This document shows, piece after piece, positions 1 through 64,000 of a stretch of DNA of 64,000 nt. The translations under genes and the position numbers were made by a program. Each line of letters begins with the position of its first letter. Position 1 is the stretch's first letter. The DNA is taken from positions 1,860,001 to 1,924,000 of the forward strand of contig NZ_LR738849.1 in the NCBI RefSeq assembly GCF_902702915.1. Direction: 5' to 3'. The notes under the pieces are model-generated. The model saw only the letters and a program-made list of their open reading frames with translations, had not been told where the DNA came from and searched no databases. This DNA is from Desulfovibrio sp. 86. Its GTDB lineage: Bacteria > Desulfobacterota > Desulfovibrionia > Desulfovibrionales > Desulfovibrionaceae.

Positions 1-587
1 TCATCCGTAAGCCCGGGCAAGGGCGTGGGGGCAAAGCGGGCTGTGTCCACCCCGGTGCCGCGCGCCCGCAGGATTCGCGCCTTTGGCCCCAGAATCCCGG
101 CTTTCTGGAAGGTGGCGATGTCGTCTTCATTCTGAAAAAAAACGCCTTCAGCGGCGGAAAGCGCCGTGCGGTACAAGAGGGCGCTCAGGCGGTTGACGCA
201 TTTTTTAAAAAGGCTGTCGGCCTCAAAGGCGTAGCCGAGTCCGGTGATGGTGGCGTAACTATGCGGCACGCCTGCCACACGGGCCGCAATGCCGCCGTAT
301 ATGACGGGCTTGATGGTGGAGGCAAAGAGCAGGTCGGGCTTTTCATTTTTGAAAATGCGCAAAAGCGCCCCGGTGGTGCGCAGGTCGTTCAGGGGGTTGA
401 GCCCCTTGCGATCCAGCGGATAATGCTGCAGCCGCGCCCCCTGGGCCGCCAGAACCGCCTCCGCTCCCGGATCGCCGGGCGGCGTGCAGCAGATCACTTC
501 ATGGCCAGCCCGAAACATGTGGCGCACCAGTACGCTCCAGAAATTGCTCATGGACCTGGCCTGATTGCCCAGAACTATGATCTTCAT
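1..587 (-). CDS. Glycosyltransferase family 4, N-terminal part (runs off left edge)
   Basis: About 195 residues are visible, read on the minus strand from an ATG at 587 (MKIIVLGNQARSMSNFW...); the rest lies outside the window. The start has the beta-strand/loop pattern of the GT4 acceptor-binding Rossmann lobe, and near the cut end there is GTGVDTARFAP, the linker motif that opens the nucleotide-sugar lobe in GT4 enzymes. Family knowledge: such enzymes act on the cytoplasmic side of the membrane and transfer a sugar from a nucleotide donor to a lipid-linked or polysaccharide acceptor. The adjacent divergent UDP-GlcNAc 4-epimerase makes a HexNAc transferase (CapM/PglA-like) plausible, but the substrate is inference. 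The 274 bases to the epimerase must hold both promoters; I see no convincing -35/-10 pair there. Confidence 0.85.
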   Translation of the reverse strand, partial: MKIIVLGNQARSMSNFWSVLVRHMFRAGHEVICCTPPGDPGAEAVLAAQGARLQHYPLDRKGLNPLNDLRTTGALLRIFKNEKPDLLFASTIKPVIYGGIAARVAGVPHSYATITGLGYAFEADSLFKKCVNRLSALLYRTALSAAEGVFFQNEDDIATFQKAGILGPKARILRARGTGVDTARFAPTPLPGLTD

Positions 588-861
588 TCTCTCGCGGCTC
601 CCTTTGGCGCTGACACCGGCCTGTCACAAAGTCAGGCCGCGCTCTTATGTAAATGGCTATAGCATCTGCAAGGATAACTGAAAAGGGGCTGCCGCGGCTC
701 AAAACCGATTTTGCTACATTGCCGCGACATTTTCACACGGGCTGACGCCAGGCGAGCCCGGCTTTACAGCCCGGCCCGAGCAGCGTAACATCAACAGAAT
801 CTGGCCTGGAGGTCATACGCCTCCCGCACGGATACAAATCATTGCAAAACAGGACGCAACT

Positions 862-1884
862 ATGAGCGCGTATTCCCAATTGTGTGCCTCCATGCAGGCA
901 GCCCCTTCCCGCTGGCTGGTTACCGGCGTCGCGGGTTTTATCGGTTCCAACCTGCTGGAACATCTTTTGAAGCTTGGCCAGACCGTCGTCGGTCTGGACA
1001 ACTTTTTGACCGGTTATCAGAAAAATCTTGATATGGTGCGCGATATCGTCGGGCCTGAAGCCTGGAGCCGTTTTACCTTCATTGAAGGCGACATTCGCGA
1101 TCTGGACACCTGCCATAAAGCCTGCAAAGGCATACAGCACGTGCTGCACGAGGCGGCGCTGGGTTCCGTGCCGCGCTCCATTGATGATCCCTTGCTGTCC
1201 AACAGCTGCAATATCACGGGCTTTCTGCACATGCTTGTGGCCGCCCGCGACGCCGGGGTCAAGAGCTTTGTGTATGCCGCTTCTTCATCAACCTACGGCG
1301 ATTCGCCGGGACTGCCCAAGGTGGAAGACAAGATCGGCCGTCCCCTGTCGCCATACGCCGTCACCAAGTATGTGGACGAGCTTTATGCCGACGTGTTCAA
1401 CCGCTGCTACGGCTTTTCCACCGTCGGGCTGCGCTACTTCAACGTTTTCGGCCAGCGGCAGGATCCCTACGGCGCGTATGCCGCCGTTGTGCCGCAGTGG
1501 TTCGCCAGCCTCATCAAGGGCGAAACTGTCTTTGTGAACGGCGACGGCGAAACCAGCCGCGACTTCTGCTACATTGACAATGTTGTGGAGGCCAACCTGC
1601 TGTCCAGCTTCGCCCAGGGCGAAGCCGCCAACACCATCTACAATGTGGCCTTTGGTCAGCGCACCACCCTCAATGAGCTTTTTGACCTTATCCGCGAAGA
1701 GGTGGCCCGCCATAAGCCCGAAGCCGCCAACGCCAAGGCCGAACACCGCGATTTTCGCGCGGGCGACGTGCGCCACAGCCTGGCCGACATCAGCCGCGCC
1801 GCGACCCGGCTGGGATATGCCCCCCATTTTGACGTGCGCCAGGGCCTGCGTCTGGCTGGTGACTGGTACGCCGCCAACCTGTAG
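862..1884 (+). CDS. wbpP: UDP-N-acetylglucosamine 4-epimerase, WbpP type (SDR family)
   Basis: This 340-residue protein is an extended short-chain dehydrogenase/reductase. It has the NAD-binding motif TGVAGFIG at residues 21-28, the catalytic-serine region AASSSTYGD near 140 and the YxxxK pair in SPYAVTKY near 165. Length and several blocks ([49 protein letters not shown]) match what I recall of Pseudomonas WbpP and Vi-antigen TviC, which interconvert UDP-GlcNAc and UDP-GalNAc or their uronic acids. The role is nucleotide-sugar supply for surface polysaccharide. The ATG at 862 follows a short AGGA about 10 bases upstream, and the N-terminal extension before the Rossmann strand is typical of WbpP. 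It is divergent from the GT4 gene and is closed by a strong terminator. Confidence 0.9.
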
Positions 1885-1954
1885 CCCCCTTTACAGCACG
1901 GCCGCAGCCCTGCTTTGCCAGCGCTGCCGCTGCCGCGCCGCGACGAAAGTACTG

Positions 1955-1991
1955 AAAAAGCCGTCAGCCCATTTGGGCTGACGGCTTTTTT
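1955..1991 (+). terminator. Rho-independent terminator after the epimerase
   Basis: A 16-bp perfect stem (AAAAGCCGTCAGCCCA paired with its complement) with a two-base TT loop, ending in a T run. The A run on the other side would let it work on both strands. Confidence 0.9.
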
Positions 1992-2044
1992 GCGCACTGT
2001 GTGATGTCGGTTTGAAGTGCGTTGCGGGGAGATTGCCATGTTCT

Positions 2045-2084
2045 GTGGGGGAGGGACCCTTTTGCAAAAGGGTCCCCTCCCCCA
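2045..2084. repeat. Dispersed palindromic repeat, family A, copy 1
   Basis: A near-perfect inverted repeat built from GTGGGGGAGGGACCC, a short A/T core and its complement, followed by ACAAAGC. Further copies are at 22446-22511 and 27401-27467. It lies between the epimerase terminator and the convergent aconitase gene, so it might also act as that gene's terminator. Confidence 0.85.
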
Positions 2085-2121
2085 CAAAGCAGCTCAAGCG
2101 AATGCGTAAAAAATCGCACGC

Positions 2122-4428
2122 CTATTGCTTGCGCGTGGAGTTGTAAAAGTTGATCAGGCAGCCGTCGAGAATGATCTGGCGCTCGTCATCGGTCAGATCC
2201 TTGAGGGTCAGGGCTATCTGCTCGGCGCTGCCGTTTTCGCGCACGACGTAGGCCAGTATGGTGGGATCGGCATTCTGCACGGCCCTGCGCACGTTGGGCA
2301 CGGCCAGCCAGTCACCCACCTTGAGCGTCGCGGCAAGATCGGCGTCAGTGATGAAGGGCAGCATGCCCCAGTTGATGAGGTTGGAGCGGTAACGCTTGGT
2401 GGCGTATTCCACTGCCAGGTTGGCCCAGCCGCCCAGCACTTTCTGGCAGGAGGCGGCCTGCTCGCGGGCCGAACCGTCGCCGGGTTTGACGGCAAAGATG
2501 GTGGACCCGATGCCCACGTTTTTGAGGTCGGCGGCTCCCTGCATGATGTCCAGCCCGCAAAGGGCGAAAAGGGCGCGGGCGCGGGCCACGAGTTCAGGAT
2601 CAGCCGGATTGGCAAGCCGCGCCTTTTCCATGGCGTCTACGGCCTTGGCGCGCCCAACATAGTCGGGGTCTTTGCGCGACAGGGTGTATTCCGCCAGTTT
2701 GAGGGGATTGGAGCGCAGCGACGAGGTTTCGCCCGAAGGGATAAGCTCGTCCGTGGTGGTCACGGGATCGGTGATGACGCTGGCCACCTGGAGCAGCAGA
2801 TGGTCGGTCAGGGCGCTCATGGCGGGCCAGTCCGCGATATTGGGGCCAAAGATCAGGGGCACTTCGGGCTTGGGATGGCCAAAGCCGTTGTACACGCGGC
2901 GATGGTAGATAAGCGGCTCGAAGCGGTAGTCGAGGTTCACGTCGGCAAGGCCGGGCGCGGCCCAGTCAAGGTCAGTGGCCGGGGTCAGGCGGCCGCCGTT
3001 GGCCGCCGTGGCGGCAATGGAGCGGGCGTCCATAAGGGCCACGGCTGAAAGCTGGCCGTTGGACGGCTTGGAGCCTTCGCGGTTGGGGAAGTTGCGCGTG
3101 GTGTGCCGGATGGACAGCGCGCCGTGCGCCGGGGTGTCGCCCGCGCCGAAACAGGGGCCGCAGAAGGCGTTTTTGAGCACAGCGCCAGCGGCCATGAGCT
3201 TGGCCGTGGAGCCGTTGTTGACCAGGGCAAGGCCCTGCGGTTCGCTGGCAGGGTAGACGGACAGGCTGAAGGCCAGGTTGCCCGTGCTTTTGCCGTCAAG
3301 GATGGCGGCGGCCAGCGTGATGTTTTCAAAACTGCCGCCAGCGCAGCCGGCGATGATGCCCTGGTCCACCCACACGCCGCCGTCGCGGATCTTGCCGCAA
3401 AGATTCAGCCCCCTGGCGGCGTCGCCAAACTGCTTGCGGGCTTCGTCCTCCACCTGGGCCAGCAGTTCGGGCGCGTGCCGCACCACTTCGGCCACGGGAT
3501 AGGCATTGCTGGGATGGAAGGGCAGAGCGATCATGGGCACGATCTTGCCAAGGTCGATGCGGATGAGGCCGTCATAACAGGCCGGGCCTTCGAGGCGCAG
3601 TTCCGCGTAATCCTGGGCGCGGCCGTGCTTTTCAAGGTACTGGAGCACTTTGGCGTCCGTGGTCCATATGGACGAAAGGCAGGTGGTTTCCGTGGTCATG
3701 ACGTCGATGCCGCAGCGGTATTCCACCGAAAGGCCCTCAACGCCGGGGCCCATAAATTCCAGCACCTTGTTTTTCACAAAGCCGTTCTTGAACACGGCGG
3801 CGATCAGGGCCAGGGCCACGTCCTGCGGGCCCACGCCGGGGCGCGGCGCGCCTTCGAGCCAGACGGCGATTTTTTGCGGATTGGCCACGTCATAGGTCTT
3901 GCCAAGAAGCTGCTTGACGAGTTCCGGGCCGCCTTCGCCAATGGCCATGACGCCCAGGGCGCCGTAGCGGGTGTGGCTGTCGGAGCCAAGAATCATGCCG
4001 CCGCATTTGGTCATCATTTCGCGCACGTACTGGTGGATGACCGCCAGATGCGGGGGCACGAAGATGCCGCCGTACTTCTGCGCGGCCGCGAGGCCGAAGA
4101 GGTGGTCGTCCTCATTGATGGTTCCGCCCACGGCGCAGAGGCTGTTGTGGCAGTTGGTGAGGGCGTAGGGCACGGGAAATTCCGTAAGGCCGCTGGCGCG
4201 GGCCGTCTGGACGATGCCCACGTAGGTGATGTCGTGGGAGGCCAGGGCGTCGAAACGGATGCGCAGCACGCCCGCGTTCTGGTCAACGGTATTATGCGCG
4301 GCGAGAATGCGGGCGGCCAGGCTGTTTTTGCGCGCGGCTTCCACATCCACACCCTTTGCGCGGGCCTCTTCGGCACTGCGGATGGTGTTCCCGTCAATGA
4401 CAACGGCATTGCTTATGAGTTCAATCAT
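2122..4428 (-). CDS. Aconitase-family hydratase (probable aconitate hydratase)
   Basis: 768 residues of the aconitase fold. Visible blocks are LGSDSHTRYGALG, ETTCLSSIW, IIAGCAGGSFENI and FCGPCFGAGDTPAHG followed by TTRNFPNREG; Cys in the last two blocks match the [4Fe-4S] ligand positions of aconitases, and the swivel (fourth) domain follows. In this operon-like cluster it would isomerise citrate to isocitrate for the downstream isocitrate dehydrogenase. The length and divergence recall the YbhJ-type hydratases rather than the classical AcnA (about 890) or AcnB (about 860), so substrate specificity is inferred from context. The ATG at 4428 is preceded by AGGAAGG. It is the last gene of the minus-strand run 8966-2122, 48 bases after the LysE-type gene. 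Confidence 0.85.
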   Translation of the reverse strand: MIELISNAVVIDGNTIRSAEEARAKGVDVEAARKNSLAARILAAHNTVDQNAGVLRIRFDALASHDITYVGIVQTARASGLTEFPVPYALTNCHNSLCAVGGTINEDDHLFGLAAAQKYGGIFVPPHLAVIHQYVREMMTKCGGMILGSDSHTRYGALGVMAIGEGGPELVKQLLGKTYDVANPQKIAVWLEGAPRPGVGPQDVALALIAAVFKNGFVKNKVLEFMGPGVEGLSVEYRCGIDVMTTETTCLSSIWTTDAKVLQYLEKHGRAQDYAELRLEGPACYDGLIRIDLGKIVPMIALPFHPSNAYPVAEVVRHAPELLAQVEDEARKQFGDAARGLNLCGKIRDGGVWVDQGIIAGCAGGSFENITLAAAILDGKSTGNLAFSLSVYPASEPQGLALVNNGSTAKLMAAGAVLKNAFCGPCFGAGDTPAHGALSIRHTTRNFPNREGSKPSNGQLSAVALMDARSIAATAANGGRLTPATDLDWAAPGLADVNLDYRFEPLIYHRRVYNGFGHPKPEVPLIFGPNIADWPAMSALTDHLLLQVASVITDPVTTTDELIPSGETSSLRSNPLKLAEYTLSRKDPDYVGRAKAVDAMEKARLANPADPELVARARALFALCGLDIMQGAADLKNVGIGSTIFAVKPGDGSAREQAASCQKVLGGWANLAVEYATKRYRSNLINWGMLPFITDADLAATLKVGDWLAVPNVRRAVQNADPTILAYVVRENGSAEQIALTLKDLTDDERQIILDGCLINFYNSTRKQ

Positions 4429-4476
4429 GGTGGCAGACCTTCCTGCTGGGTTTTGGGGTCGCTGGCGCGACGCTGG

Positions 4477-5310
4477 TTAGCGGGACTGCGCCGCGGCCAG
4501 TTTGAGGCCGAAGGCTATGAAGACGAAACCTGTAACGCGTTGCAGCCAGAGTTGAAAACGGCTGTTTTCAAAAACGTGGCGCACACGGCCCAGCATGTAG
4601 GCCAGGGGGACGTACCAGAAGAGGCACAGGGCCGACATGATGCCGCCAAGCTCCAGAAATTGGGGAGCCAGCGGAGCATGGGGATTGGTAAACTGCGGCA
4701 GAAACGTCAAAAAGATGATGACGGCCTTGGGGTTAAGAGCATTGGTCAAAAAACCCTGCCAGAAAAACTTCCACCACTGGCGGGGCGAAAGGCGCGCTTG
4801 CGCAGCAGGATACGCGGCGGAACTGCGCACAGTTCCGCGAGCGTCTGGACGAGAACCTGGGCGAGAACCTGGGCGAGAACCTGCGCGAGAATCTGGGCGA
4901 TCATCTGCGCAAGCATGTGTGCAAGTATTTGTGCGCGCGTCTTTACGGGCACCTGCCCCGGCATCAGCGCGTGTGTCTGCGTCATCACGCGGCGCGGTTT
5001 TTACAACGGCGGCGCTGACGGCTCCGTTGTGGCGCAGGGCCTGGACGCCAAGCCAGACAAGATAGGCCGCGCCCACATACTTGAGCACGCTGAACCACAG
5101 CATGGACTGTGCAATGACGGCGGATATGCCCAGCATGGCGGCGGTGGTGTGCACGCAGATGCCAAGGGCCACGCCGCAGGCGGCGGCCTGCCCCTGAGGG
5201 CGGCCATTGATCAGCGATATCTTGGCGATGAGGGCAAAGTCCGGCCCTGGCAACATCACCAGTATGGCCGCCATGGGTATGAAGAGCAGCAGGGTTTCCA
5301 GTGAAATCAT
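4477..5310 (-). CDS. LysE/RhtB-type amino-acid exporter with an expanded loop
   Basis: Membrane protein of 277 residues from the ATG at 5310 (MISLETLLLFIPMA, with AAGG 12 bases upstream); an in-frame start at 5376 would add 22 residues not usual for the family. The N-terminus contains the LysE signature region MLPGPDFALIAKISLINGR, and the later block FFWQGFLTNALNPKAVIIF is the second family signature. About six hydrophobic segments are present. Between the third and fourth there is an insertion of roughly 60 Arg/Asp/Ala/Ser-rich residues including GSRP tandem repeats; typical members are 205-215 residues. Family role: export of amino acids from the cytoplasm. Its position among glutamate-forming enzymes suggests an amino-acid overflow role, which is inference. 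Confidence 0.85.
   Translation of the reverse strand: MISLETLLLFIPMAAILVMLPGPDFALIAKISLINGRPQGQAAACGVALGICVHTTAAMLGISAVIAQSMLWFSVLKYVGAAYLVWLGVQALRHNGAVSAAVVKTAPRDDADTRADAGAGARKDARTNTCTHACADDRPDSRAGSRPGSRPGSRPDARGTVRSSAAYPAAQARLSPRQWWKFFWQGFLTNALNPKAVIIFLTFLPQFTNPHAPLAPQFLELGGIMSALCLFWYVPLAYMLGRVRHVFENSRFQLWLQRVTGFVFIAFGLKLAAAQSR
4851..4934. repeat. Seven 12-bp tandem units inside the LysE-type gene
   Basis: The unit GAGAACCTGGGC and variants of it repeat with exact 12-base period. Because 12 is a multiple of three, copy-number changes would keep the frame and lengthen or shorten a cytoplasmic loop (GSRP repeats). Confidence 0.85.
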
Positions 5311-5697
5311 GACAACAACCTTGGCGATGAAAAGAAGGACGTACAACCAGCCAGCGCGTCTTTGCACGTTACTCATGCGACCTTGTTCATACGCAAGGTG
5401 CTCGTGCGCCAGTCACTCTGGCGTAAAATGCTTGTGCGCACTACGCTCGCGGCTTTGGGGCAACGGCTTTTGGGGCCGCTTTGCGCCGTGGCGGCGGCAG
5501 GCCTGCGAGTGGTCTGGAGCAATGGCGCACTGCGACCACTCTGGCGCAGCGGGAGCGGCGCTCGGTCCGCACGCAAGGCGTTTGTCCGCGCTGGCGTGCG
5601 CTCTGGCGGCCATAACGGGCGCGCTGTCAGCCGTGAGCGTGCACGCTGTCGGCCGTGAGCATATCTCCTTTCTGCGCTGATCCGCTTTTCCGTTAAA
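5311..5697. other. Gene-free GC-rich stretch between LysE-type gene and icd
   Basis: No reading frame here shows family motifs. The sequence has many CGCTGGCG/CTCTGGCG-type words and no clear promoter. The long frames on both strands look like GC-rich shadows. Confidence 0.6.
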
Positions 5698-5757
5698 GAG
5701 AAGGGAACCCCGGTTTGGCCCTGCTGGGCAGAACCGCAACCGGGGGCCTCCCTTCTC
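5698..5757 (-). terminator. Probable terminator of icd
   Basis: A long interrupted stem: GAGAAGGGAACCCCGGTT pairs, with one bulge, with the complementary run ending at 5757. It sits 10 bases past the icd stop codon on the minus strand; the T tract after it is poor, so efficiency is uncertain. Confidence 0.6.
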
Positions 5758-5766
5758 CCGGGTCTG

Positions 5767-6909
5767 CTACAGATATGCTCCGATGATGTCGCCGAATTCC
5801 TTGCAGCCCACCACACGGGATCCGGTGACCTGCGCGGCCAGGTCTTCGGTGACGGACTTGCCCGTGATGGCCCTGCCCACGGCTTCGCGGATGCGGTTTG
5901 CCGCGTCGTGCTGGCCCAGATGTTCCAGCATGAGCGCCCCGCACAGAATGACGCTGCCGGGATTGGCCTTGTCCTTGCCTGCGATGGTGGGGGCTGTGCC
6001 GTGGGTGGCTTCGTAAAAGGCGAGGGTGTCGGACATGTTCACGCCGGGGGCCAGCCCAAGGCCGCCCACCTGCGCCGCCAGCGCGTCGGAGATATAGTCG
6101 CCGTTGAGGTTGGGGGTGGCCAGCACCTGATACTGTTCAGGACGCAGCAGGGCCTCCTGGAACATGGCGTCGGCTATGCGGTCCTTGACCACCAGACGTC
6201 CGGGCACGGGCTCTTTTCCGGTGCAGGTGAGGTCGCCGAACTCCTGAGCGGCCACATCGTAGCCCCACTGGCGAAAAGCGCCTTCGGTGAACTTCATGAT
6301 ATTGCCCTTGTGCACAAGGGTGAGGCTTTCCTGTTTCTGGTCCAGGGCGAAACGCAGGGCACGGCGCACAAGACGTTTTGAACCGGCCTCGGTCATGGGC
6401 TTGATGCCCACGGCGGCATTGTCGTTCACCTTGGTCACGCCGAGTTCGTCACGCAAAAAGGCGACAAGCTTGCGGGCTTCGGGGGTATTGGCGGCAAATT
6501 CCACTCCCGCGTACACGTCTTCGGTATTTTCGCGAAAGATGACCATGTTGACGCGCTCGGGGTGCTTGACCGGGGTTTCCAGGCCCTCGAAGTGCCGCAC
6601 CGGGCGGATGCAGGCATAGAGGTCAAGGGTCTGGCGCAGGGCCACGTTAAGGCTGCGCATGCCCGTGCCCACGGGGGTGCCCAGAGGGCCCTTCATGGCG
6701 AGTTCGGCATGGCGCAGGGCTTCAAGGGTAGCGTCGGGCAGGGGGTGGCCCGTTTCTTTCACGGCCTTGTCGCCGGCCAAGAGTTCCACCCAGTCAAGGG
6801 TAAGGTCGGCCCCGGCGGCGCGGATGGCCCCTTCGATAACCGGGCGGGCGGCCTGCCAGATTTCCGGGCCGATGCCGTCGCCTTCAATCCAGTACACTGT
6901 CTTGCGCAT
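5767..6909 (-). CDS. icd: Isocitrate dehydrogenase
   Basis: 380 residues from ATG 6909 (MRKTVYWIEGDGIGPEIW), which has AGGGGAAC directly upstream; a longer frame starting at 6957 lacks this. Family blocks are GTGMRSLNVALRQTLDLY with the substrate-binding Ser of E. coli Icd, MVIFRENTEDVYAGVEF, and LNGDYISDALAAQVGGLG, the Mg-binding Asp region. Reaction: isocitrate to 2-oxoglutarate and CO2, reducing NAD(P). At the position where NADP enzymes usually have Lys-Tyr (E. coli GTAPKYAG) this protein has Thr-Ile (GTAPTIAG), so the cofactor cannot be assigned. It lies between the Re-citrate synthase and aconitase genes on the same strand, forming the route to glutamate. Confidence 0.95.
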   Translation of the reverse strand: MRKTVYWIEGDGIGPEIWQAARPVIEGAIRAAGADLTLDWVELLAGDKAVKETGHPLPDATLEALRHAELAMKGPLGTPVGTGMRSLNVALRQTLDLYACIRPVRHFEGLETPVKHPERVNMVIFRENTEDVYAGVEFAANTPEARKLVAFLRDELGVTKVNDNAAVGIKPMTEAGSKRLVRRALRFALDQKQESLTLVHKGNIMKFTEGAFRQWGYDVAAQEFGDLTCTGKEPVPGRLVVKDRIADAMFQEALLRPEQYQVLATPNLNGDYISDALAAQVGGLGLAPGVNMSDTLAFYEATHGTAPTIAGKDKANPGSVILCGALMLEHLGQHDAANRIREAVGRAITGKSVTEDLAAQVTGSRVVGCKEFGDIIGAYL

Positions 6910-6970
6910 GTTCCCCTGTCCTTTTGAGTGTCGATGAATATGAAACAGGCCGGGCATCTTGAATCAGAGC

Positions 6971-6998
6971 AACTTCGAGAATGTTCATTCTCAAAGTT
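6971..6998. repeat. Short 28-bp palindrome between citrate synthase and icd
   Basis: AACTTCGAGAATG, a TT spacer, then CATTCTCAAAGTT: 12 of 13 positions are complementary. A related palindrome is at 31782-31807. It could be an mRNA hairpin, a protein-binding site or a small dispersed repeat. Confidence 0.6.
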
Positions 6999-7080
6999 CA
7001 AGATACGTTCGCTTCGGTGCTTAACCGCGCAAGTAATAACGCTTGCGCCGTTGCGGCGGGCGTCTGCTCCCGCAGCCGCC

Positions 7081-7107
7081 AGAGCAGTTTTAAAGTAAAA
7101 CTGCTCT
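7081..7107 (-). terminator. Hairpin after the citrate synthase gene
   Basis: Perfect 12-bp arms AGAGCAGTTTTA / TAAAACTGCTCT with a three-base loop, 24 bases past the stop codon. It lacks a strong T tract and shares its AGAGCAGTTT end with repeat family B, so it may attenuate rather than end transcription into icd. Confidence 0.6.
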
Positions 7108-7130
7108 TAGCCCGGCCCATCTGAATAACG

Positions 7131-8966
7131 CTAGTCGCCTTCTTCGTGCTCTTCCACTTCGTGCTGGAGCGAGCGCGCACGCTTGAGCAGTTCCTCAAGC
7201 TGGATGTCCACGCCGATGACGCCCACGATATTGTCCTTTTCGTCAGTGACGGCGCAGGACACGGTGATGATGAGCTTGCCCGTGAAGTGCGACTGGTACA
7301 CGTCCATAATGTGCAGGTCGCCGCTCTGCATGGGCACCTTGAACCACTGGCGGTCGGAGAAGTCATAGCCGATGGGCAGGGCTTCGTAGGTTTCCTTGTA
7401 TACGGGATCGGTGATGGCCGAACACTTGAGGCGACCCTGGGCGTCCGTGAGGTAGCAGTACTGGATAAAGGGATATTCGCGTACGAAATCGTCCAGCCTT
7501 CCGCAGGCCTTTTTGCCGAAGTCCAGCAGGTCCTTGTTGCGCCCGAGGCGGACAATGATGTTGGCGGCCAGTTCGCCCGCCAGCTGCTTCATGTGGTCGA
7601 ATTCCGAGGCAAAGAGTTCGGGCATGAACTTTTGCACAAGCGCTTCCATTTCTTCGTGCGAGAAGTGGGTGGTGCGGCCGGTCTCTTCGTAGACGGCCAT
7701 GATGGCGTCGTAGATGCTGCCCACGGCGGGGTGCTTTTTGGAGACCTGCCGGTCTTTTTCAAGATGGAGGTTGGTGTTGATCCAGTACGCCACGCCCGCA
7801 CGGCCCGTCTTGTCGGTGATGATGATGGGCACGGGACGGCCGAGCAAATGGTTGGTGTCGAAGATATTGTAGATTTCTTCGTTCTTGGCCAGGCCGTCGG
7901 CGTGCACGCCCGCGCTGGTGGCGTTGAAGTCGCGCCCCACAAAGGGGTAGTTGTGGGGGATGCGGTAGTGCAGCTCTTTTTCAAAAAACTGGGCTACTTC
8001 GTCCAGAATGGTGGTGTCTGCGGCGGCGTCGTCGCCCGTGAGGGAGATGTATTCGACCAGCAGGGCTTCCAGCGGGGTGTTGCCGGTGCGTTCGCCAAAG
8101 CCGAAAAGCGTGCTGTTGACCGCGCCGCAACCGTGCAGCCACGCGGTGACGCCGTTGACCAGCACCTTGTGAAAGTCGTTGTGGCCGTGCCACTCAAGCC
8201 ACTGGCCGGGCACTCCGGCCTCATCGGTAAAGGTACGCACGATGCGCTGCACCGAGCGGGGCAGCGCCGCGCCGGGGTAGGGCACGCCATAGCCCATGGT
8301 GTCGCACAGGCGGATTTTGACCGGCATGCCGCTCTGACGTGAAAGTTCCATAAGCCGCTGGGCGAGGGGCAGGCAGAAGCCGTACATGTCGGCCCTGGTG
8401 ATGTCCTCAAAGTGGCAGCGGGGTATGATGCCCCACTCCAGCGCCTGTTCGGCCATGCCCACATACATGTCCATGGCCTGCTGGCGGGTTTTGCCCAGCT
8501 TGAGAAAAATATGGTAGTCCGACACGCTGGTGAGCATGCCGGTTTCGTCAAATTCCATATCGCGGGCCAGCTTGAGGTCATCCTTGATGGCGCGTATCCA
8601 GGCCGTCACCCGGGGAAAGCGGTAGCCCCTGGCGCGGCACACGTCGATGCACTTGCGGTCCTTGGCGGAATAAAGAAAAAATTCCGAGGCGGTGATGAGG
8701 CCGGTTTTGCCGCCAAGACGATGCAGAAAGTCAAACATCTTGGCCACCTGCTTGACCGTGTAGGGCGGGCGGGCCTGCTGGCCGTCACGAAAGGTGGTGT
8801 CGGTGATGCGCATCTGTTCCGCAGGGCGCGGAGCGAGCAGCACTTCATCAAAGGACGTGCGGCAAATGCTGGTATAGGGAAAAAGTTCGCGGTAGAGCTG
8901 GGGTTTTTCAGGCTCCTGCATGACCAGGGTCCGGCTGCCTCCGCTTTGATGAATGATATTGCTCAT
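7131..8966 (-). CDS. Re-type citrate synthase with C-terminal Cache-like sensor domain
   Basis: 611 residues. Residues about 50-330 are an HMGL/isopropylmalate-synthase-type TIM barrel: ITDTTFRDGQ at 54-63, HGHND (metal-binding His pair) at 260-264, GFGERTGNTPLE at 289-300. Established knowledge: the Re-face citrate synthases of Clostridium kluyveri and Desulfovibrio belong to this family and are unrelated to the normal citrate synthase; they condense acetyl-CoA with oxaloacetate. The adjacent icd and aconitase support that role over homocitrate or isopropylmalate synthesis. Residues about 480-600 (YCYLTDAQGRLKCSAI, DFSDRQWFKVPMQ, GVIGVDIQLEEL) look like a Cache domain, normally an extracellular ligand sensor, here on a soluble enzyme without membrane segments. 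ATG 8966 follows GGGAGC. Confidence 0.88.
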   Translation of the reverse strand: MSNIIHQSGGSRTLVMQEPEKPQLYRELFPYTSICRTSFDEVLLAPRPAEQMRITDTTFRDGQQARPPYTVKQVAKMFDFLHRLGGKTGLITASEFFLYSAKDRKCIDVCRARGYRFPRVTAWIRAIKDDLKLARDMEFDETGMLTSVSDYHIFLKLGKTRQQAMDMYVGMAEQALEWGIIPRCHFEDITRADMYGFCLPLAQRLMELSRQSGMPVKIRLCDTMGYGVPYPGAALPRSVQRIVRTFTDEAGVPGQWLEWHGHNDFHKVLVNGVTAWLHGCGAVNSTLFGFGERTGNTPLEALLVEYISLTGDDAAADTTILDEVAQFFEKELHYRIPHNYPFVGRDFNATSAGVHADGLAKNEEIYNIFDTNHLLGRPVPIIITDKTGRAGVAYWINTNLHLEKDRQVSKKHPAVGSIYDAIMAVYEETGRTTHFSHEEMEALVQKFMPELFASEFDHMKQLAGELAANIIVRLGRNKDLLDFGKKACGRLDDFVREYPFIQYCYLTDAQGRLKCSAITDPVYKETYEALPIGYDFSDRQWFKVPMQSGDLHIMDVYQSHFTGKLIITVSCAVTDEKDNIVGVIGVDIQLEELLKRARSLQHEVEEHEEGD

Positions 8967-9020
8967 ATGCTCCCGCCGGCTCGCGCTGTGCGCGCGGAAA
9001 AAAGTTGTCCGTGAAGCACT

Positions 9021-9049
9021 TTTATAGCGGCTTCGCGATTCCCCGTCCA
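9021..9049 (-). promoter_or_regulatory. Putative sigma-70 promoter for the citrate synthase cluster
   Basis: On the minus strand TGGACG, a 17-base spacer and TATAAA (4/6 and 5/6 matches), about 55 bases before the start codon at 8966. The rest of the 8967-9308 gap is GC-rich with nothing else recognisable. Confidence 0.45.
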
Positions 9050-9308
9050 GTGTGCGCGGGGCGGGCCATTTCGCGGGCAGTGCGCGCGCCGTGGCCGTCC
9101 CTCGGCGGCAAGGCCCGCATGCGCCCGGTTATGGCGGAAATAGCGGAACGGGAGCCGCAGGCGTTTCGGGGAAAATCCGCTTCAAAATGGGTGACGTATG
9201 ACCCGTGCGTTACGCGGGCACTTGCCAGAAAAGCAAAAATAAAGGATTGTCCCTGTCGAAGGCGTGCGGCGGCAAGGCTTGTCTGGCGCGCCTTCTGAAG
9301 GAGCAGGC

Positions 9309-11543
9309 ATGTCGGATTGTGTGCGCTACCCAGCGCCGGGCTGCGTGGTGGAATATATGGAGGGCAATGCTGTTCAGATTGCCCTGATTACTGAAGAGGC
9401 CGGGGGGCGTTTACGCCTTCTTTTGCCCAACCGCCGTGAAACGCGGCTCAATGCCTCGCGTCTGCTGCCCTGGCTCGGCCCCTTGCATGGGGCGGATCTT
9501 GGCCGCGACGAGGCTGTGCGCCTGCTTGAACAGCATAAAAAATGCCGTGAGGAACTGGCCAGCGACGTGCCCGTCATGGACGTGTGGGAGCTGGCGCAGG
9601 GCGAGGTAAGCGTGGCTCCTGCCACGTGGTTTGCCGAGCTTTTTTCCTCCGACCCCTCGGCGGACCAGGTGTCCGCCTATGGCCGCGCCCTGCTGGCGTG
9701 TAAAAGCCACTTTCGCTTTCAGCCGCCGGATTTTCAGGTCTTTCCCGCTGACATGGTTGAAAAACGCCTGGTGGAAGAAAAAAACCGCCTTGAACGTGAA
9801 GCCCTCATAGCGGGCGGCGCGGCCTTTTTGCGCATGCTCTGGGATGTGGCCTGCCGTAAGCGTGAACTGCCGCCGCCACCGGCGGAAGGCGCGGGCAGCG
9901 GCGAGTGGCCGTCCGCAGACGTTGCGGAAAGCCTTGAAGAAGTGCTGCGATCCCGCATGGTTGATCCTGAAGGGCAAGAATTCGACGCCCTGTGGCGCAC
10001 CCTTGGCAAGGGCTTGCCTGATGTGCCCCATTTGCCCCTGCAACTGCTGGTGGCCTGGGGCAAGGTGCCGCCGCACTACAATTTCTGGCTTGACCGTGCG
10101 GGCTTTGCCTCTGGCGACGACTGGTGGACGGCGCACCGCGAGGAAGTGGACGCGCTGGTGCGCGCCGCCGACAGCGGCCAAATGCCCGATGCGGCGCTTT
10201 TCGCGCCTGCCGCGGCAACGCCGTGCATGTGCGACCCTGCCGCCGCGTCCATCCCTGCTGTGCCCCCGGCGACTACCCTGCTTTTTGAACCCGGTCCGCT
10301 GCCCGAAAGTCCGCTGCCCTTTGTCAGCATAGACAGCGCCAGCACCCGCGACGTTGACGACGCCTTTCATGTGCAGCCCACGGACGACGGCTATCTGTTG
10401 ACGCTGGCTCTGGCCTGTCCAGCCCTGTACTGGCATTTTGGCGGCGCTCTGGACAAGGCTGTGCTGCACCGGGGCACCAGCATCTACCTGCCCGAAGGCG
10501 ACTGCCACATGCTGCCGGAAGTTCTGGGCACGGCGGCGTATTCGCTGCTGGCGGGCACGCCGCGCCCTGCGCTGTGCGTGGAGGTTCCGGTGGACGCCCA
10601 GGGCCGTTACGGTTCCTGCCGTACCTATCTGGCCCGCGTCCGCCTTGCCGCCAACCTGACCTACCGTGACAGCCAGGCCGTGCTGGATGCCCAGTCCGAG
10701 GGCGTTGCCCTGCCCGACAATCCCGCCGCCGCGCATGCCGGGCAACTGTCCGCCGGGCTTGAACTGGCCCGCAAACGGCAGGATGCCCGCATTGAAGACG
10801 GGGCCGTGGTGATGGACAGGCCCGATCCCGTCATATCCCTTGAAGGCGAAGGTGCCGACGTGCGCGTGCATGTGGGGCCTGACTACTGCGCGCCCCAGGC
10901 GCAGATGCTGGTGGCGGAAATGATGATTCTTGCCAGCGCCGCTGTGGCCCACTGGGCTAGGGAGCGCGACATGGCCATGCTGCACCGCGTGCAGGACGTG
11001 GTTTTGCCCCGTGAATACGCTGGCGTCTGGAGTACCCCGCAGGACATGACGCGCATAATGCGCGCGCTGACGCCCTCGGGGCTTGAGGTGCAGGCCCGGC
11101 CCCACGCGGCTTTGGGCCTTGATCGCTACACGCCCGTGACCTCGCCCCTGCGCAGGTATCCTGATCTTGTCAACGAGGCTCAGGTGGTGCATTTCTTGTG
11201 TACGGGACAGCCCCGCTGGAGCGAAGACGCGCTTGTGAGCCTTTTGCACGCGCTTTCGCCCGCACTGGACGGCGCCGGACAGGTGCAGCGCTTCCGCCCG
11301 CGCTACTGGAAGCTGCTGTTCTTTCGGCAGCAAGGCGACAAGGTGTGGTGGCCCGGCGTGATCACGGAGGAAAACGACGCCTTTGTGAGCGTGAGCCTGC
11401 CGGATCAGGGCATGTTTGTGCGGGGCCGGCGTAAACTTTTTGACGACAGGGCACATCCCGGATTGCAGGTGGATGTGCGCATCGGCAAGGTGCATCCCCT
11501 GTATAACGAGATCATGATTCTGGAAGCGGCCACGGCAGGGTAG
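9309..11543 (+). CDS. rnb: Exoribonuclease II (RNB domain)
   Basis: 744 residues from ATG 9309, which has AAGGAG 8 bases upstream; the frame also opens at 9264 without such a site. The RNB catalytic motif SIDSASTRDVDDAFHV lies near residue 340; its IDSAST wording matches E. coli RNase II rather than the IDPxxARDFDDA of RNase R, and supplies the four Mg-binding aspartates. TSPLRRYPDLVNEAQ near residue 610 is the conserved arginine block, and the last 70 residues fit the S1-like domain. The long N-terminal part (about 330 residues) has little obvious similarity to known cold-shock domains. Role: processive 3'-5' degradation of single-stranded RNA in the cytoplasm. Confidence 0.88.
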   Translation: MSDCVRYPAPGCVVEYMEGNAVQIALITEEAGGRLRLLLPNRRETRLNASRLLPWLGPLHGADLGRDEAVRLLEQHKKCREELASDVPVMDVWELAQGEVSVAPATWFAELFSSDPSADQVSAYGRALLACKSHFRFQPPDFQVFPADMVEKRLVEEKNRLEREALIAGGAAFLRMLWDVACRKRELPPPPAEGAGSGEWPSADVAESLEEVLRSRMVDPEGQEFDALWRTLGKGLPDVPHLPLQLLVAWGKVPPHYNFWLDRAGFASGDDWWTAHREEVDALVRAADSGQMPDAALFAPAAATPCMCDPAAASIPAVPPATTLLFEPGPLPESPLPFVSIDSASTRDVDDAFHVQPTDDGYLLTLALACPALYWHFGGALDKAVLHRGTSIYLPEGDCHMLPEVLGTAAYSLLAGTPRPALCVEVPVDAQGRYGSCRTYLARVRLAANLTYRDSQAVLDAQSEGVALPDNPAAAHAGQLSAGLELARKRQDARIEDGAVVMDRPDPVISLEGEGADVRVHVGPDYCAPQAQMLVAEMMILASAAVAHWARERDMAMLHRVQDVVLPREYAGVWSTPQDMTRIMRALTPSGLEVQARPHAALGLDRYTPVTSPLRRYPDLVNEAQVVHFLCTGQPRWSEDALVSLLHALSPALDGAGQVQRFRPRYWKLLFFRQQGDKVWWPGVITEENDAFVSVSLPDQGMFVRGRRKLFDDRAHPGLQVDVRIGKVHPLYNEIMILEAATAG

Positions 11544-11799
11544 CGCGAGGGCGCTTGCCCCGTCCGCGAGGGGCGGCCCCTGGCATGGGCGAGTGGCGTC
11601 GTGAACCTCCCGCTTGCGCGGACTGTCCGTGGCGTGAAGTGGCCGTGGCGGTGGCGACTCATGTCGTGAATTACCCGCCAGCGTGGACGCCCCGTGGCGT
11701 GAACTGACCGTGCGGCTGGCGACGCCCAACGGAATAACGGCGCGTTTCCAGGATGCTCTTTAATCAGCGCTTCCCTAACAGCATATGGCGGAGAGAACC

Positions 11800-12438
11800 A
11801 TGCTGGAAGTTTTATGGATTGCCCTGGCCTATGTACTCGGCTCCGTGCCGTGGGGACTGGTCGTTGCCAGAACATTTTGCGGCCTTGATCCCAGAGAGAG
11901 CGGCAGCCGCAATACCGGGGCCACCAATGTGGCGCGCCTGTGCGGCTTCAAGTGGGGCGTGGTCACGCTGTTGTGCGACGTGCTCAAGGGCGCTGCGCCC
12001 GTGTGGCTGGCCTTCAGAATCAACGCCTCCCCGGTTTTTGTCAGCGTGGTGGCCCTGGCCTGCGTGCTGGGCCATGTTTTTTCCTGCTTTATGAAGTTCA
12101 GGGGCGGCAAGGCGGTGGCCACAAGCATCGGCGTGTTTCTGCCCCTGGCCTTCTGGCAGCTGCTTGCTGCTTCGGTGTTGTGCCTGCTGGTGATCTGGCG
12201 CAGCGGCTTTGTGTCCCTGGGGTCGCTGACCCTGGTCACGGCCCTGCCTGTGGCGCTGTCCGTCAGCGGACAGTGGACATGGCTGCCGCTGGCCCTTGGC
12301 GTCTGGGCTGTGGTGGTCTGGAAGCACAGGGAAAATATCGCCCGCCTGCGCGCCGGAACCGAAAAAAGCTGGCAGAAAAGCAAGAGCCAGTGTGAAGCTT
12401 CCTGCGCTCCGCAAGGCGGAGGCCAGGACGAAAAATAG
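11800..12438 (+). CDS. plsY: Acyl-phosphate:glycerol-3-phosphate acyltransferase PlsY
   Basis: 212-residue inner-membrane protein from ATG 11800 ([19 protein letters not shown]), preceded by GGAGAG; an in-frame ATG at 11785 has no ribosome site. The three PlsY motifs are visible: [19 protein letters not shown] and [13 protein letters not shown] (usual form GGKGVAT). About five hydrophobic spans follow. It makes lysophosphatidic acid from acyl-phosphate and glycerol-3-phosphate, the first step of phospholipid synthesis. The 256 bases upstream carry imperfect CCGTGGCGTGAA-type repeats and no clear promoter. Confidence 0.95.
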
Positions 12439-12622
12439 CGCCTCGCCCGTGCGGGCAGGAGCGCCGCATATTTTGGATTGCCCCGCGCCTTTTGCGCAGG
12501 GCGGGTAAAAAGCCTCGGAAAGCGGCTTCGGCAGCAGGCATTTTTGCAGTCGAAGGTGGGGGAAGAAAGGTTTTTTACGCAAAGTCTCTCTTCCTCCGGC
12601 TTGCCAAGAAGGAGTTCGTTTT

Positions 12623-14068
12623 ATGTCCCACGCGGATTTTCCGGCCTATCGCGGCCGCATGGAGTATGTCTGCCTTGACTGCGGCGCGCGCTACCCCGGC
12701 GACGACCTGCTGTACACCTGCCCCCAGTGCGGCGGCGTGTTTCTGCTGGAAAACCTCGATTTCGGTAAGCTCAAGGAGCGCAGCGGCCAGGAGTGGCGGC
12801 AGGTTTTTGATGACCGCAGCGCCACCCGCGTGACGGCCCTCAAGGGCATTTTTCGCTATTACGAACTGCTGGCCCCGTTGCTGGACGAGGACGACATCGT
12901 CTATCTCGGCGAAGGCATCACGCCCATTGTGGAGGCTGCCCCGGCCCTTCGGGATCAGGTTGGCGTGTCCTTTGCCTACAAGAATGACGGGCAGAACCCC
13001 AGCGCGTCCTTCAAGGACAGGGGCATGGCCTGCGCCTTCAGTTATCTGAAGTGGCTCTGCCGCCGCAACAAGTGGGACGAAGTTCTTACGGTCTGCGCCT
13101 CCACGGGCGACACGTCGGCGGCCGCCGCCCTGTATGCCTCCTATGTGGGCGCTCCCTTGAAGTCCGTTGTGCTGCTGCCCCACGGCAAGGTGACGCCGCA
13201 ACAGCTTGCCCAGCCCCTGGGCAGCGGCGCTACGGTGCTGGAACTGCCGGGCGTGTTTGACGACTGCATGAAGGTGGTGGAACTGCTGGCCGAGAACTAC
13301 CGCGTGGCCCTGCTCAACTCCAAAAACAGCTGGCGCATTCTGGGGCAGGAATCCTATGCCTACGAAGTGGCCCAGTGGTACGGCTGGGACATGACGGACC
13401 AGTGCCTCTTCGTGCCCATCGGCAACGCGGGCAACGTCACGGCCATCATGTGCGGGCTGCTCAAGATGCTGGATCTTGGCATCATCACCAGCCTGCCGCG
13501 TATTTTCGGCGTGCAGTCCGAGCATGCGGACCCCGTGTGGCGCTACTATGACGCCCCCAAGAGTTCGCGCCACTGGCAGCCTGTGACCGTGCAGCCCAGC
13601 GTGGCCCAGGCGGCCATGATCGGCAATCCCGTGTCCTTCCCCCGTGTGCGCATGCTGGCCGAGCGCTTTATTGAAGCTGGCGGCGAGCGCGCCTTCCAGG
13701 TGGTGCGCGTGACCGAGCAGCAGATCATGGACGCTATGATCGTTGGCAACCGGCACGGCCATATCGCCTGCACCCAGGGCGGCGAATGCCTGGCCGGCCT
13801 GCGCAACGCCCGCGTCCTCGGCCTTGTGGGCGACCACGAACACGCCGTGCTGGACGCCACGGCCCACGCGCTCAAGTTCGCCGGTTTTCAGGATATGTAC
13901 TTCAATGACGCCTTCCCGCCGGAATACGGCGTCACGCCTGACAAGAGCCTTGCCAACATGCCGGAACTCCTGTTGCCCCAGAGCGCCAGGGTTGGCCGTG
14001 AAGTGGCGGAATTTGCCAGCATGGGCGCGGATGCCGTGGTTCGCAGGCTTAATCTGCAAAAAAAATAG
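12623..14068 (+). CDS. thrC: Threonine synthase
   Basis: 481 residues. PLP is held by Lys in NPSASFKDRGM near residue 131, and ASTGDTSAAAALYASY forms the substrate/phosphate-binding region. The N-terminus has a rubredoxin-like pair of knuckles, Cys17-x2-Cys20 and Cys33-x2-Cys36 (YVCLDCG...YTCPQCGG), as in the archaeal/delta-proteobacterial type of threonine synthase. Reaction: O-phosphohomoserine to threonine. ATG 12623 has AAGGAG about 10 bases upstream. Aspartate-semialdehyde dehydrogenase of the same pathway is encoded separately at 26160-27206. A terminator follows. Confidence 0.95.
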   Translation: MSHADFPAYRGRMEYVCLDCGARYPGDDLLYTCPQCGGVFLLENLDFGKLKERSGQEWRQVFDDRSATRVTALKGIFRYYELLAPLLDEDDIVYLGEGITPIVEAAPALRDQVGVSFAYKNDGQNPSASFKDRGMACAFSYLKWLCRRNKWDEVLTVCASTGDTSAAAALYASYVGAPLKSVVLLPHGKVTPQQLAQPLGSGATVLELPGVFDDCMKVVELLAENYRVALLNSKNSWRILGQESYAYEVAQWYGWDMTDQCLFVPIGNAGNVTAIMCGLLKMLDLGIITSLPRIFGVQSEHADPVWRYYDAPKSSRHWQPVTVQPSVAQAAMIGNPVSFPRVRMLAERFIEAGGERAFQVVRVTEQQIMDAMIVGNRHGHIACTQGGECLAGLRNARVLGLVGDHEHAVLDATAHALKFAGFQDMYFNDAFPPEYGVTPDKSLANMPELLLPQSARVGREVAEFASMGADAVVRRLNLQKK

Positions 14069-14092
14069 GTATATTAAAGCTTGTTCCATAAA

Positions 14093-14134
14093 ATGCGGTG
14101 GCGTAACAGTAGTTGCGCCGCCGCATCTCTTTTT
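14093..14134 (+). terminator. Terminator after thrC
   Basis: ATGCGGTGGCGT pairs with GCGCCGCCGCAT (one mismatch) around an 11-base loop, followed by CTCTTTTT. A second small perfect hairpin (ATTCCGGTT arms) follows at 14141-14164. Confidence 0.8.
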
Positions 14135-14250
14135 GCCTGTATTCCGGTTCTGTCAAACCGGAATACAGTCATAAACCGGTACGTACGTAGATTGTTCCCC
14201 GGCAGGCATGCCGTGCGGAACGCTGCCAATTTCTGCAAAGAGAGGAAAGG

Positions 14251-16302
14251 ATGTTTTCCAGTATCAGAACAGCAATGCTGCTGCTTGTGGGAGGGGTTGT
14301 CATTGTAATCCAGTCCCTGCTTATCGGAATCGTGGTCAAGCTCAGCTACGATTCAAACCTGGAGGTGCGCACACACGAAATGCACCTTATGTCCCAGACC
14401 ATTTCAAAGTCTTTGTCCGACTTCGGCCAGCAGCAGGCAATGCTGGTGCGCGGCGTGGCAAAGGCGCCGAGAGTGAAGGATTTTCTGCTTACGGGCGAGG
14501 GGATAGAGGGCGCAGCCACTTTTATTTCCGTCATGTCGCAGGCCTCATCAGACGTGAACACGCTGTACCTTTTTGACCTCAAGGGCGAACAGCTTATCAC
14601 GCGCATGCAGGGCAAGGAAGTCAAGCGCAGCAACCTTGCCGAACGCGCGTACGTTCAGGCGGCCCTGGCCGGAAAGGACGGCTTCAGTTCATCCGCCACC
14701 ATGAGCTATGCCACGGGCAAGCTCATTGTCAGCGTGACCGCGCCGGTGCGCGACGACAGCGGCAGGGTCATCGGCGGCGTGGGCATGTCCTACGGCATTG
14801 AGGGCCTCATGAAGAACTACATCCAGAGCATCAAGCTGGGCAAAACGGGATATCCTTTCATTATCTCGCCCGAAGGCGTCGTGATAGGGCATCCCGACAG
14901 CGAGTTTGTTCTCAAAAACTTCGCTGCCGAGCCCGGCATCGCCGACATGCTCAAAAGCCCCTCTGGCCGGGGTCTTGCCTACAAGAATCCCAACGGCCAG
15001 GCACGTATCCTGGCCTGGGACCGCGTGCCCAACTGGAACTGGATTGTGGGCGTGAGCATGACTGCGGCGGAGATTGAAGCTCCCTCTCTTGAACAGCGCA
15101 ACATCATGCTGCTCATCGGCGGCATCGCCGTGGCGGCGCTGATCATCATTACCCTCATTGCCCTGGACAGGATTGCGGTGCGCCCCTTGCGCCAGTTGCA
15201 AGGTTATGCGGCCGAGGTGGCCGAGGGCAGGCTGGACAATACGCTGCTGCTCAGGTCGCGCAACGAGATCGGCAGACTGGCGGAAAACCTGCGCACCATG
15301 GTGGCAAGCCTCAAGGACATGATAGCCCGGGCCGATGAAAAAACCAGCATGGCCAAGCTTGAGTCCGACCGCGCGGCCCAGGCCACGGCAGAGGCGCAGG
15401 AGGCCCGCGCCGAAGCTGAAAAGGCCAAGGTCGAAGGCATGCTGCACGCGGCCTCACGTCTTGAGGGGGTTGTGAAAGCCATTACCGACGCTTCCGGGGC
15501 GCTTTCCACCCAGGTTGACCTGTCCAGCAAGGGGGCCGAGCAGCAGAGCGCCCGCGCCAGTGAAACGGCCACCGCCATGGAGGAGATGAATTCCACCGTC
15601 ACCGAGGTGGCCCGCAATGCCGCCGAAGCCGCAACCTCGGCGGACCATGCCAGATTACGGGCCACGGATGGCGCCGACGTGGTTTCACAGGTCGTCAGCG
15701 GCATCGGACATGCCCAGGAACAGGCCACGGAACTCAAGGAAGACATGAACGCCCTGGGCAAACAGGCCGAAAGCACGGGTCAGATACTGGGCGTTATTTC
15801 CGACATTGCGGATCAGACCAACCTGCTGGCCCTCAACGCCGCCATTGAGGCCGCCCGCGCTGGCGAAGCCGGGCGCGGTTTTGCCGTGGTGGCGGACGAG
15901 GTGCGCAAGCTGGCCGAAAAAACCATGAGCGCCACCCGCGAAGTGGGACAGGCCATTACTGAAATACAGAACGGAACCCGCAAGAACGTGGGCCACGTTG
16001 AGCAGGTGGTGAACAGGATAGACGAGGCCACGGCCCTGGCCGGAGCCTCTGGCGAGGCCTTGCAGGAAATAGTGTCCCTGGTGGAAACGACGTCCAATCA
16101 GGTGCGGTCCATCGCCACGGCGGCGGAACAGCAGTCCGCCACCAGCGAGGAGATCAACCGTTCGGTGGAAGAAGTGAACCGCATCTCCGCTGCAACCTCC
16201 GAAGCCATGCGCTTGTCGGCGTCGTCCGTGGCCGAGCTCACAGGGCAGGCGCAGGTGCTGCGCGAACTTATCGAAAGCATGAAGAACGAAGGCAGGGAAT
16301 AG
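14251..16302 (+). CDS. Methyl-accepting chemotaxis protein with periplasmic Cache domain
   Basis: 683 residues. A first membrane segment (about residues 9-30) and a second (about 290-310, [20 protein letters not shown]) flank a periplasmic region with double-Cache features ([48 protein letters not shown]). A HAMP domain follows ([19 protein letters not shown]), and then the coiled-coil signalling domain with the CheA/CheW hairpin [20 protein letters not shown] near residue 525. ATG 14251 follows AGAGGAAAGG. It senses an unidentified small ligand and signals to the flagellar motor. No other chemotaxis genes are in the window. Transcription stops at the hairpin 16361-16404. Confidence 0.93.
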
Positions 16303-16360
16303 CGCCAACTTGGCGTAAACCCGCTCTGGCGTCGCAAATACGTTCAGCCTTTGCAGGCTG

Positions 16361-16404
16361 AAATGCCCCCGACATGCGGTTTTGGCCGCATGCCGGGGGC
16401 ATTT
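16361..16404 (+). terminator. Strong hairpin after the chemoreceptor gene
   Basis: AAATGCCCCCGACATGCGG pairs with its complement with one mismatch around a four-base loop. The T tract is short (ATTT), and the symmetric stem may serve the convergent diguanylate cyclase gene as well. Confidence 0.7.
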
Positions 16405-16481
16405 CGTGCGAAAACATCCGCGCCAGAGTGATGGAAAAGGTCACGCCCGCAAGAGCCTCACCCGCAAGATCTCCAGCCGTT

Positions 16482-16606
16482 AGAGCATTTAACACTTGAA
16501 ATGCTCGCGTACGGCAGGCAAAAGCCCGCCTACTCGCATTTCGTGGCAAGGATTTTCAGAAAAATCCTTGCAGAGCATTTAACTCATTTCATTCGTAAAC
16601 TGCTCT
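16482..16606. repeat. Dispersed repeat family B, copy 1 (about 125 bp)
   Basis: Begins AGAGCATTTAACACTTGAAA and ends GTAAACTGCTCT. It contains two internal hairpins: one around GGCAGGCAAAAGCCCGCC flanked by AAATGC/GCATTT, and one of GCAAGGATTTT arms. Nearly identical to 45583-45707; inverted copies are at 29844-29966 and 36731-36850. Confidence 0.9.
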
Positions 16607-16728
16607 AGCGCCGCAGCCGTAAGGACGCGCCGGGCGTGTGCAGAACGCATTTCAGCAGACGCGAGCTGTCTGATCCCGCCACTGCCATATGCCCGCAGGC
16701 ACAGGCCCGCTGGCTTGTGCCCGCAGGT

Positions 16729-18189
16729 TCAGGCCGGTTGCGCCGTCGGGGTGCAGGCCATCTCCTCGCCATAGGTGTGGGTGCGGTTGCGCCCGGCGGA
16801 CTTGGCGTCGTACAGGGCCGCATCGGCGTTGCGCACCAGCAGCTTGCCGTCACTGGCCGCGTCCTTGCCGGGCACAAGGCTGGCCACGCCCAGACTCACG
16901 GTCACAAAGCCGTTTACCGGGGAAGCGGGGTGGGGCAACTGCTCGCGTTCTATTTCATTGTGTATGCGCAGGGCCACGGCGCGGGCCGTGTGCGTGTCTG
17001 CCCCCGGCAGAAGCAGCGCAAACTCCTCGCCGCCGTAGCGGGCGCACACGTCTGTGGAGCGGGCGGCCCTCGTCATGGCGGCGGCCACGCGCTTGAGGCA
17101 TTCGTCGCCAGCCTGATGGCCGTAATTGTCATTATATATCTTGAACTTGTCCACATCCAGCATGATGAGCGCCAGGGGCTGCTGCCGTTCCTGCGCAAAA
17201 CGCCAGAGGGCGCGCAGGCTGTCGTCAAAGGAGCGGCGGTTGCGCACGCCGGTGAGGCCGTCCACAAGTGACATCTTCTGAAAGCGGTCATGCTCGGAAA
17301 CCAGCTTGTTGGACTGTATGGTGGCCTTGCTCAGATAGGTGCTCAGATTGTCCAGAGCGGAGGCGATGTTGCGTATCTCTACAATGCGGCTGCGTGGCAG
17401 AAACAGCTTTTTGACGCCTGTGCCCAACTGGTCGAGATAGGCCATGATGCCGCGCAGAGGGCGCGCCAGTTGCAGACGCAGGATGGCGTAGAGCGAGGTC
17501 ATGCCCGCGCCGAGAAAAAGAAAGCCCAGCAGCAGTCTGTTTTCAAAATCGTGCGCCAGGGCGGCGGTACGCCGCAACTGCCCGTGCATTTCGTCAGCAA
17601 GAGGGTTGCGCGCCTCAATATTGGACAGGGCCGAGGTAAAGTCGGTCAGGGCCGCGTCCATGGCCAGACGCACAGCAACAAGACGTCCTGCGGCATATGA
17701 CGCGGCGTTGCCGGTGGCGTCCTGATCGTCGTGGTCGCCGTCGTGCCGCAATCCGGCGTTCTGCGCCACAGGCGGGCTGTGAAGCGCGGCTTCCAGATCG
17801 TGCGCCTGGGCGTGCAGGAAGGCCAGCCGTTCAAGCGCGCTCAAGGCTCCCTCCCAGTGCTGGCGCTGTACAATGGCTCCCGGCGGCGGCGCTTTGCGCA
17901 ACTGCGCTATGGCCGCCTGCACGTCCTGGCGGCTCTGCGCGCCGGACTCTGCGAGCGCCACTTCGCCCAGGAGGCGCCACAGGTCTTGCTTCTGTCTGTC
18001 CACCTGATCAAGAGCTTCGGTAAGGGGCAGGTACGCGCCGTAAATTCTGGTGCTGGCCACGCTGATGTCGCGCGCCATGTTCATGTAATAGAAAAAACTG
18101 GCCGAAAATATGAGGCCCAGCACAACGATGCCGCTGCTGAGAAAAGCGTTGATGCCTATGCAGGCGTCCTTTTTTTCGTCGGGAGCCAT
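16729..18189 (-). CDS. Diguanylate cyclase (GGDEF) with two membrane segments, coupled to feoB
   Basis: 486 residues from ATG 18189. The feoB stop codon ends at 18191, giving TGACATG, so translation is probably coupled; longer upstream starts would lie inside feoB. N-terminal membrane segment (about 12-32), a periplasmic helical sensor region of about 200 residues, a second membrane segment (about 228-248), a HAMP-like stretch and a C-terminal GGDEF domain. The active site ARYGGEEFALL is intact and RSTD, five residues before it, fits the RxxD inhibitory I-site. It should make cyclic di-GMP from two GTP with product feedback. The sensed signal is unknown; the operon with the Fe(II) transporter hints at iron-linked control. 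Confidence 0.92.
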   Translation of the reverse strand: MAPDEKKDACIGINAFLSSGIVVLGLIFSASFFYYMNMARDISVASTRIYGAYLPLTEALDQVDRQKQDLWRLLGEVALAESGAQSRQDVQAAIAQLRKAPPPGAIVQRQHWEGALSALERLAFLHAQAHDLEAALHSPPVAQNAGLRHDGDHDDQDATGNAASYAAGRLVAVRLAMDAALTDFTSALSNIEARNPLADEMHGQLRRTAALAHDFENRLLLGFLFLGAGMTSLYAILRLQLARPLRGIMAYLDQLGTGVKKLFLPRSRIVEIRNIASALDNLSTYLSKATIQSNKLVSEHDRFQKMSLVDGLTGVRNRRSFDDSLRALWRFAQERQQPLALIMLDVDKFKIYNDNYGHQAGDECLKRVAAAMTRAARSTDVCARYGGEEFALLLPGADTHTARAVALRIHNEIEREQLPHPASPVNGFVTVSLGVASLVPGKDAASDGKLLVRNADAALYDAKSAGRNRTHTYGEEMACTPTAQPA

Positions 18190-18190
18190 G

Positions 18191-20548
18191 TCAGTTTCCC
18201 ATCCAGGCGCAATAGGTCTGGTAAATGCCCACGGCCATAGCGAAGGCCAGCAGGGTATTGAAAATGATGCTGAAGAAAACCCATTTCCAGCTGCCGGATT
18301 CCTGTCGTATGACCACAAGGGTCACAAAGCAGGGCGCGTACAGCATGACGAAAACCAGCAGGGCCAGTGCCGAACCCTGGTTCCAGCTTGGGTCCTTGCG
18401 CAGAAGCTCCGCCAGCGAAACGTCGTCGTCAGGGTCCTGCTTGCCAAGGGCGTACGCCGTGCCCAGGGTGGAAATGATGGCCTCCTTGGCGGCAATGCCG
18501 CCGATGAGCGCCACGTCCGTGCGCCAGCTGAAGCCCGCGTGCCGCGTCACGTCCTCAAGCCATGTGCCCAACTGACCGGCAAGGGAATGCCGGAGCCTTT
18601 CGGCGTTAAGGGCTTTCTCGGCATTGCCAAGCCTGTCTTCAAGGTCGGCGCGCGCGTCTTTGGCAAGCTCCGGGTTTTCCAGGGCCGCTGACAGCCGTGC
18701 CATATCGTTTTCAAAGGGCAGGGCCAGTTGCGGATCAAGAGCGGGAAAGGTCATGCCCGCCCAGATGAGCATGGCCAGGGGCACAAGCACGGTCCCGGCC
18801 TTTTTCAGGTACATCCAGGTGCGCTCCCAGCAGTGGATGCAGATGCCGCGCACTGTGGGCAGGCGGTAGGGGGGCATTTCCATCACAAGGGGGGTAGCCT
18901 CTCCCCGCAGCACGGTCTTGCGCAGAAACAGCGCCACAAAAAAGGCGAAGGCCCACGAAAGAAGGATGATCATGAACATCATGTTGGCCGCGTTCTCGGG
19001 AAAAAACGTGCCCACCAGCAGCAGGTACACGGGCAGCTTGGCCCCGCAGGCCATGTAGGGAAGGGTGAGCATGGTGGCCAGTTTTTCCTTGGGGCTGCGC
19101 ATGGTGCGCGTGGCCATGACGCCGGGGATGGCGCAGCCCCCGGCAATGCCGCCGGAAATGATGTAGGGCATCACCGACGCGCCGTGCAGACCGAACATCT
19201 GAAAGACCCTGTCCGCGATATAGGCCATGCGGGCCATGTAGCCGCTGTCTTCCACAATGGCGATAAGGGCGAACATGATGAGCACCAGGGGCACAAAACT
19301 GAGAACGCCGCCCACGCCGGCGATAAGACCGTCAATGATGAGGGACGACAGCAGACCTTCGGGCAGGGCCGAACCGACCATTTCGCTCAGGAGGGAAAAG
19401 CCGGATTCCAGCCATGCCTGCGGGTAGGAACCGAGCACAATGGTTATCTGAAACATGGCGTAAAGCACGCCCAGCATGACCAGCGCGCCCCAGAGGGCGT
19501 GCGCCAGCACCTTGTCCAGCCGGTCGCTCATGCCCAGGCGCTGGCGGTTGCCGGTTTTGCTGATGCAGGCGGTGGCCACCGTGCGCACAAAGGCGCTGTG
19601 CCCGTCAGCCACAAGGCCCTCAACGTCCATATCCTGCGCGCGCAGGGTCTGGTGCAGGTCGCGGCACAGGGTTTCAAGCCAGTCAGCCAGGGTGGGGTCT
19701 GCGGCGCGCACGGCCCGGAGAGCCTCCGGGTCGCTCTGGGCAAGGTTCAGGGCCAGCCAGCGCGGCGCGCAGTGGGCATAGGGCGATGCGGCCATGCGGC
19801 TGCTGCCCGCGATAAGTTCTTCCATCTGGGCCAGTACCGGGTCCAGCAAGGGTCCGTAACTGACATGCAGTGCTTGTGTTTTCAGGCGGGGGCAAAGCGC
19901 GTCCTGCGCTCCGGCCAGGGCGGGTTCGGGGTAAGGAGCGGGGCCAGGGTAGGGAGCGGATTCGGGGTCAGGCTCGACATCGGCCAGGGCGCATCCGCGC
20001 GCCGCGTCAAGAGCCTCGTGCAGCCCCTTGCCGCTGGTGCCCACCGTGGGCAAGGCGCTTGCGCCCATCATGCCGGAGAGCCTGATAAAATCTATTTCAA
20101 TGCCCGCGGCTCTGGCCTCGTCCATCATATTGCAGGCCAGCACCACGGGCAGGCCCATTTCGCGCAACTGGGCCGTGAGCAGCAGGCCGCGCTCCAGAAT
20201 GCCCGCATCCACCACATTTATGACGGCCTGCACCGTTCCGCTGAGCAGCACGTTGCGGGCTACCACCTCTTCCTGCGAGTAGGCGGAGAGCGAATAGGTG
20301 CCCGGCAGGTCCACAAGCACCAGCTTTTGCCCCTGATGGCGGATGATGCCCTCTTTTTTTTCGACGGTGACGCCGCTGTAGTTGCCCACATGCTGGCGCG
20401 CGCCGGTGAGAGCATTGAAAACCGTGGTCTTGCCGCAGTTGGGGTTGCCCGCAATGGCGAACCGCAAAGCATAGGTAAGGCCGCCAATATTGGCGCGTGC
20501 GCTGGCTGCTGAAGGCAACGCGGCATCAGCGGTGTAGGGGTCCGACAT
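18191..20548 (-). CDS. feoB: Ferrous iron transporter FeoB
   Basis: 785 residues from ATG 20548 (AGGAG 8 bases upstream); the frame opens further upstream at 20644 but that runs into the Fur box. N-terminal GTPase: G1 GNPNCGKT at 34-41, G2 region NYSGVTVEK, G3 DLPGT at 80-84, G4 NMMD at 140-143. The C-terminal half carries two Gate domains and about eight membrane spans, including the gate motif region SGGIAGGCAIPGVMATR. Between GTPase and membrane parts is a Pro/Tyr/Glu-rich linker (PYPGPAPYPEPA) not usual in the family. It imports Fe(II) across the inner membrane. No feoA is next to it. The promoter is overlapped by a Fur box. Confidence 0.96.
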   Translation of the reverse strand: MSDPYTADAALPSAASARANIGGLTYALRFAIAGNPNCGKTTVFNALTGARQHVGNYSGVTVEKKEGIIRHQGQKLVLVDLPGTYSLSAYSQEEVVARNVLLSGTVQAVINVVDAGILERGLLLTAQLREMGLPVVLACNMMDEARAAGIEIDFIRLSGMMGASALPTVGTSGKGLHEALDAARGCALADVEPDPESAPYPGPAPYPEPALAGAQDALCPRLKTQALHVSYGPLLDPVLAQMEELIAGSSRMAASPYAHCAPRWLALNLAQSDPEALRAVRAADPTLADWLETLCRDLHQTLRAQDMDVEGLVADGHSAFVRTVATACISKTGNRQRLGMSDRLDKVLAHALWGALVMLGVLYAMFQITIVLGSYPQAWLESGFSLLSEMVGSALPEGLLSSLIIDGLIAGVGGVLSFVPLVLIMFALIAIVEDSGYMARMAYIADRVFQMFGLHGASVMPYIISGGIAGGCAIPGVMATRTMRSPKEKLATMLTLPYMACGAKLPVYLLLVGTFFPENAANMMFMIILLSWAFAFFVALFLRKTVLRGEATPLVMEMPPYRLPTVRGICIHCWERTWMYLKKAGTVLVPLAMLIWAGMTFPALDPQLALPFENDMARLSAALENPELAKDARADLEDRLGNAEKALNAERLRHSLAGQLGTWLEDVTRHAGFSWRTDVALIGGIAAKEAIISTLGTAYALGKQDPDDDVSLAELLRKDPSWNQGSALALLVFVMLYAPCFVTLVVIRQESGSWKWVFFSIIFNTLLAFAMAVGIYQTYCAWMGN

Positions 20549-20627
20549 TATGGCGCTCCTGTGGTTGTCTGCGGCCTCCGCAATGCGAAAGCCGTGGACA
20601 AGAAGCTGGTGGGGATATTTTTCGAAA

Positions 20628-20644
20628 TTGAAATCTATTTTCAA
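20628..20644 (-). promoter_or_regulatory. Fur box upstream of feoB
   Basis: TTGAAATCTATTTTCAA is a 17-base imperfect palindrome. It agrees at 15 of 17 positions with the Desulfovibrio Fur consensus as I remember it (WTGAAAATNATTTTCAW). It covers the putative -10 box, the arrangement expected for iron repression. Confidence 0.75.
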
Positions 20645-20660
20645 AAAAGAATGAAGTCAA
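20632..20660 (-). promoter_or_regulatory. Putative sigma-70 promoter of feoB
   Basis: On the minus strand TTGACT, a 17-base spacer and TAGATT (5/6 and 4/6 matches); the -10 hexamer lies within the Fur box. The rest of the 20549-20969 gap shows no gene. Confidence 0.65.
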
Positions 20661-20969
20661 GCAATGCTTGCGAGAGAGGAAAAATTGGCGGGGCGCAAGG
20701 CTGGCGGCTGCATTGGCCACATTGACGTTTCGTCCACCTTTACGATAGATGTCCATACATAAAAGATACCACGGAAAACCATTGCCCTTTCCCTGCATCC
20801 CCTTGCACGCCCGCAAGACAGACGCCTGCTTTCATCGGTGTTCGGGCCATATGTGGTTTCCAAGGTTTATCCGCTGGGGCGTCAGGCAGTTGAAAGCGTT
20901 CATCCGCACTGTTTGCAAACGCTCGTGGCGCACGCCAGGGTATTTTAAAATCAAAGCTCAGGAGAGCAT

Positions 20970-22199
20970 ATGCGTAAGGTGGTTGTAACTGGATACGGCA
21001 TCATTTCACCTTCGGGAAATGACGCCGAAACGCTCTGGAAGAACATCTCGACCGGCACGTCCGGCATAAAAAAAATTGACGACCCCGCCTTTGAGGAAAG
21101 TGCGTCGCGGGTTGGCGGCGTCATCGGGGACTTTCCCGCCGAAGCCTATCTGGAGGCCAAGGAGGCGAAGAAGTACGACCGCTACATCCAGTATGCCTAT
21201 GCGGCGGCCAAGCAGGCTCTTGATATGGCCAATCCCGGCGACGACTGGGACGCCGAGCGGGCTGGCGTGTATGTGGGGTCGGGCGTTGGCGGCATAGAGA
21301 CCATCATGCGCAACCATGAGGCCTTTCTTGCCAAGGGCGCGCGCCGCGTGTCGCCCTTCTTGGTTCCGATGATGATCAGCAATATGGCTTCGGGCGTCAT
21401 TGCCATCAAAACGGGCTTCAAGGGGGCGAACTACGCGCCGGTTTCGGCCTGCGCCACTGCGAATACCGCCATTGGCGAGGCATTTTTGAGCATCAGGCAC
21501 GGCTATGCCGACATGATGCTGGCCGGTGGGGCCGATGCGGGCATCCATCCCTTTCTGTTCGCCGGGTTCTCAAGCATGAAGGCCCTGACCACCAATAACG
21601 ACCATCCGACGCAGGCCAGCCGCCCCTTTGACCGCGACCGTGACGGGTTTGTCATGTCCGAAGGGGCCGCCGTGCTCCTGCTTGAAGACCTTGAGCACGC
21701 CACACGGCGCGGGGCTATCATTCTGGGCGAAGTGGCGGGCTACGGCGCGACCTGCGACGCGGGCCACATCACCTCGCCGGACTTTCACGGCGCGGCCCGG
21801 TCAATGAAGATCGCCATCAAACAGGCCGGGGTGACTCCTGGCGACATTGGCTACATCAACGCCCACGCCACCGGCACGCGGGAGGGCGACAAGTCTGAAG
21901 CCAAGGCCATTGGGGATGTTTTTCAGCAGTGCCTGGACAGCGCCCGCGTGAGCGCCACCAAGTCCATGACGGGCCATCTTTTTGGCGCGGCGGGCGGCAT
22001 TGAGGCGATCATTACCTTACAGGCCCTGCGGCACGGGCTGCTGCCGCCCACCATCAACCTGGACAATCCCGATGACGAGTGCGGCCTGAACCACATCCGC
22101 AATGTGGCCGTGAAGGCCGACATTACCTACGCGCTTTCCAACGCCTTTGGCTTTGGCGGGCACAATGCCTCGGTGGTTTTCAAAAAGTACGAGGGATAA
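20970..22199 (+). CDS. fabF: 3-oxoacyl-ACP synthase II (FabF/KAS II type)
   Basis: 409 residues of the thiolase-fold condensing enzymes. Catalytic Cys in PVSACATANTAIGEA, first His in INAHATGTREGDKSEA and second His in SMTGHLFGAAGGIEA complete the Cys-His-His triad of KAS I/II. It elongates acyl-ACP with malonyl-ACP. FabF and FabB cannot be separated firmly by eye, but the length and THATGT-like wording fit FabF. The gene stands alone, without acpP or other fab genes. ATG 20970 is preceded by GGAG. A perfect terminator follows. Confidence 0.9.
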   Translation: MRKVVVTGYGIISPSGNDAETLWKNISTGTSGIKKIDDPAFEESASRVGGVIGDFPAEAYLEAKEAKKYDRYIQYAYAAAKQALDMANPGDDWDAERAGVYVGSGVGGIETIMRNHEAFLAKGARRVSPFLVPMMISNMASGVIAIKTGFKGANYAPVSACATANTAIGEAFLSIRHGYADMMLAGGADAGIHPFLFAGFSSMKALTTNNDHPTQASRPFDRDRDGFVMSEGAAVLLLEDLEHATRRGAIILGEVAGYGATCDAGHITSPDFHGAARSMKIAIKQAGVTPGDIGYINAHATGTREGDKSEAKAIGDVFQQCLDSARVSATKSMTGHLFGAAGGIEAIITLQALRHGLLPPTINLDNPDDECGLNHIRNVAVKADITYALSNAFGFGGHNASVVFKKYEG

Positions 22200-22267
22200 A
22201 CCCGCTTTCCCGTGAACGTGCTCCGGGCATTGCCACAGCACCGTTCAGGATACGACATCTCTGCCAT

Positions 22268-22303
22268 GCAAAAGGGCGCAGCCGTGTGGCTGCGCCCTTT
22301 TGC
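22268..22303 (+). terminator. Terminator after fabF
   Basis: Perfect 16-bp stem (GCAAAAGGGCGCAGCC with its complement) and a GTGT loop; the downstream arm ends in CCCTTTTGC. Confidence 0.88.
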
Positions 22304-22445
22304 GTTCATCTATGACAGGAACCTGCCGCTAATCTATTGCTTGCCGCAGAGCCCCATTGAAATGGCGTGATACCGAGAAACCTCTTGCCTCTGAAACCCC
22401 GCTTCAGATCAGCAAACTCTTTGTAGTACGGTAAGACACGATAAG

Positions 22446-22511
22446 AGTTTTAGGGGGTGGGGGCGTGGGGGAGGGACCCTTTTTCAAAAGGGTCCCTCCC
22501 CCACAAAGCAT
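22446..22511. repeat. Dispersed palindromic repeat, family A, copy 2 (extended)
   Basis: GTTTTAGGGGGTGGGGGC leads into the palindrome GTGGGGGAGGGACCC...GGGTCCCTCCCCCAC and ends ACAAAGCATT. The copy at 27401-27467 has the same extended form in the opposite orientation. It occupies much of the gap between fabF and the tRNA thiolase gene. Confidence 0.88.
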
Positions 22512-22550
22512 TGCCTCTCACTCCAACAACAAATCCCAACCGTACCCGCT

Positions 22551-23459
22551 CTAGCCTTCGCCTTGTAACGCGGCGCGGATGCGGCAGACGCCGCAGGTTT
22601 CGCCCGAGGACGTGGGGTAGCCGCAGAGGGTGCAGGGCGCCAGTTCCAGGCCTTCTTCGGCCTCGCGCCGGGCGAAGACGGGCCGTCCGCGTGCGAGAAA
22701 GCCCTGATAGAAATCGAGCTTGCGGCCGGGCATGGCGGCCTCGAGGTTCTGCATCAGGCCCTTGAGGGTGGTGAAGCTTGCTCCGGGGCTGTAGGGGCAG
22801 GGCGCATAGTGGTTTTCGATGCCCATCAAGAAGGCGTAGTTGGCGGTTTCAAATTCCGAGAGCCGCCAGAGGGGTTTGACCTTGCGTGAAAAGCCGTGCT
22901 CGCTGTCCAGCAGCGGCCCCTGGTCGGAAAGGTAGGCTGTGTCCCAGCGCAGGGTATTGCTGAACAGGCGGGCCACCTCGTCATCGAGGTTATGGCCTGT
23001 GGCCAGGGCGTCAAAGCCTTCATCCAGGGCGACCTTGTTGAAAAAATGGCGCTTGATCTTGCCGCAGGCGGAGCAGATGGGGCGGTTCAGACGTTCTTTG
23101 ACAGCCGGAATGGGCAGGCCCTCGGCGACCATTTCCTTGACCATCAGATTGAGGCCGTGCTTGGCGCAGAAGCGCTCCACCACGCCGCGCGCGGCAGCGG
23201 AGGAAACGGGAATGCCAAGGTCGATGTGCAGGCCCGTGACATTGTAGCCCTGCAGCGACAGCTCAAGCATGAGGGCCAGCGAATCCTTGCCGCCTGAAAG
23301 CGCCACCAGCACGCGCTCGTCGCGGGTGAAAAGGTTTTGGCCTTCAATGCCCCTGGCAACCTGGCGGGAAAAAAACGTTTTGTAGCAGTCGGGACAAAAG
23401 GCGGCATTGTGGCTGCGCAGGGCAACCACGGCCTCGGCTTTGCATATCTTGCACTTCAT
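22551..23459 (-). CDS. TtuA/TtcA-family tRNA 2-thiolation enzyme
   Basis: 302 residues from ATG 23459 (MKCKICKAEAVV), with AGGAAC upstream; the longer frame to 23582 translates part of repeat family C and is rejected. N-terminal zinc knuckle (CKIC...CPDC), PP-loop VALSGGKDSLAL, then RPICSACGKIKR and YAPCPYS, which supply the three Cys that hold a [4Fe-4S] cluster in TtuA/TtcA enzymes. A C-terminal zinc knuckle (PCTLCGYPTSSGETCGVC) favours the TtuA/NcsA branch with two zinc fingers over TtcA. Role: ATP-dependent sulfur insertion into a tRNA base. Which base cannot be told from sequence alone. Confidence 0.88.
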   Translation of the reverse strand: MKCKICKAEAVVALRSHNAAFCPDCYKTFFSRQVARGIEGQNLFTRDERVLVALSGGKDSLALMLELSLQGYNVTGLHIDLGIPVSSAAARGVVERFCAKHGLNLMVKEMVAEGLPIPAVKERLNRPICSACGKIKRHFFNKVALDEGFDALATGHNLDDEVARLFSNTLRWDTAYLSDQGPLLDSEHGFSRKVKPLWRLSEFETANYAFLMGIENHYAPCPYSPGASFTTLKGLMQNLEAAMPGRKLDFYQGFLARGRPVFARREAEEGLELAPCTLCGYPTSSGETCGVCRIRAALQGEG

Positions 23460-23519
23460 CGCTGTTCCTGGTGTATGTAATAATAAGGAGTCATAGTATT
23501 TCAGTATGGGGAAACGCTG

Positions 23520-23660
23520 ATGTATTCCGTTTGGCGGCGTTGCTTCCCTTTTTTTGAAACAGTCGAGGACGGAAGAGTCCACTCCTGCTTCAAAAAAAGA
23601 TCGCGCCTTGCCAAACGAAATACCTGCGCGTTTCTAGAAGGCTCTTTAATCAGTGCTTCC
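23520..23660. repeat. Dispersed repeat family C, copy 1
   Basis: Centre is a palindrome: TTTTTTTGAAACAGTCGAGG, then ACGGAAGAGTCCACTCCTGC and TTCAAAAAAAG. It is flanked by ATTCCGTTTTGGCGG-like and TTGCCAAACGAAAT sequence and ends in GGCTCTTTAATCAGTGCTTCC. An inverted copy is at 36841-36985; a fragment of the end (GCTCTTTAATCAGCGCTTCC) is at 11756-11775. Confidence 0.85.
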
Positions 23661-23672
23661 ATAGAAATCTGT

Positions 23673-25100
23673 TCAAGTCCGGGAATCGCCTGTGACGGGC
23701 GTGGGATCAAGCCAGCCAAGCTGGCGGCACCATTGCTGATATTGGGCGCAGGCCCTGGCGGCAAAGGATTCAAGTCCCACATGGTCGCGCAGTGGCTGGC
23801 TGGCTTCGGCGAGCCTGCGGCGCAGGGGCGCGTCCTGCATGATGTCGATCATGGCCTTGGCAAGGGCCTGGGGATCGTTTTCTTCCACCAGCAGCGCCAC
23901 GTCGGCCGGGTCATTGCCGTCAAGACGCAGGCGTTCGCGGTGCAGGGGGCTTGTGCTGCACACTGTGGGCAGAAAGGCCGCCACGCCCGCCCAGAGGCTC
24001 TCGGGCCGTTCTTCGGGGGAAGATCCTGGCGCTATCCAGGCATGGCAGTGCCGCAAAACCTCTGGCAGGGACTGCTCGTTGAGCAGGCACAGGCGCGAAC
24101 TGACGCCAAGGTTTTCGGCCTCTTCCAGCAGTTCGGCATAGCGTGGGCCGCCGCCCAGCGCGCGTACTTCCCAGGTGGGGAGGTCGTCGCGCTGCCACAT
24201 GGCCGCCATGGCGCGCGTCACCAGTTGCGCGCCGGAGCGCGGCGTCATGGCGTCGCCCAGGGCAAAAATAAAGCGTTGCTCGCGGGAGTGCGCCGTTTCT
24301 CCGGCAATGGGTTCAGATGGTTGCGCCTGCTCCCAGGGCGGGGCGGGCGCAAAGTCGTCCAGGCTCATGCCAGGGGCAATCGGGGTGAGGAGGTCGCCGT
24401 CAAGGCGCAGTGTCCGGCCTTTTTCGCCACGTTCTGCGCGCAGGGCCGCCGTGGTGGAGTCTCCACCAACCGGGAGGCCGGGCCGGGCCGTGCCGCCTGA
24501 GTGGGGAGTACCGTCGGGCCGGGTCGCGGCGCTTTCCGTCGCGCTGTTTTCCGTCACGGCGCATGGCGTGGCGGCGCGTTCTGTGGTGCCGGAGGCGGGC
24601 ATACGCTCCAGGATGTGTTGTGAGCCGCAAAGAATTTTGTGCGCTGCCAGAAAGGGCTTGCCCGTCATGCTCTGGGCCGCGGGCGGCCGTAGCAGAAAAG
24701 CGTGGGCCAGAAGGGTCGCGCCGGATTCACGCATGCGCAGAACGCTGCGGCCAAGGGCCATGGCGTCCTGACCGATTGTCTGCACCAGCAGGCGCGCATG
24801 CCTGCGCTGCCAGCGCCACAGCCTCCACAGATTGAGGGGGTTGCGCTGGCTCGCGCCGCTGACGGGAATAACGGGCAGGTTGAGTTGCACGGCGCGGCTA
24901 TGCAGGGTGGAATGCTCGAGGCAGACCAGCATGGGGGCAAAGTTGCCGCCGTCGCGCATGCTGCGGGCCAGCGCAAGGGCGTGTTCCTCTTCCATACGGG
25001 CCGTGCGCATGGGCGAACCAAGCTCGGCCCAGCGCGTCTGCTCGTCAGGGCTGGCGGGGCCGGGCGTGGTGTTTTGCAGGGCTATGAGCAGAACACGCAT
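23673..25100 (-). CDS. GT4-type glycosyltransferase with low-complexity insertion
   Basis: 475 residues. The N-terminal lobe includes LVCLEHSTLHSRAVQLNLPV and the C-terminal lobe has EVRALGGGPRYAELLEEAENLG and WIAPGSSPEERPESLWAGVA, where Glu/Pro-Glu matches the EX7E nucleotide-sugar region of GT4 enzymes. Between the lobes (about residues 175-240) is an Ala/Thr/Ser/Gly-rich stretch unlike the rest. No membrane segment. Its start codon overlaps the stop of the upstream aminotransferase gene by one base (TGATG), so the two are co-translated. Acceptor and donor are unknown. Confidence 0.85.
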   Translation of the reverse strand: MRVLLIALQNTTPGPASPDEQTRWAELGSPMRTARMEEEHALALARSMRDGGNFAPMLVCLEHSTLHSRAVQLNLPVIPVSGASQRNPLNLWRLWRWQRRHARLLVQTIGQDAMALGRSVLRMRESGATLLAHAFLLRPPAAQSMTGKPFLAAHKILCGSQHILERMPASGTTERAATPCAVTENSATESAATRPDGTPHSGGTARPGLPVGGDSTTAALRAERGEKGRTLRLDGDLLTPIAPGMSLDDFAPAPPWEQAQPSEPIAGETAHSREQRFIFALGDAMTPRSGAQLVTRAMAAMWQRDDLPTWEVRALGGGPRYAELLEEAENLGVSSRLCLLNEQSLPEVLRHCHAWIAPGSSPEERPESLWAGVAAFLPTVCSTSPLHRERLRLDGNDPADVALLVEENDPQALAKAMIDIMQDAPLRRRLAEASQPLRDHVGLESFAARACAQYQQWCRQLGWLDPTPVTGDSRT

Positions 25101-26062
25101 CAGAAGGGAGTGCCTTGTTGCAACAGGTGGTCAAGCAGGGCCGTATGCAGCCATTGGGCCACGGGGCCGGGCTTGCCGCGCCACGCGCCATGCCCCACGG
25201 GGATGCCGTCAAAATGCGTAACGCCCACGCACAGGGTGGAACTGGTGAAAAGCAGCATTTCACGGGCAGTGGAGATTTCATCCTTGTGGATGGGCCGTTC
25301 CAGCACAGGCAGCGGGTCGGGGACGCGCCGCGCCGCCAGTTCAAGGGCCGCCAGCATGGTGGTGCCGGGCAAAATGCGCCTGAGTTCGGGGCAGAGCAGG
25401 CTGCCGTGGGCGTCCACAAGGCCCACGTTGGCCGTGGCGGCCTCGCCCAAAAAGCCGTTTTCGTCAAAGGTCACGGCCACGTCCATGCCTTTTTGCGTGG
25501 CTTCCATAGCCATGAAGACATTGGGCAGGTAATTGGTGTTCTTGATGCGGGCGAGGTATTCCTGTTTGGGCGGGATGTCGCTGGTAAAGGCGGTGAGGCC
25601 TTTTTCATAAAAGGCTTCGCCCGCGAAGCTTTTGCGCAGGGCCACAATGTAAAGCCCGGCCTGCGGGCATTCCGACGGGCTGATGCCGAAACCGCCGGGG
25701 CCACGGCTCAGGAACACGCGCATGTCGCCCTGCTCGCTTGCTGCGGCGCGGGCAACATCCAGAATAATGGCGCGCACTTCGCCCCAGGAGCAGGGCGGCG
25801 TGATTTTCAGGGCGGCTGCGCCGTCCTTGAGGCGATTCAGGTGCTGGTCAAGGCTGAACAACCTGCCCTGGCGGTAACTGATGCTCTCAAAAAGACCGTC
25901 GCCCCTGTGGCAGATGTGGTCGTCCAGAGGCAGGAGCAGCAGGCTGGCGTCAGTGCAGATATGCCCCACCCTGTGGTCATAGAAGGCCAGCACGTTCTCT
26001 GAACCGGGTCGGGGAGCGGCCAGCAGGGCCGCAAGGTAGGTCTGGGCATCCACAGCTTTCAA
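25100..26062 (-). CDS. Class IV (fold type IV) PLP aminotransferase
   Basis: 320 residues. PLP Lys in YLARIKNTNYLPNV and the phosphate-side motif LGEAATANVGLV place it with branched-chain aminotransferases, D-amino acid aminotransferase and aminodeoxychorismate lyase; which of these it is cannot be settled by eye. The apparent start is TTG at 26062 with GGAG 12 bases upstream; a GTG at 26053 is an alternative. It follows asd by 97 bases on the same strand and overlaps the GT4 gene by one base. Confidence 0.87.
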   Translation of the reverse strand: MKAVDAQTYLAALLAAPRPGSENVLAFYDHRVGHICTDASLLLLPLDDHICHRGDGLFESISYRQGRLFSLDQHLNRLKDGAAALKITPPCSWGEVRAIILDVARAAASEQGDMRVFLSRGPGGFGISPSECPQAGLYIVALRKSFAGEAFYEKGLTAFTSDIPPKQEYLARIKNTNYLPNVFMAMEATQKGMDVAVTFDENGFLGEAATANVGLVDAHGSLLCPELRRILPGTTMLAALELAARRVPDPLPVLERPIHKDEISTAREMLLFTSSTLCVGVTHFDGIPVGHGAWRGKPGPVAQWLHTALLDHLLQQGTPF

Positions 26063-26079
26063 GGGGGGGTCTCCTCAAT

Positions 26080-26104
26080 GGGCGGACGGGGTCTCCGTCC
26101 GCCC
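26080..26104 (-). terminator. Hairpin between asd and the aminotransferase gene
   Basis: GGGCGGACGG pairs perfectly with CCGTCCGCCC around a five-base loop. No T tract follows on the minus strand, so it may attenuate rather than terminate. Confidence 0.5.
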
Positions 26105-26159
26105 GCTGAAGGCGTATGTGTATCTGGCGTTGCGAACGCGCGCGTAAACGCAGGCCGCC

Positions 26160-27206
26160 CTACGCCATGAAGACGTTTTTGTCCGCCACACGCACAAGTT
26201 CGCGCTGCACAAGCTCTTCGGCAATCTGCACGGCGTTGAGGGCCGCGCCCTTGCGTATGTTGTCGGCCACGATCCACATGTTGAGGCCGTTTTCAATGGT
26301 CTCGTCCTCGCGGATGCGCCCCACGTAGGTGGCGTCCTCGCCCACGCAGTAGCCGGGCATGGGGTACATGAGCTCGCGGGGATTGTCGAACACGCGCACG
26401 CCGGGCGCTTGCGAAAGCAGGACGCGGGCGTCGCGGGCCGATATTTTCTTTTCCGTCTCGATGTTGACGGATTCCGCATGGCAGTAGAACACGGGCACGC
26501 GCACGCAGGTGGCCGTAACCTTGACCGAAGGATCGTTGAAAATCTTGACGGTCTCGTGAACCATCTTCATTTCTTCCTTGGTGTAGTCGTTTTCAAGGAA
26601 AACGTCGATGTGCGGTAGACAGTTGAAGGCGATGCGGTAGGGATAGGTCTTGTTTTCGGGGTCGCGGCCGTTGAAAAGGTCGCGCACCTGCCGTTCCAGT
26701 TCTTCGATGCCCTTCTGGCCCGTGCCGGAAACCGCCTGATAGGTGGAAACCACGATGCGCTTGATTTTCGCCGCGTCGTGCAGGGGCTTCAGCGCCACAA
26801 CCATCTGGATGGTGGAGCAATTGGGGTTGGCGATAATGCCCTGGTGCGCGTCCAGCGCGCCGGCATTTACTTCGGGCACCACCAGAGGACAGCGGTCGTC
26901 CATGCGCCATGCTGCGGAATTGTCCACCACGACACAGCCAGCATGGGCCGCATGGGGGGAGAATTTTTGCGAAGCGGCGCCGCCAGCGGAGAAAATGGCC
27001 AGATCAATGCCTTCAAAGACGTCTTCTTTCAGCTCTTCAACAGTTAGCTCGCGCTCGCCAAAAGGCACCTTGGAGCCCGCCGAACGGGCAGAGGCAAAGG
27101 CACGTACTTCGGTAGCGGGAAATTCGCGCTCGTGAAGGGTCTTGAGCATTTCACGGCCTACGGCGCCAGTGGCGCCCACAACGGCAACAGTCAGCTTCTT
27201 GCTCAT
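26160..27206 (-). CDS. asd: Aspartate-semialdehyde dehydrogenase
   Basis: 348 residues. NADP-binding VGATGAVGREMLKTL at the N-terminus, catalytic Cys in NPNCSTIQMV near residue 132, and substrate block STYQAVSGTGQKGIEEL. It reduces aspartyl phosphate to the semialdehyde for lysine, threonine and methionine. ATG 27206 is preceded by GGAGAG. A promoter is proposed at 27294-27322. Confidence 0.96.
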   Translation of the reverse strand: MSKKLTVAVVGATGAVGREMLKTLHEREFPATEVRAFASARSAGSKVPFGERELTVEELKEDVFEGIDLAIFSAGGAASQKFSPHAAHAGCVVVDNSAAWRMDDRCPLVVPEVNAGALDAHQGIIANPNCSTIQMVVALKPLHDAAKIKRIVVSTYQAVSGTGQKGIEELERQVRDLFNGRDPENKTYPYRIAFNCLPHIDVFLENDYTKEEMKMVHETVKIFNDPSVKVTATCVRVPVFYCHAESVNIETEKKISARDARVLLSQAPGVRVFDNPRELMYPMPGYCVGEDATYVGRIREDETIENGLNMWIVADNIRKGAALNAVQIAEELVQRELVRVADKNVFMA

Positions 27207-27293
27207 GGTCTTTCGCTCTCCTTGGGGCGATGCCCGGCGACCTTACGGAGCCGCCGATAAAAAGGGCGCGGCATGTGCGCGCGGTGAGGCGGT

Positions 27294-27322
27294 AGTATAG
27301 TCCCCATTGCGGCAAAAGTGAA
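27294..27322 (-). promoter_or_regulatory. Putative sigma-70 promoter of asd
   Basis: Minus strand TTCACT, 17-base spacer, TATACT (4/6 and 5/6), about 85 bases before the start codon. Confidence 0.5.
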
Positions 27323-27400
27323 GGGCGGGCTTGCTGCAAAAACTGTTGCGTTTAAAGCTGTGTTCTGGAGCGGTGATGTTTTGGAGCGGTGGTATTTTGA

Positions 27401-27467
27401 AATGCTTTGTGGTGGAGGGACCCTTTTAAAAAAGGGTCGCCTCCCCCACGCCCCCACCCCCTAAAAC
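27401..27467. repeat. Dispersed palindromic repeat, family A, copy 3 (inverted)
   Basis: Reads AATGCTTTGTGGTGGAGGGA, then ACCC...GGGT, CTCCCCCACGCCCCCACCCC and CTAAAAC, the reverse of the 22446-22511 copy with a few changes. The remaining gap 27468-27599 contains no gene. Confidence 0.85.
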
Positions 27468-27599
27468 TTTTATTGTATGAGGCGGGGGGGCAAAAGAGAG
27501 CGCCTTGCCGGCATAACACCGCAAAGTTTATCTGCTCCAAGCAAGGGACACGGCGGCGGCAAACAGCGCATGCCCCCATATGAGGCGCGCCAATAACCA

Positions 27600-27642
27600 C
27601 AGCCGCCAGTGCAGTTTTATGGTGAAACTGCTCTGGCGGCTG
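27600..27642. terminator. Hairpin downstream of asnS
   Basis: CAGCCGCCAGTGCAGTTT pairs with AAACTGCTCTGGCGGCTG with one mismatch around a seven-base loop. It is 120 bases past the asnS stop on the minus strand and shares the AAACTGCTCT end of repeat family B. A T tract is missing. Confidence 0.5.
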
Positions 27643-27764
27643 TAAGTTTCGGCCTTGTGTCTCTGTCAGACCCGCCTTGCCGGGGCCTGTCCACGGCCCG
27701 GTACAGTAGCGTGGCGTATTCCGCGCCGTGGCGCGCCCTTGGCCCGGGGGCTTTTGGGGCAGGC

Positions 27765-29129
27765 CTAGAATTCCAGATTGCCCGGCGTGCGCGGGAAGGG
27801 AATGACGTCGCGAATATTGGTGATGCCCGTGAGCATCATGAGCAGGCGCTCGAAGCCCAGGCCAAAGCCCGCATGGGGCACGGTGCCGAAGCGGCGCAGG
27901 TCAAGATACCACCAGTAGTCCTCTGGGTTCTGGCCCATTTCGCGGATGCGCGCCTCAAGCCTGTGGAGGCGCTCTTCACGCTGGGAACCGCCGATGAGCT
28001 CGCCAATGCGGGGCACCAGCATGTCCATGGCGGCAACGGTTTTGCCGTCTTCATTCTGCCGCATGTAGAACGCTTTGATATCCTTGGGATAATCGTAAAC
28101 AATCACGGGCTTTTTAAAGTGTTCCTCGGCAAGATAGCGCTCGTGCTCGGTTTGCAGGTCTGTGCCGAAGGACACGGGGAAGGTGAAATCCTTGCCGCTT
28201 TTTTGCAGAATTTCAACAGCCTCGGTGTATGGCACGCGGGCAAAGGGCGCGGCCAGCATGTGCTGCAGGCGTTCACGCAGGCCCTTGTCCACAAAGCTGT
28301 CAAAAAGATTCACGTCCTCTTCGCAGTGCGTCAGTACGTGGTCCACCACATGGCGCGTCAGCCCCTCGCCCAGTTCCATGAGGTCTTCAAGATCGGCAAA
28401 AGCCATTTCAGGCTCGATCATCCAGAATTCGGCGGCGTGACGCGGGGTGTTGGAATTCTCCGCCCGGAAGGTGGGGCCGAAGCTGTATACGCGGCCAAGG
28501 CCCGTGGCCAGGGCTTCGGCCTCAAGCTGGCCGGAAACCGTGAGATTGCACTGGCGGCTGAAAAAATCCTCGCCAAGATCCTTTGCGCCGGGCTCAAGCG
28601 TGGTCACGCGGAACATTTCGCCCGCGCCCTCGCAGTCCGCTCCGGTAAGCACCGGGGTATGGACAAGGGAGAAACGGCGGCCGCGAAAAAAGTCGTGTAC
28701 GGCAAAACCGGCCTCGGAACGGATGCGGAACATGGCCCCGTATTTGTTGGTGCGCGGGCGCAGGTGGGCGATGGTGCGCAAAAATTCGTCCGAATGCCGC
28801 TTTTTCTGCAGGGGAAAGCTCTCCGGGTCCGCAAGACCGTATACTTCGACGTGCTGCGCGCGTACTTCCCACTTCTGGCCCTTGCCGGGCGAGGGCACAA
28901 GTTCGCCCGTGACGCGCACGGCCGCGCCGGTGGCCGCGTCGCCAAGGCCTTCGTGGGCCGACGTGCCCGTGTCCACTATGCACTGCATGTTGGTGAGGCA
29001 GGAGCCGTCGTTGATTTCAACAAAACTGAAATCCTTGGCGTCACGGCGCGTGCGTATCCAGCCGCACAGGGCAATGGCGGGCTGTGCCGCTTCGGAATTG
29101 AGAGCGTCAATAATCAGGGTTCGCTGCAT
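27765..29129 (-). CDS. asnS: Asparaginyl-tRNA synthetase
   Basis: 454 residues. N-terminal OB-fold anticodon-binding domain ([20 protein letters not shown]), then the class II core: motif 2 region [20 protein letters not shown] and motif 3 [20 protein letters not shown]. The ending [11 protein letters not shown] is typical of AsnRS. It charges tRNA-Asn. ATG 29129 follows GAGGAG. Confidence 0.97.
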
Positions 29130-29163
29130 GGCGGGGCTCCTCGGTGGGAAAAGAATTTACGCA

Positions 29164-29192
29164 AGTGTAGCGCTTCCGGGGGGCGGGCTCAA
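29164..29192 (-). promoter_or_regulatory. Putative sigma-70 promoter of asnS
   Basis: Minus strand TTGAGC, 17-base spacer, TACACT (4/6 each), 35 bases before the start codon. Confidence 0.45.
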
Positions 29193-29388
29193 GAGCGTAT
29201 GCGCGGGCAGGGCCAGAGCAGACGGTGTGGCGCGGCCACATGCGCCTGGTGTAGGGCGGGCGTGCGGCCCACATGCGGCAAATGTGCGTTTGGCGTGTGC
29301 CGGGCGTGCGGTGGATGTTCCACGGGCGGCCGCTTTTGCGCGCCCCGCCTGTGGAACACCCGTTGAGGCGGATTTTGCCTGAAATAGT

Positions 29389-29832
29389 TCAGAATATTCT
29401 TACAAGAACGGCCCCGCCGAACAGCATGGCAACCCCCAGCAAGCGCAGCAGCGACGCGGGATGTTCGGGAAAGCCCACCAGGGCGAAGTGGTCGAGGATG
29501 ACAGAAACCGCAAGCTGGCCCAGCAGCATGAAGGCCGTCATGGTGGCGGCCCCCAGTTTGGGGCCGAGCATGATGGTGCAGGTGACAAAGACCGTGCCGA
29601 ACAGGCCGCCGATCCACAACCACCAGGGCGTGGCGGCTATTTCGCTGATGCCCGGCCAGCTTTGGCGCGTGACGAGGCTGTATATCCAGAGGGCCAGCGT
29701 TCCCACGGCAAAAGACACAAGGGACGCCTGCATGGGGTCGCCCAGAAAACGCCGTAAAAGATTGTTGATGCCTGCCTGTACGGGAATGCACCCGCCGCCG
29801 ACGACGGCCAGAAGAAGCAGTAGACTTTTCAT
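29389..29832 (-). CDS. DMT-family transporter, YdcZ type
   Basis: 147 residues, almost wholly hydrophobic with about five membrane spans, one half of a usual 10-span DMT protein. The C-terminal GQLAVSVILDHFALVGFPEH matches the YdcZ/DUF606 group (G-Q-L-x5-D-H-F-G-L-x-G). Substrate unknown. The divergent MocR-type regulator starts 242 bases away, a common arrangement in which the regulator controls the transporter; this is inference. Confidence 0.85.
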   Translation of the reverse strand: MKSLLLLLAVVGGGCIPVQAGINNLLRRFLGDPMQASLVSFAVGTLALWIYSLVTRQSWPGISEIAATPWWLWIGGLFGTVFVTCTIMLGPKLGAATMTAFMLLGQLAVSVILDHFALVGFPEHPASLLRLLGVAMLFGGAVLVRIF

Positions 29833-29843
29833 GATGGCTCCTG

Positions 29844-29966
29844 GAGCAGTTTACGAATGAAATGCGTTAATTGCTCAGCAAGGATTTTTTGAAAATCCTT
29901 GCCATGAAATGCGGGTAGGCGGGCTTTTGTCTGCCGTACGCGGGCATTTCAAGTGGTAATTGCTCT
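29844..29966. repeat. Dispersed repeat family B, copy 2 (inverted)
   Basis: Starts GAGCAGTTTACGAATGAAAT and ends GGCATTTCAAGTGGTAATTGCTCT-like sequence, the reverse of the 16482 copy. It fills most of the divergent promoter region between the transporter and its presumed regulator. Confidence 0.88.
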
Positions 29967-30074
29967 GGCTTGACGCTAACGAAAATACGGGCCTGATGCG
30001 TGGTGTCCGGCTTTGCATTATGGCCAAATTGGACTACGGTACAGAGCCATTAATAAAAAACTTGTTGGGCCATT

Positions 30075-31631
30075 ATGGGCAAGCAAAGCATTATAACCGA
30101 GCTGGCGGCTCTGGGCGGTCTGTCGCTCAAGCCGGGCAGCATGGGCCGCCAGTTGGCCGCCCGCCTGCGTGAAGCCATTGAAACCGGCCAGCTTCGCCCT
30201 GGCGACAGGCTGCCCGCCAGCCGCATTCTGGCGCGCAAGCTGGGGCTTGCGCGCGGCACCGTGGCCGATGTGTACAGCCAGCTTGTGGCCGAGGGCTATC
30301 TTGAATCCCGCGTGGGCGCTGGCACGTATGTGGCCCGCGATCTGGGCACAACGCCCTTTGCCGCAATCCCGCAGGGGCTTGCCCGGCGCAGGGCGGATCT
30401 GTCTGTCCCGCCGCACTGGCCCAGGGCCAGCCCGCCGTTCCGCTTTCCTGAGCATCTTGAGAAAACGCAGGCCGACATGCCGCCCAACGCGCGGCGTTTT
30501 GCCGTCTTTGCCGGGCGCTTCGCCCCGCAGCCCCTGGTGCCCTTTTCTGTGGCTGTGCCATTGGCGGGCGTTGCCCCTGACCATAACTGGCGGCGGCTGG
30601 GCAATCGCGTTCGATCCGGCATGGAGGCCGCCCCCACAGGGTATGAAGATCCTTGCGGTCTCATGGCGTTGCGGGAGGCCATTGCCGCCTATGTGCGCAA
30701 ATCCAGGGCAGTGGTCTGCGGGCCGGAAAATGTGATCATCACAAACGGCGCACAGCAGGGGCTCTATATCACGGGGCGAATCCTGCTTGGGCCGGGCGAA
30801 CCCGTATGGGCGGAAAATCCGGCCTATCCCGGACTCATGACCGTGCTTGAGGACGTGCAGGCGCGCATATTCCGTATTCCTGTGGACGGGCACGGCATAG
30901 ACGTGTCGGCCGGGGCGGCCCTGTGTCCCGACGCCCGCGCGGCTTTTGTCACCCCTTCGCACCAGTTTCCGCTGGGAATGGTCATGAGCATGGCCCGCCG
31001 TATGGAGCTTCTGGCCTGGGCACGCACCTGCGGGGCCTGGCTCGTGGAGGACGACTACGACAGCGAGATGCGTTTTTCCGGCCAGCCTTTTCCCGCATTG
31101 CAGGGGCTTGATCCGCAGCACGTCATCTATCTGGGAACCATGAGCAAGGTGCTTTTTCCCTCCTTGCGCATAGGCTATGCCATTGTGCCGCAGGAACTGG
31201 TCGGGGCCTTTGTGGGCGCGCGCACGCTTATGGACAAGCAGTCGCCCACGGCAGAGCAGCATGTTCTGGCGGCCTACATGAAAGAAGGGTATTTTGAGGC
31301 GCATGTGCGCCGCATACGCAAACTCTATGCCCAGCGCAGGCAGAGTCTGCTGCACCTGCTGCGTGCGCGTCTTGCGGACTGGGGCAGCCCGCAGTCTGGC
31401 GAGCAGGGCATGCATCTTGTTTTTTGGCTGTCCGCCCAGGTGGACGACGTGGCAGTGGCGCTTGCGGCGACTCAAGAAGGGTTGGCGGTGCGCCCGCTTT
31501 CGCCCCTGTACGGACGGGAAACTGGCAGGCCTGGCCTCATGCTGGGTTTTGGCGGGTTCAGCGAACAGCAGCTTGAACAAGGTGTGGAAAAATTGCGATT
31601 GGTGCTGGAACGGCATTGCGGGCGGGCCTGA
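30075..31631 (+). CDS. MocR/PdxR-type transcriptional regulator (GntR HTH + aminotransferase fold)
   Basis: 518 residues. Residues about 20-90 form a GntR winged helix (LREAIETGQLRPGDRLPASR, YSQLVAEGYLESRVGAGTYV). The remaining part is a class I aminotransferase-like domain with the PLP lysine in LGTMSKVLFPSLRIGY and the Asp of VEDDYDSEMRF. MocR proteins use PLP (or a PLP adduct) as effector and usually control a neighbouring gene. The ATG at 30075 has no visible ribosome site, so the mRNA may be leaderless or the start slightly different. Confidence 0.9.
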   Translation: MGKQSIITELAALGGLSLKPGSMGRQLAARLREAIETGQLRPGDRLPASRILARKLGLARGTVADVYSQLVAEGYLESRVGAGTYVARDLGTTPFAAIPQGLARRRADLSVPPHWPRASPPFRFPEHLEKTQADMPPNARRFAVFAGRFAPQPLVPFSVAVPLAGVAPDHNWRRLGNRVRSGMEAAPTGYEDPCGLMALREAIAAYVRKSRAVVCGPENVIITNGAQQGLYITGRILLGPGEPVWAENPAYPGLMTVLEDVQARIFRIPVDGHGIDVSAGAALCPDARAAFVTPSHQFPLGMVMSMARRMELLAWARTCGAWLVEDDYDSEMRFSGQPFPALQGLDPQHVIYLGTMSKVLFPSLRIGYAIVPQELVGAFVGARTLMDKQSPTAEQHVLAAYMKEGYFEAHVRRIRKLYAQRRQSLLHLLRARLADWGSPQSGEQGMHLVFWLSAQVDDVAVALAATQEGLAVRPLSPLYGRETGRPGLMLGFGGFSEQQLEQGVEKLRLVLERHCGRA

Positions 31632-31781
31632 GCCGCAATGGAACGTAAATCGCGCTGCGCGTCACGTGGGCGCGGATTGCAGCAGGGCTGCTATGTACCC
31701 TGGCGCAAGCGGCGTAATCTCCGCAGGACAACGATGCGCCGCTCAGGCTGCAATGCTGCCGCACGCGGCGTAACCCCGTAC

Positions 31782-31807
31782 CCTTTGAAAATGTGCATTT
31801 CTCAAGG
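31782..31807. repeat. Short palindrome related to 6971-6998
   Basis: CCTTTGAAAATG, TG, CATTTCTCAAGG: 10 of 12 arm positions pair. It lies in the 317-base gap before the small exported protein; otherwise that gap shows only an AT-rich TTTATATAGACT stretch near 31850 that could be a weak -10 region. Confidence 0.5.
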
Positions 31808-31948
31808 TAATCCGCTTTGGTCGGGTGCTGGCGCTTTTCTTTTTTCTAAACTTTATATAGACTCAAAAAGGATGTATCCTGATGCCGCGCCCGCTCGGGC
31901 TGGCAGGGTCAGGAACCGTCACACACTCCGCATGTTGAGGTGAAAGGC

Positions 31949-32425
31949 ATGAAGAAATTTTTTGGCATTCTGGCCCTGTTCTGCGCATTGACGATGGCTG
32001 GTGCAGCGATGGCCGCTACGCCTCAGGCGGGCAAGCCCGTTCAGGACAAACCCGAAAAAGGCGCGGACCGCGTGACGGTTGTAAGCGTGACCCTTGAAGG
32101 CACGGACAGCATTGGCGCGCGCCTGGGCACAACTCTGAAGGAACGCTTCAATAAAAGCAGCCTCTTCACCCTGAACGACGATGAAGAAAAAGACGTGCCC
32201 AAGCTCTACGTCATGGTTGAAACCAAACCGGAATTTTCCAGCCGCCCCGGCGTGGGGTCAGTGTATTCCGTGTGCTGGGTTTTCAAGCAGGGCAAGGGGT
32301 ATCTTGGGTATCTGCTGGCCCGCGATCTTGGGACCATCAACTATGAAGACGTGGACGGTCTGGTAGACAGGCTTGTGGAGCGAACTGACGGCATTGCCGC
32401 CAAGTACAGCAGTTTGTGGAAATAA
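31949..32425 (+). CDS. Small exported protein of unknown function
   Basis: 158 residues from ATG 31949 (MKKFFGILALFCALTMAGAA), with TTGAGGTG upstream; a GTG at 31940 is in frame. Residues 1-22 are a Sec signal peptide ending AMA|ATP, so the mature protein is probably periplasmic. The mature part starts Lys/Pro-rich and continues with a mixed alpha/beta domain (VTVVSVTLEGTDSIGARL, LYVMVETKPEF). I do not recognise the family. It has one Cys (VCWVF) and no lipobox. Neighbours give no clue. Confidence 0.8.
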   Translation: MKKFFGILALFCALTMAGAAMAATPQAGKPVQDKPEKGADRVTVVSVTLEGTDSIGARLGTTLKERFNKSSLFTLNDDEEKDVPKLYVMVETKPEFSSRPGVGSVYSVCWVFKQGKGYLGYLLARDLGTINYEDVDGLVDRLVERTDGIAAKYSSLWK

Positions 32426-32597
32426 GCGCTTCGCGCTGGCAGAGAAAAGTTTTTCTTTTCGAGTGATGTTTGCTGTGCCCCGTAGGGGGTTGTACCCCGC
32501 AGGGGGTGTAAAGGCTCTCCGTTGGGGGGCCTTTTTTTTGTGTTGTCTTGGGGGGGCACGGCGAAGCGTGAGCATGCGCGGCGGGCGACGTGGCGTG

Positions 32598-32846
32598 AGC
32601 ATGCGCGACGGGCGCTCTGAAGAAAGCAAAGAAGGGCCTGTCCTTTGAGAGGTGGGTGTTGTGCCCTGCGGGCATGGCGGCCTGTCTTTTATTACGTTTG
32701 GGCCGCCTCCGGCGGGTGGCGTGTCGGGAGTATGCGCGACGGGCGCTCTGAAGAAATTAAAGCAGGGCTTGTCCTTTGAGAGATAATTTGTCTGCCCTAC
32801 GGGCACGGCAGCTTTTCTTTTCTGTTGTTTTGGCCGCCTTCGCGGC
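32598..32846 (+). repeat. Repeat family D, two direct units of about 120-130 bp
   Basis: Units start GAGCATGCGCGACGGGCGCT and GAGTATGCGCGACGGGCGCT (32598 and 32728). They run through CTGAAGAAA, GGGC(C/T)TGTCCTTTGAGAG, GCCCT(G/A)CGGGCA and end in GGCCGCC. A partial unit begins at 32569. Confidence 0.85.
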
Positions 32847-33338
32847 GTGCGGCAAGGCGGGGCCGGTTATGGGGCTGCGCCCCCTTCTCGGCCCCCCTTG
32901 CATCCCCCCCGAAGCACCCCCCTGTCCTACCCTGACCAACAGTTTCCCTTTTTCGGGGGCGGCTACGCACGAACCTCGCCGACGTGTCGGCTTCGGTTCT
33001 TTATGACGCCGCCCCCGGCGCTGCCCCTCTCCTTGCCTGAGAAACAGCTCTGGCTTGAGTGCGTTGCCTGCGTAACAGCAAGCGATCCCCATTCGGCGCG
33101 GAGGCGCACGTTGGCATAATGAGGCACTTTAGCCGATCTCTCGTTCAGCGCGAAGGTGCACGCTGGCATTGCGCGGCGCGCAGGGAGATCGCCGAGCGGA
33201 GCGAGGAAGCTCCCGGAGCAAAAGCCGCGCAGCCCTCGCCAATCTGCGGTAATTGGAAAGCTTTGGGGGTAAACGGGGGGAGTGCAGAGGGGGCCTCGTC
33301 AGGGGGCGCAGCCCCCTTCACAGGCCCCTTCTGCCCCC

Positions 33339-33588
33339 GCCGGAGGCGGCCCAAACGTAATAAAAGAAAAGCCGCCATGCCCGCAGGGCACAGAAGCTTA
33401 TTCTCAGAGGACAGGCCCTGCTTTAATTTCTTCAGAGCGCCCGTCGCGCATACTCTCGACACGTCACCCGCCGAGGCGGCCCAAACGTAATAAAAGACAG
33501 GCCGCCATGCCCGCAGGGCACAGAAGCTTATTCTCAAAGGACAGGCCCGTGCTTTAATTTCTTCAGAGCGCCCGTCGCGCATACTCAC
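33339..33588 (-). repeat. Repeat family D, two units in inverted orientation
   Basis: Same unit as 32598-32846 but reversed: GGCGGCCCAAACGTAATAAA, GCCGCCATGCCCGCAGGGCA, CAGAGCGCCCGTCGCGCATA in order. The two copies are 130 bases apart and almost identical. Confidence 0.85.
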
Positions 33589-33674
33589 GCCACGCCGCGC
33601 GCGCAGGCGGCCACGCAAAAATTCAAAGGGAAAAAAGTCTTGGAGTTGAGTGACTTTGAAAAAGTATAAAAGTT

Positions 33675-36626
33675 CTAAAAGCCAAAACCGCCCAGCCCGT
33701 CCCCGCGTTGCTGCGCTGCCGCCAACTCATCTGCCGTCAGCGGATCATCGTGAAAAACATAGCGATTCTTGCCAAGCTGCTTGGCCCGGTATTGGGCGTT
33801 ATCCGCCTTTTGCAGCGCTTCTTCGTAGGAGGTCTCGCTGCCGTCAAACACATAGATGCCAATACTTGCGGTGATGTCCACGGCCTTGCCATCATGTTCA
33901 AAATGCATTGAAAGCGCTTGCAGCACGGATTCTGCCCGCGCGGTTATGGCGTTGCGGGTGATGCCTATGGCAAAGACGCAAAACTCGTCGCCGCCGAAGC
34001 GGCCTACGGCATCGGCATTGCGGAAGATGCGCTTGAGGGCGTCGGCAGCTTCGGCCAGGGCGTTATCGCCCACAATGTGCCCAAGGCTGTCGTTGAGGGC
34101 CTTGAAATTGTCCAGATCCAGAAAAAGCAAGGCGTGTGTTTTACCATTCAGGACAGTGGTTGGCAGATTCTGCATCACCCGCTCGCGGAAGGCGGTTTTG
34201 TTATAGAGGTCAGTAAGGCTGTCGCGTTGCGAAAGACGCTCCAGTTCCGCCCTGCGGCGCACCTCCTCGTCAATATCCACGATCTTGCCAACGATGCGCA
34301 GTGGGGCGTCGTTTTTGCTGATGCGGGTGGTCTGCACCCGACACCAGATATAACGCCCCTGGACTGTGGGAATGCGCATAACGCCAAAGACCGTGCGCTC
34401 GCCGGAACGGACGCGCCGCCGCATTTCCGCGAGGGCGGGCAGATCGTCGGGATGCACGACCTGATCATTGCGCGGGCGGCCGTCAGGAGCGAACAGCGGC
34501 GTGCCTTCGCGCCCGAATTTGGTGTAAAAATTGGGCGAACAGGTGTACTGCGCCTTTTCTGTGTCCACATCAAAAATGATGTCCTGCGACTGCTCAAGAA
34601 TGATGCGATACCGTTCTTTTTCCTGTTCCAACTGCTCGTTCATGTGTTTCTGTTCGGTGATGTCAACGATAACGCAATCAAGACATGGCTGTGCGGCGTC
34701 ATGCTCGTCACAGGACCATGTGCAACGTAATAACGCGGGCAGCCACAGGCCATTTTTGCGGCGCAGGTTCAGTTCCATGCTTATGGCTGCGTTTTCCTGC
34801 CGCTGTTGCTTAAGCCGCCGATACAGATGCTCGGCTTCGGCCGGAAGCATAAAATCGGCCAGACTCGGTTTTTCCGGCGGGTTGTCGCCATAATCCAGCA
34901 AGTGCCAGAAGCCGCTGTTGGCATTGCGGATGTCCAGCCGCACGTTGGCCGCAAGGCTGATAACGCCGCCGTTGATATTGTTGGCAATGTTGGTCAGGCG
35001 ACGTTCGTTCTTTTGGGCGATGCTTCTGTTTTTGCGGCGCAGGTACATGACATAGGCAACAAAGGCCAGGGGAAAGAGCAGCAGCTCGCCCAGAATCGCC
35101 AGCAGCGTCCGGTGTTCGTAGGCCATGTCCTTGAGGCTCAGAGGCCCAGCCACGGCAGAAATGTTTTCGGAAATGATCTGGCTTTTGCTTTTTTCGTCCA
35201 CCTCCATGATCTGCTTGTTGATAAGGCTCAGCAGGATAGGCGGCACGGTCGCGTTAATGCCCACCCGGGCTTCTTCAATGCCGCTGCGCCCCTGCAGGGC
35301 GCAAATGTCCTTAAAGCGTGGCCGGGTCAGAAGGTAATCCACTTCAAGCGTGTTTTGCAGCAGCAGATCCGCCTTGTTTTCGACAACCGCATTCAGGCAA
35401 TCTTCTGTGCTGTCAAAGAACTGCAGGCGCGTGGCGGGATAGTATGTTTCCATATAGGCGCGGCCGCCGAGCCAGTTTTGCGGCAGGGCCACGGCCAGGG
35501 TAGAAGCGGTCGGGATATCAAAGAAATTTTTGCCGTACAGGTTGAGCCCGCAGCGCAACAGGGGTGAGGACAGCGTATAGACGGGGTTGCCCTTGGTACA
35601 GGGGTCGAACATGGCCCCGACGCACAGGTCTATCTTGTCGCGCACAAAGTACTCGTCAAGATTTGCGTCCGTCAGATTCATAGGCACAAAGGTGAAGCGC
35701 AGGCCGCAGTTGCGGGCGATGAGGCGCAGAATATCCGGCAGAATGCCCCTGGCTTCGCCAGTTGCAGGGTCAAACCAGGACATGGGCTTGCGGTTCGGGG
35801 GATATCCCACCCGCAGGAGGGGGCTTTCTGCCACAAAGTCGCGTTCCGCCTTGGTCAGCGGGGTCTGGTAGCTGCGCCACATGTGGGCGCGGGCCAGTCT
35901 GCTTTCCAGGTCGGGCTGCTCCAGCTTCAACTGGGCCATGGCCTGCTCCAGTTCTTCCATCAGGGCGCGATTGGAGCGGTTGCCGATAAAGAAAAAGGGC
36001 AGGGGATTAAATTTGGCAAGAATGACTTCGTCATCCCGAAGGGCGGTCACCGTAGTGAGTATGGCGTCCAGCTTGTGTTCGGCCAGGGCTTGCCGGAGCG
36101 CGGCGAGATCCCTGAACGGAAGGAGCGGCGGCGGCGTGAAGCCGTGCTGTTTGGCATAGCTGGCAAAGTTTTTGTGCCAGGGGCTTACTGCGTCAATGCC
36201 TATACGCAATTTATCGAAATTATTGAAGTCCTCATAGGCAAAAGGTGTGCCTTTGGGCGCGATGAGGGCGGTGTAGGTGGTTCCGTTGGCGTAGGGGGAG
36301 TATAGGAAACGCTTGCCGCGTTCCGGGGTGAAGAGGGTGCCGCCCATAAGATCAATATGCTCTTTTTCAAGAGCGTCAGCAGCGTCATGCCAGTTGTCGA
36401 AGTGAACGTATTCCACCCGCCAGTTGGCATATCTGCTCACCTGCTCAAGATAGTCCACATTGTAGCCGACGGCATGGCCGTTTTCCATGCGATGAAAGCC
36501 TGCAAGAGGAAAGATGCCTACCCAGACTGTGCGGGAGGCGGCATGGGACAGCAGGGGCGCAGCTGCCTGCAACAGGCAGAAAAACACCCAAGCGAGAAGC
36601 GGCAGGACGCGGATGTTCCTGTGCAT
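33675..36626 (-). CDS. Sensor diguanylate cyclase with two SBP_bac_3-like domains, PAS domains and GGDEF
   Basis: 983 residues from ATG 36626 (MHRNIRVLPLLAWVFFCLLQ); the longer frame to 36836 runs into repeat family B. Signal peptide or anchor at 1-30, a first solute-binding-like domain (about 31-270, VGIFPLAGFHRMENGHAVGY), a second (about 280-520, LRVGYPPNRKPMSWFDPATG), a membrane segment near 535-555, two PAS-like regions (LSLAANVRLDI-like, and ILEQSQDIIFDVDTEKAQY) and a C-terminal GGDEF. The active site GRFGGDEFCVF is intact and RNAD precedes it by five residues, an I-site. It should convert periplasmic amino-acid-like ligand binding into cyclic di-GMP synthesis. Confidence 0.92.
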   Translation of the reverse strand: MHRNIRVLPLLAWVFFCLLQAAAPLLSHAASRTVWVGIFPLAGFHRMENGHAVGYNVDYLEQVSRYANWRVEYVHFDNWHDAADALEKEHIDLMGGTLFTPERGKRFLYSPYANGTTYTALIAPKGTPFAYEDFNNFDKLRIGIDAVSPWHKNFASYAKQHGFTPPPLLPFRDLAALRQALAEHKLDAILTTVTALRDDEVILAKFNPLPFFFIGNRSNRALMEELEQAMAQLKLEQPDLESRLARAHMWRSYQTPLTKAERDFVAESPLLRVGYPPNRKPMSWFDPATGEARGILPDILRLIARNCGLRFTFVPMNLTDANLDEYFVRDKIDLCVGAMFDPCTKGNPVYTLSSPLLRCGLNLYGKNFFDIPTASTLAVALPQNWLGGRAYMETYYPATRLQFFDSTEDCLNAVVENKADLLLQNTLEVDYLLTRPRFKDICALQGRSGIEEARVGINATVPPILLSLINKQIMEVDEKSKSQIISENISAVAGPLSLKDMAYEHRTLLAILGELLLFPLAFVAYVMYLRRKNRSIAQKNERRLTNIANNINGGVISLAANVRLDIRNANSGFWHLLDYGDNPPEKPSLADFMLPAEAEHLYRRLKQQRQENAAISMELNLRRKNGLWLPALLRCTWSCDEHDAAQPCLDCVIVDITEQKHMNEQLEQEKERYRIILEQSQDIIFDVDTEKAQYTCSPNFYTKFGREGTPLFAPDGRPRNDQVVHPDDLPALAEMRRRVRSGERTVFGVMRIPTVQGRYIWCRVQTTRISKNDAPLRIVGKIVDIDEEVRRRAELERLSQRDSLTDLYNKTAFRERVMQNLPTTVLNGKTHALLFLDLDNFKALNDSLGHIVGDNALAEAADALKRIFRNADAVGRFGGDEFCVFAIGITRNAITARAESVLQALSMHFEHDGKAVDITASIGIYVFDGSETSYEEALQKADNAQYRAKQLGKNRYVFHDDPLTADELAAAQQRGDGLGGFGF

Positions 36627-36730
36627 GTGCCCTTGTCCCCCATTGAAGCCTGGCGTACCCAGCCCGTTGCCTGTGCGTCGGTGCAGTGTACATTTGTTCT
36701 GGAAAGACGTGTTGTCATGCGCCAGCCGCC

Positions 36731-36850
36731 AGAGCAGTTTACGAATGAACGGAGTGAACTGCTCTGCAAGGATTTTCCTGAAAATCCTTGCCTCGAAATG
36801 TGAGCAGGCAGGCTTTTGCCTGCCGTACACGAGCATTTCAAAGGGGCACT
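36731..36850. repeat. Dispersed repeat family B, copy 3 (inverted)
   Basis: Starts AGAGCAGTTTACGAATGAAC, has the GCAAGGATTTT hairpin and the GGCAGGC/GCCTGCC hairpin, and passes at 36841 directly into a family C copy. Confidence 0.85.
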
Positions 36851-36985
36851 GATTAAAGAGCTATTTCGTTTGGCAAGGCGCGGTCTTTTTTTGAAGCAGG
36901 AGTGGACTCTTCCGTCCTCGACTGTTTCAAAAAAAGTGAAGCAAAACCGCAAAACGGAATAAATCAGCGTTTCCTTAAAGGCTCT
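36841..36985. repeat. Dispersed repeat family C, copy 2 (inverted)
   Basis: GGCACTGATTAAAGAGC, ATTTCGTTTGGCAAGGCGCG, TTGAAGCAGGAGTGGACTCT and TCCGTCCTCGACTGTTTCAA in order: the reverse of 23520-23660. The rest of the 36986-37285 gap holds no gene I can support. Confidence 0.85.
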
Positions 36986-37285
36986 AATGCTGTGCCGCGT
37001 TTGCCGCGCCGCCGCGTGAGACCCCCCCGGTCTGCCTTGGGCAGAGCGTCCTTGAGAATGCCCGTTCTTCAAGGTTCTGCCATTCCCGCTCCGGCTCTGT
37101 CCCCGCAAACGGCCAGGGGCGCGCTGCGCTCTTGCGCGGTGCGAGAACATGTAACCATTTCAATGGTAAACTGCGCTATCTCGCCAATGGTTCAGGCATG
37201 CCTGCGGGCAGGGAGGCAGTGGCGTTGACGCCTGTATGCCCGGCCCTGTTCGCGCGGCAACCTGAGAACTGCAAAATAAAATGCC

Positions 37286-38191
37286 CTAAGCCCCAAGTCG
37301 CAGCGTATGTATACGCATGGCCAGGGCCTCGACCGCCCGTGCGGGCGTAAGCCCGTATTGCAGGGCGTCCTGTGCTTCGGTCAGCCATTGGCAGACAAGC
37401 GCCAGGCCCTGCGGCCCCAGGGAAGACAATGCAGAATCAAGTGGAGAGGATACGTTGTTATGTAACGTTTTTGACATTATCCGGTTTATGGATTTCTGGC
37501 AACAGAGCATGAGACGCCCGGCCGTGGCGGCGTCCATGGCTCCCTTGGCCGCCAGGGCGTCAAGAAGCCCCTGGCCGCTGACAAGAAAATGCGCCAGCTT
37601 TTCTTCCCATGGGCGCATGTCTTCGTCCGTGGCGCGGCTGTCGGGCCAGGGCAGGGTGAGGCAAAAGGAGCGGGAAACCAGGGTGGGCAAGAGTTGCTCG
37701 CGCTGGGGGGCGAGCAGGACAAAAACAGTGGTGGCGGAGGGTTCTTCAAGGGCCTTGAGCAGGGCATTGGCGGCTTCATCGCGGGTAAGGCTCAGGCCCG
37801 CAAGCACGACAACCCTGCGCCCTGCGCCGTGGGGCGCGTCGCGCAGGCGGCTTTTAAGCTCCCGCACGCGCTCCATGTTGAAGGCGCGCACGGGGCCGGG
37901 ATTTTCTTCGTCCTCACGGTTGCTGATGCGCCCGTCATAGGCGGCAAGGTCAAGGTGCTCGCCCGTTGCCGTTTGCAGGCAGCAGGGACAGGCGAGGCAG
38001 GGCGACCCCGTGGCCGAAGCCTGGGGGCAATTGATGCGCGTCGCCCAGTACAGGGCCATGTCGCGCCGTTGGGCCTCGCTGCCGCCTTCAAGCAGTAAAA
38101 CCTGTGGGGGCGCGGCCCCAAGGCGGTTCAGCACGTCCTTGAGCCTGTCAAAGGCCGGAGCGGCAATGGCCTGAAGCAGAGGGCCGTTCAT
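37286..38191 (-). CDS. holB: DNA polymerase III delta' subunit
   Basis: 301 residues of the clamp-loader AAA+ family. It has a degenerate P-loop (LLLEGGSEAQRRDMALYW), zinc-binding cysteines CLACPCC, the block ERVRELKSRLRDAPHGAGRR and LTRDEAANALLKALEEPS, the conserved clamp-loader segment that follows the Walker B strand. Loss of a working Walker A is normal for delta'. It starts 20 bases after purA on the same strand, so the two are probably one transcript. Confidence 0.85.
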   Translation of the reverse strand: MNGPLLQAIAAPAFDRLKDVLNRLGAAPPQVLLLEGGSEAQRRDMALYWATRINCPQASATGSPCLACPCCLQTATGEHLDLAAYDGRISNREDEENPGPVRAFNMERVRELKSRLRDAPHGAGRRVVVLAGLSLTRDEAANALLKALEEPSATTVFVLLAPQREQLLPTLVSRSFCLTLPWPDSRATDEDMRPWEEKLAHFLVSGQGLLDALAAKGAMDAATAGRLMLCCQKSINRIMSKTLHNNVSSPLDSALSSLGPQGLALVCQWLTEAQDALQYGLTPARAVEALAMRIHTLRLGA

Positions 38192-38211
38192 GAGCGCACG
38201 GCGACCGCGCC

Positions 38212-39903
<1,692 letters not shown>

Positions 39904-40272
39904 TCAGCTCTCGTCGTTTTCGTTGTTTTCGCCGTTTTCGTCGTCCTGCTTGAGGGGGCGAAACTCCAAAACCCTGCAACGGTGTTCCGGCGCGGGTTCC
40001 TGCGGCGCTTCCAGGGAGAAGTCCGGGGCAAGGTTGGGCATCTGAGGGTCAAGGTCTTCACGCCCCTGGCTCTGACGCGACCAGTGGAAGTTGAAAAGCT
40101 GGTTTTTCCAGCGTTTGGCCTGAATGAGCGAAAAAATGAGAGTGGCTTCTTCCCACCGTTTGGTGGGTTCAAAGCGGCTGGTTATGGTGGCGTATTTGCT
40201 CCACAGCGACATGAGCGACGCTTCGTCAATAGTGTCCAGTTGCTGTGCCAGCCGGGCGAGCAGTTTTTCCAT
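39904..40272 (-). CDS. Small acidic-tailed protein of unknown function
   Basis: 122 residues from ATG 40272 (MEKLLARLAQQLDTIDEASL), with a strong GGAGGA site; a longer frame reaches 40305. The first 70 residues look helical and amphipathic (SLWSKYATITSRFEPTKRWE), followed by a Pro/Glu-rich linker and a very acidic Asn/Asp/Glu tail. No signal peptide or membrane segment. I do not recognise the family; the good ribosome site and normal codon use make it a real gene. Confidence 0.72.
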   Translation of the reverse strand: MEKLLARLAQQLDTIDEASLMSLWSKYATITSRFEPTKRWEEATLIFSLIQAKRWKNQLFNFHWSRQSQGREDLDPQMPNLAPDFSLEAPQEPAPEHRCRVLEFRPLKQDDENGENNENDES

Positions 40273-40475
40273 ATGTCCTCCGCTGATGCGGGTCGGCAGC
40301 GCCAAGCGGCGGCCCGCGTTGTGAGCCCTTTGGGCGACAAGGCAATGTAGGGCCTGGCTCGATTTTCGTCAACGCGCGCAGCTTTGCCGCCGGGCGCGGT
40401 TTTCGGGGTCTGGTGGCGCGGCCCGTTCTGTGCTATGCAAAGCCCTCACCTGACCAGCGAACATCTGGAGGAAGC

Positions 40476-41753
40476 ATGTCGGATCTCAAGGCCATGTACA
40501 GCACTGTGCGCAAGGACGCTTTTCCTGAAACCATGACCATTCTTCTTGGCGACGAAAAGCTTGTATTTCAAAAACGTGTCTGGACGCTGGACGGCGAAGA
40601 AAAAGGCCTGCGCTACGGGGAAAACCCCGATCAGCCCGCAGCCCTCTACGCCCTGAAAGAAGGCTCCATCACCTGCGGCGGCCTTGAGTGGCGCGGCCCC
40701 GGTCACGGCATCGTTTCGGCCATGACCGAAGCGCAGATGATCCAGGCTGGCAAACACCCCGGCAAGACCAATCTGACGGATGTGGACAATGGCGCCAATA
40801 TGCTTCAATACCTCGCCGATCGTCCGGCGGCCATCATCCTGAAGCACAACAATCCCTGCGGCGCGGCCTGGAGCAAGGACGGCGTGGCCGTGGCCCTTGA
40901 AAAGGCCTTCTGGTGCGACCGTATCGCCGCCTTTGGCGGGGCGGTGGTCGTCAACCGGCCCTTCACCCGTGAGGCGGCCGAGATTGTCGCGGCCAACTAC
41001 TTTGAAGTGGTGGCGGCTCCGGCCTTTGAAGAGGGCGTTGTGGAAATCCTCAAGGGCCGCAAGAATCTGCGCATTATGGAATTGCCCGGTCTTGGCCGCC
41101 TTGAAGAACTGACCTCTTCCGCCTTTCTTGACATCAAGTGTCTGGCCGACGGCGGCATGGTGGTGCAGAAGTCCTTTGTGAACCGTATTCTTTCCGGCAA
41201 GGATTTTCTGCCCGCCACGGCAACGACAAAGGACGGCCTTTCGGTGACGGCGCGCGCGCCCAGCCCGGCGGAACTGGACGACCTGCGCTTTGCCTGGGCC
41301 GTGGAAGCCGGGGTGACGTCCAATTCGGTGATTTTTGTGCGCGACGGGGCAACCCTTGCCATCGGCACCGGCGAGCAGGACCGCGTGGGCTGCGTGGAAC
41401 TTGCCATCCACAAGGCGCACACCAAGTATGCGGACACGCTGGCCTTCCGTGAACTGGGCATGACTTTGTACGAGCTCAAGCTCAAGGCTGTTCAGGATGC
41501 GGACATGGCGGAAAAGCTGGCCGACATCGAAAGGCGCACCGAAGAGGCCCGTGGCGGGCTCATTGGCTCGGCTCTGGTGTCCGACGGGTTCTTCCCCTTC
41601 CGCGACGGCGTGGACGTGGCTTTGGCGCAGGGCGTGACGGCCATTGCGCAGCCCGGAGGCTCCATGCGCGACGCGGAAGTGATCATGGCCTGCAACGAGG
41701 CCGTGCCGCAGGTGGCCATGGTGTTTACGGGGCAGCGTTCCTTCAAGCATTAG
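40476..41753 (+). CDS. AICAR transformylase, stand-alone (PurH C-terminal domain only)
   Basis: 425 residues from ATG 40476 with GGAGGAAGC upstream. The frame covers only the formyltransferase part of bifunctional PurH: LRYGENPDQPAALY, the Lys-His block ILKHNNPCGAA, AFGGAVVVNR and the ending RDAEVIMACNEAVPQVAMVF. The IMP cyclohydrolase domain (about 200 residues) that normally precedes it is missing, so the last step to IMP must be done by another protein. Role: formylation of AICAR in purine synthesis. The stop codon overlaps the first bases of a MITE-like element. Confidence 0.9.
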   Translation: MSDLKAMYSTVRKDAFPETMTILLGDEKLVFQKRVWTLDGEEKGLRYGENPDQPAALYALKEGSITCGGLEWRGPGHGIVSAMTEAQMIQAGKHPGKTNLTDVDNGANMLQYLADRPAAIILKHNNPCGAAWSKDGVAVALEKAFWCDRIAAFGGAVVVNRPFTREAAEIVAANYFEVVAAPAFEEGVVEILKGRKNLRIMELPGLGRLEELTSSAFLDIKCLADGGMVVQKSFVNRILSGKDFLPATATTKDGLSVTARAPSPAELDDLRFAWAVEAGVTSNSVIFVRDGATLAIGTGEQDRVGCVELAIHKAHTKYADTLAFRELGMTLYELKLKAVQDADMAEKLADIERRTEEARGGLIGSALVSDGFFPFRDGVDVALAQGVTAIAQPGGSMRDAEVIMACNEAVPQVAMVFTGQRSFKH

Positions 41754-41899
41754 ACAGTGTAGTCACGAGCGCCTTTTCAGGCATCTCTTCGTCGAACTGC
41801 GCCTTTTATTTCGGTCGAGTACCATCAGAGTACACTCCCTGCATAAAAGGCTTGTTCTCCTTGATATGACTGAAAATTCATCTCGTGACTACACTGTCT
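41752..41899. mobile_element. MITE-like element 1 (148 bp, 18-bp perfect terminal inverted repeats)
   Basis: AGACAGTGTAGTCACGAG at 41752-41769 is the exact complement of 41882-41899. Inside is a further 9-bp stem (GCCTTTTAT/ATAAAAGGC). No coding capacity. It begins within the stop codon TAG of the upstream gene, so its left end also supplies that stop. Confidence 0.7.
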
Positions 41900-41902
41900 G
41901 GA

Positions 41903-42011
41903 TGTAATGCTCCAATAGGCTGTTCACCCTTTCCCTCTCTCGGTTTGCTGTTGTTTGCTAATTCCAGCTTTACCGATTTTGGTAGGGTGAGCAACCTATT
42001 GGAACATTACA
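41903..42011. mobile_element. MITE-like element 2 (109 bp, 28-bp terminal inverted repeats)
   Basis: TGTAATGCTCCAATAGGCTG... at 41903-41930 pairs with 41984-42011, with four mismatches in 28. No coding capacity. It is three bases after element 1 and 58 bases before cbiA. Confidence 0.7.
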
Positions 42012-42069
42012 CTTAGGTATCCCCACCGGTTGAAGTCGTTTTTCTGACCCGGCCATTACGCGGAGCGCC

Positions 42070-44007
42070 ATGAGCCACCAGCCCACATCCTCCACTTTCA
42101 GTCAGCACGGAGCCATGCCCCGTCTGTGCGTGACGGCCCTTTCGGGTGGCGGCGGCAAGACCCTGCTTTCACTGGGTTTGTGCCGAGCCTTTGTGGCGCG
42201 CGGCGTGACGGTGCAGCCCTTCAAAAAGGGGCCGGACTACATTGACGCCGCCTGGCTGCGTCTGGCCGCCGGAGTGCCCACCACCAATCTTGATCCGTAT
42301 TTTCTCGAACCTTCGCGCCTGCGCGCGCTCTTTGCCCACACCATGCGGGCGGCTGCCGCAAGGCAGACCGGCGGCAGCCATGCCGACAGCCTGGCCGACA
42401 GCCCCGCCGACAGCCCTTCAATGGCGCGGCAGGGGCGGCTGATCGGCCTGCTGGAGGGCAACCGGGGTTTTTTTGACGGCATGGACGCGCGCGGTTCCTG
42501 CTCCACGGCGGAGTTGTCCCGCATACTGGCCTGCCCTGTGATCATCAGCGTTGACTGCACCAAGATGACGCGCACGGCGGCGGCTCTGGTGCGTGGCATG
42601 CTGACCTTTGAAGAGGGCGTCACTTTCGCGGGCGTGATCCTCAATCAGGTGGGTTCGGCGCGGCACGAACAGATTTTGCGGCAGGCTCTGGAGGAGCATA
42701 CAAACGTGCCCGTGCTCGGCGCTTTGCCGCGCCTGGCTGAAAACCCGCTGCCGGAGCGGCACATGGGCATAGCGTCCTGCGGGGATGACCTCTCGCCGCA
42801 GGCGCAGCAGGTGCTGGACACGCTGGCGGCCTTTGTGGGCGGTCACGTGGATCTGGATCGCATCATGGCCGCTGCCCAAAGCGCTCCCGATCTGGAGGCC
42901 GAAGCCTTTTGGCCTGAATCTGCGGGGCCGGAATCTTCATGCCCGGAATTTGCGGCGGTGTCTGCTGGCATTCGGGTTTCTGGTGAAGAAACCGCTGCGG
43001 CAAAGAGCGTTCACGCGGATGCCGCAACAGGGGATCACGCTGCTGCCGAAACACGAGGCACGCCCCCGGTCGGGCAGGAAGGGGCCGCAGGCCGCAGGCC
43101 GCGCATAGGCTATGTGCGCGACGCGGCCCTGTGGTTTTACTATGAGGAAAATCTTGAGGCCCTGCGCCGGGCCGGGGCCGATCTTGTGCATCTGTCCCTG
43201 CTGCCCAGGGGGGATGACGGGGATGCCGGACACGGCGGCGCTGGCTGGCCGCAGGTGGATGGCCTGTATCTCGGCGGCGGCTTTCCCGAAGACCATGTGG
43301 CGGCCTTGAGCGCCTCGCCCCTGCTGCGTCAGTTGTCGCAGTGGGCAGGGCAGGGCATGCCCATCTATGCCGAGTGCGGGGGCTTTATGGTGCTGTCGCG
43401 CGGCATTGAGCGCGAAGGAAAACTGTGGCCCATGAGCGGCATTTTGCCGGTGACGGCGGTTTTTTGTCCCAAACCGCAGGGGCTTGGCTATGTTCGCGGC
43501 AAGATAACCGCCGCGAACCCGTTTTTTGCGCTGGATACGGAACTGCGCGGGCATGAGTTTCACTACTCCCACTGCCGCTGGGAAGAGCCGGAGGGCATGC
43601 CGCCCGGTTTGACCTCGGAATCTACTGTGGAATCCACTGTGGAAGCCGCCACGGAATCCCCAGGTGGGTTGTCGCCAGTCGGGCTGCCGTCAGCCAAAGA
43701 AGGAGCGCCGCCAGCCAGACCGTCATCAGCCATGCCGCCATCAGTCAGGCCGCCAGTCAGGCAAGCCAGCTCCTGGCCGCGCTGGGCCATGCAGCTGCAC
43801 AAAGGGCAGGGCATGGGTCCTGCGCCGGGGCAGGAGCCGCAAAGCCCGCACGGGCGCGGCGCGCCAAAGGTCGATGGCCTTGTGTTCCGCAATGTGTGGG
43901 CCTCCTATACCCACATCTTTGCCCCCGCCGCTCCGGGCTGGGCAGAAAATTTCGTTGCGGCGGCCAGAAGTTTCGCCGCGCGGGACGGGAGCGCCAGCCA
44001 TGAGTAG
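42070..44007 (+). CDS. cbiA: Cobyrinic acid a,c-diamide synthase with inserted low-complexity segments
   Basis: 645 residues; typical CbiA is about 455. N-terminal ATP-dependent ligase domain: SGGGGKTLLSLGLCRAF, FKKGPDYIDAAWL, GNRGFFDGMDARGSCST. C-terminal class I glutamine amidotransferase-like domain: GLYLGGGFPEDHVAAL, catalytic Cys in YAECGGFMVLS, RGHEFHYSHC. Two insertions explain the size: Ala/Glu/Ser-rich residues about 285-340, and a Thr/Ser/Pro-rich block about 515-585. It amidates the a and c side chains of the cobalamin precursor. No other cobalamin genes are in the window. The last eight bases overlap the GT2 gene. Confidence 0.92.
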   Translation: MSHQPTSSTFSQHGAMPRLCVTALSGGGGKTLLSLGLCRAFVARGVTVQPFKKGPDYIDAAWLRLAAGVPTTNLDPYFLEPSRLRALFAHTMRAAAARQTGGSHADSLADSPADSPSMARQGRLIGLLEGNRGFFDGMDARGSCSTAELSRILACPVIISVDCTKMTRTAAALVRGMLTFEEGVTFAGVILNQVGSARHEQILRQALEEHTNVPVLGALPRLAENPLPERHMGIASCGDDLSPQAQQVLDTLAAFVGGHVDLDRIMAAAQSAPDLEAEAFWPESAGPESSCPEFAAVSAGIRVSGEETAAAKSVHADAATGDHAAAETRGTPPVGQEGAAGRRPRIGYVRDAALWFYYEENLEALRRAGADLVHLSLLPRGDDGDAGHGGAGWPQVDGLYLGGGFPEDHVAALSASPLLRQLSQWAGQGMPIYAECGGFMVLSRGIEREGKLWPMSGILPVTAVFCPKPQGLGYVRGKITAANPFFALDTELRGHEFHYSHCRWEEPEGMPPGLTSESTVESTVEAATESPGGLSPVGLPSAKEGAPPARPSSAMPPSVRPPVRQASSWPRWAMQLHKGQGMGPAPGQEPQSPHGRGAPKVDGLVFRNVWASYTHIFAPAAPGWAENFVAAARSFAARDGSASHE

Positions 44008-45418
44008 CGCGGCCAATAGCACGGCCAGCAGTGCGGCCAATAACGCGGCCAATAGCGCGGCCAGGGTTTCCGTTATCATTCCGGCCTGGAATCTCTGGGA
44101 CATGACCGCCGCGTGCCTGCGTTCTCTGGCCGAGTGCACGCACGGTGAAAACATGGAAGTGGTGGTTGTGGACAACGGCTCCACCGACGCCACGGCCACC
44201 GAGTTGGAGCCGCTGGGCAAAGCCCTCTTCGGAGCGGATTTTCGCCCCGTGCGTCTGCCCGAAAACCAGGGATTCGCCAGAGGCTGCAATGCCGGAGCCG
44301 CTGCCAGTGAAGGCGACCTGCTCTTTTTTCTGAACAATGACACCACCATGACGCCGAACTGGTTGCTGCCCCTGCGGCAGGCGCTGGAACAGCCGCGCGT
44401 GGGAGCCGTGGGGCCGCTGTTGCTCTATCCCAACGGGACGGTGCAGCACTGCGGCATCTATTTCACGCCCTTTATGGCTGTGGGCCATCTTTATGAGGGC
44501 TTTCCGGGGAGCCACGCCGCGCCGCGCAAAAAGCGTCCTCTCCAGGCCATAACGGGCGCGGCCCTGCTGCTGCGCAAGTCCGTGTTTATGGACTGCGGCG
44601 GATTTTATGAAGAATACCGCAACGGCTTTGAAGATATGGACCTGTGCTGCGAGCTGCGCGCACGGGGGTACAAGCTTGCCGTGGAGGGCGGCAGCGTCAT
44701 TGTGCACCATACCAGCCAGACGCCGGGCCGTTTTGACCACAATACGTTTAATGGCGAACTGCTCATGCGCCGTCACGGGAGCAGCGTCAAGCCGGACCTG
44801 CACACCCTGGTCGCCCTGGACGGCTATGAACTTGAGATGGGGCCGGATCTTGACGTCTGGCCCGTGCTGCCACAAGCGCAGGAAGAGCGGCGCAACAAGG
44901 CTTTTGACGCGCTTTCGGCCAGTGACGACGTTTGCCGGGAGATGCTTGAGCAGGAACCGCTTTGGCGGGGCGGCTGGCATCGGCTTATGGATATGCTTGA
45001 GGCTGGCGGAAACGCGCGCGAAGCTTTGCAATGCGCTGTGCGCTGCGCCATGTTTTTTGGCGACACGGTTTCACGTCAAAGGCTGCTGGCCCTTACCTCG
45101 CGGGTGGAAGGGGCGGACAGCGCCGTGTCGCTTCAGGCTGTCATGGAGGCAGATGCCTCGGAGGCGCAGCCGGGGGCTTCGCTTGAATGCTCTAAGGGCA
45201 ACACTGCGGGCCAGACATCGGGCCAGGCTGTGGGCCAGTCTGCCGAGCCCCTTGCCCAGACCGCGCGCACGCCTGCCGAATCCGGCGGCATGGCTGACGG
45301 CAGGGCTGACCTGGCCAAGATACAAGTACAGCAGGCCAGGCGCGCCGCTTATGCGCGCGGGGACGCACTGCTGGCCGAGATTTTCAATCAGTGGCTTATG
45401 CGCTACAGCAGGCCATAA
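44000..45418 (+). CDS. Family 2 glycosyltransferase (rhamnosyltransferase-like)
   Basis: 472 residues from ATG 44000, eight bases inside the end of cbiA, with GGGAGCG upstream. Residues 4-18 are NSAA-type repeats from a 12-base tandem unit. The GT-A domain follows: RVSVIIPAWNLWDMTAACL, VVVDNGSTDAT, FFLNNDTTMTPNW (DxD-like metal site), ITGAALLLRKSVFMDCGGF, GFEDMDLCCELRARGYK (ED acid region). The last 150 residues are helical and Ala/Gln-rich. Likely adds a sugar to a surface glycan or protein; the acceptor is unknown. Confidence 0.9.
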   Translation: MSSAANSTASSAANNAANSAARVSVIIPAWNLWDMTAACLRSLAECTHGENMEVVVVDNGSTDATATELEPLGKALFGADFRPVRLPENQGFARGCNAGAAASEGDLLFFLNNDTTMTPNWLLPLRQALEQPRVGAVGPLLLYPNGTVQHCGIYFTPFMAVGHLYEGFPGSHAAPRKKRPLQAITGAALLLRKSVFMDCGGFYEEYRNGFEDMDLCCELRARGYKLAVEGGSVIVHHTSQTPGRFDHNTFNGELLMRRHGSSVKPDLHTLVALDGYELEMGPDLDVWPVLPQAQEERRNKAFDALSASDDVCREMLEQEPLWRGGWHRLMDMLEAGGNAREALQCAVRCAMFFGDTVSRQRLLALTSRVEGADSAVSLQAVMEADASEAQPGASLECSKGNTAGQTSGQAVGQSAEPLAQTARTPAESGGMADGRADLAKIQVQQARRAAYARGDALLAEIFNQWLMRYSRP

Positions 45419-45459
45419 AAGGATTTTGCAGTACCAGGCCTGCAAGGCTGAAAAAGGTT

Positions 45460-45487
45460 CCCCGGTGCGCATGCCCGGGGTTTTTTT
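45460..45487 (+). terminator. Terminator after the GT2 gene
   Basis: CCCCGG/CCGGGG stem with a GC-rich loop, followed by seven T. Confidence 0.85.
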
Positions 45488-45582
45488 GTCTGCGCCGCGT
45501 TGCTTCCATCGACGTTATCCCCGTACCCTGTCTCAACACCAGCCCCACACGCGATCGTGCCCGCGACCCTGCCTACTCTTCT

Positions 45583-45707
45583 AAAGCATTTAACACTTGA
45601 AATGCTCGCGTACGGCAGGCAAAAGCCTGCCTACTCGCATTTCGTGGCAAGGATTTTCAGAAAAATCCTTGCAGAGCATTTAACTCATTTCATTCGTAAA
45701 CTGCTCT
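45583..45707. repeat. Dispersed repeat family B, copy 4
   Basis: AAAGCATTTAACACTTGAAA through TTCGTAAACTGCTCT; differs from 16482-16606 at only a few positions. Confidence 0.9.
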
Positions 45708-46171
45708 ATGGTTGGACGTGCATGATACACGTGATCACCATGCGAGCCTGCCCCGGCAGCCATCCCTCGGCTGTTGTCTGACTTTGCAGCCTGTCCATCG
45801 AGACTGCAAAGGAATTAACAATCCTGCATTTGCTGCCATCAGGAGCGTAAGCGACCACAAGAGGGATGGTGTGACGACGCGAAGCACCGGGGGACCGAAG
45901 ATGCCGCTCTTGCCTGAAGAGGTGCCGCGTTGCGCCACACGCGGCACAACAAGCAGTATTTATGTGTCTTTTGCAGGCAAACAAAGCACAGCTTGTTGCG
46001 GGCAGACGCAATTCGATTATTCTATACAGGCTGGAGTGAATAAAAAACTTGTGTTTGGCAGTATTTATTATGCGATAATTAAAATCTATAAAAAAATGTC
46101 TGTTATGGTCATTTATTTAACATTCGAATTTAATATTCTATGCGATATGTAACAAAACATTTCTGCATTCG
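45708..46171. other. Gene-free transition into AT-rich DNA
   Basis: 45708-46010 is moderately GC-rich and could be remnant coding DNA, but no motif is recognisable on either strand. 46010-46171 is AT-rich with many TATAA/TTTAA words, like the DNA upstream of the two following paralogues. Confidence 0.5.
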
Positions 46172-46200
46172 TTGACGCAAGTGATAACAGGTATTATTTC
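46172..46200 (+). promoter_or_regulatory. Putative promoter of repeat-protein gene 1
   Basis: TTGACG, a 17-base spacer and TATTTC. The same arrangement precedes genes 2 and 3. A leader of about 190 nt follows whose sequence is also conserved (for instance GGGCCGCACCTTTAT and TCTGCATTCTCCTTT-like words). Confidence 0.55.
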
Positions 46201-46397
46201 TGAGCGCGATGGGGTTTCCCCAGATCGCGAACCGCAGCTTCCACGTGTTCGCCATGTATTTTATGGGCCGCACCTTTATTCAAGAGTGTGTGGCCGGGGA
46301 TATTTTCCTCAGAATCAGACGACATCTCTGCATTCTCCTTTCATATCAGACGCGCCTGAAGGCATATCAACGACTCTAGAATTCATGGGGGGCGATC

Positions 46398-49300
46398 ATG
46401 ACTATTTCTCAAATTTCACGTCCTGGCCCAGGTCAGACAATCACCATACACGCTGCTGGGAGTGATAAAATCACCCTCGGCTTTTCAACTGAAAGCATTA
46501 CGTTGTCGCGCGACAATGGCGCGCTGGTTTTTACCTTTGATGACGGTGCCGCCATTCGCCTTGATGATTTTTACGACAGCTATCATGCTGGAAATATTCC
46601 TGAATTTGAAGCTGATGGCAAGCTGCTTTCCGGTACGGAATTTTTCAGTGCACTTGGGCCCGAACTGATACCGGCAGCAGGCCCTGCCCCTGTGGAGCGC
46701 TCCCATTCTGCTCAGGAGTACGGCGACGCCGACCTGTTGGGAGGGGTGGATCACCTGGATGGACTGGTCATGTCTGGTGAGGAAAAATCAGCTGCGATGG
46801 GCGGCGGCATACAGTTTGATCCCCTCCTGGCTGCCAGGGGGACGGATTTGGGCGGCAATCCAGGTTCGGCAGGCCCCGATGGTCCCAGTTTCACGCCGCC
46901 GCTGTTCCCCTCCGGGCCTTTTGTGCGCGCGGTGCTGTATTCCCCCGGTAATTCCAGCGATCCTGTAACCACCACCGTGTTTTTTGGCGGCAATGGCGTA
47001 GCCCCAGTGGCTGTTGCCCCTGGCGACATTGATTTTGCCGGTTCAGCGCCCGGGGCCCAGTATGCCGTGGCGGTTTCCCTGCCTGCCGGGTGGTCAACCT
47101 CGTGGGTAGACGTCAGTTTTGACAGCAGTGCCGGTCGGCTGGAATTCCGCCTCACCGCAAATGGCGTGGCTGAAATGCAGCGTCTCGGCCTTGCGGGTGA
47201 AAACCTGGTGGACTTCATCCATGTCACGGTTACAGACCGCGCTTCAGGCGATACCTTTGAATACAACGTGGAACTTGTGGCCACGGACAGCCAGAATTTT
47301 GATTCAGCGGCTCATGACAGCCAGTATGGCGGCCAGCATCTGGACAATATGGGCGAATTCCACCAGGGCCAGAATAACGGCGGGGCCTATTCCGTCATAT
47401 CCTCGGCGCAGAATGATGAAATCATCATTAACGAAGCGGTGATCGGGGGCAGTTCCATACATGCCAGCGGATCGGCCGACCCTGCGCATATGGCTGACGA
47501 CTATAATACCATCAACCTCAACGCCGGCGTTGTGAACACCACACAAGGCTCCGTCACGCACATCACTTCCGCCGACGGCGCGCTTGACGTGGTGGACGGC
47601 GTAGCCGTGCAGGGCAGCGGGGCCGAGAACGTCATTCATATGGGCAAGGGCTCGGTGTATGTCCAGCACGCCTCTGGCGATGGCGTGTCCGCTGCCGATG
47701 GCGGCAAAAATGCCGTCAGTGGCGGCGACGTGACTGTTTCAGGCCGCATCTATGGCATGACGAGCACCAATGCGGGAAGCAACAGCATAAACATCACCAC
47801 CGCCAGCGGCAATGCAGACGTTGCTGGCGGCTCCCTTGGCATGTCTGCCATCAGCTCCGGCAGCAACAGCATCAATGCCGACAGTGGTGAGGTGAGGGTG
47901 TCGAGCAACGTCTGGGGTATGAATGCTTCCAGCTCCGGCGGCAACAGCATCAACACCAAGAGCGGTGACGTGAGGGTGTCGGGCAACTACCACGGTATGG
48001 ACGCCTCCAGTTCCGGCAGCAACAGCATCAAAACAGATCTTGGCAATGTTAGCGTGTCAAGCAATACAGCGAGCATGTGCGCCTCCAGTTCCGGCAGCAA
48101 CAGCATTGAAACTGAAGGGGGCAATGTGGGCGTTGCCGCCGTCGGTTCATACGGCGTGGGCATGTATTCCGATCTTACCGGAAAAAACAGCATTGACGCC
48201 AAGGATGGCAATGTGGCCGTTACCGCTACCGGGACTATTAACGGACACAGCATGTATGCCGCCAATGCCGGCAGCAGCAACAGCATTAAGACTACGGGCG
48301 GCACTGTGGAGATTTCCGCAACAAGTACAAGTACCGGTGGCTTTTCTGGTTTTGGATTCGGTATGCGGGCGGACGATTCCGGCAGCAACAGCGTCAAAAC
48401 TGACAGCGGCGATGTCAGGGTTTCAGCTTCCACTGGCTACGGAAACAGCTATGGTGTTGCTGGCACCTCTTCCGGCAGCAACACCATTGAACCTTCCAGC
48501 AACAGCATTGAAACCTCCAGCGGCAACGTGACCATCGTCAGCTATGACACCAGCAACGGCACCAACTACGGTACCCACTACGGCACCTTTACCTCCGGTT
48601 CCAGTACCAGCATCGGCACCAAGGGTGGCAATGTATCCATCTCCGGCTCCGGCAAGGAGGCGTACGGTGTGCATTCCCAGTCTGGCGGCAATTTCAGCAT
48701 CACCACCACAAGTGGCAACGTGACCGTGTCGGGCACCGGCCCCTCCTTTGGCATCGGCGTGCTTGCAACAGGGGCCACCAACACCATCGAAACTGAAAAT
48801 GGCGCTGTAAGCGTTTCAGGCAGCACAAAGGGCCTGTATGCCACCAGTAAGGGCAGCAACACTATCACAACCAAAAGCAGCAGCCTCGGCGGCGCTGTGA
48901 ATGTGTCGGGCGCTTACGCCATGCTGGCCGACTCTCTCGGCAGCAACGAGATCGAAACGGTAGTCGGCGACGTGACCATTGCCGGCGTCAATTCCGGCAT
49001 GAGCGCCTATATCGGCAGCAACACAATCACAACCAGCAGTGGCGCGGTGAGTGTTACCAGCACCAGCAACGGTATCGTCAGCGGCGACGGCGTCGGCATG
49101 AAGGCCGAATCTTCCGGCAGCAATGCCGTCACCACCACAAGCGGTGACGTGACGGTGTCGGTCAACTCCGCCAGCGGTGCCGGCTACGGCATGTCCGCCT
49201 CTGCTCGCGGCAACAACAGCATCGCCACAACGAGCGGCAATGTGGTCGTCAGCGCACGCGACGGGCTTGCCGCCGACTTCGGGCAGAATACCATTACCGC

Positions 49301-51656
49301 CCATCAGGGCGGCAGCATCGAGGTCAAAGGCGACAGGCGCGGCATAGGAGCCTCAGCCAGTAATGGCGGCAGCAATACCATCACGGCCACCGGCAGCGCC
49401 ACAGTGGACATTGCCAACAACAGCGAGGGGCTTGTGGCCGCATCGGGCGGCAGCAACACCATCAGCGCCGAGGACGGCAAGATATCCGTTTCCGCCAACA
49501 ATACCGGCCTCAAGGCCGAAGGGTCTGGCAGCGGCAACGTCATTACCGGCAAAGACATGGACCTTGCTGGGGAAACCAGCGGCAGCAACGGCTTGTTGGC
49601 CAAAGCGGGCGGCATGAACAGCGTCTTCGGCACAGGCGGAAACGTTGCCCTGTCCGGCGGCAATGTTCTTCAGGCCGACGGAAGCGGCAGCGCAAACAGC
49701 CTGTCCGTAGATGGCGGCAGCATTGAATTCAATTCGTGGGCCAGCTGGGTGGTCTGGTCTCCCACGAACTCGTGGCTGTATTATAGTGACAGCGCCATGT
49801 ATGCCATTGACGGCGGCGTCAACGCCATCACCGGCTCAGGCGGCACCGATATCAGTTTTACCGGACAGGCGGTCGGGCTTAAAGCCAACAGCGGCGGCAG
49901 CAACAGCGTCACAACGGACGGAGATGTCACCTTTAACGGCATCACACAGGCCCTGACCGCGCATGGGGCGACAGGCGGCAACACCCTGCAAGCGAAGAAT
50001 ATTATTATTGATTCCAAGGTGTATGCCGACCGAGACCTTGCCACCGTCAAGGCCCGGTCTGGCGGCAGCAACACGCTTGAGGCTTCACAAGGCGGGGCCA
50101 TCACAATTACCACTTCCGCCGCGACCAACAGTAAGCGTGATCCGTATTCAACCAGCATAAATGACATGATTTCTGTGGAGGCTGACGGCGCAGGCAGCCA
50201 CAACGCCCTGTCAGCGGGCGCGATCTCCATTGAGAACCAGTGCGGTATGGGGCTTTCTGCCACAAGCGGCGGCAAGAACACCCTTGAGTCCGCCATCAGA
50301 TCGCCCCTCACCGTGACCATCACCGCGTCGGCCGATACCGCTGAAAAAGCCATTGCCATGTGGGCCAGTGGCGGCGGTTCCGTAAACCGCATCACCGGCC
50401 ATTCCCAGGCAGGCGGTATGGGCGACAGTGTCACCCTGACCGCCAACAACGGCCAGGGGATCGCCATGCAGACCGCCAATGGCGGCGCCAATATCATCAC
50501 CACAGGCGCTGGCGATGACAGCGTGGCCATCAACGGCAAAATCATCGGTGACGGCAATAAAATCGACCTGGGCGGCGGCAGCAATACTCTTACCCTCAAC
50601 GGTGCGGTAGAGCCCGGCAGCCTGAATGTCGTTGCCACAGGCGGAACCTACACCCTGATACTTCAGGAATCCGGTGTTGAAAGCTTTGCCGACCGCTACG
50701 GGGACTGGCTCAACGGCATAGTGGCCAACAATCTTTTCAACGGGCTTTCAAGCATCCACTTTGAAGGTTGGGACGAGAACGCTCAGTCCGCAGGATATGT
50801 GGCGGACTTTATGGCAACCTTTGAAAATATCCTGAACGCTCTCCAAAATGCGGGCGTTTCCATTGAACCGCAGGCGCTTTCTGATTCCCTGACAGCCCCC
50901 AGCCCCGCCTTCAGCCCTGCGCCATTGCATGCGGAAACCGGCGTGGAACATCATGCGCAGGACGCGCAGCATGCTGCAGCCGGACATGCTGACAGTGCCC
51001 ACGACGCGCAGCATGCCGCAGCCGGACATGACGACACGCAGAATGCGCTCCTGTCCGCGCATGGCGCCCCGGTATTCATGACAGGCGATGGCAGTCAGGA
51101 GGCCACCTTCAACGCGCAAGCGGACACTCCTGCGGCGCACGCGGGTATTCTTGCGCCTGACGACAGCGCACATCCAGACTTGATTGCGGGCCATCATGAG
51201 GGGGAACCGGCGCAGCCGCTTTTCGCCTTTCTGAATGCCCCTGGCGCAGGCGCGCACGTGGACACGTCCGCATACGAAGGTGATGCGTCCGTGCACAACG
51301 GCTACCTTGGCAGTGGAGAAAGCCAAAGCGGCAACGCCGGGGTTCAGGGCGAGATCGCTTTGACCCTTGGGGATGAGAGCCTTGACAGCCTGTTTGCTGG
51401 CACTGACCAGCAGTTGGCGGACAATGGCGAGCACGGCCTCTGGTACGTTGAATCGGGCGCAGAACTGCACGAAGTGGCTCTTGCCGACTTGAGCAAGATT
51501 GTTGTTCAAGGAGGCTCCGGCGAACATGCCGTTGAGACGCCCGTCATTACCGGGGAATATGCACCAGTGGAGCAGAACGTCGGCAGCGCCCCCACTGTGA
51601 TGGATTCCAATCAGGAAACGACGGACAACGCCGCACGGGAAATGACCACATACTAG
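46398..51656 (+). CDS. Giant Gly/Ser/Asn repeat protein 1 (predicted secreted adhesin)
   Basis: 1752 residues from ATG 46398 with GGGGGGCGATC upstream; no Sec signal peptide or membrane segment. Residues 1-95 (SRPGPGQTITIHAAGSDKIT, FTFDDGAAIRLDDFYDSY) resemble the N-terminal modules of type I secreted giant adhesins of Desulfovibrio relatives. About 165-300 looks VCBS/cadherin-like (FEYNVELVATDS). Roughly 450-1300 holds more than 25 repeats of 24-35 residues, pattern G-S-N-S-I-x-T-x-S-G-D-V-x-V-S...G-M-x-A, read here as a beta-solenoid. An RTX-like TTGAGDDSVAING near 1370, His-rich repeats at about 1513-1551 and a conserved acidic C-terminus follow. Function is inference; no family is firmly recognised. 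Confidence 0.85.
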   Translation: MTISQISRPGPGQTITIHAAGSDKITLGFSTESITLSRDNGALVFTFDDGAAIRLDDFYDSYHAGNIPEFEADGKLLSGTEFFSALGPELIPAAGPAPVERSHSAQEYGDADLLGGVDHLDGLVMSGEEKSAAMGGGIQFDPLLAARGTDLGGNPGSAGPDGPSFTPPLFPSGPFVRAVLYSPGNSSDPVTTTVFFGGNGVAPVAVAPGDIDFAGSAPGAQYAVAVSLPAGWSTSWVDVSFDSSAGRLEFRLTANGVAEMQRLGLAGENLVDFIHVTVTDRASGDTFEYNVELVATDSQNFDSAAHDSQYGGQHLDNMGEFHQGQNNGGAYSVISSAQNDEIIINEAVIGGSSIHASGSADPAHMADDYNTINLNAGVVNTTQGSVTHITSADGALDVVDGVAVQGSGAENVIHMGKGSVYVQHASGDGVSAADGGKNAVSGGDVTVSGRIYGMTSTNAGSNSINITTASGNADVAGGSLGMSAISSGSNSINADSGEVRVSSNVWGMNASSSGGNSINTKSGDVRVSGNYHGMDASSSGSNSIKTDLGNVSVSSNTASMCASSSGSNSIETEGGNVGVAAVGSYGVGMYSDLTGKNSIDAKDGNVAVTATGTINGHSMYAANAGSSNSIKTTGGTVEISATSTSTGGFSGFGFGMRADDSGSNSVKTDSGDVRVSASTGYGNSYGVAGTSSGSNTIEPSSNSIETSSGNVTIVSYDTSNGTNYGTHYGTFTSGSSTSIGTKGGNVSISGSGKEAYGVHSQSGGNFSITTTSGNVTVSGTGPSFGIGVLATGATNTIETENGAVSVSGSTKGLYATSKGSNTITTKSSSLGGAVNVSGAYAMLADSLGSNEIETVVGDVTIAGVNSGMSAYIGSNTITTSSGAVSVTSTSNGIVSGDGVGMKAESSGSNAVTTTSGDVTVSVNSASGAGYGMSASARGNNSIATTSGNVVVSARDGLAADFGQNTITAHQGGSIEVKGDRRGIGASASNGGSNTITATGSATVDIANNSEGLVAASGGSNTISAEDGKISVSANNTGLKAEGSGSGNVITGKDMDLAGETSGSNGLLAKAGGMNSVFGTGGNVALSGGNVLQADGSGSANSLSVDGGSIEFNSWASWVVWSPTNSWLYYSDSAMYAIDGGVNAITGSGGTDISFTGQAVGLKANSGGSNSVTTDGDVTFNGITQALTAHGATGGNTLQAKNIIIDSKVYADRDLATVKARSGGSNTLEASQGGAITITTSAATNSKRDPYSTSINDMISVEADGAGSHNALSAGAISIENQCGMGLSATSGGKNTLESAIRSPLTVTITASADTAEKAIAMWASGGGSVNRITGHSQAGGMGDSVTLTANNGQGIAMQTANGGANIITTGAGDDSVAINGKIIGDGNKIDLGGGSNTLTLNGAVEPGSLNVVATGGTYTLILQESGVESFADRYGDWLNGIVANNLFNGLSSIHFEGWDENAQSAGYVADFMATFENILNALQNAGVSIEPQALSDSLTAPSPAFSPAPLHAETGVEHHAQDAQHAAAGHADSAHDAQHAAAGHDDTQNALLSAHGAPVFMTGDGSQEATFNAQADTPAAHAGILAPDDSAHPDLIAGHHEGEPAQPLFAFLNAPGAGAHVDTSAYEGDASVHNGYLGSGESQSGNAGVQGEIALTLGDESLDSLFAGTDQQLADNGEHGLWYVESGAELHEVALADLSKIVVQGGSGEHAVETPVITGEYAPVEQNVGSAPTVMDSNQETTDNAAREMTTY

Positions 51657-51661
51657 AGCAT

Positions 51662-51725
51662 GTTAACGCTTGAAATGCTCGCGTATGGCAGGCAAAGACT
51701 GACTGCTTGCATTTCAAGCGTTAAC
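51662..51725 (+). terminator. Long hairpin after repeat-protein gene 1
   Basis: GTTAACGCTTGAAATG and CATTTCAAGCGTTAAC are perfect 16-bp arms, with an inner sequence resembling half of repeat family B. No T tract follows, so it may be a 3' stability element or repeat rather than a terminator. Confidence 0.6.
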
Positions 51726-51995
51726 GGCCCTGAAAGATGTCGGGTTACGTCATTCACATAGGATGCCGTATTTATTTGTCTTTTTCTATGAGGGTTAGTG
51801 CGGCTGGGTGTGCGACGGAACGTGCACCCGGGCAATACTACGAAGATAGCAGGGACGAAAAACGTTACGCAAGGCACGATGTATCGCTTTTACTTCCATA
51901 AAGTATTATATCAATAAGAACGGGTTGTTATCAGCAAGTCTGCGATAAAAAATAGCCTTGTAAATCAATAAATATATAAAATAGCTTTTTATATA

Positions 51996-52024
51996 TTGAC
52001 GCAAGCGCTAACAGGTCTTATTGC
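51996..52024 (+). promoter_or_regulatory. Putative promoter of repeat-protein gene 2
   Basis: TTGACG, 17 bases, TATTGC, downstream of an AT-rich tract. Confidence 0.55.
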
Positions 52025-52220
52025 TAGAGCGATGGGTTCTTCCCAGTACGCGAACAGCAGCTTCCATTTGTTCGCCTCGTCTTTTCAGGGCCGCACCTTT
52101 ATCAGAGGGTATGCGGCCGAGGATATCTTCCCCAGAATCAGAAAACTTCTCTGTATTCTCCTTTCCTATCCCCCCCGCCTTAAGGCGCATCAACGACTCC
52201 AAAAATCGTGGGAGGCGACC

Positions 52221-55200
52221 ATGCCCCTTGATCAAATTTTACGCCCTGGCCCAGGTCAGACACTTACCCTGCACCCTGCTGCAAGTGATAAAATTACGCT
52301 TGGCTTTCCGACTGAGGGCGTTACGTTGTCACGCGATGATAACGCACTGATTTTTACGTTTGACGACGGTGCGGTCATTCGGCTTGTCGATTTTTATGTC
52401 GATTATCGTGCGGATTTTATCCCCGAGTTTGAAGTTGATGGCAGGCTGATGTCCGGCACGAATTTTTTTACTACTTTCGGGCCAGATCTGCTGCCGGGAG
52501 CAGTGCCTGAACATGAGACGCGTAATGCGCACGTGATTCAGACAGACGGCGACTCCAGCCTGATGGGTGGGTTGGACCACCTGAATGGCCTGGATGCCTC
52601 AGCGCAGGAAAAAGCAACTGCAGCCGATAGCGGCATACAGTTTGATTCCGCTCTGGCTGCTGGCCATGGGCCTGCTGACCATGGTTCGGGTTCGGCAGAC
52701 CCCGAACTACCGCCGGCTGCTGAGGTAGCCTTTGTGCGCGCTGTGCTCTATTCCCCCGGCGATCCTGGCGATTCCGTATCCACTCCCGTGTTTTTTGGCC
52801 GCAATGGCGTGGCCCCTCTAGCCGTTCCCCCCAACGACATTGATTTTGGTGGTTCAGCGCCCGATGCCCGATACGCTGTCACGGTTTTCGTGCCTGAGGG
52901 ATGGTCAGCCTCGTGGGTAGATATCAACGTTGACAGCTCCACTGGCCGGTTGAAATTTTCTCTCACTCCAGATGGCGCGGCTGAACTGCAGCGTCTTGGC
53001 CTGACAAATAAAAACCTGGTGGACCTGGTTCATGTAAAGGTTGCTGACCGGGTTTCAGGCGGCACTTTTGAATACAACGTGGAGCTTGTGGGCACGAGCA
53101 CCCAGAATTTTGATTCCATAGAGTATGACAGACAGAGCGTCGAACATAATGCTGAAAATATAGGTGAATTCCATCAGGGTCAGCATAACAGCGGGGTTTA
53201 TTCCATCATATCTTCCTCGCGGAATGATGAAATCATCCTGAACGATAACGTGGCCGGCGGCAGTTCCATCTACGCCAGCGGTTCGGTTGACCGCGCGCAT
53301 ATGGCTGACGACACCAATACCATCACCCTGAACGCCGGTGTTGTGAACTCCACACTGGGTTCCAGCACGCAGATAATTTCTGCCAACGGCGCGCTTCAGG
53401 TGGCAGGCACTGTTGCTGTGGAGGGCAATATTGGGGAGGACCTCGGAGCCGAGAACGTCATTGCTATGGGCAAGGGCTCGGTCTACGTCCATAACCCCTC
53501 TGGTGATGGCGTAAGCACCACCTATTACGGCAAGAATGACATCAGCGGCGGCGCCGTGGACATCACGTCAACAAGTGGTAGCGGATTGAGCGCGTCTACG
53601 GAAGGGGCCAACAACATCGCCTCTAGCGGTGATGTGACTATTGCCAGCACTAATCGTTCTGAATCTAGCCAAGTCGAAAGCAACGGCATCTATAGCGATG
53701 GCTACGGCAACAACAGCATCAAGGCCGACAGCGGGGATGTGACTGTTACCGCCGCTGCCGCTGGCTCTACCAAGGTTTATAGCTACGGCATCAATGCCGC
53801 TTTCAAATGCACCAACAGCATCAATGCCGACAGCGGGGATGTGACTGTTACCGCCGCTGCCACTGGCACCAGCGATGTCTATAGCGACGGCATATTTAGC
53901 GGTAACTTCGGCAGCACCAGCATCACCACAAAGAGTGGCGATGTGACCGTTACCGGCAATGCGACCGCTACCAGCGATACCCACAGCAAAGGCACCGGCG
54001 TCACCACCGAGGCAGGCGCTAGCAACATTATCACCACTGACAGCGGCTCTGTGACCGTTGCCGGCAAGGGCTCCGTGATTGGCGCGGGTATGGATTGCAG
54101 TGGGGGCGGAAGCACGAGTACTATTACCACCGGCAGCGGCGCCGTGACTGTGTCGGGCGCGGGTACAACCGTTGGCTATGGCATGTATATAACAGATGGC
54201 CACAATACTATCACAACCAACAGCGGCGAGGTGAAAGTGTCAGGCTCCGGTGCTGACAGCGGACACGGTATGTCTGCCGAATTTCGCGGCATAAACACGA
54301 TAGAGTCCACCGCGGGATCGCCCCTCACCGTGACCATCACCGCATCGGCCGATACCGCTGAAAAAGCCGTTGCCATGTGGGCCAGGGGCGAGTACGTCGG
54401 CGGCGTAAACCGCATCATTGGCCATTCCCAGGCGAATGGCACGGACAGAGTCACCCTGACTGCCAACGACGGGCAGGGCATAGCCATGCTGGCCGACTAT
54501 GGCGGAAAGAATATTATCACCACAGGCGCTGGCGATGACAGCGTGACCATCAACGGCGCTGTCAAGAGCATCTTTCCTTTGGTTGGCAGCGACCCCGCCA
54601 ATGAAATCGACCTGGGCGGCGGCAAAAATACCCTTACTCTCAACGGTGCGGTTGAGGCTGGCAGCCTGAAAGTGTCTTCAGAGGCGGGGACCTATACCCT
54701 GGAACTTCAAGCGCCCGACGCTGAAAGCTTTGTCGCCCGCTATGGAGATTGGATCACGGCCATTGGCGCTGATCCGCTCATTGCAGACGGTCTGAGGGGC
54801 ATCAGTTTTGTCGGTCTGAATCCTGCCGACTTGCCTGCTGACTTTATGACAACCTTTGAAGGGGTTTTGGAAGCAATCTACACTAGAGCGGGTGCGGATG
54901 CCATTGTTCCTCCGGAACTTATACACCTCTTGCCAGGGCACGACTCCGACTCCGGTTTTGCGGTTTCGTTTGCGGAAACAGACGCAGAACACCAGACGCA
55001 GGACGCCCAGCATGCCGCAGCCGGGCATGACATCAGCACGCAGGATGTGCAGCATGCCGCAGCCCAGCATGCCGCAGTCGGATATGACGCCAGCACGCAG
55101 GATGTGCAGCATGCCGCAGCCGGATATGACATCAGCACGCAGGATGCGCAGAATGCTACAACCGGGCATGACGCCAGCACGCAGGATGTGCAGCATGCCG

Positions 55201-55847
55201 CAGCCGGATATGGCGCCAGCACGCAGGAGACACCGTCCGCCGCTCATGAGGGTTCGGTTCATATGGCAGGTGATGACAGTCAGGTAGCTGCAGCTGCCGC
55301 CAGCGTGCAGCCGGACACTGCTGCGCTGCATGCGGATATTCTTGTGCCTGACGACATCGCGCAGCCAGACGTTGCCGTTGTCCAACACGTAGTGGAGACG
55401 GCACAGCCGCTTTTCGCCTTTTTAAATGCCCCTGGCGCTGGCGCGCACGTGGACACGTCCGCATATGAGGGGGACGCGCCCCTGCATAACGGCCACCTTG
55501 GCAGTGGAGAAAGCCAAAGCGGCAACGCCGGGGTTCAGGGCGAGATCGTTTTGACCCTTGGGGATGAGAGCCTTGACAGCCTGTTTGCTGGCACTGACCA
55601 GCAGTTGGCGGACAATGGCGAGCACGGCCTCTGGTACGTTGAATCGGGCTCAGACCTGCACGAAGTGGCCCTGACCGATATGAGCGAAATTATTGTTCAG
55701 GGCGGCCCCGGCGAACATGTTTCTGATGCTGGCGTAACTACTGAAGAATACGCACATTTGGAGCAAGAAGTCGTCAGCGCCCCCACTGTGATGGATCCCA
55801 ATCAGGAAACGACGGACAACGCCGCACGGGAAATGACCACATACTAG
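52221..55847 (+). CDS. Giant Gly/Ser/Asn repeat protein 2 (paralogue)
   Basis: 1208 residues from ATG 52221, which has GGGAGGCGACC just upstream; the frame extends back to 51996, but that is the promoter. Domain order matches gene 1: N-terminal module (RPGPGQTLTLHPAASDKITL), VCBS-like part with FEYNVELVGTS, shorter solenoid (about 446-693), TTGAGDDSVTING near 770, a His-rich array (about 922-1006) of QDVQHAAAGYDxST units longer than in gene 1, and the same C-terminus (LTLGDESLDSLFAGTDQQLA). Its end and flanks are nearly identical to gene 3, so the pair arose by recent duplication. Confidence 0.85.
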   Translation: MPLDQILRPGPGQTLTLHPAASDKITLGFPTEGVTLSRDDNALIFTFDDGAVIRLVDFYVDYRADFIPEFEVDGRLMSGTNFFTTFGPDLLPGAVPEHETRNAHVIQTDGDSSLMGGLDHLNGLDASAQEKATAADSGIQFDSALAAGHGPADHGSGSADPELPPAAEVAFVRAVLYSPGDPGDSVSTPVFFGRNGVAPLAVPPNDIDFGGSAPDARYAVTVFVPEGWSASWVDINVDSSTGRLKFSLTPDGAAELQRLGLTNKNLVDLVHVKVADRVSGGTFEYNVELVGTSTQNFDSIEYDRQSVEHNAENIGEFHQGQHNSGVYSIISSSRNDEIILNDNVAGGSSIYASGSVDRAHMADDTNTITLNAGVVNSTLGSSTQIISANGALQVAGTVAVEGNIGEDLGAENVIAMGKGSVYVHNPSGDGVSTTYYGKNDISGGAVDITSTSGSGLSASTEGANNIASSGDVTIASTNRSESSQVESNGIYSDGYGNNSIKADSGDVTVTAAAAGSTKVYSYGINAAFKCTNSINADSGDVTVTAAATGTSDVYSDGIFSGNFGSTSITTKSGDVTVTGNATATSDTHSKGTGVTTEAGASNIITTDSGSVTVAGKGSVIGAGMDCSGGGSTSTITTGSGAVTVSGAGTTVGYGMYITDGHNTITTNSGEVKVSGSGADSGHGMSAEFRGINTIESTAGSPLTVTITASADTAEKAVAMWARGEYVGGVNRIIGHSQANGTDRVTLTANDGQGIAMLADYGGKNIITTGAGDDSVTINGAVKSIFPLVGSDPANEIDLGGGKNTLTLNGAVEAGSLKVSSEAGTYTLELQAPDAESFVARYGDWITAIGADPLIADGLRGISFVGLNPADLPADFMTTFEGVLEAIYTRAGADAIVPPELIHLLPGHDSDSGFAVSFAETDAEHQTQDAQHAAAGHDISTQDVQHAAAQHAAVGYDASTQDVQHAAAGYDISTQDAQNATTGHDASTQDVQHAAAGYGASTQETPSAAHEGSVHMAGDDSQVAAAAASVQPDTAALHADILVPDDIAQPDVAVVQHVVETAQPLFAFLNAPGAGAHVDTSAYEGDAPLHNGHLGSGESQSGNAGVQGEIVLTLGDESLDSLFAGTDQQLADNGEHGLWYVESGSDLHEVALTDMSEIIVQGGPGEHVSDAGVTTEEYAHLEQEVVSAPTVMDPNQETTDNAAREMTTY

Positions 55848-55852
55848 AGCAT

Positions 55853-55916
55853 GTTAACGCTTGAAATGCTCGCGTATGGCAGGCAAAGACTGACTGCTTG
55901 CATTTCAAGCGTTAAC
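55853..55916 (+). terminator. Long hairpin after repeat-protein gene 2
   Basis: Same perfect 16-bp arms as 51662-51725. Confidence 0.6.
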
Positions 55917-56187
55917 GGCCCTGAAAGATGTCGGGTTGCGTCATTCACATAGAATGCCGTATTTATTTGTCTTTTTCTATGAGGGTTAGTGCGGCCGGGT
56001 GTGCGACGGAACGTGCACCCGGGTAATACTACGAAGATAGCAGGGACGAAAAACGTTACGCAAGGCACGATGTATCGCTTTTACTTCCACAAAGTATTAT
56101 ATCAATAAAAACGGATTCTTATCAGCAAGTCTGCGATAAAAAAATAGCCTTGCAAATCAATAAATATATAAAATAGCTTTTTATATA

Positions 56188-56216
56188 TTGACGCAAGCGC
56201 TAACAGGTCTTATTGC
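56188..56216 (+). promoter_or_regulatory. Putative promoter of repeat-protein gene 3
   Basis: TTGACG, 17 bases, TATTGC, identical to the gene 2 promoter. Confidence 0.55.
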
Positions 56217-56411
56217 TAGAGCGATGGGTTCTTCCCAGTACGCGAACAGCAGCTTCCATTTGTTCGCCTCGTCTTTTCAGGGCCGCACCTTTATCAGAGG
56301 GTATGCGGCCGAGGATATCTTCCCCAGAATCAGACAACTTCTCTGTATTCTCCTTTCCTATCCCCCCGCCTTAAGGCGCATCAACGACTCCAAAAATCGT
56401 GGGAGGCGACC

Positions 56412-59400
56412 ATGCCCCTTGATCAAATTTTACGCCCTGGCCCAGGTCAGACACTTACCCTGCACCCTGCTGCAAGTGATAAAATTACGCTTGGCTTTCC
56501 GACTGAGGGCGTTAGGTTGTCACGCGATGATAACGCACTGATTTTTACGTTTGACGACGGTGCGGTCATTCGGCTTGTCGATTTTTATGTCGATTATCGC
56601 GCGGATTTTATCCCCGAGTTTGAAGTTGATGGCAGGCTGATGTCCGGCACGAATTTTTTTACTACTTTCGGGCCAGATCTGATGCCGGGAGCAGTGCCTG
56701 AACATGAGACGCGTAATGCGCACGTGATTCAGACAGACGGCGACTCCAGCCTGATGGGTGGGTTGGACCACCTGAATGGTCTGAATGCCTCAGCGCAGGA
56801 AAAAGCAACTGCAGCGGATAGCGGCATACAGTTTGATTCCGCTCTGGCTGCTGGCCATGGGTCTGCTGGCCATGGGCCTGCTGACCATGGTTCGGGTTCG
56901 GCAGACCCCGAACTACCGCCGGCTGCTGAGGTAGCCTTTGTGCGCGCTGTGCTCTATTCCCCCGGCGATCCTGGCGATTCCGTATCCACTCCCGTGTTTT
57001 TTGGCGGCAATGGCGTGGCCCCTCTAGCCGTTCCCCCCAACGACATTGATTTTGGTGGTTCAGCGCCCGATGCCCGGTACGCTGTCACGGTTTCCGTGCC
57101 TGAGGGGTGGTCAGCCTCGTGGGTAGATATCAACGTTGACAGCTCCACTGGCCGGCTGAAATTTTCTCTCACCCCGGATGGCGCGGCTGAACTGCAGCGT
57201 CTTGGCCTGACAGATAAAAACCTGGTGGACCTGGTTCATGTAAAGGTTGCTGACCGGGTTTCAGGCGGCACTTTTGAATACAACGTGGAGCTTGTGGGCA
57301 CGAGCACCCAGAATTTTGATTCCATAGAGTATGACAGACAGAGCGTCGAACATAATGCTGAAAATATAGGTGAATTCCATCAGGGTCAGCATAACAGCGG
57401 GGTTTATTCCATCATATCTTCCTCGCGGAATGATGAAATCATCCTGAACGATAACGTGGCCGGCGGCAGTTCCATCTACGCCAGCGGTTCGGGTGACCGC
57501 GCGCATATGGCTGACGACACCAATACCATCACCCTGAACGCCGGTGTTGCGAACACCACATCGGGTTCCAGCACGCAGATCATTTCTGCCAACGGCGCGC
57601 TTCAGGTGGCAGGCAGTGTTGCTGTGCAGGGCGGTCGTGTTATACCGGACCTCGAAACCGAGAATGTCATTGCTATGGGCAAGGGCTCGGTCTACATCCA
57701 TAATTCCTCTGGTGATGGCGTAACCAGCTATAACGGCAAGAATGACATCAGCGGCGGCACCGTGGACATCACGGCAATAAGTGGTAACGGGTTGAACGCG
57801 TTTACGTATGGGGCCAACAACATCGCCACTAGCGGTGATGTGACTATTACCAGCACTAATCGTTCTGAATCTAGCGGAGTCAATAGCAGCGCCATCTTTT
57901 GCGGTAGCTACGGCAACAGCAGCATCAAGGCCGACAGTGGGGATGTGAAGCTTACCGCCGCTGCCGCTGGCTCTAACAACGTTTCTAGCTACGGCATCAA
58001 TGGCGATGCCAAATGCAGCAACAGCATCAATACCGACAGCGGGGATGTGACGGTTGCCGCCACTGCCGCTGGCACCAGCGATGTCTATAGCTATGGAATC
58101 TATAGCGGTTTCGAAGGCATAAACAGCATCACCACAAAGAGTGGCGATGTGACCGTAACCGGCAATGCGACCGCTACCAGCGATACCAACAGCCAAGGCA
58201 CCGGCATGGGTATCTTCGAAGTCGGTAACAACACTATCACCACTGACAGCGGCTCTGTGACCGTTACCGGCAAGGGCTCCGTGATTGGCGCGGGTATGTA
58301 TTGCAGGGGGAGCAGCGAAAGCACGAATGCTATTACCACCGGCAGCGGCGCCGTGACTGTGTCTGGCGAGAGTACAACCGTTGGCTATGGCATAATGGGT
58401 GAGCACAACACTATCACAACCGGCAGCGGCGCCGTGACTGTGTCGGGCGCGGGTACAACCGTTGGCTATGGCATAACAGGTATCCACAACACTATCACAA
58501 CCGACAGCGGCGAGGTGAAAGTGTCAGGTTCCGGTGCTGACAGCGGATGCGGCATGTATGCAAATTATGACGACGCAAACACGATAGAGTCCACCATCAA
58601 CTCGCCCCTCACCGTGACCATCACCGCATCGGCCAATACCGCTGAAAAAGCCATTGCCATGTGGGCCGTGTACGAGTACCGCCGCGGCGTAAACCGCATC
58701 ACGGGCCATTCCCAGGCGAATGGCACGGACAGCGTCACCCTGACTGCCAACGACGGGCAGGGCATAGCCATGCTGAGCGACAATGGCGGAAAGAATATTA
58801 TCACCACAGGCGCTGGCAATGACAGCGTGACCATCAACGGCGCTGTCAGAAGCCTCAATCCTTCGGCTGGCAGCGGCCCCGGCAATGAAATCTACCTGGG
58901 CAGCGGCAAGGATACCCTTACTCTCAACGGTGCGGTTGAGGCGGGCAGCCTGAAAGTGACTTCATGGGGGACCTATACCCTGGTACTTCAAGCGCCCGAC
59001 GCTGAAAGCTTTGTCGCCCGCTATGGGGATTGGATCACGGCCATTGGCGCTGATCCGCTCATTGCAGGCGGTCTGAGGGGCATCAGTTTTGTCGGTCTGA
59101 ATCCTGCCGACTTGCCTGCTGACTTTATGACAACCTTTGAAGGGGTTTTGGAAGCAATCCACAGTGCAGAGGGTGGTACCATTGTTCCTCCGGAACTTAT
59201 AAACCTTTTGCCAGGGCACGACTCCGGTTTTGCGGCTTCGTTTGCGGAAACAGACGCAGAACATCATACGCAGGACGCCCAGCATGACGCAGCGGGACAT
59301 GACGCCAGCACGCAGGATGCGCAGCATGCCGCAGTCGGGCATGCCGCAGCCGGATATGACGTCAGCACGCAGGATGCGCAGCATGCCGCAGTCGGGCATA

Positions 59401-60080
59401 CTGACAGCGCGACGCAGGACGCCCAGCATGCCGCAATCGGGCATGACGCCAGCACGCAGGAGACACCGCCCGCCGCTCATGATGGTTCGGTTCATATGGC
59501 AGGCGATGACAGTCAGGTAGCTGTAGCTGCCGCCAGCGCGCAACCGGACACTGCTGCGCTGCATGCGGATATTCTTGTGCCTGACGACATCGCGCAGCCA
59601 GGTTTGGTTGCGGGCGAACATGAGGTGGAACCGGCACAGCCGCTTTTTGCCTTTTTAAATGCCCCTGGCGTAGACGCGCACGTGGACACGTCCGCATATG
59701 AGGGGGACGCGCCCCTGCATAACGGCCACCTTGGCAGTGGAGAAAGCGGAGGAGGCAACGCCGGGGTTCAGGGTGAGATCGCTTTGACCCTTGGGGATGA
59801 GAGCCTTGATAGCCTGTTTGCTGGCACTGACCAGCACCTGGCGGAAAATGGCGAGCACGGCCTCTGGTATGTTGAATCGGGCTCAGACCTGCACGAAGTG
59901 GCCCTGACCGATATGAGCGAAATTATTGTTCAGGGCGGCTCCGGCGAACATGTTTCTGATGCTGTCGTAACTACTGAAGAATACGCACATTTGGAGCAGG
60001 AAGTCGTCAGCGCCCCCACTGTGATGGATTCCAATCAGGAGGCCACGGACAACGCCGTAAGGGAAATGACGACATACTAG
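56412..60080 (+). CDS. Giant Gly/Ser/Asn repeat protein 3 (paralogue)
   Basis: 1222 residues from ATG 56412. The first 400 residues are almost identical to gene 2, apart from a short added GSAGH repeat near residue 150. The solenoid region (about 443-715) has diverged more and contains an extra 27-residue coil made by an exact-period 81-bp duplication (58341/58422). TTGAGNDSVTING near 800 has Asn for the first Asp. The His-rich array (about 949-1020) differs in unit number and order from gene 2. The C-terminus is conserved. Role as for genes 1 and 2: probably exported to the cell surface; unproven. Confidence 0.85.
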   Translation: MPLDQILRPGPGQTLTLHPAASDKITLGFPTEGVRLSRDDNALIFTFDDGAVIRLVDFYVDYRADFIPEFEVDGRLMSGTNFFTTFGPDLMPGAVPEHETRNAHVIQTDGDSSLMGGLDHLNGLNASAQEKATAADSGIQFDSALAAGHGSAGHGPADHGSGSADPELPPAAEVAFVRAVLYSPGDPGDSVSTPVFFGGNGVAPLAVPPNDIDFGGSAPDARYAVTVSVPEGWSASWVDINVDSSTGRLKFSLTPDGAAELQRLGLTDKNLVDLVHVKVADRVSGGTFEYNVELVGTSTQNFDSIEYDRQSVEHNAENIGEFHQGQHNSGVYSIISSSRNDEIILNDNVAGGSSIYASGSGDRAHMADDTNTITLNAGVANTTSGSSTQIISANGALQVAGSVAVQGGRVIPDLETENVIAMGKGSVYIHNSSGDGVTSYNGKNDISGGTVDITAISGNGLNAFTYGANNIATSGDVTITSTNRSESSGVNSSAIFCGSYGNSSIKADSGDVKLTAAAAGSNNVSSYGINGDAKCSNSINTDSGDVTVAATAAGTSDVYSYGIYSGFEGINSITTKSGDVTVTGNATATSDTNSQGTGMGIFEVGNNTITTDSGSVTVTGKGSVIGAGMYCRGSSESTNAITTGSGAVTVSGESTTVGYGIMGEHNTITTGSGAVTVSGAGTTVGYGITGIHNTITTDSGEVKVSGSGADSGCGMYANYDDANTIESTINSPLTVTITASANTAEKAIAMWAVYEYRRGVNRITGHSQANGTDSVTLTANDGQGIAMLSDNGGKNIITTGAGNDSVTINGAVRSLNPSAGSGPGNEIYLGSGKDTLTLNGAVEAGSLKVTSWGTYTLVLQAPDAESFVARYGDWITAIGADPLIAGGLRGISFVGLNPADLPADFMTTFEGVLEAIHSAEGGTIVPPELINLLPGHDSGFAASFAETDAEHHTQDAQHDAAGHDASTQDAQHAAVGHAAAGYDVSTQDAQHAAVGHTDSATQDAQHAAIGHDASTQETPPAAHDGSVHMAGDDSQVAVAAASAQPDTAALHADILVPDDIAQPGLVAGEHEVEPAQPLFAFLNAPGVDAHVDTSAYEGDAPLHNGHLGSGESGGGNAGVQGEIALTLGDESLDSLFAGTDQHLAENGEHGLWYVESGSDLHEVALTDMSEIIVQGGSGEHVSDAVVTTEEYAHLEQEVVSAPTVMDSNQEATDNAVREMTTY

Positions 60081-60242
60081 AGCATGTTACCTTTGAGACT
60101 GTCTATTCCCAAAGTTTAAGGCACGCTGGCTACTGTGCTTGACCGCACAGATAAACTGCGCTGGCACCTTCGTAGCGGACAAAAAGGTTTTGAGAAGGCT
60201 GCCTGGCGTGGCTTCGAAAAAGTTCGCACCATGCAAAAGAAA

Positions 60243-60279
60243 GGCGGCTGGCTCCACTGGAGTCAGCCGCCTGTTTTAT
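60243..60279 (+). terminator. Terminator after repeat-protein gene 3
   Basis: GGCGGCTGGCTCC pairs with GGAGTCAGCCGCC (one mismatch) around ACT and is followed by TGTTTTAT. Just after it, ACGTATCC occurs three times within 30 bases (60292-60322). Confidence 0.8.
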
Positions 60280-60330
60280 CAGGGGCAAGGAACGTATCCA
60301 AAACGTATCCGGAACGTATCCGCAATAAAA

Positions 60331-60361
60331 AAGCGGCCAGCCCTTGTGAGGCTGGCCGCTT
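60331..60361 (-). terminator. Terminator of tRNA-Lys
   Basis: AAGCGGCCAGCC pairs perfectly with GGCTGGCCGCTT around seven bases; on the minus strand it ends in a run of T. Confidence 0.9.
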
Positions 60362-60370
60362 GATTTTTTA

Positions 60371-60446
60371 TGGTGGGTCGTGCGGGGTTCGAACCTGCGA
60401 CTCTCTGCTTAAAAGGCAGATACTCTACCTGCTGAGTTAACGACCC
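60371..60446 (-). tRNA. tRNA-Lys(TTT)
   Basis: 76 nt. Acceptor GGGTCGT pairs with ACGACCC, discriminator A, CCA encoded; D-loop AACTCAGCAGGTAGAG; anticodon stem TCTGC/GCAGA with loop CTTTTAA (anticodon TTT); T-arm with GGTTCGAACC. Confidence 0.97.
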
Positions 60447-60458
60447 ATTGAGACGCGC

Positions 60459-60487
60459 ACTATATATACTGGTGTTTTGGCTGTCAA
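60459..60487 (-). promoter_or_regulatory. Promoter of tRNA-Lys
   Basis: Minus strand TTGACA (perfect), 17-base spacer, TATAGT (5/6), about 12 bases before the tRNA 5' end. Confidence 0.8.
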
Positions 60488-60626
60488 GTGACAAAATGCG
60501 TATCTGACGCGCCGTGACGTTCCAGGCTGTAATCGCTGGCGTTCTCTTGTTATTTAAGTGGGTTACGCATGGCGCTGTGCCCTATTTCGGGCAGCCCCGT
60601 TGTCCATATGGCGCGGATTGCCCTTG

Positions 60627-62387
60627 CTAGCCCTTTTTTTCCTGTTTGGCCCAGGTGTCGCGCAGCGTCGCCGTGCGGTTGAAGACCGGGCGGGCATCCG
60701 TGCTGTCCTTATCCTTGCAGAAATACCCCAGACGCTCGAACTGAACCTTTTCGCCCACGGGCAGGTTCGCCAGGGCAGGCTCCAGCAATGCCTTGACAAC
60801 AGTGAGGGACTGCGGGTTGATATAATCCAGAAACGTCTGGCCTTCGGGGGTTGCATTGGGATTTTCAGCGGCAAAGAGCTGATCGTACAGGCGCACTTCC
60901 GCCGGAATGGCGTGCCGGGCCGACACCCAGTGGATGGTTCCCTTGACCTTGCGGCCATCCGGGCTTTGGCCGCCGCGACTTTCGGGGTCGTACACGCAGC
61001 GCAGTTCGATCACGTTGCCTGCCTCGTCCAGAATGGCCTCGCGGCAGGTGATGAAATAGGCATAGCGCAGACGTACCTCCGCGCCGGGGGCCAGGCGGTG
61101 GTATTTCTTGGGCGGCTCCATGCGGAAATCGTCCCGCTCGATGTACAGTTCGCGCGCAAAGGGAACCTTGCGGCTGCCGTAGCTCTCATCCTCGGGGTGG
61201 TAGGGCATGTCGAACTCTTCCACCTGTCCTTCGGGGTAGTTTTCAATGACCACCTTGACGGGATCAAGCACGGCCATGACGCGCGCCGCATGGGCGTTGA
61301 GGTGCTCACGCACGCAGAATTCCAGCATGGAGTATTCCACCGTGGAGTCGGCCCGCGCCATGCCAATGCGGGAGCAGAACTCGCGCAGGGCTTCGGCAGG
61401 CACGCCCCGGCGGCGCAGGCCGCAGAGCGTGGGCATGCGGGGGTCGTCCCAGCCGCGAACGTGTCCTTCCTTCACAAGCTGGATGAGCTTGCGCTTGGAA
61501 AGGACGGTGTAGGTGACATTGAGACGGGCGAATTCAATCTGCTGCGGGCGGTATGCGCCAAGCGTTTCCAGCACCCAGTCGTACAGTTCGCGGTTGTTGA
61601 TGAATTCCAGGGTGCAGAGCGAATGGGTGATGCCCTCGATGGAGTCCGACAGACAGTGCGTGTAGTCGTACATGGGGTAGATGCACCACGTGTCGCCCGT
61701 GCGGTGGTGCGCGGCATGGCGGATGCGGTACAGCGTGGGATCGCGCATGACAAGGTTGGGCGAAGCCATGTCAATCTTGGCGCGCAGCACGCGCTCGCCA
61801 TCGGCAAATTCGCCCGCGCGCATACGGCGGAACAGGTCGAGGTTTTCTTCCGCGCTGCGGTTGCGCCAGGGACTTTCGCGCCCCGGCTCGGTCAGCGTGC
61901 CCCGGTACTCACGGATTTCTTCCGCAGAAAGATCGTCCACATAGGCCTTGCCCATTGTGATGAGCTGTTCGGCGTATGCGTAGAGTTGCTCAAAATAATT
62001 GGAGGCGTAAAATTCCCTGTCCTGCCAGTCGCCGCCAAGCCAGCGCACGTCCTCGCGAATGGAATCGACGTATTCCTGCTCTTCTTTCGTGGGATTGGTG
62101 TCGTCAAAGCGCAGGTTGCACAATCCGTTGAACTCTTTGGCAACGCCGAAGTTCAGACAGATGGACTTGGCGTGCCCAAGGTGCAGATAGCCATTGGGCT
62201 CGGGAGGAAAGCGCGTATGAACCCTGCCGTTATAGCGGCCTGTGGCATTGTCTTCAATGATGCGGGCACGAATGAAGTCCACGCCGGGCTTGTTGGCGGT
62301 GTCCGCCGCCGCGTCCGTGGCATTGGTGCAGTGGGGGTCGGCGGTGGGGGTCATGTTTTTTGTCTCGGGGGCCATGATGCGCTCCAT
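60627..62387 (-). CDS. glnS: Glutaminyl-tRNA synthetase
   Basis: 586 residues. Class I signatures are [16 protein letters not shown] (HIGH) and [11 protein letters not shown] (KMSKS-like). [18 protein letters not shown] and [20 protein letters not shown] are GlnRS blocks, and a C-terminal beta-barrel anticodon-binding half follows. About 30 residues of Ala/Thr-rich sequence precede the core compared with E. coli. Two starts compete: ATG 62387 (AGGAAG) and ATG 62375 (GGAGCG). Its presence means tRNA-Gln is charged directly. Confidence 0.97.
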
Positions 62388-62414
62388 TACTTCCTGGCGA
62401 TAATGTAAACTGTA

Positions 62415-62443
62415 AAGCTACGCCAAGCCGGGGCAGGGGTCAA
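62415..62443 (-). promoter_or_regulatory. Putative promoter of glnS
   Basis: Minus strand TTGACC, 17-base spacer, TAGCTT. The same TAGCTT is found 17 bases after a perfect TTGACA before tRNA-Ser. Confidence 0.45.
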
Positions 62444-62449
62444 TCGTGC

Positions 62450-62960
62450 GTATGCGGGCAGCCGGGGCGTCCGGGGGGCGTCCGGGGCGGTCGTCACGAA
62501 GCGGCTTGGCTGTATTGCACAAATTTGGCTGTATTGCACAAATGTTGGTTTCTGTTGCAGCCGTCGTGGCGGTCGAGGTGGCGTGGCCCACTGCAGGGAT
62601 GCCGTTTTTTGTTGATGCAGGCAGCCGGGGCGTTACACGGCGGTTGCAGTTTGCCTTTCTGTGATGCTGGTTTGTGCTGGTGGCAGCCGGGGCGTTACAC
62701 GGCGGTTGCAGCTTGCTTCGCAGGGATGCTGTTTTCTGTTGATGCAGGCAGCCGGGGCTACACGAGGGCCGCAGCCTGCTTTGCAGGGATGGGCGTGGCC
62801 CACTGCAGGGATACTGATTTGTGCTGTTGGCAGCCGGGGCGTTGCACGGCGGCCGTAGGCAGGTTTGCGAGGATAGATTTTCTGTTGCTGACCGCCGTGA
62901 CTGTGGCAATCACGAAAGGCCGGCACCTGCTTCGCAAAGATGCCGTTTTCTGCTGTTGGG
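62450..62960. repeat. Imperfect tandem repeats, about 62-82 bp period
   Basis: GCAGCCGGGGCGTTACACGG and variants start at 62621, 62683, 62748 and 62830, with a partial one at 62455; each is followed by CTTGCTTCGCAGGGATGCTG-like sequence. GTGGCCCACTGCAGGGAT occurs twice (62584 and about 62793). The frames over it translate the repeat and show no protein family; I consider it non-coding. Confidence 0.75.
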
Positions 62961-63045
62961 TGCTGTGTTTCTGGCAACCTCGACAGTGCAGCATGACAAG
63001 GCGTTGCGACAGGCCGTGAGCAAAAGAACAAAAATCTCCGCACGC

Positions 63046-63074
63046 TTGACAGCCATGCCAACCTAAGCTAGCTT
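63046..63074 (+). promoter_or_regulatory. Promoter of tRNA-Ser
   Basis: TTGACA (perfect), 17-base spacer, TAGCTT (3/6), 36 bases before the tRNA. TTGACAGCCA is shared with the tRNA-Lys promoter. Confidence 0.6.
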
Positions 63075-63110
63075 GCACTTCTGCATTCGGGGCGCACTGC
63101 GCCCAAAAGC

Positions 63111-63205
63111 GGAGAGGTGTCCGAGTCGGCCGAAGGAGCTCGCCTGCTAAGCGAGTATACGGGCTTAAACCTGTATCGAGAGTTCAAATCTCTCCCTCTC
63201 CGCCA
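63111..63205 (+). tRNA. tRNA-Ser(GCT)
   Basis: 95 nt with the long variable arm of class II tRNAs. Acceptor GGAGAGG/CCTCTCC, discriminator G, CCA encoded; anticodon stem CTCGC/GCGAG with loop CTGCTAA (anticodon GCT); T-arm with GTTCAAATC. Confidence 0.97.
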
Positions 63206-63776
63206 CATAGCAAGTAAAACCGCCAAGTTATCTGATGATAACTTGGCGGTTTTTGCGTTCAAAAAAGGTATGTTTTTAGCGAGTACACGGCCGTATCCAT
63301 ACCGTTGTCCATACTTTGTATTAATGTTTTACGAAAAAAACAGCGCTTGCAGAAGGTATTCTTTGTGGGCGAGGCGGTGCGTTTGAAAAGGTATTTGGGT
63401 TGCAATGAGGTTGTTCATTATTTATTGCACGTTCACAAAAACGCGATGGGCCTTCAATCTAGCCTTGATTGGTCTTGGCCGAGTTGTTGTAGTAATTGGC
63501 TTAGCAATGATGACGGAGAAGTTAGCTGCCCTTAGCAATACTCCATTTTTAGGGGGTGAGGCACAATTGGCGGAATGGGGATAATGACGGCTATGCCGAA
63601 TCGGAATAGGCCGCAGCAACGCTAATAAAGAGAGGCTTCAACTCTTTTTTATTAATCATCAAATATTGTATAAACGTCCTTACTATATTATAAGAATTCA
63701 CAGATTGATTAGAAATTATACTCTTGGACAATTTTCAGAATTAATTTAGCACGATAACCGAAGTGAGCCTTCTATA
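63206..63776. other. Low-GC gene-free stretch after tRNA-Ser
   Basis: After the terminator, base composition falls clearly below the rest of the window. No frame shows a motif. This looks like the left part of an island inserted near the tRNA gene; a repeat of the tRNA 3' end was not seen inside the window. Confidence 0.55.
63218..63256 (+). terminator. Terminator of tRNA-Ser
   Basis: AACCGCCAAGTTATC pairs perfectly with GATAACTTGGCGGTT around TGAT, followed by TTT. Confidence 0.92.
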
Positions 63777-64000
63777 TGCGAATAGAACTGCCGCCAAGAC
63801 CTTCTCCAGAACAGTTAATTATATTGCAAAGACCATTGCGTCCTGTAGAAATTATTAAAGGGGCAGCAGGTAGCGGAAAAACGTTAACAGCTCTTTATAA
63901 ACTAGTTTTTGCGACAGGATACATGGCTACCTATAAAAGTTGTATCAATATTCTCATTCTATCATATAATAGAACGCTGAAAGGATACATTGAGGCGATG
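63777..64000 (+). CDS. SF1 (UvrD/Rep-like) helicase or related ATPase, N-terminal fragment
   Basis: 74 residues are visible before the right edge. The start MRIELPPRPSPEQLIILQ is followed by the Walker A motif KGAAGSGKTLTALYKL and then CINILILSYNRTLKGYIEAM. The Q-motif-like PSPEQ, GAAGSGKT and the ILSYNRTL strand are the order of motifs Q, I and Ia in superfamily 1 helicases. Codon use is AT-rich, unlike the genes to the left. No clear ribosome site; ATG 63777 is chosen because translation upstream is not continuous. Such genes after a tRNA often belong to mobile or defence islands, which is inference. Confidence 0.75.

Follow-up and report, generated by a model that had tools for sequence, protein, structure and literature searches.

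A helicase–DarT–ARH operon beside a tRNA-Ser gene in Desulfovibrio sp. 86: a predicted DarTG-like module with an ARH-fold partner

The segment beyond tRNA-Ser

The window analyzed here is a stretch of 64,000 nucleotides, bases 1860001–1924000 of the one-contig genome (C1; 3,464,070 bases) of Desulfovibrio sp. 86, and the sequence was read on to the right of it. Near its right end, ARAGORN and the Rfam tRNA model place a tRNA-Ser gene (anticodon GCT) on the plus strand at window positions 63111–63205, followed by a 570-base stretch of low GC content (63206–63775) in which reading frames and Rfam reveal no convincing gene. The first long reading frame past the tRNA opens with an ATG at 63776 and includes the early sequence IKGAAGSGKT. 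It encodes, on the plus strand, an SF1 (UvrD-like) helicase of 465 residues (Pfam UvrD_C, E 2.8e-18; UvrD-helicase, E 2.1e-7), which occupies window positions 63776–64000 and runs past the window end (C1 1923776–1925173; 8777–10174 of the fetched sequence L009, whose base x is window base x + 54999). An earlier note on this DNA had described this arrangement of about 570 gene-free bases followed by a Walker A protein with a UvrD-like start, and had proposed reading rightward for further genes. That reader saw the helicase only; beyond the window, genes for DarT and its hydrolase were found.

The DarT gene (210 residues; L009 10171–10803) was recognized by its reading frame and Pfam DarT, and the gene for the hydrolase, hereafter ARH (about 557 residues; L009 10800–12473), by Pfam ADP_ribosyl_GH; the start of the latter was set by homology, the frame being open also from 10752. 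Helicase, DarT, and ARH genes all lie on the plus strand and, with the homology-based ARH start, overlap by 4 bases at each of the two junctions. They are followed by an IS3-family transposase pair (L009 12869–14103, plus strand; Pfam transposase and integrase-core domains) and then by the broken end of a tyrosine recombinase on the minus strand (about L009 14166–14420; tblastn E 2e-12 over two frames).

The sharp drop in composition that the earlier note placed after tRNA-Ser is readily seen, with GC falling from about 0.58 to 0.40 past the tRNA. Per 500 bases, GC is 0.51–0.64 over window positions 55000–63249, with the exception of 0.45–0.46 around 55750–56499; it is 0.48 at 63000–63499 and thereafter 0.39 and 0.38 (0.38–0.39 over the final 750 window bases). 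In 1-kb steps along the genome, it stays at 0.40–0.46 over C1 1923000–1927999 and is 0.53–0.56 in the following 5 kb. The earlier note had also envisaged an island in which an SF1 helicase accompanies defense genes, and the cargo does look defense-like, but the low-GC part is short, just ~4.7 kb, and ends about C1 1928000. Rfam detected the tRNA and no further element in the surrounding 7.2 kb, and promoter-like and terminator-like signals are no more frequent than chance (11 versus 9.3 and 2 versus 4.3 expected, respectively). A hairpin directly 3' of the tRNA appears as a self-inverted match and is absent from the terminator-scan list. Upstream of the tRNA, window positions 62588–62875 hold several related repeats of ~40–70 bases, visible as self-matches of the flank.

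For a comparison within the genus, 31 genomes were searched, the own genome included; the left-flank query matched somewhere in all 31 and the right-flank query in 7. The best match, G311, has both flanks on one contig (91–94% identity for the left flank, 99% for the right) and ~0.78 kb of other DNA between them, versus ~5.9 kb here. Identity extends through the whole tRNA, which ARAGORN calls as tRNA-Ser(GCT) in G311 too, and divergence begins at the very next base; the three genes are absent from this locus in G311, the right side rejoins at 99% identity, and the same recombinase relic is kept. The segment is accessory DNA with its boundary at the 3' end of the tRNA. That it is a conserved core region, the alternative named in the earlier note, is ruled out by the otherwise matching G311 locus without the trio, and the DarT query matched the own genome only among 297 genomes of the phylum. 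The difference may reflect gain here or loss in G311.

The view of the tRNA as an integration site holds in part. Accessory DNA that starts at the last base of the tRNA, as judged against G311, and the broken recombinase end speak for it; against it, the direct repeat of the tRNA-Ser 3' end that had been anticipated did not turn up, as the 26-base 3' end has a single copy in 20 kb (up to 3 mismatches allowed) and a repeat search over the 7 kb from the tRNA onward gave no long direct repeat, and the segment holds no intact integrase, only the C-terminal relic on its right side. tRNA-Ser genes do host mobile elements in this genus, as is evident from integrases near tRNA-Ser(CGA) genes elsewhere in the own genome and in genome G307, to which the relic is related. 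Besides a full-length integrase of the relic's family, the 11-kb stretch after tRNA-Ser(CGA) in the own genome (L066:3686–14845; C1 2225685–2236844) encodes XamI restriction, Eco57I-like methylase, and TIR–TPR proteins, and on its far side part of the tRNA end recurs together with downstream sequence. In G307 (L100:2499–5886), tRNA-Ser(CGA) is followed by an integrase of the same family and a 516-residue gene that is P-loop NTPase-like by eye.

The three encoded proteins

DarT matches Pfam PF14487 with 42.4 bits against a cut-off of 22.5, which places it in the DarT superfamily. A profile search of the PDB with the DarT alignment (A4) gave a single distinct sequence, 8baq (E 2.6e-16), which is the DarT1 of E. 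coli C7; DarT2 entries did not appear among matches up to E 1. Structure models were those of a relative from Alcaligenes pakistanensis (L022) and not of the window's own proteins. The DarT model (pLDDT 93) matches DarT1 with a Z-score of 25.9 and an rmsd of 1.7 over 192 residues, versus Z-scores of 16.5–17.9 for DarT2 entries and at most 7.4 for the listed protein-modifying transferases. Passages of PMC11543638 state that DarT1 needs E152 (catalytic), N104 (the guanine-holding residue), R52, M71, and D54, and that the base-contact position of DarT2 is a histidine, H119. Among 43 aligned sequences (the own included, some being near-duplicates), the columns aligned to N104 and E152 hold Asn in 43/43 and Glu in 43/43, so that the aligned base-contact column has Asn and not the His of the thymine-specific DarT2 throughout. 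The R52 column is Arg in 42/43, a pairing supported by the pairwise alignment but displaced in the profile alignment; the M71 column holds Phe, Tyr, Leu, or Met, and the D54 column Asp in 31/43. The PADLOC DarT model recognizes 42/43 of these proteins at E 0.01, the window's own DarT scoring 0.011. On profile and modeled fold, we assign the protein to the DarT1 type, nearer DarT1 than DarT2, and, since this match is joined by the aligned active-site residues, we predict with moderate confidence that its target is guanine.

ARH matches PF03747 (ADP_ribosyl_GH) with E 3.9e-30. This domain is the sole Pfam match at E 0.01 in 43/43 of the DarT partners, with no NADAR and no macrodomain, and this antitoxin class rules out DarTG1 or DarTG2 proper. 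Residues E24, S67-D68-D69, and D324/D326 are kept in 43/43, and the SDD and DTD motifs, which we take to be the binuclear metal residues, are invariant. The ARH model of L022 (pLDDT 89) gives Z-scores of 35 to ARH3 and MJ1187 and of 30–31 to DraG (2woc) and the hydrolases of two ART–ARH toxin/immunity pairs (6drh, 8za7), and domain match, residues, and the modeled fold of the relative place the protein in the ARH/DraG family. In L022 it carries an extension (residues 390–562) in which a beta part, a disordered region, and a terminal helical part succeed one another, the structure comparisons barely covering the middle of this C-terminal part. No PADLOC model matched any of the 43 ARH sequences, and a viral-model search matched other ADP-ribosylglycohydrolases.

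In the helicase, Walker A, DExQ, and most of the other motif residues checked are kept in 42/42 sequences, the own included, while position 436 is Arg in 37 and Lys in 5, with variable flanking positions. The helicase alignment (A6) omits L029 (misplaced start) and L045 (in-frame stop), as the ARH alignment (A5) omits L061 (frameshift). The best PADLOC matches of the helicase are NERD+UvrD (E 3.2e-23) and GajB (E 8.5e-21), and Pfam finds no nuclease domain in it. It shares an SF1 UvrD-like helicase with Gabija GajB and the NERD/UvrD defense helicases but differs from them in having no GajA-type partner and no Pfam nuclease domain; where Gabija has the GajA nuclease beside GajB, the neighbors here are DarT and ARH, which also rules out a lone Gabija/Nhi-like gene.

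Distribution of the trio and of DarT–ARH pairs

A scan of 84,980 genomes, one per species, with the DarT alignment yielded at least 37 loci, a lower bound because the scan relied on two peptide patterns. The order helicase–DarT–ARH on one strand is found in 36/37, the contig of the 37th (L058) ending inside DarT; in one of the 36 (L045), the helicase has an in-frame stop. Record titles name alpha-, beta-, and gammaproteobacteria, Desulfovibrio-type and Desulfuromonas-type bacteria, an acidobacterium, actinobacteria, and a Cryomorphaceae MAG. L016, a near-copy of L017, and L062, L064, and L065, which lie on the same contigs as L059–L061, were left out; L018–L021 are distant DarTs with neither partner present. 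Over 40 loci, pairwise distances correlate closely between DarT and ARH (r 0.92), DarT and helicase (0.91), and ARH and helicase (0.93), values that 0/999 permutations reached in each case, and dN/dS is 0.05–0.33 in 13 gene comparisons, which are not all independent (nine share one E. coli sequence). The helicase–DarT–ARH trio is a unit.

The trio also occurs on mobile DNA. Nine plasmid records matched; the best four (37–42% identity), two of which (Cereibacter) hold nearly the same stretch, carry the trio, and it is absent from the four weaker ones of the 8 inspected. Three contigs of a viral collection have it as well, the ARH frame being broken in one of them, and a fourth is cut by the contig end at ARH. 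When the viral collection was searched starting from the helicase, 3 of 17 loci, with 36–37% identity, were these known trios, and the next by E-value had 23%. Phage records gave no matches to this ARH or to the Kluyvera helicase. A search at near identity, with the Kluyvera copy as query, detected the trio in 21/5,426 E. coli genomes, always on the chromosome and with the full query covered at 93.8% identity. The five of the 21 that were inspected share an island located after pth-ychF that also contains an integrase, a P-loop NTPase gene, and remnants of IS elements, which looks like one acquisition; the three genes stand among broken IS elements and are themselves annotated without defects. 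The RADAR genes rdrA and rdrB share this island in the one strain examined in more detail.

Among 395 genomes of the phylum, DarT was found in 43 (E 1e-8) and a relative of this ARH in 5 (E 1e-20). ARH adjoins DarT in 4/5 of the latter (G000, G098, G108, and G122), the exception being G402; the DarT of G108 is in two pieces in different frames. The helicase is also present in two of these four, G000 and G098. DarT–ARH pairs therefore extend beyond the trio, with the helicase accompanying a subset of them. By comparison, 30 DarT loci fetched in the phylum showed neither an ARH nor a helicase of this type within the flanks examined (at most about 1.5 kb each), and the neighbors of ordinary DarTs gave a Macro match in 4/4 tested. 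The set in G098 (L180:5492–9382) is a very distant helicase–DarT–ARH set whose ARH has a C-terminal glyoxalase-like domain. The helicase-less pair in G122 (L179:2–8919) follows genes of HsdR-M-S type, with matches to EcoEI_R_C/ResIII, HsdM, and type I specificity domains.

At most a weak enrichment of defense genes, judged against an imperfect control, surrounds the trio. At E 1e-20, PADLOC matched 29 models in 118 flanking ORFs (of 186, with 16 loci skipped and shorter and very long ORFs left out) versus 7 in 118 control ORFs (of 144) from four genomes of the own family. Twelve of the 25 models listed for the flanks are DpdF, each matched by one protein; counted by name, there are 10 among those listed versus 5 in the control.

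A predicted DNA-ADP-ribosylation module and its alternatives

We consider it somewhat more probable than its converse (about 0.55) that the segment is a horizontally acquired operon at tRNA-Ser encoding a DarTG-like toxin–antitoxin or defense module equipped with a helicase of its own and an ARH as eraser. As a targeting or activating arm, the helicase would load onto DNA that invades or replicates, exposing the single-stranded substrate of DarT; DarT would then put ADP-ribose on guanine bases of the single-stranded DNA, and the tagged DNA would block replication of the invader or, if unchecked, of the host. The ARH-fold antitoxin would remove the tag, possibly also binding DarT, and so protect the host. 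Gene order, overlaps, correlated distances, dN/dS, aligned active-site residues, the modeled fold of relatives, the PADLOC DarT matches, the type I restriction setting of G122, and the RADAR genes in one E. coli island favor this reading; the D54 and M71 columns, the alignment-dependent R52 pairing, the weak neighborhood enrichment, and the RNA panel discussed below speak against it. More tentatively, and with rather less than even confidence, we propose that the trio represents a third kind of DarT system, in which an ARH-fold eraser of guanine DNA ADP-ribosylation is combined with an SF1 helicase that feeds or targets a DarT1-type writer, making it an ATP-driven DNA-ADP-ribosylation immunity present in several bacterial phyla.

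Compared with DarTG1 (DarT1–NADAR), the operon shares a transferase of DarT1 type by profile and fold, with invariant equivalents of N104 and E152, but the partner has an ARH fold instead of NADAR in 43/43 and an SF1 helicase gene lies 5' of DarT. With DarTG2 (DarT2–macrodomain DarG), it has in common the DarT fold and the two-enzyme logic of writer and eraser, and the related pair in G122 is preceded by type I restriction genes, a position that has been described for DarTG (passages of PMC5179494 and PMC12255303); it differs in lacking a macrodomain and in a DarT nearer to DarT1. Passages of PMC11833690 give macrodomain or NADAR proteins as the antitoxins that reverse DNA ADP-ribosylation, and macrodomain or NADAR proteins were the only antitoxins for DarT in the open-licence literature searched. 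In the same passages, NADARs alone reversed ADP-ribosylation of guanosine in RNA, in a panel whose members included human ARHs and one ARH-like protein of bacterial origin; since NADARs are there the only hydrolase family with this activity, an ARH that erases guanine-ADP-ribose would be the first of its kind. Among the matches listed from open-licence full texts, to which the search was confined, no helicase–DarT–ARH system was found. A passage of PMC9503650 names DarT–Macro/NADAR pairs, and a figure legend on CRISPR-linked loci in PMC10910872 has DarT, DarG, and UvrD among many abbreviations and does not describe the trio. DarTs in operons with different hydrolases are mentioned in a passage of PMC11543638 and credited there to de Souza and Aravind 2012, where DarT–ARH–helicase neighborhoods may possibly have been sighted earlier.

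The helicase could instead belong to the erasing or repair side, unwinding or remodeling ADP-ribosylated DNA to let ARH strip or repair the lesions, with DarT and ARH as toxin and antitoxin and the helicase as a safeguard. UvrD acts in nucleotide excision repair. The pair in G122, from which it follows that the helicase is not essential to every DarT–ARH pair, is consistent with such a role, as is the title of PMC7003065, which names RecF recombination and nucleotide excision repair as reversing DNA ADP-ribosylation. We nevertheless regard a repair role as unlikely: the helicase is the first gene of this operon and overlaps DarT, not ARH, and its presence in 36/36 uncut close loci (broken in L045) is higher than expected of a dispensable aid. 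Somewhat less likely again is a selfish addiction module that stabilizes plasmids and islands with no direct role against phages. Its occurrence on 4 plasmid records and on islands would suit such a module, as would the E. coli copy, whose three genes are annotated without defects amid broken IS elements in the five islands inspected; on the other hand, addiction would by our reasoning not need a dedicated ATP-driven helicase, and in one E. coli strain the trio shares its island with RADAR.

A protein-directed regulatory pair is improbable. The transferases of ART–ARH toxin/immunity pairs and of DraT–DraG act on proteins, and like them the operon combines an ADP-ribosyltransferase with an ARH-fold hydrolase, which would here reverse the modification of a host or phage protein. 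The solved ARH-fold partners of such transferases (6drh, 8za7, 2woc) are those that match at Z-scores of 30–31, and an ART–ARG pair has been predicted in Aeromonas phages (a passage of PMC9503650). However, the transferase here is DarT-like, the hydrolase is longer, and a helicase is added; moreover, the fold of the relative's transferase is far closer to DarT1 and DarT2 than to the protein-modifying transferases, and the residue aligned to the base-contacting Asn of DarT1 is invariant.

If the operon is a DarTG-like module of the kind we favor, its conserved writer–eraser pair carries two predictions, one chemical, that an ARH acts on base-linked ADP-ribose, and one biological, that a helicase works together with a transferase requiring single-stranded DNA. 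As E. coli and other Enterobacterales have relatives of the trio, both are quickly testable in laboratory strains. In the five E. coli islands inspected, the trio is followed on the opposite strand by the 3.9-kb P-loop NTPase gene (L102:19081–22983), which is of YobI type in two annotations, and in a Salmonella plasmid copy, a gene of the same size, annotated as hypothetical, takes its place.
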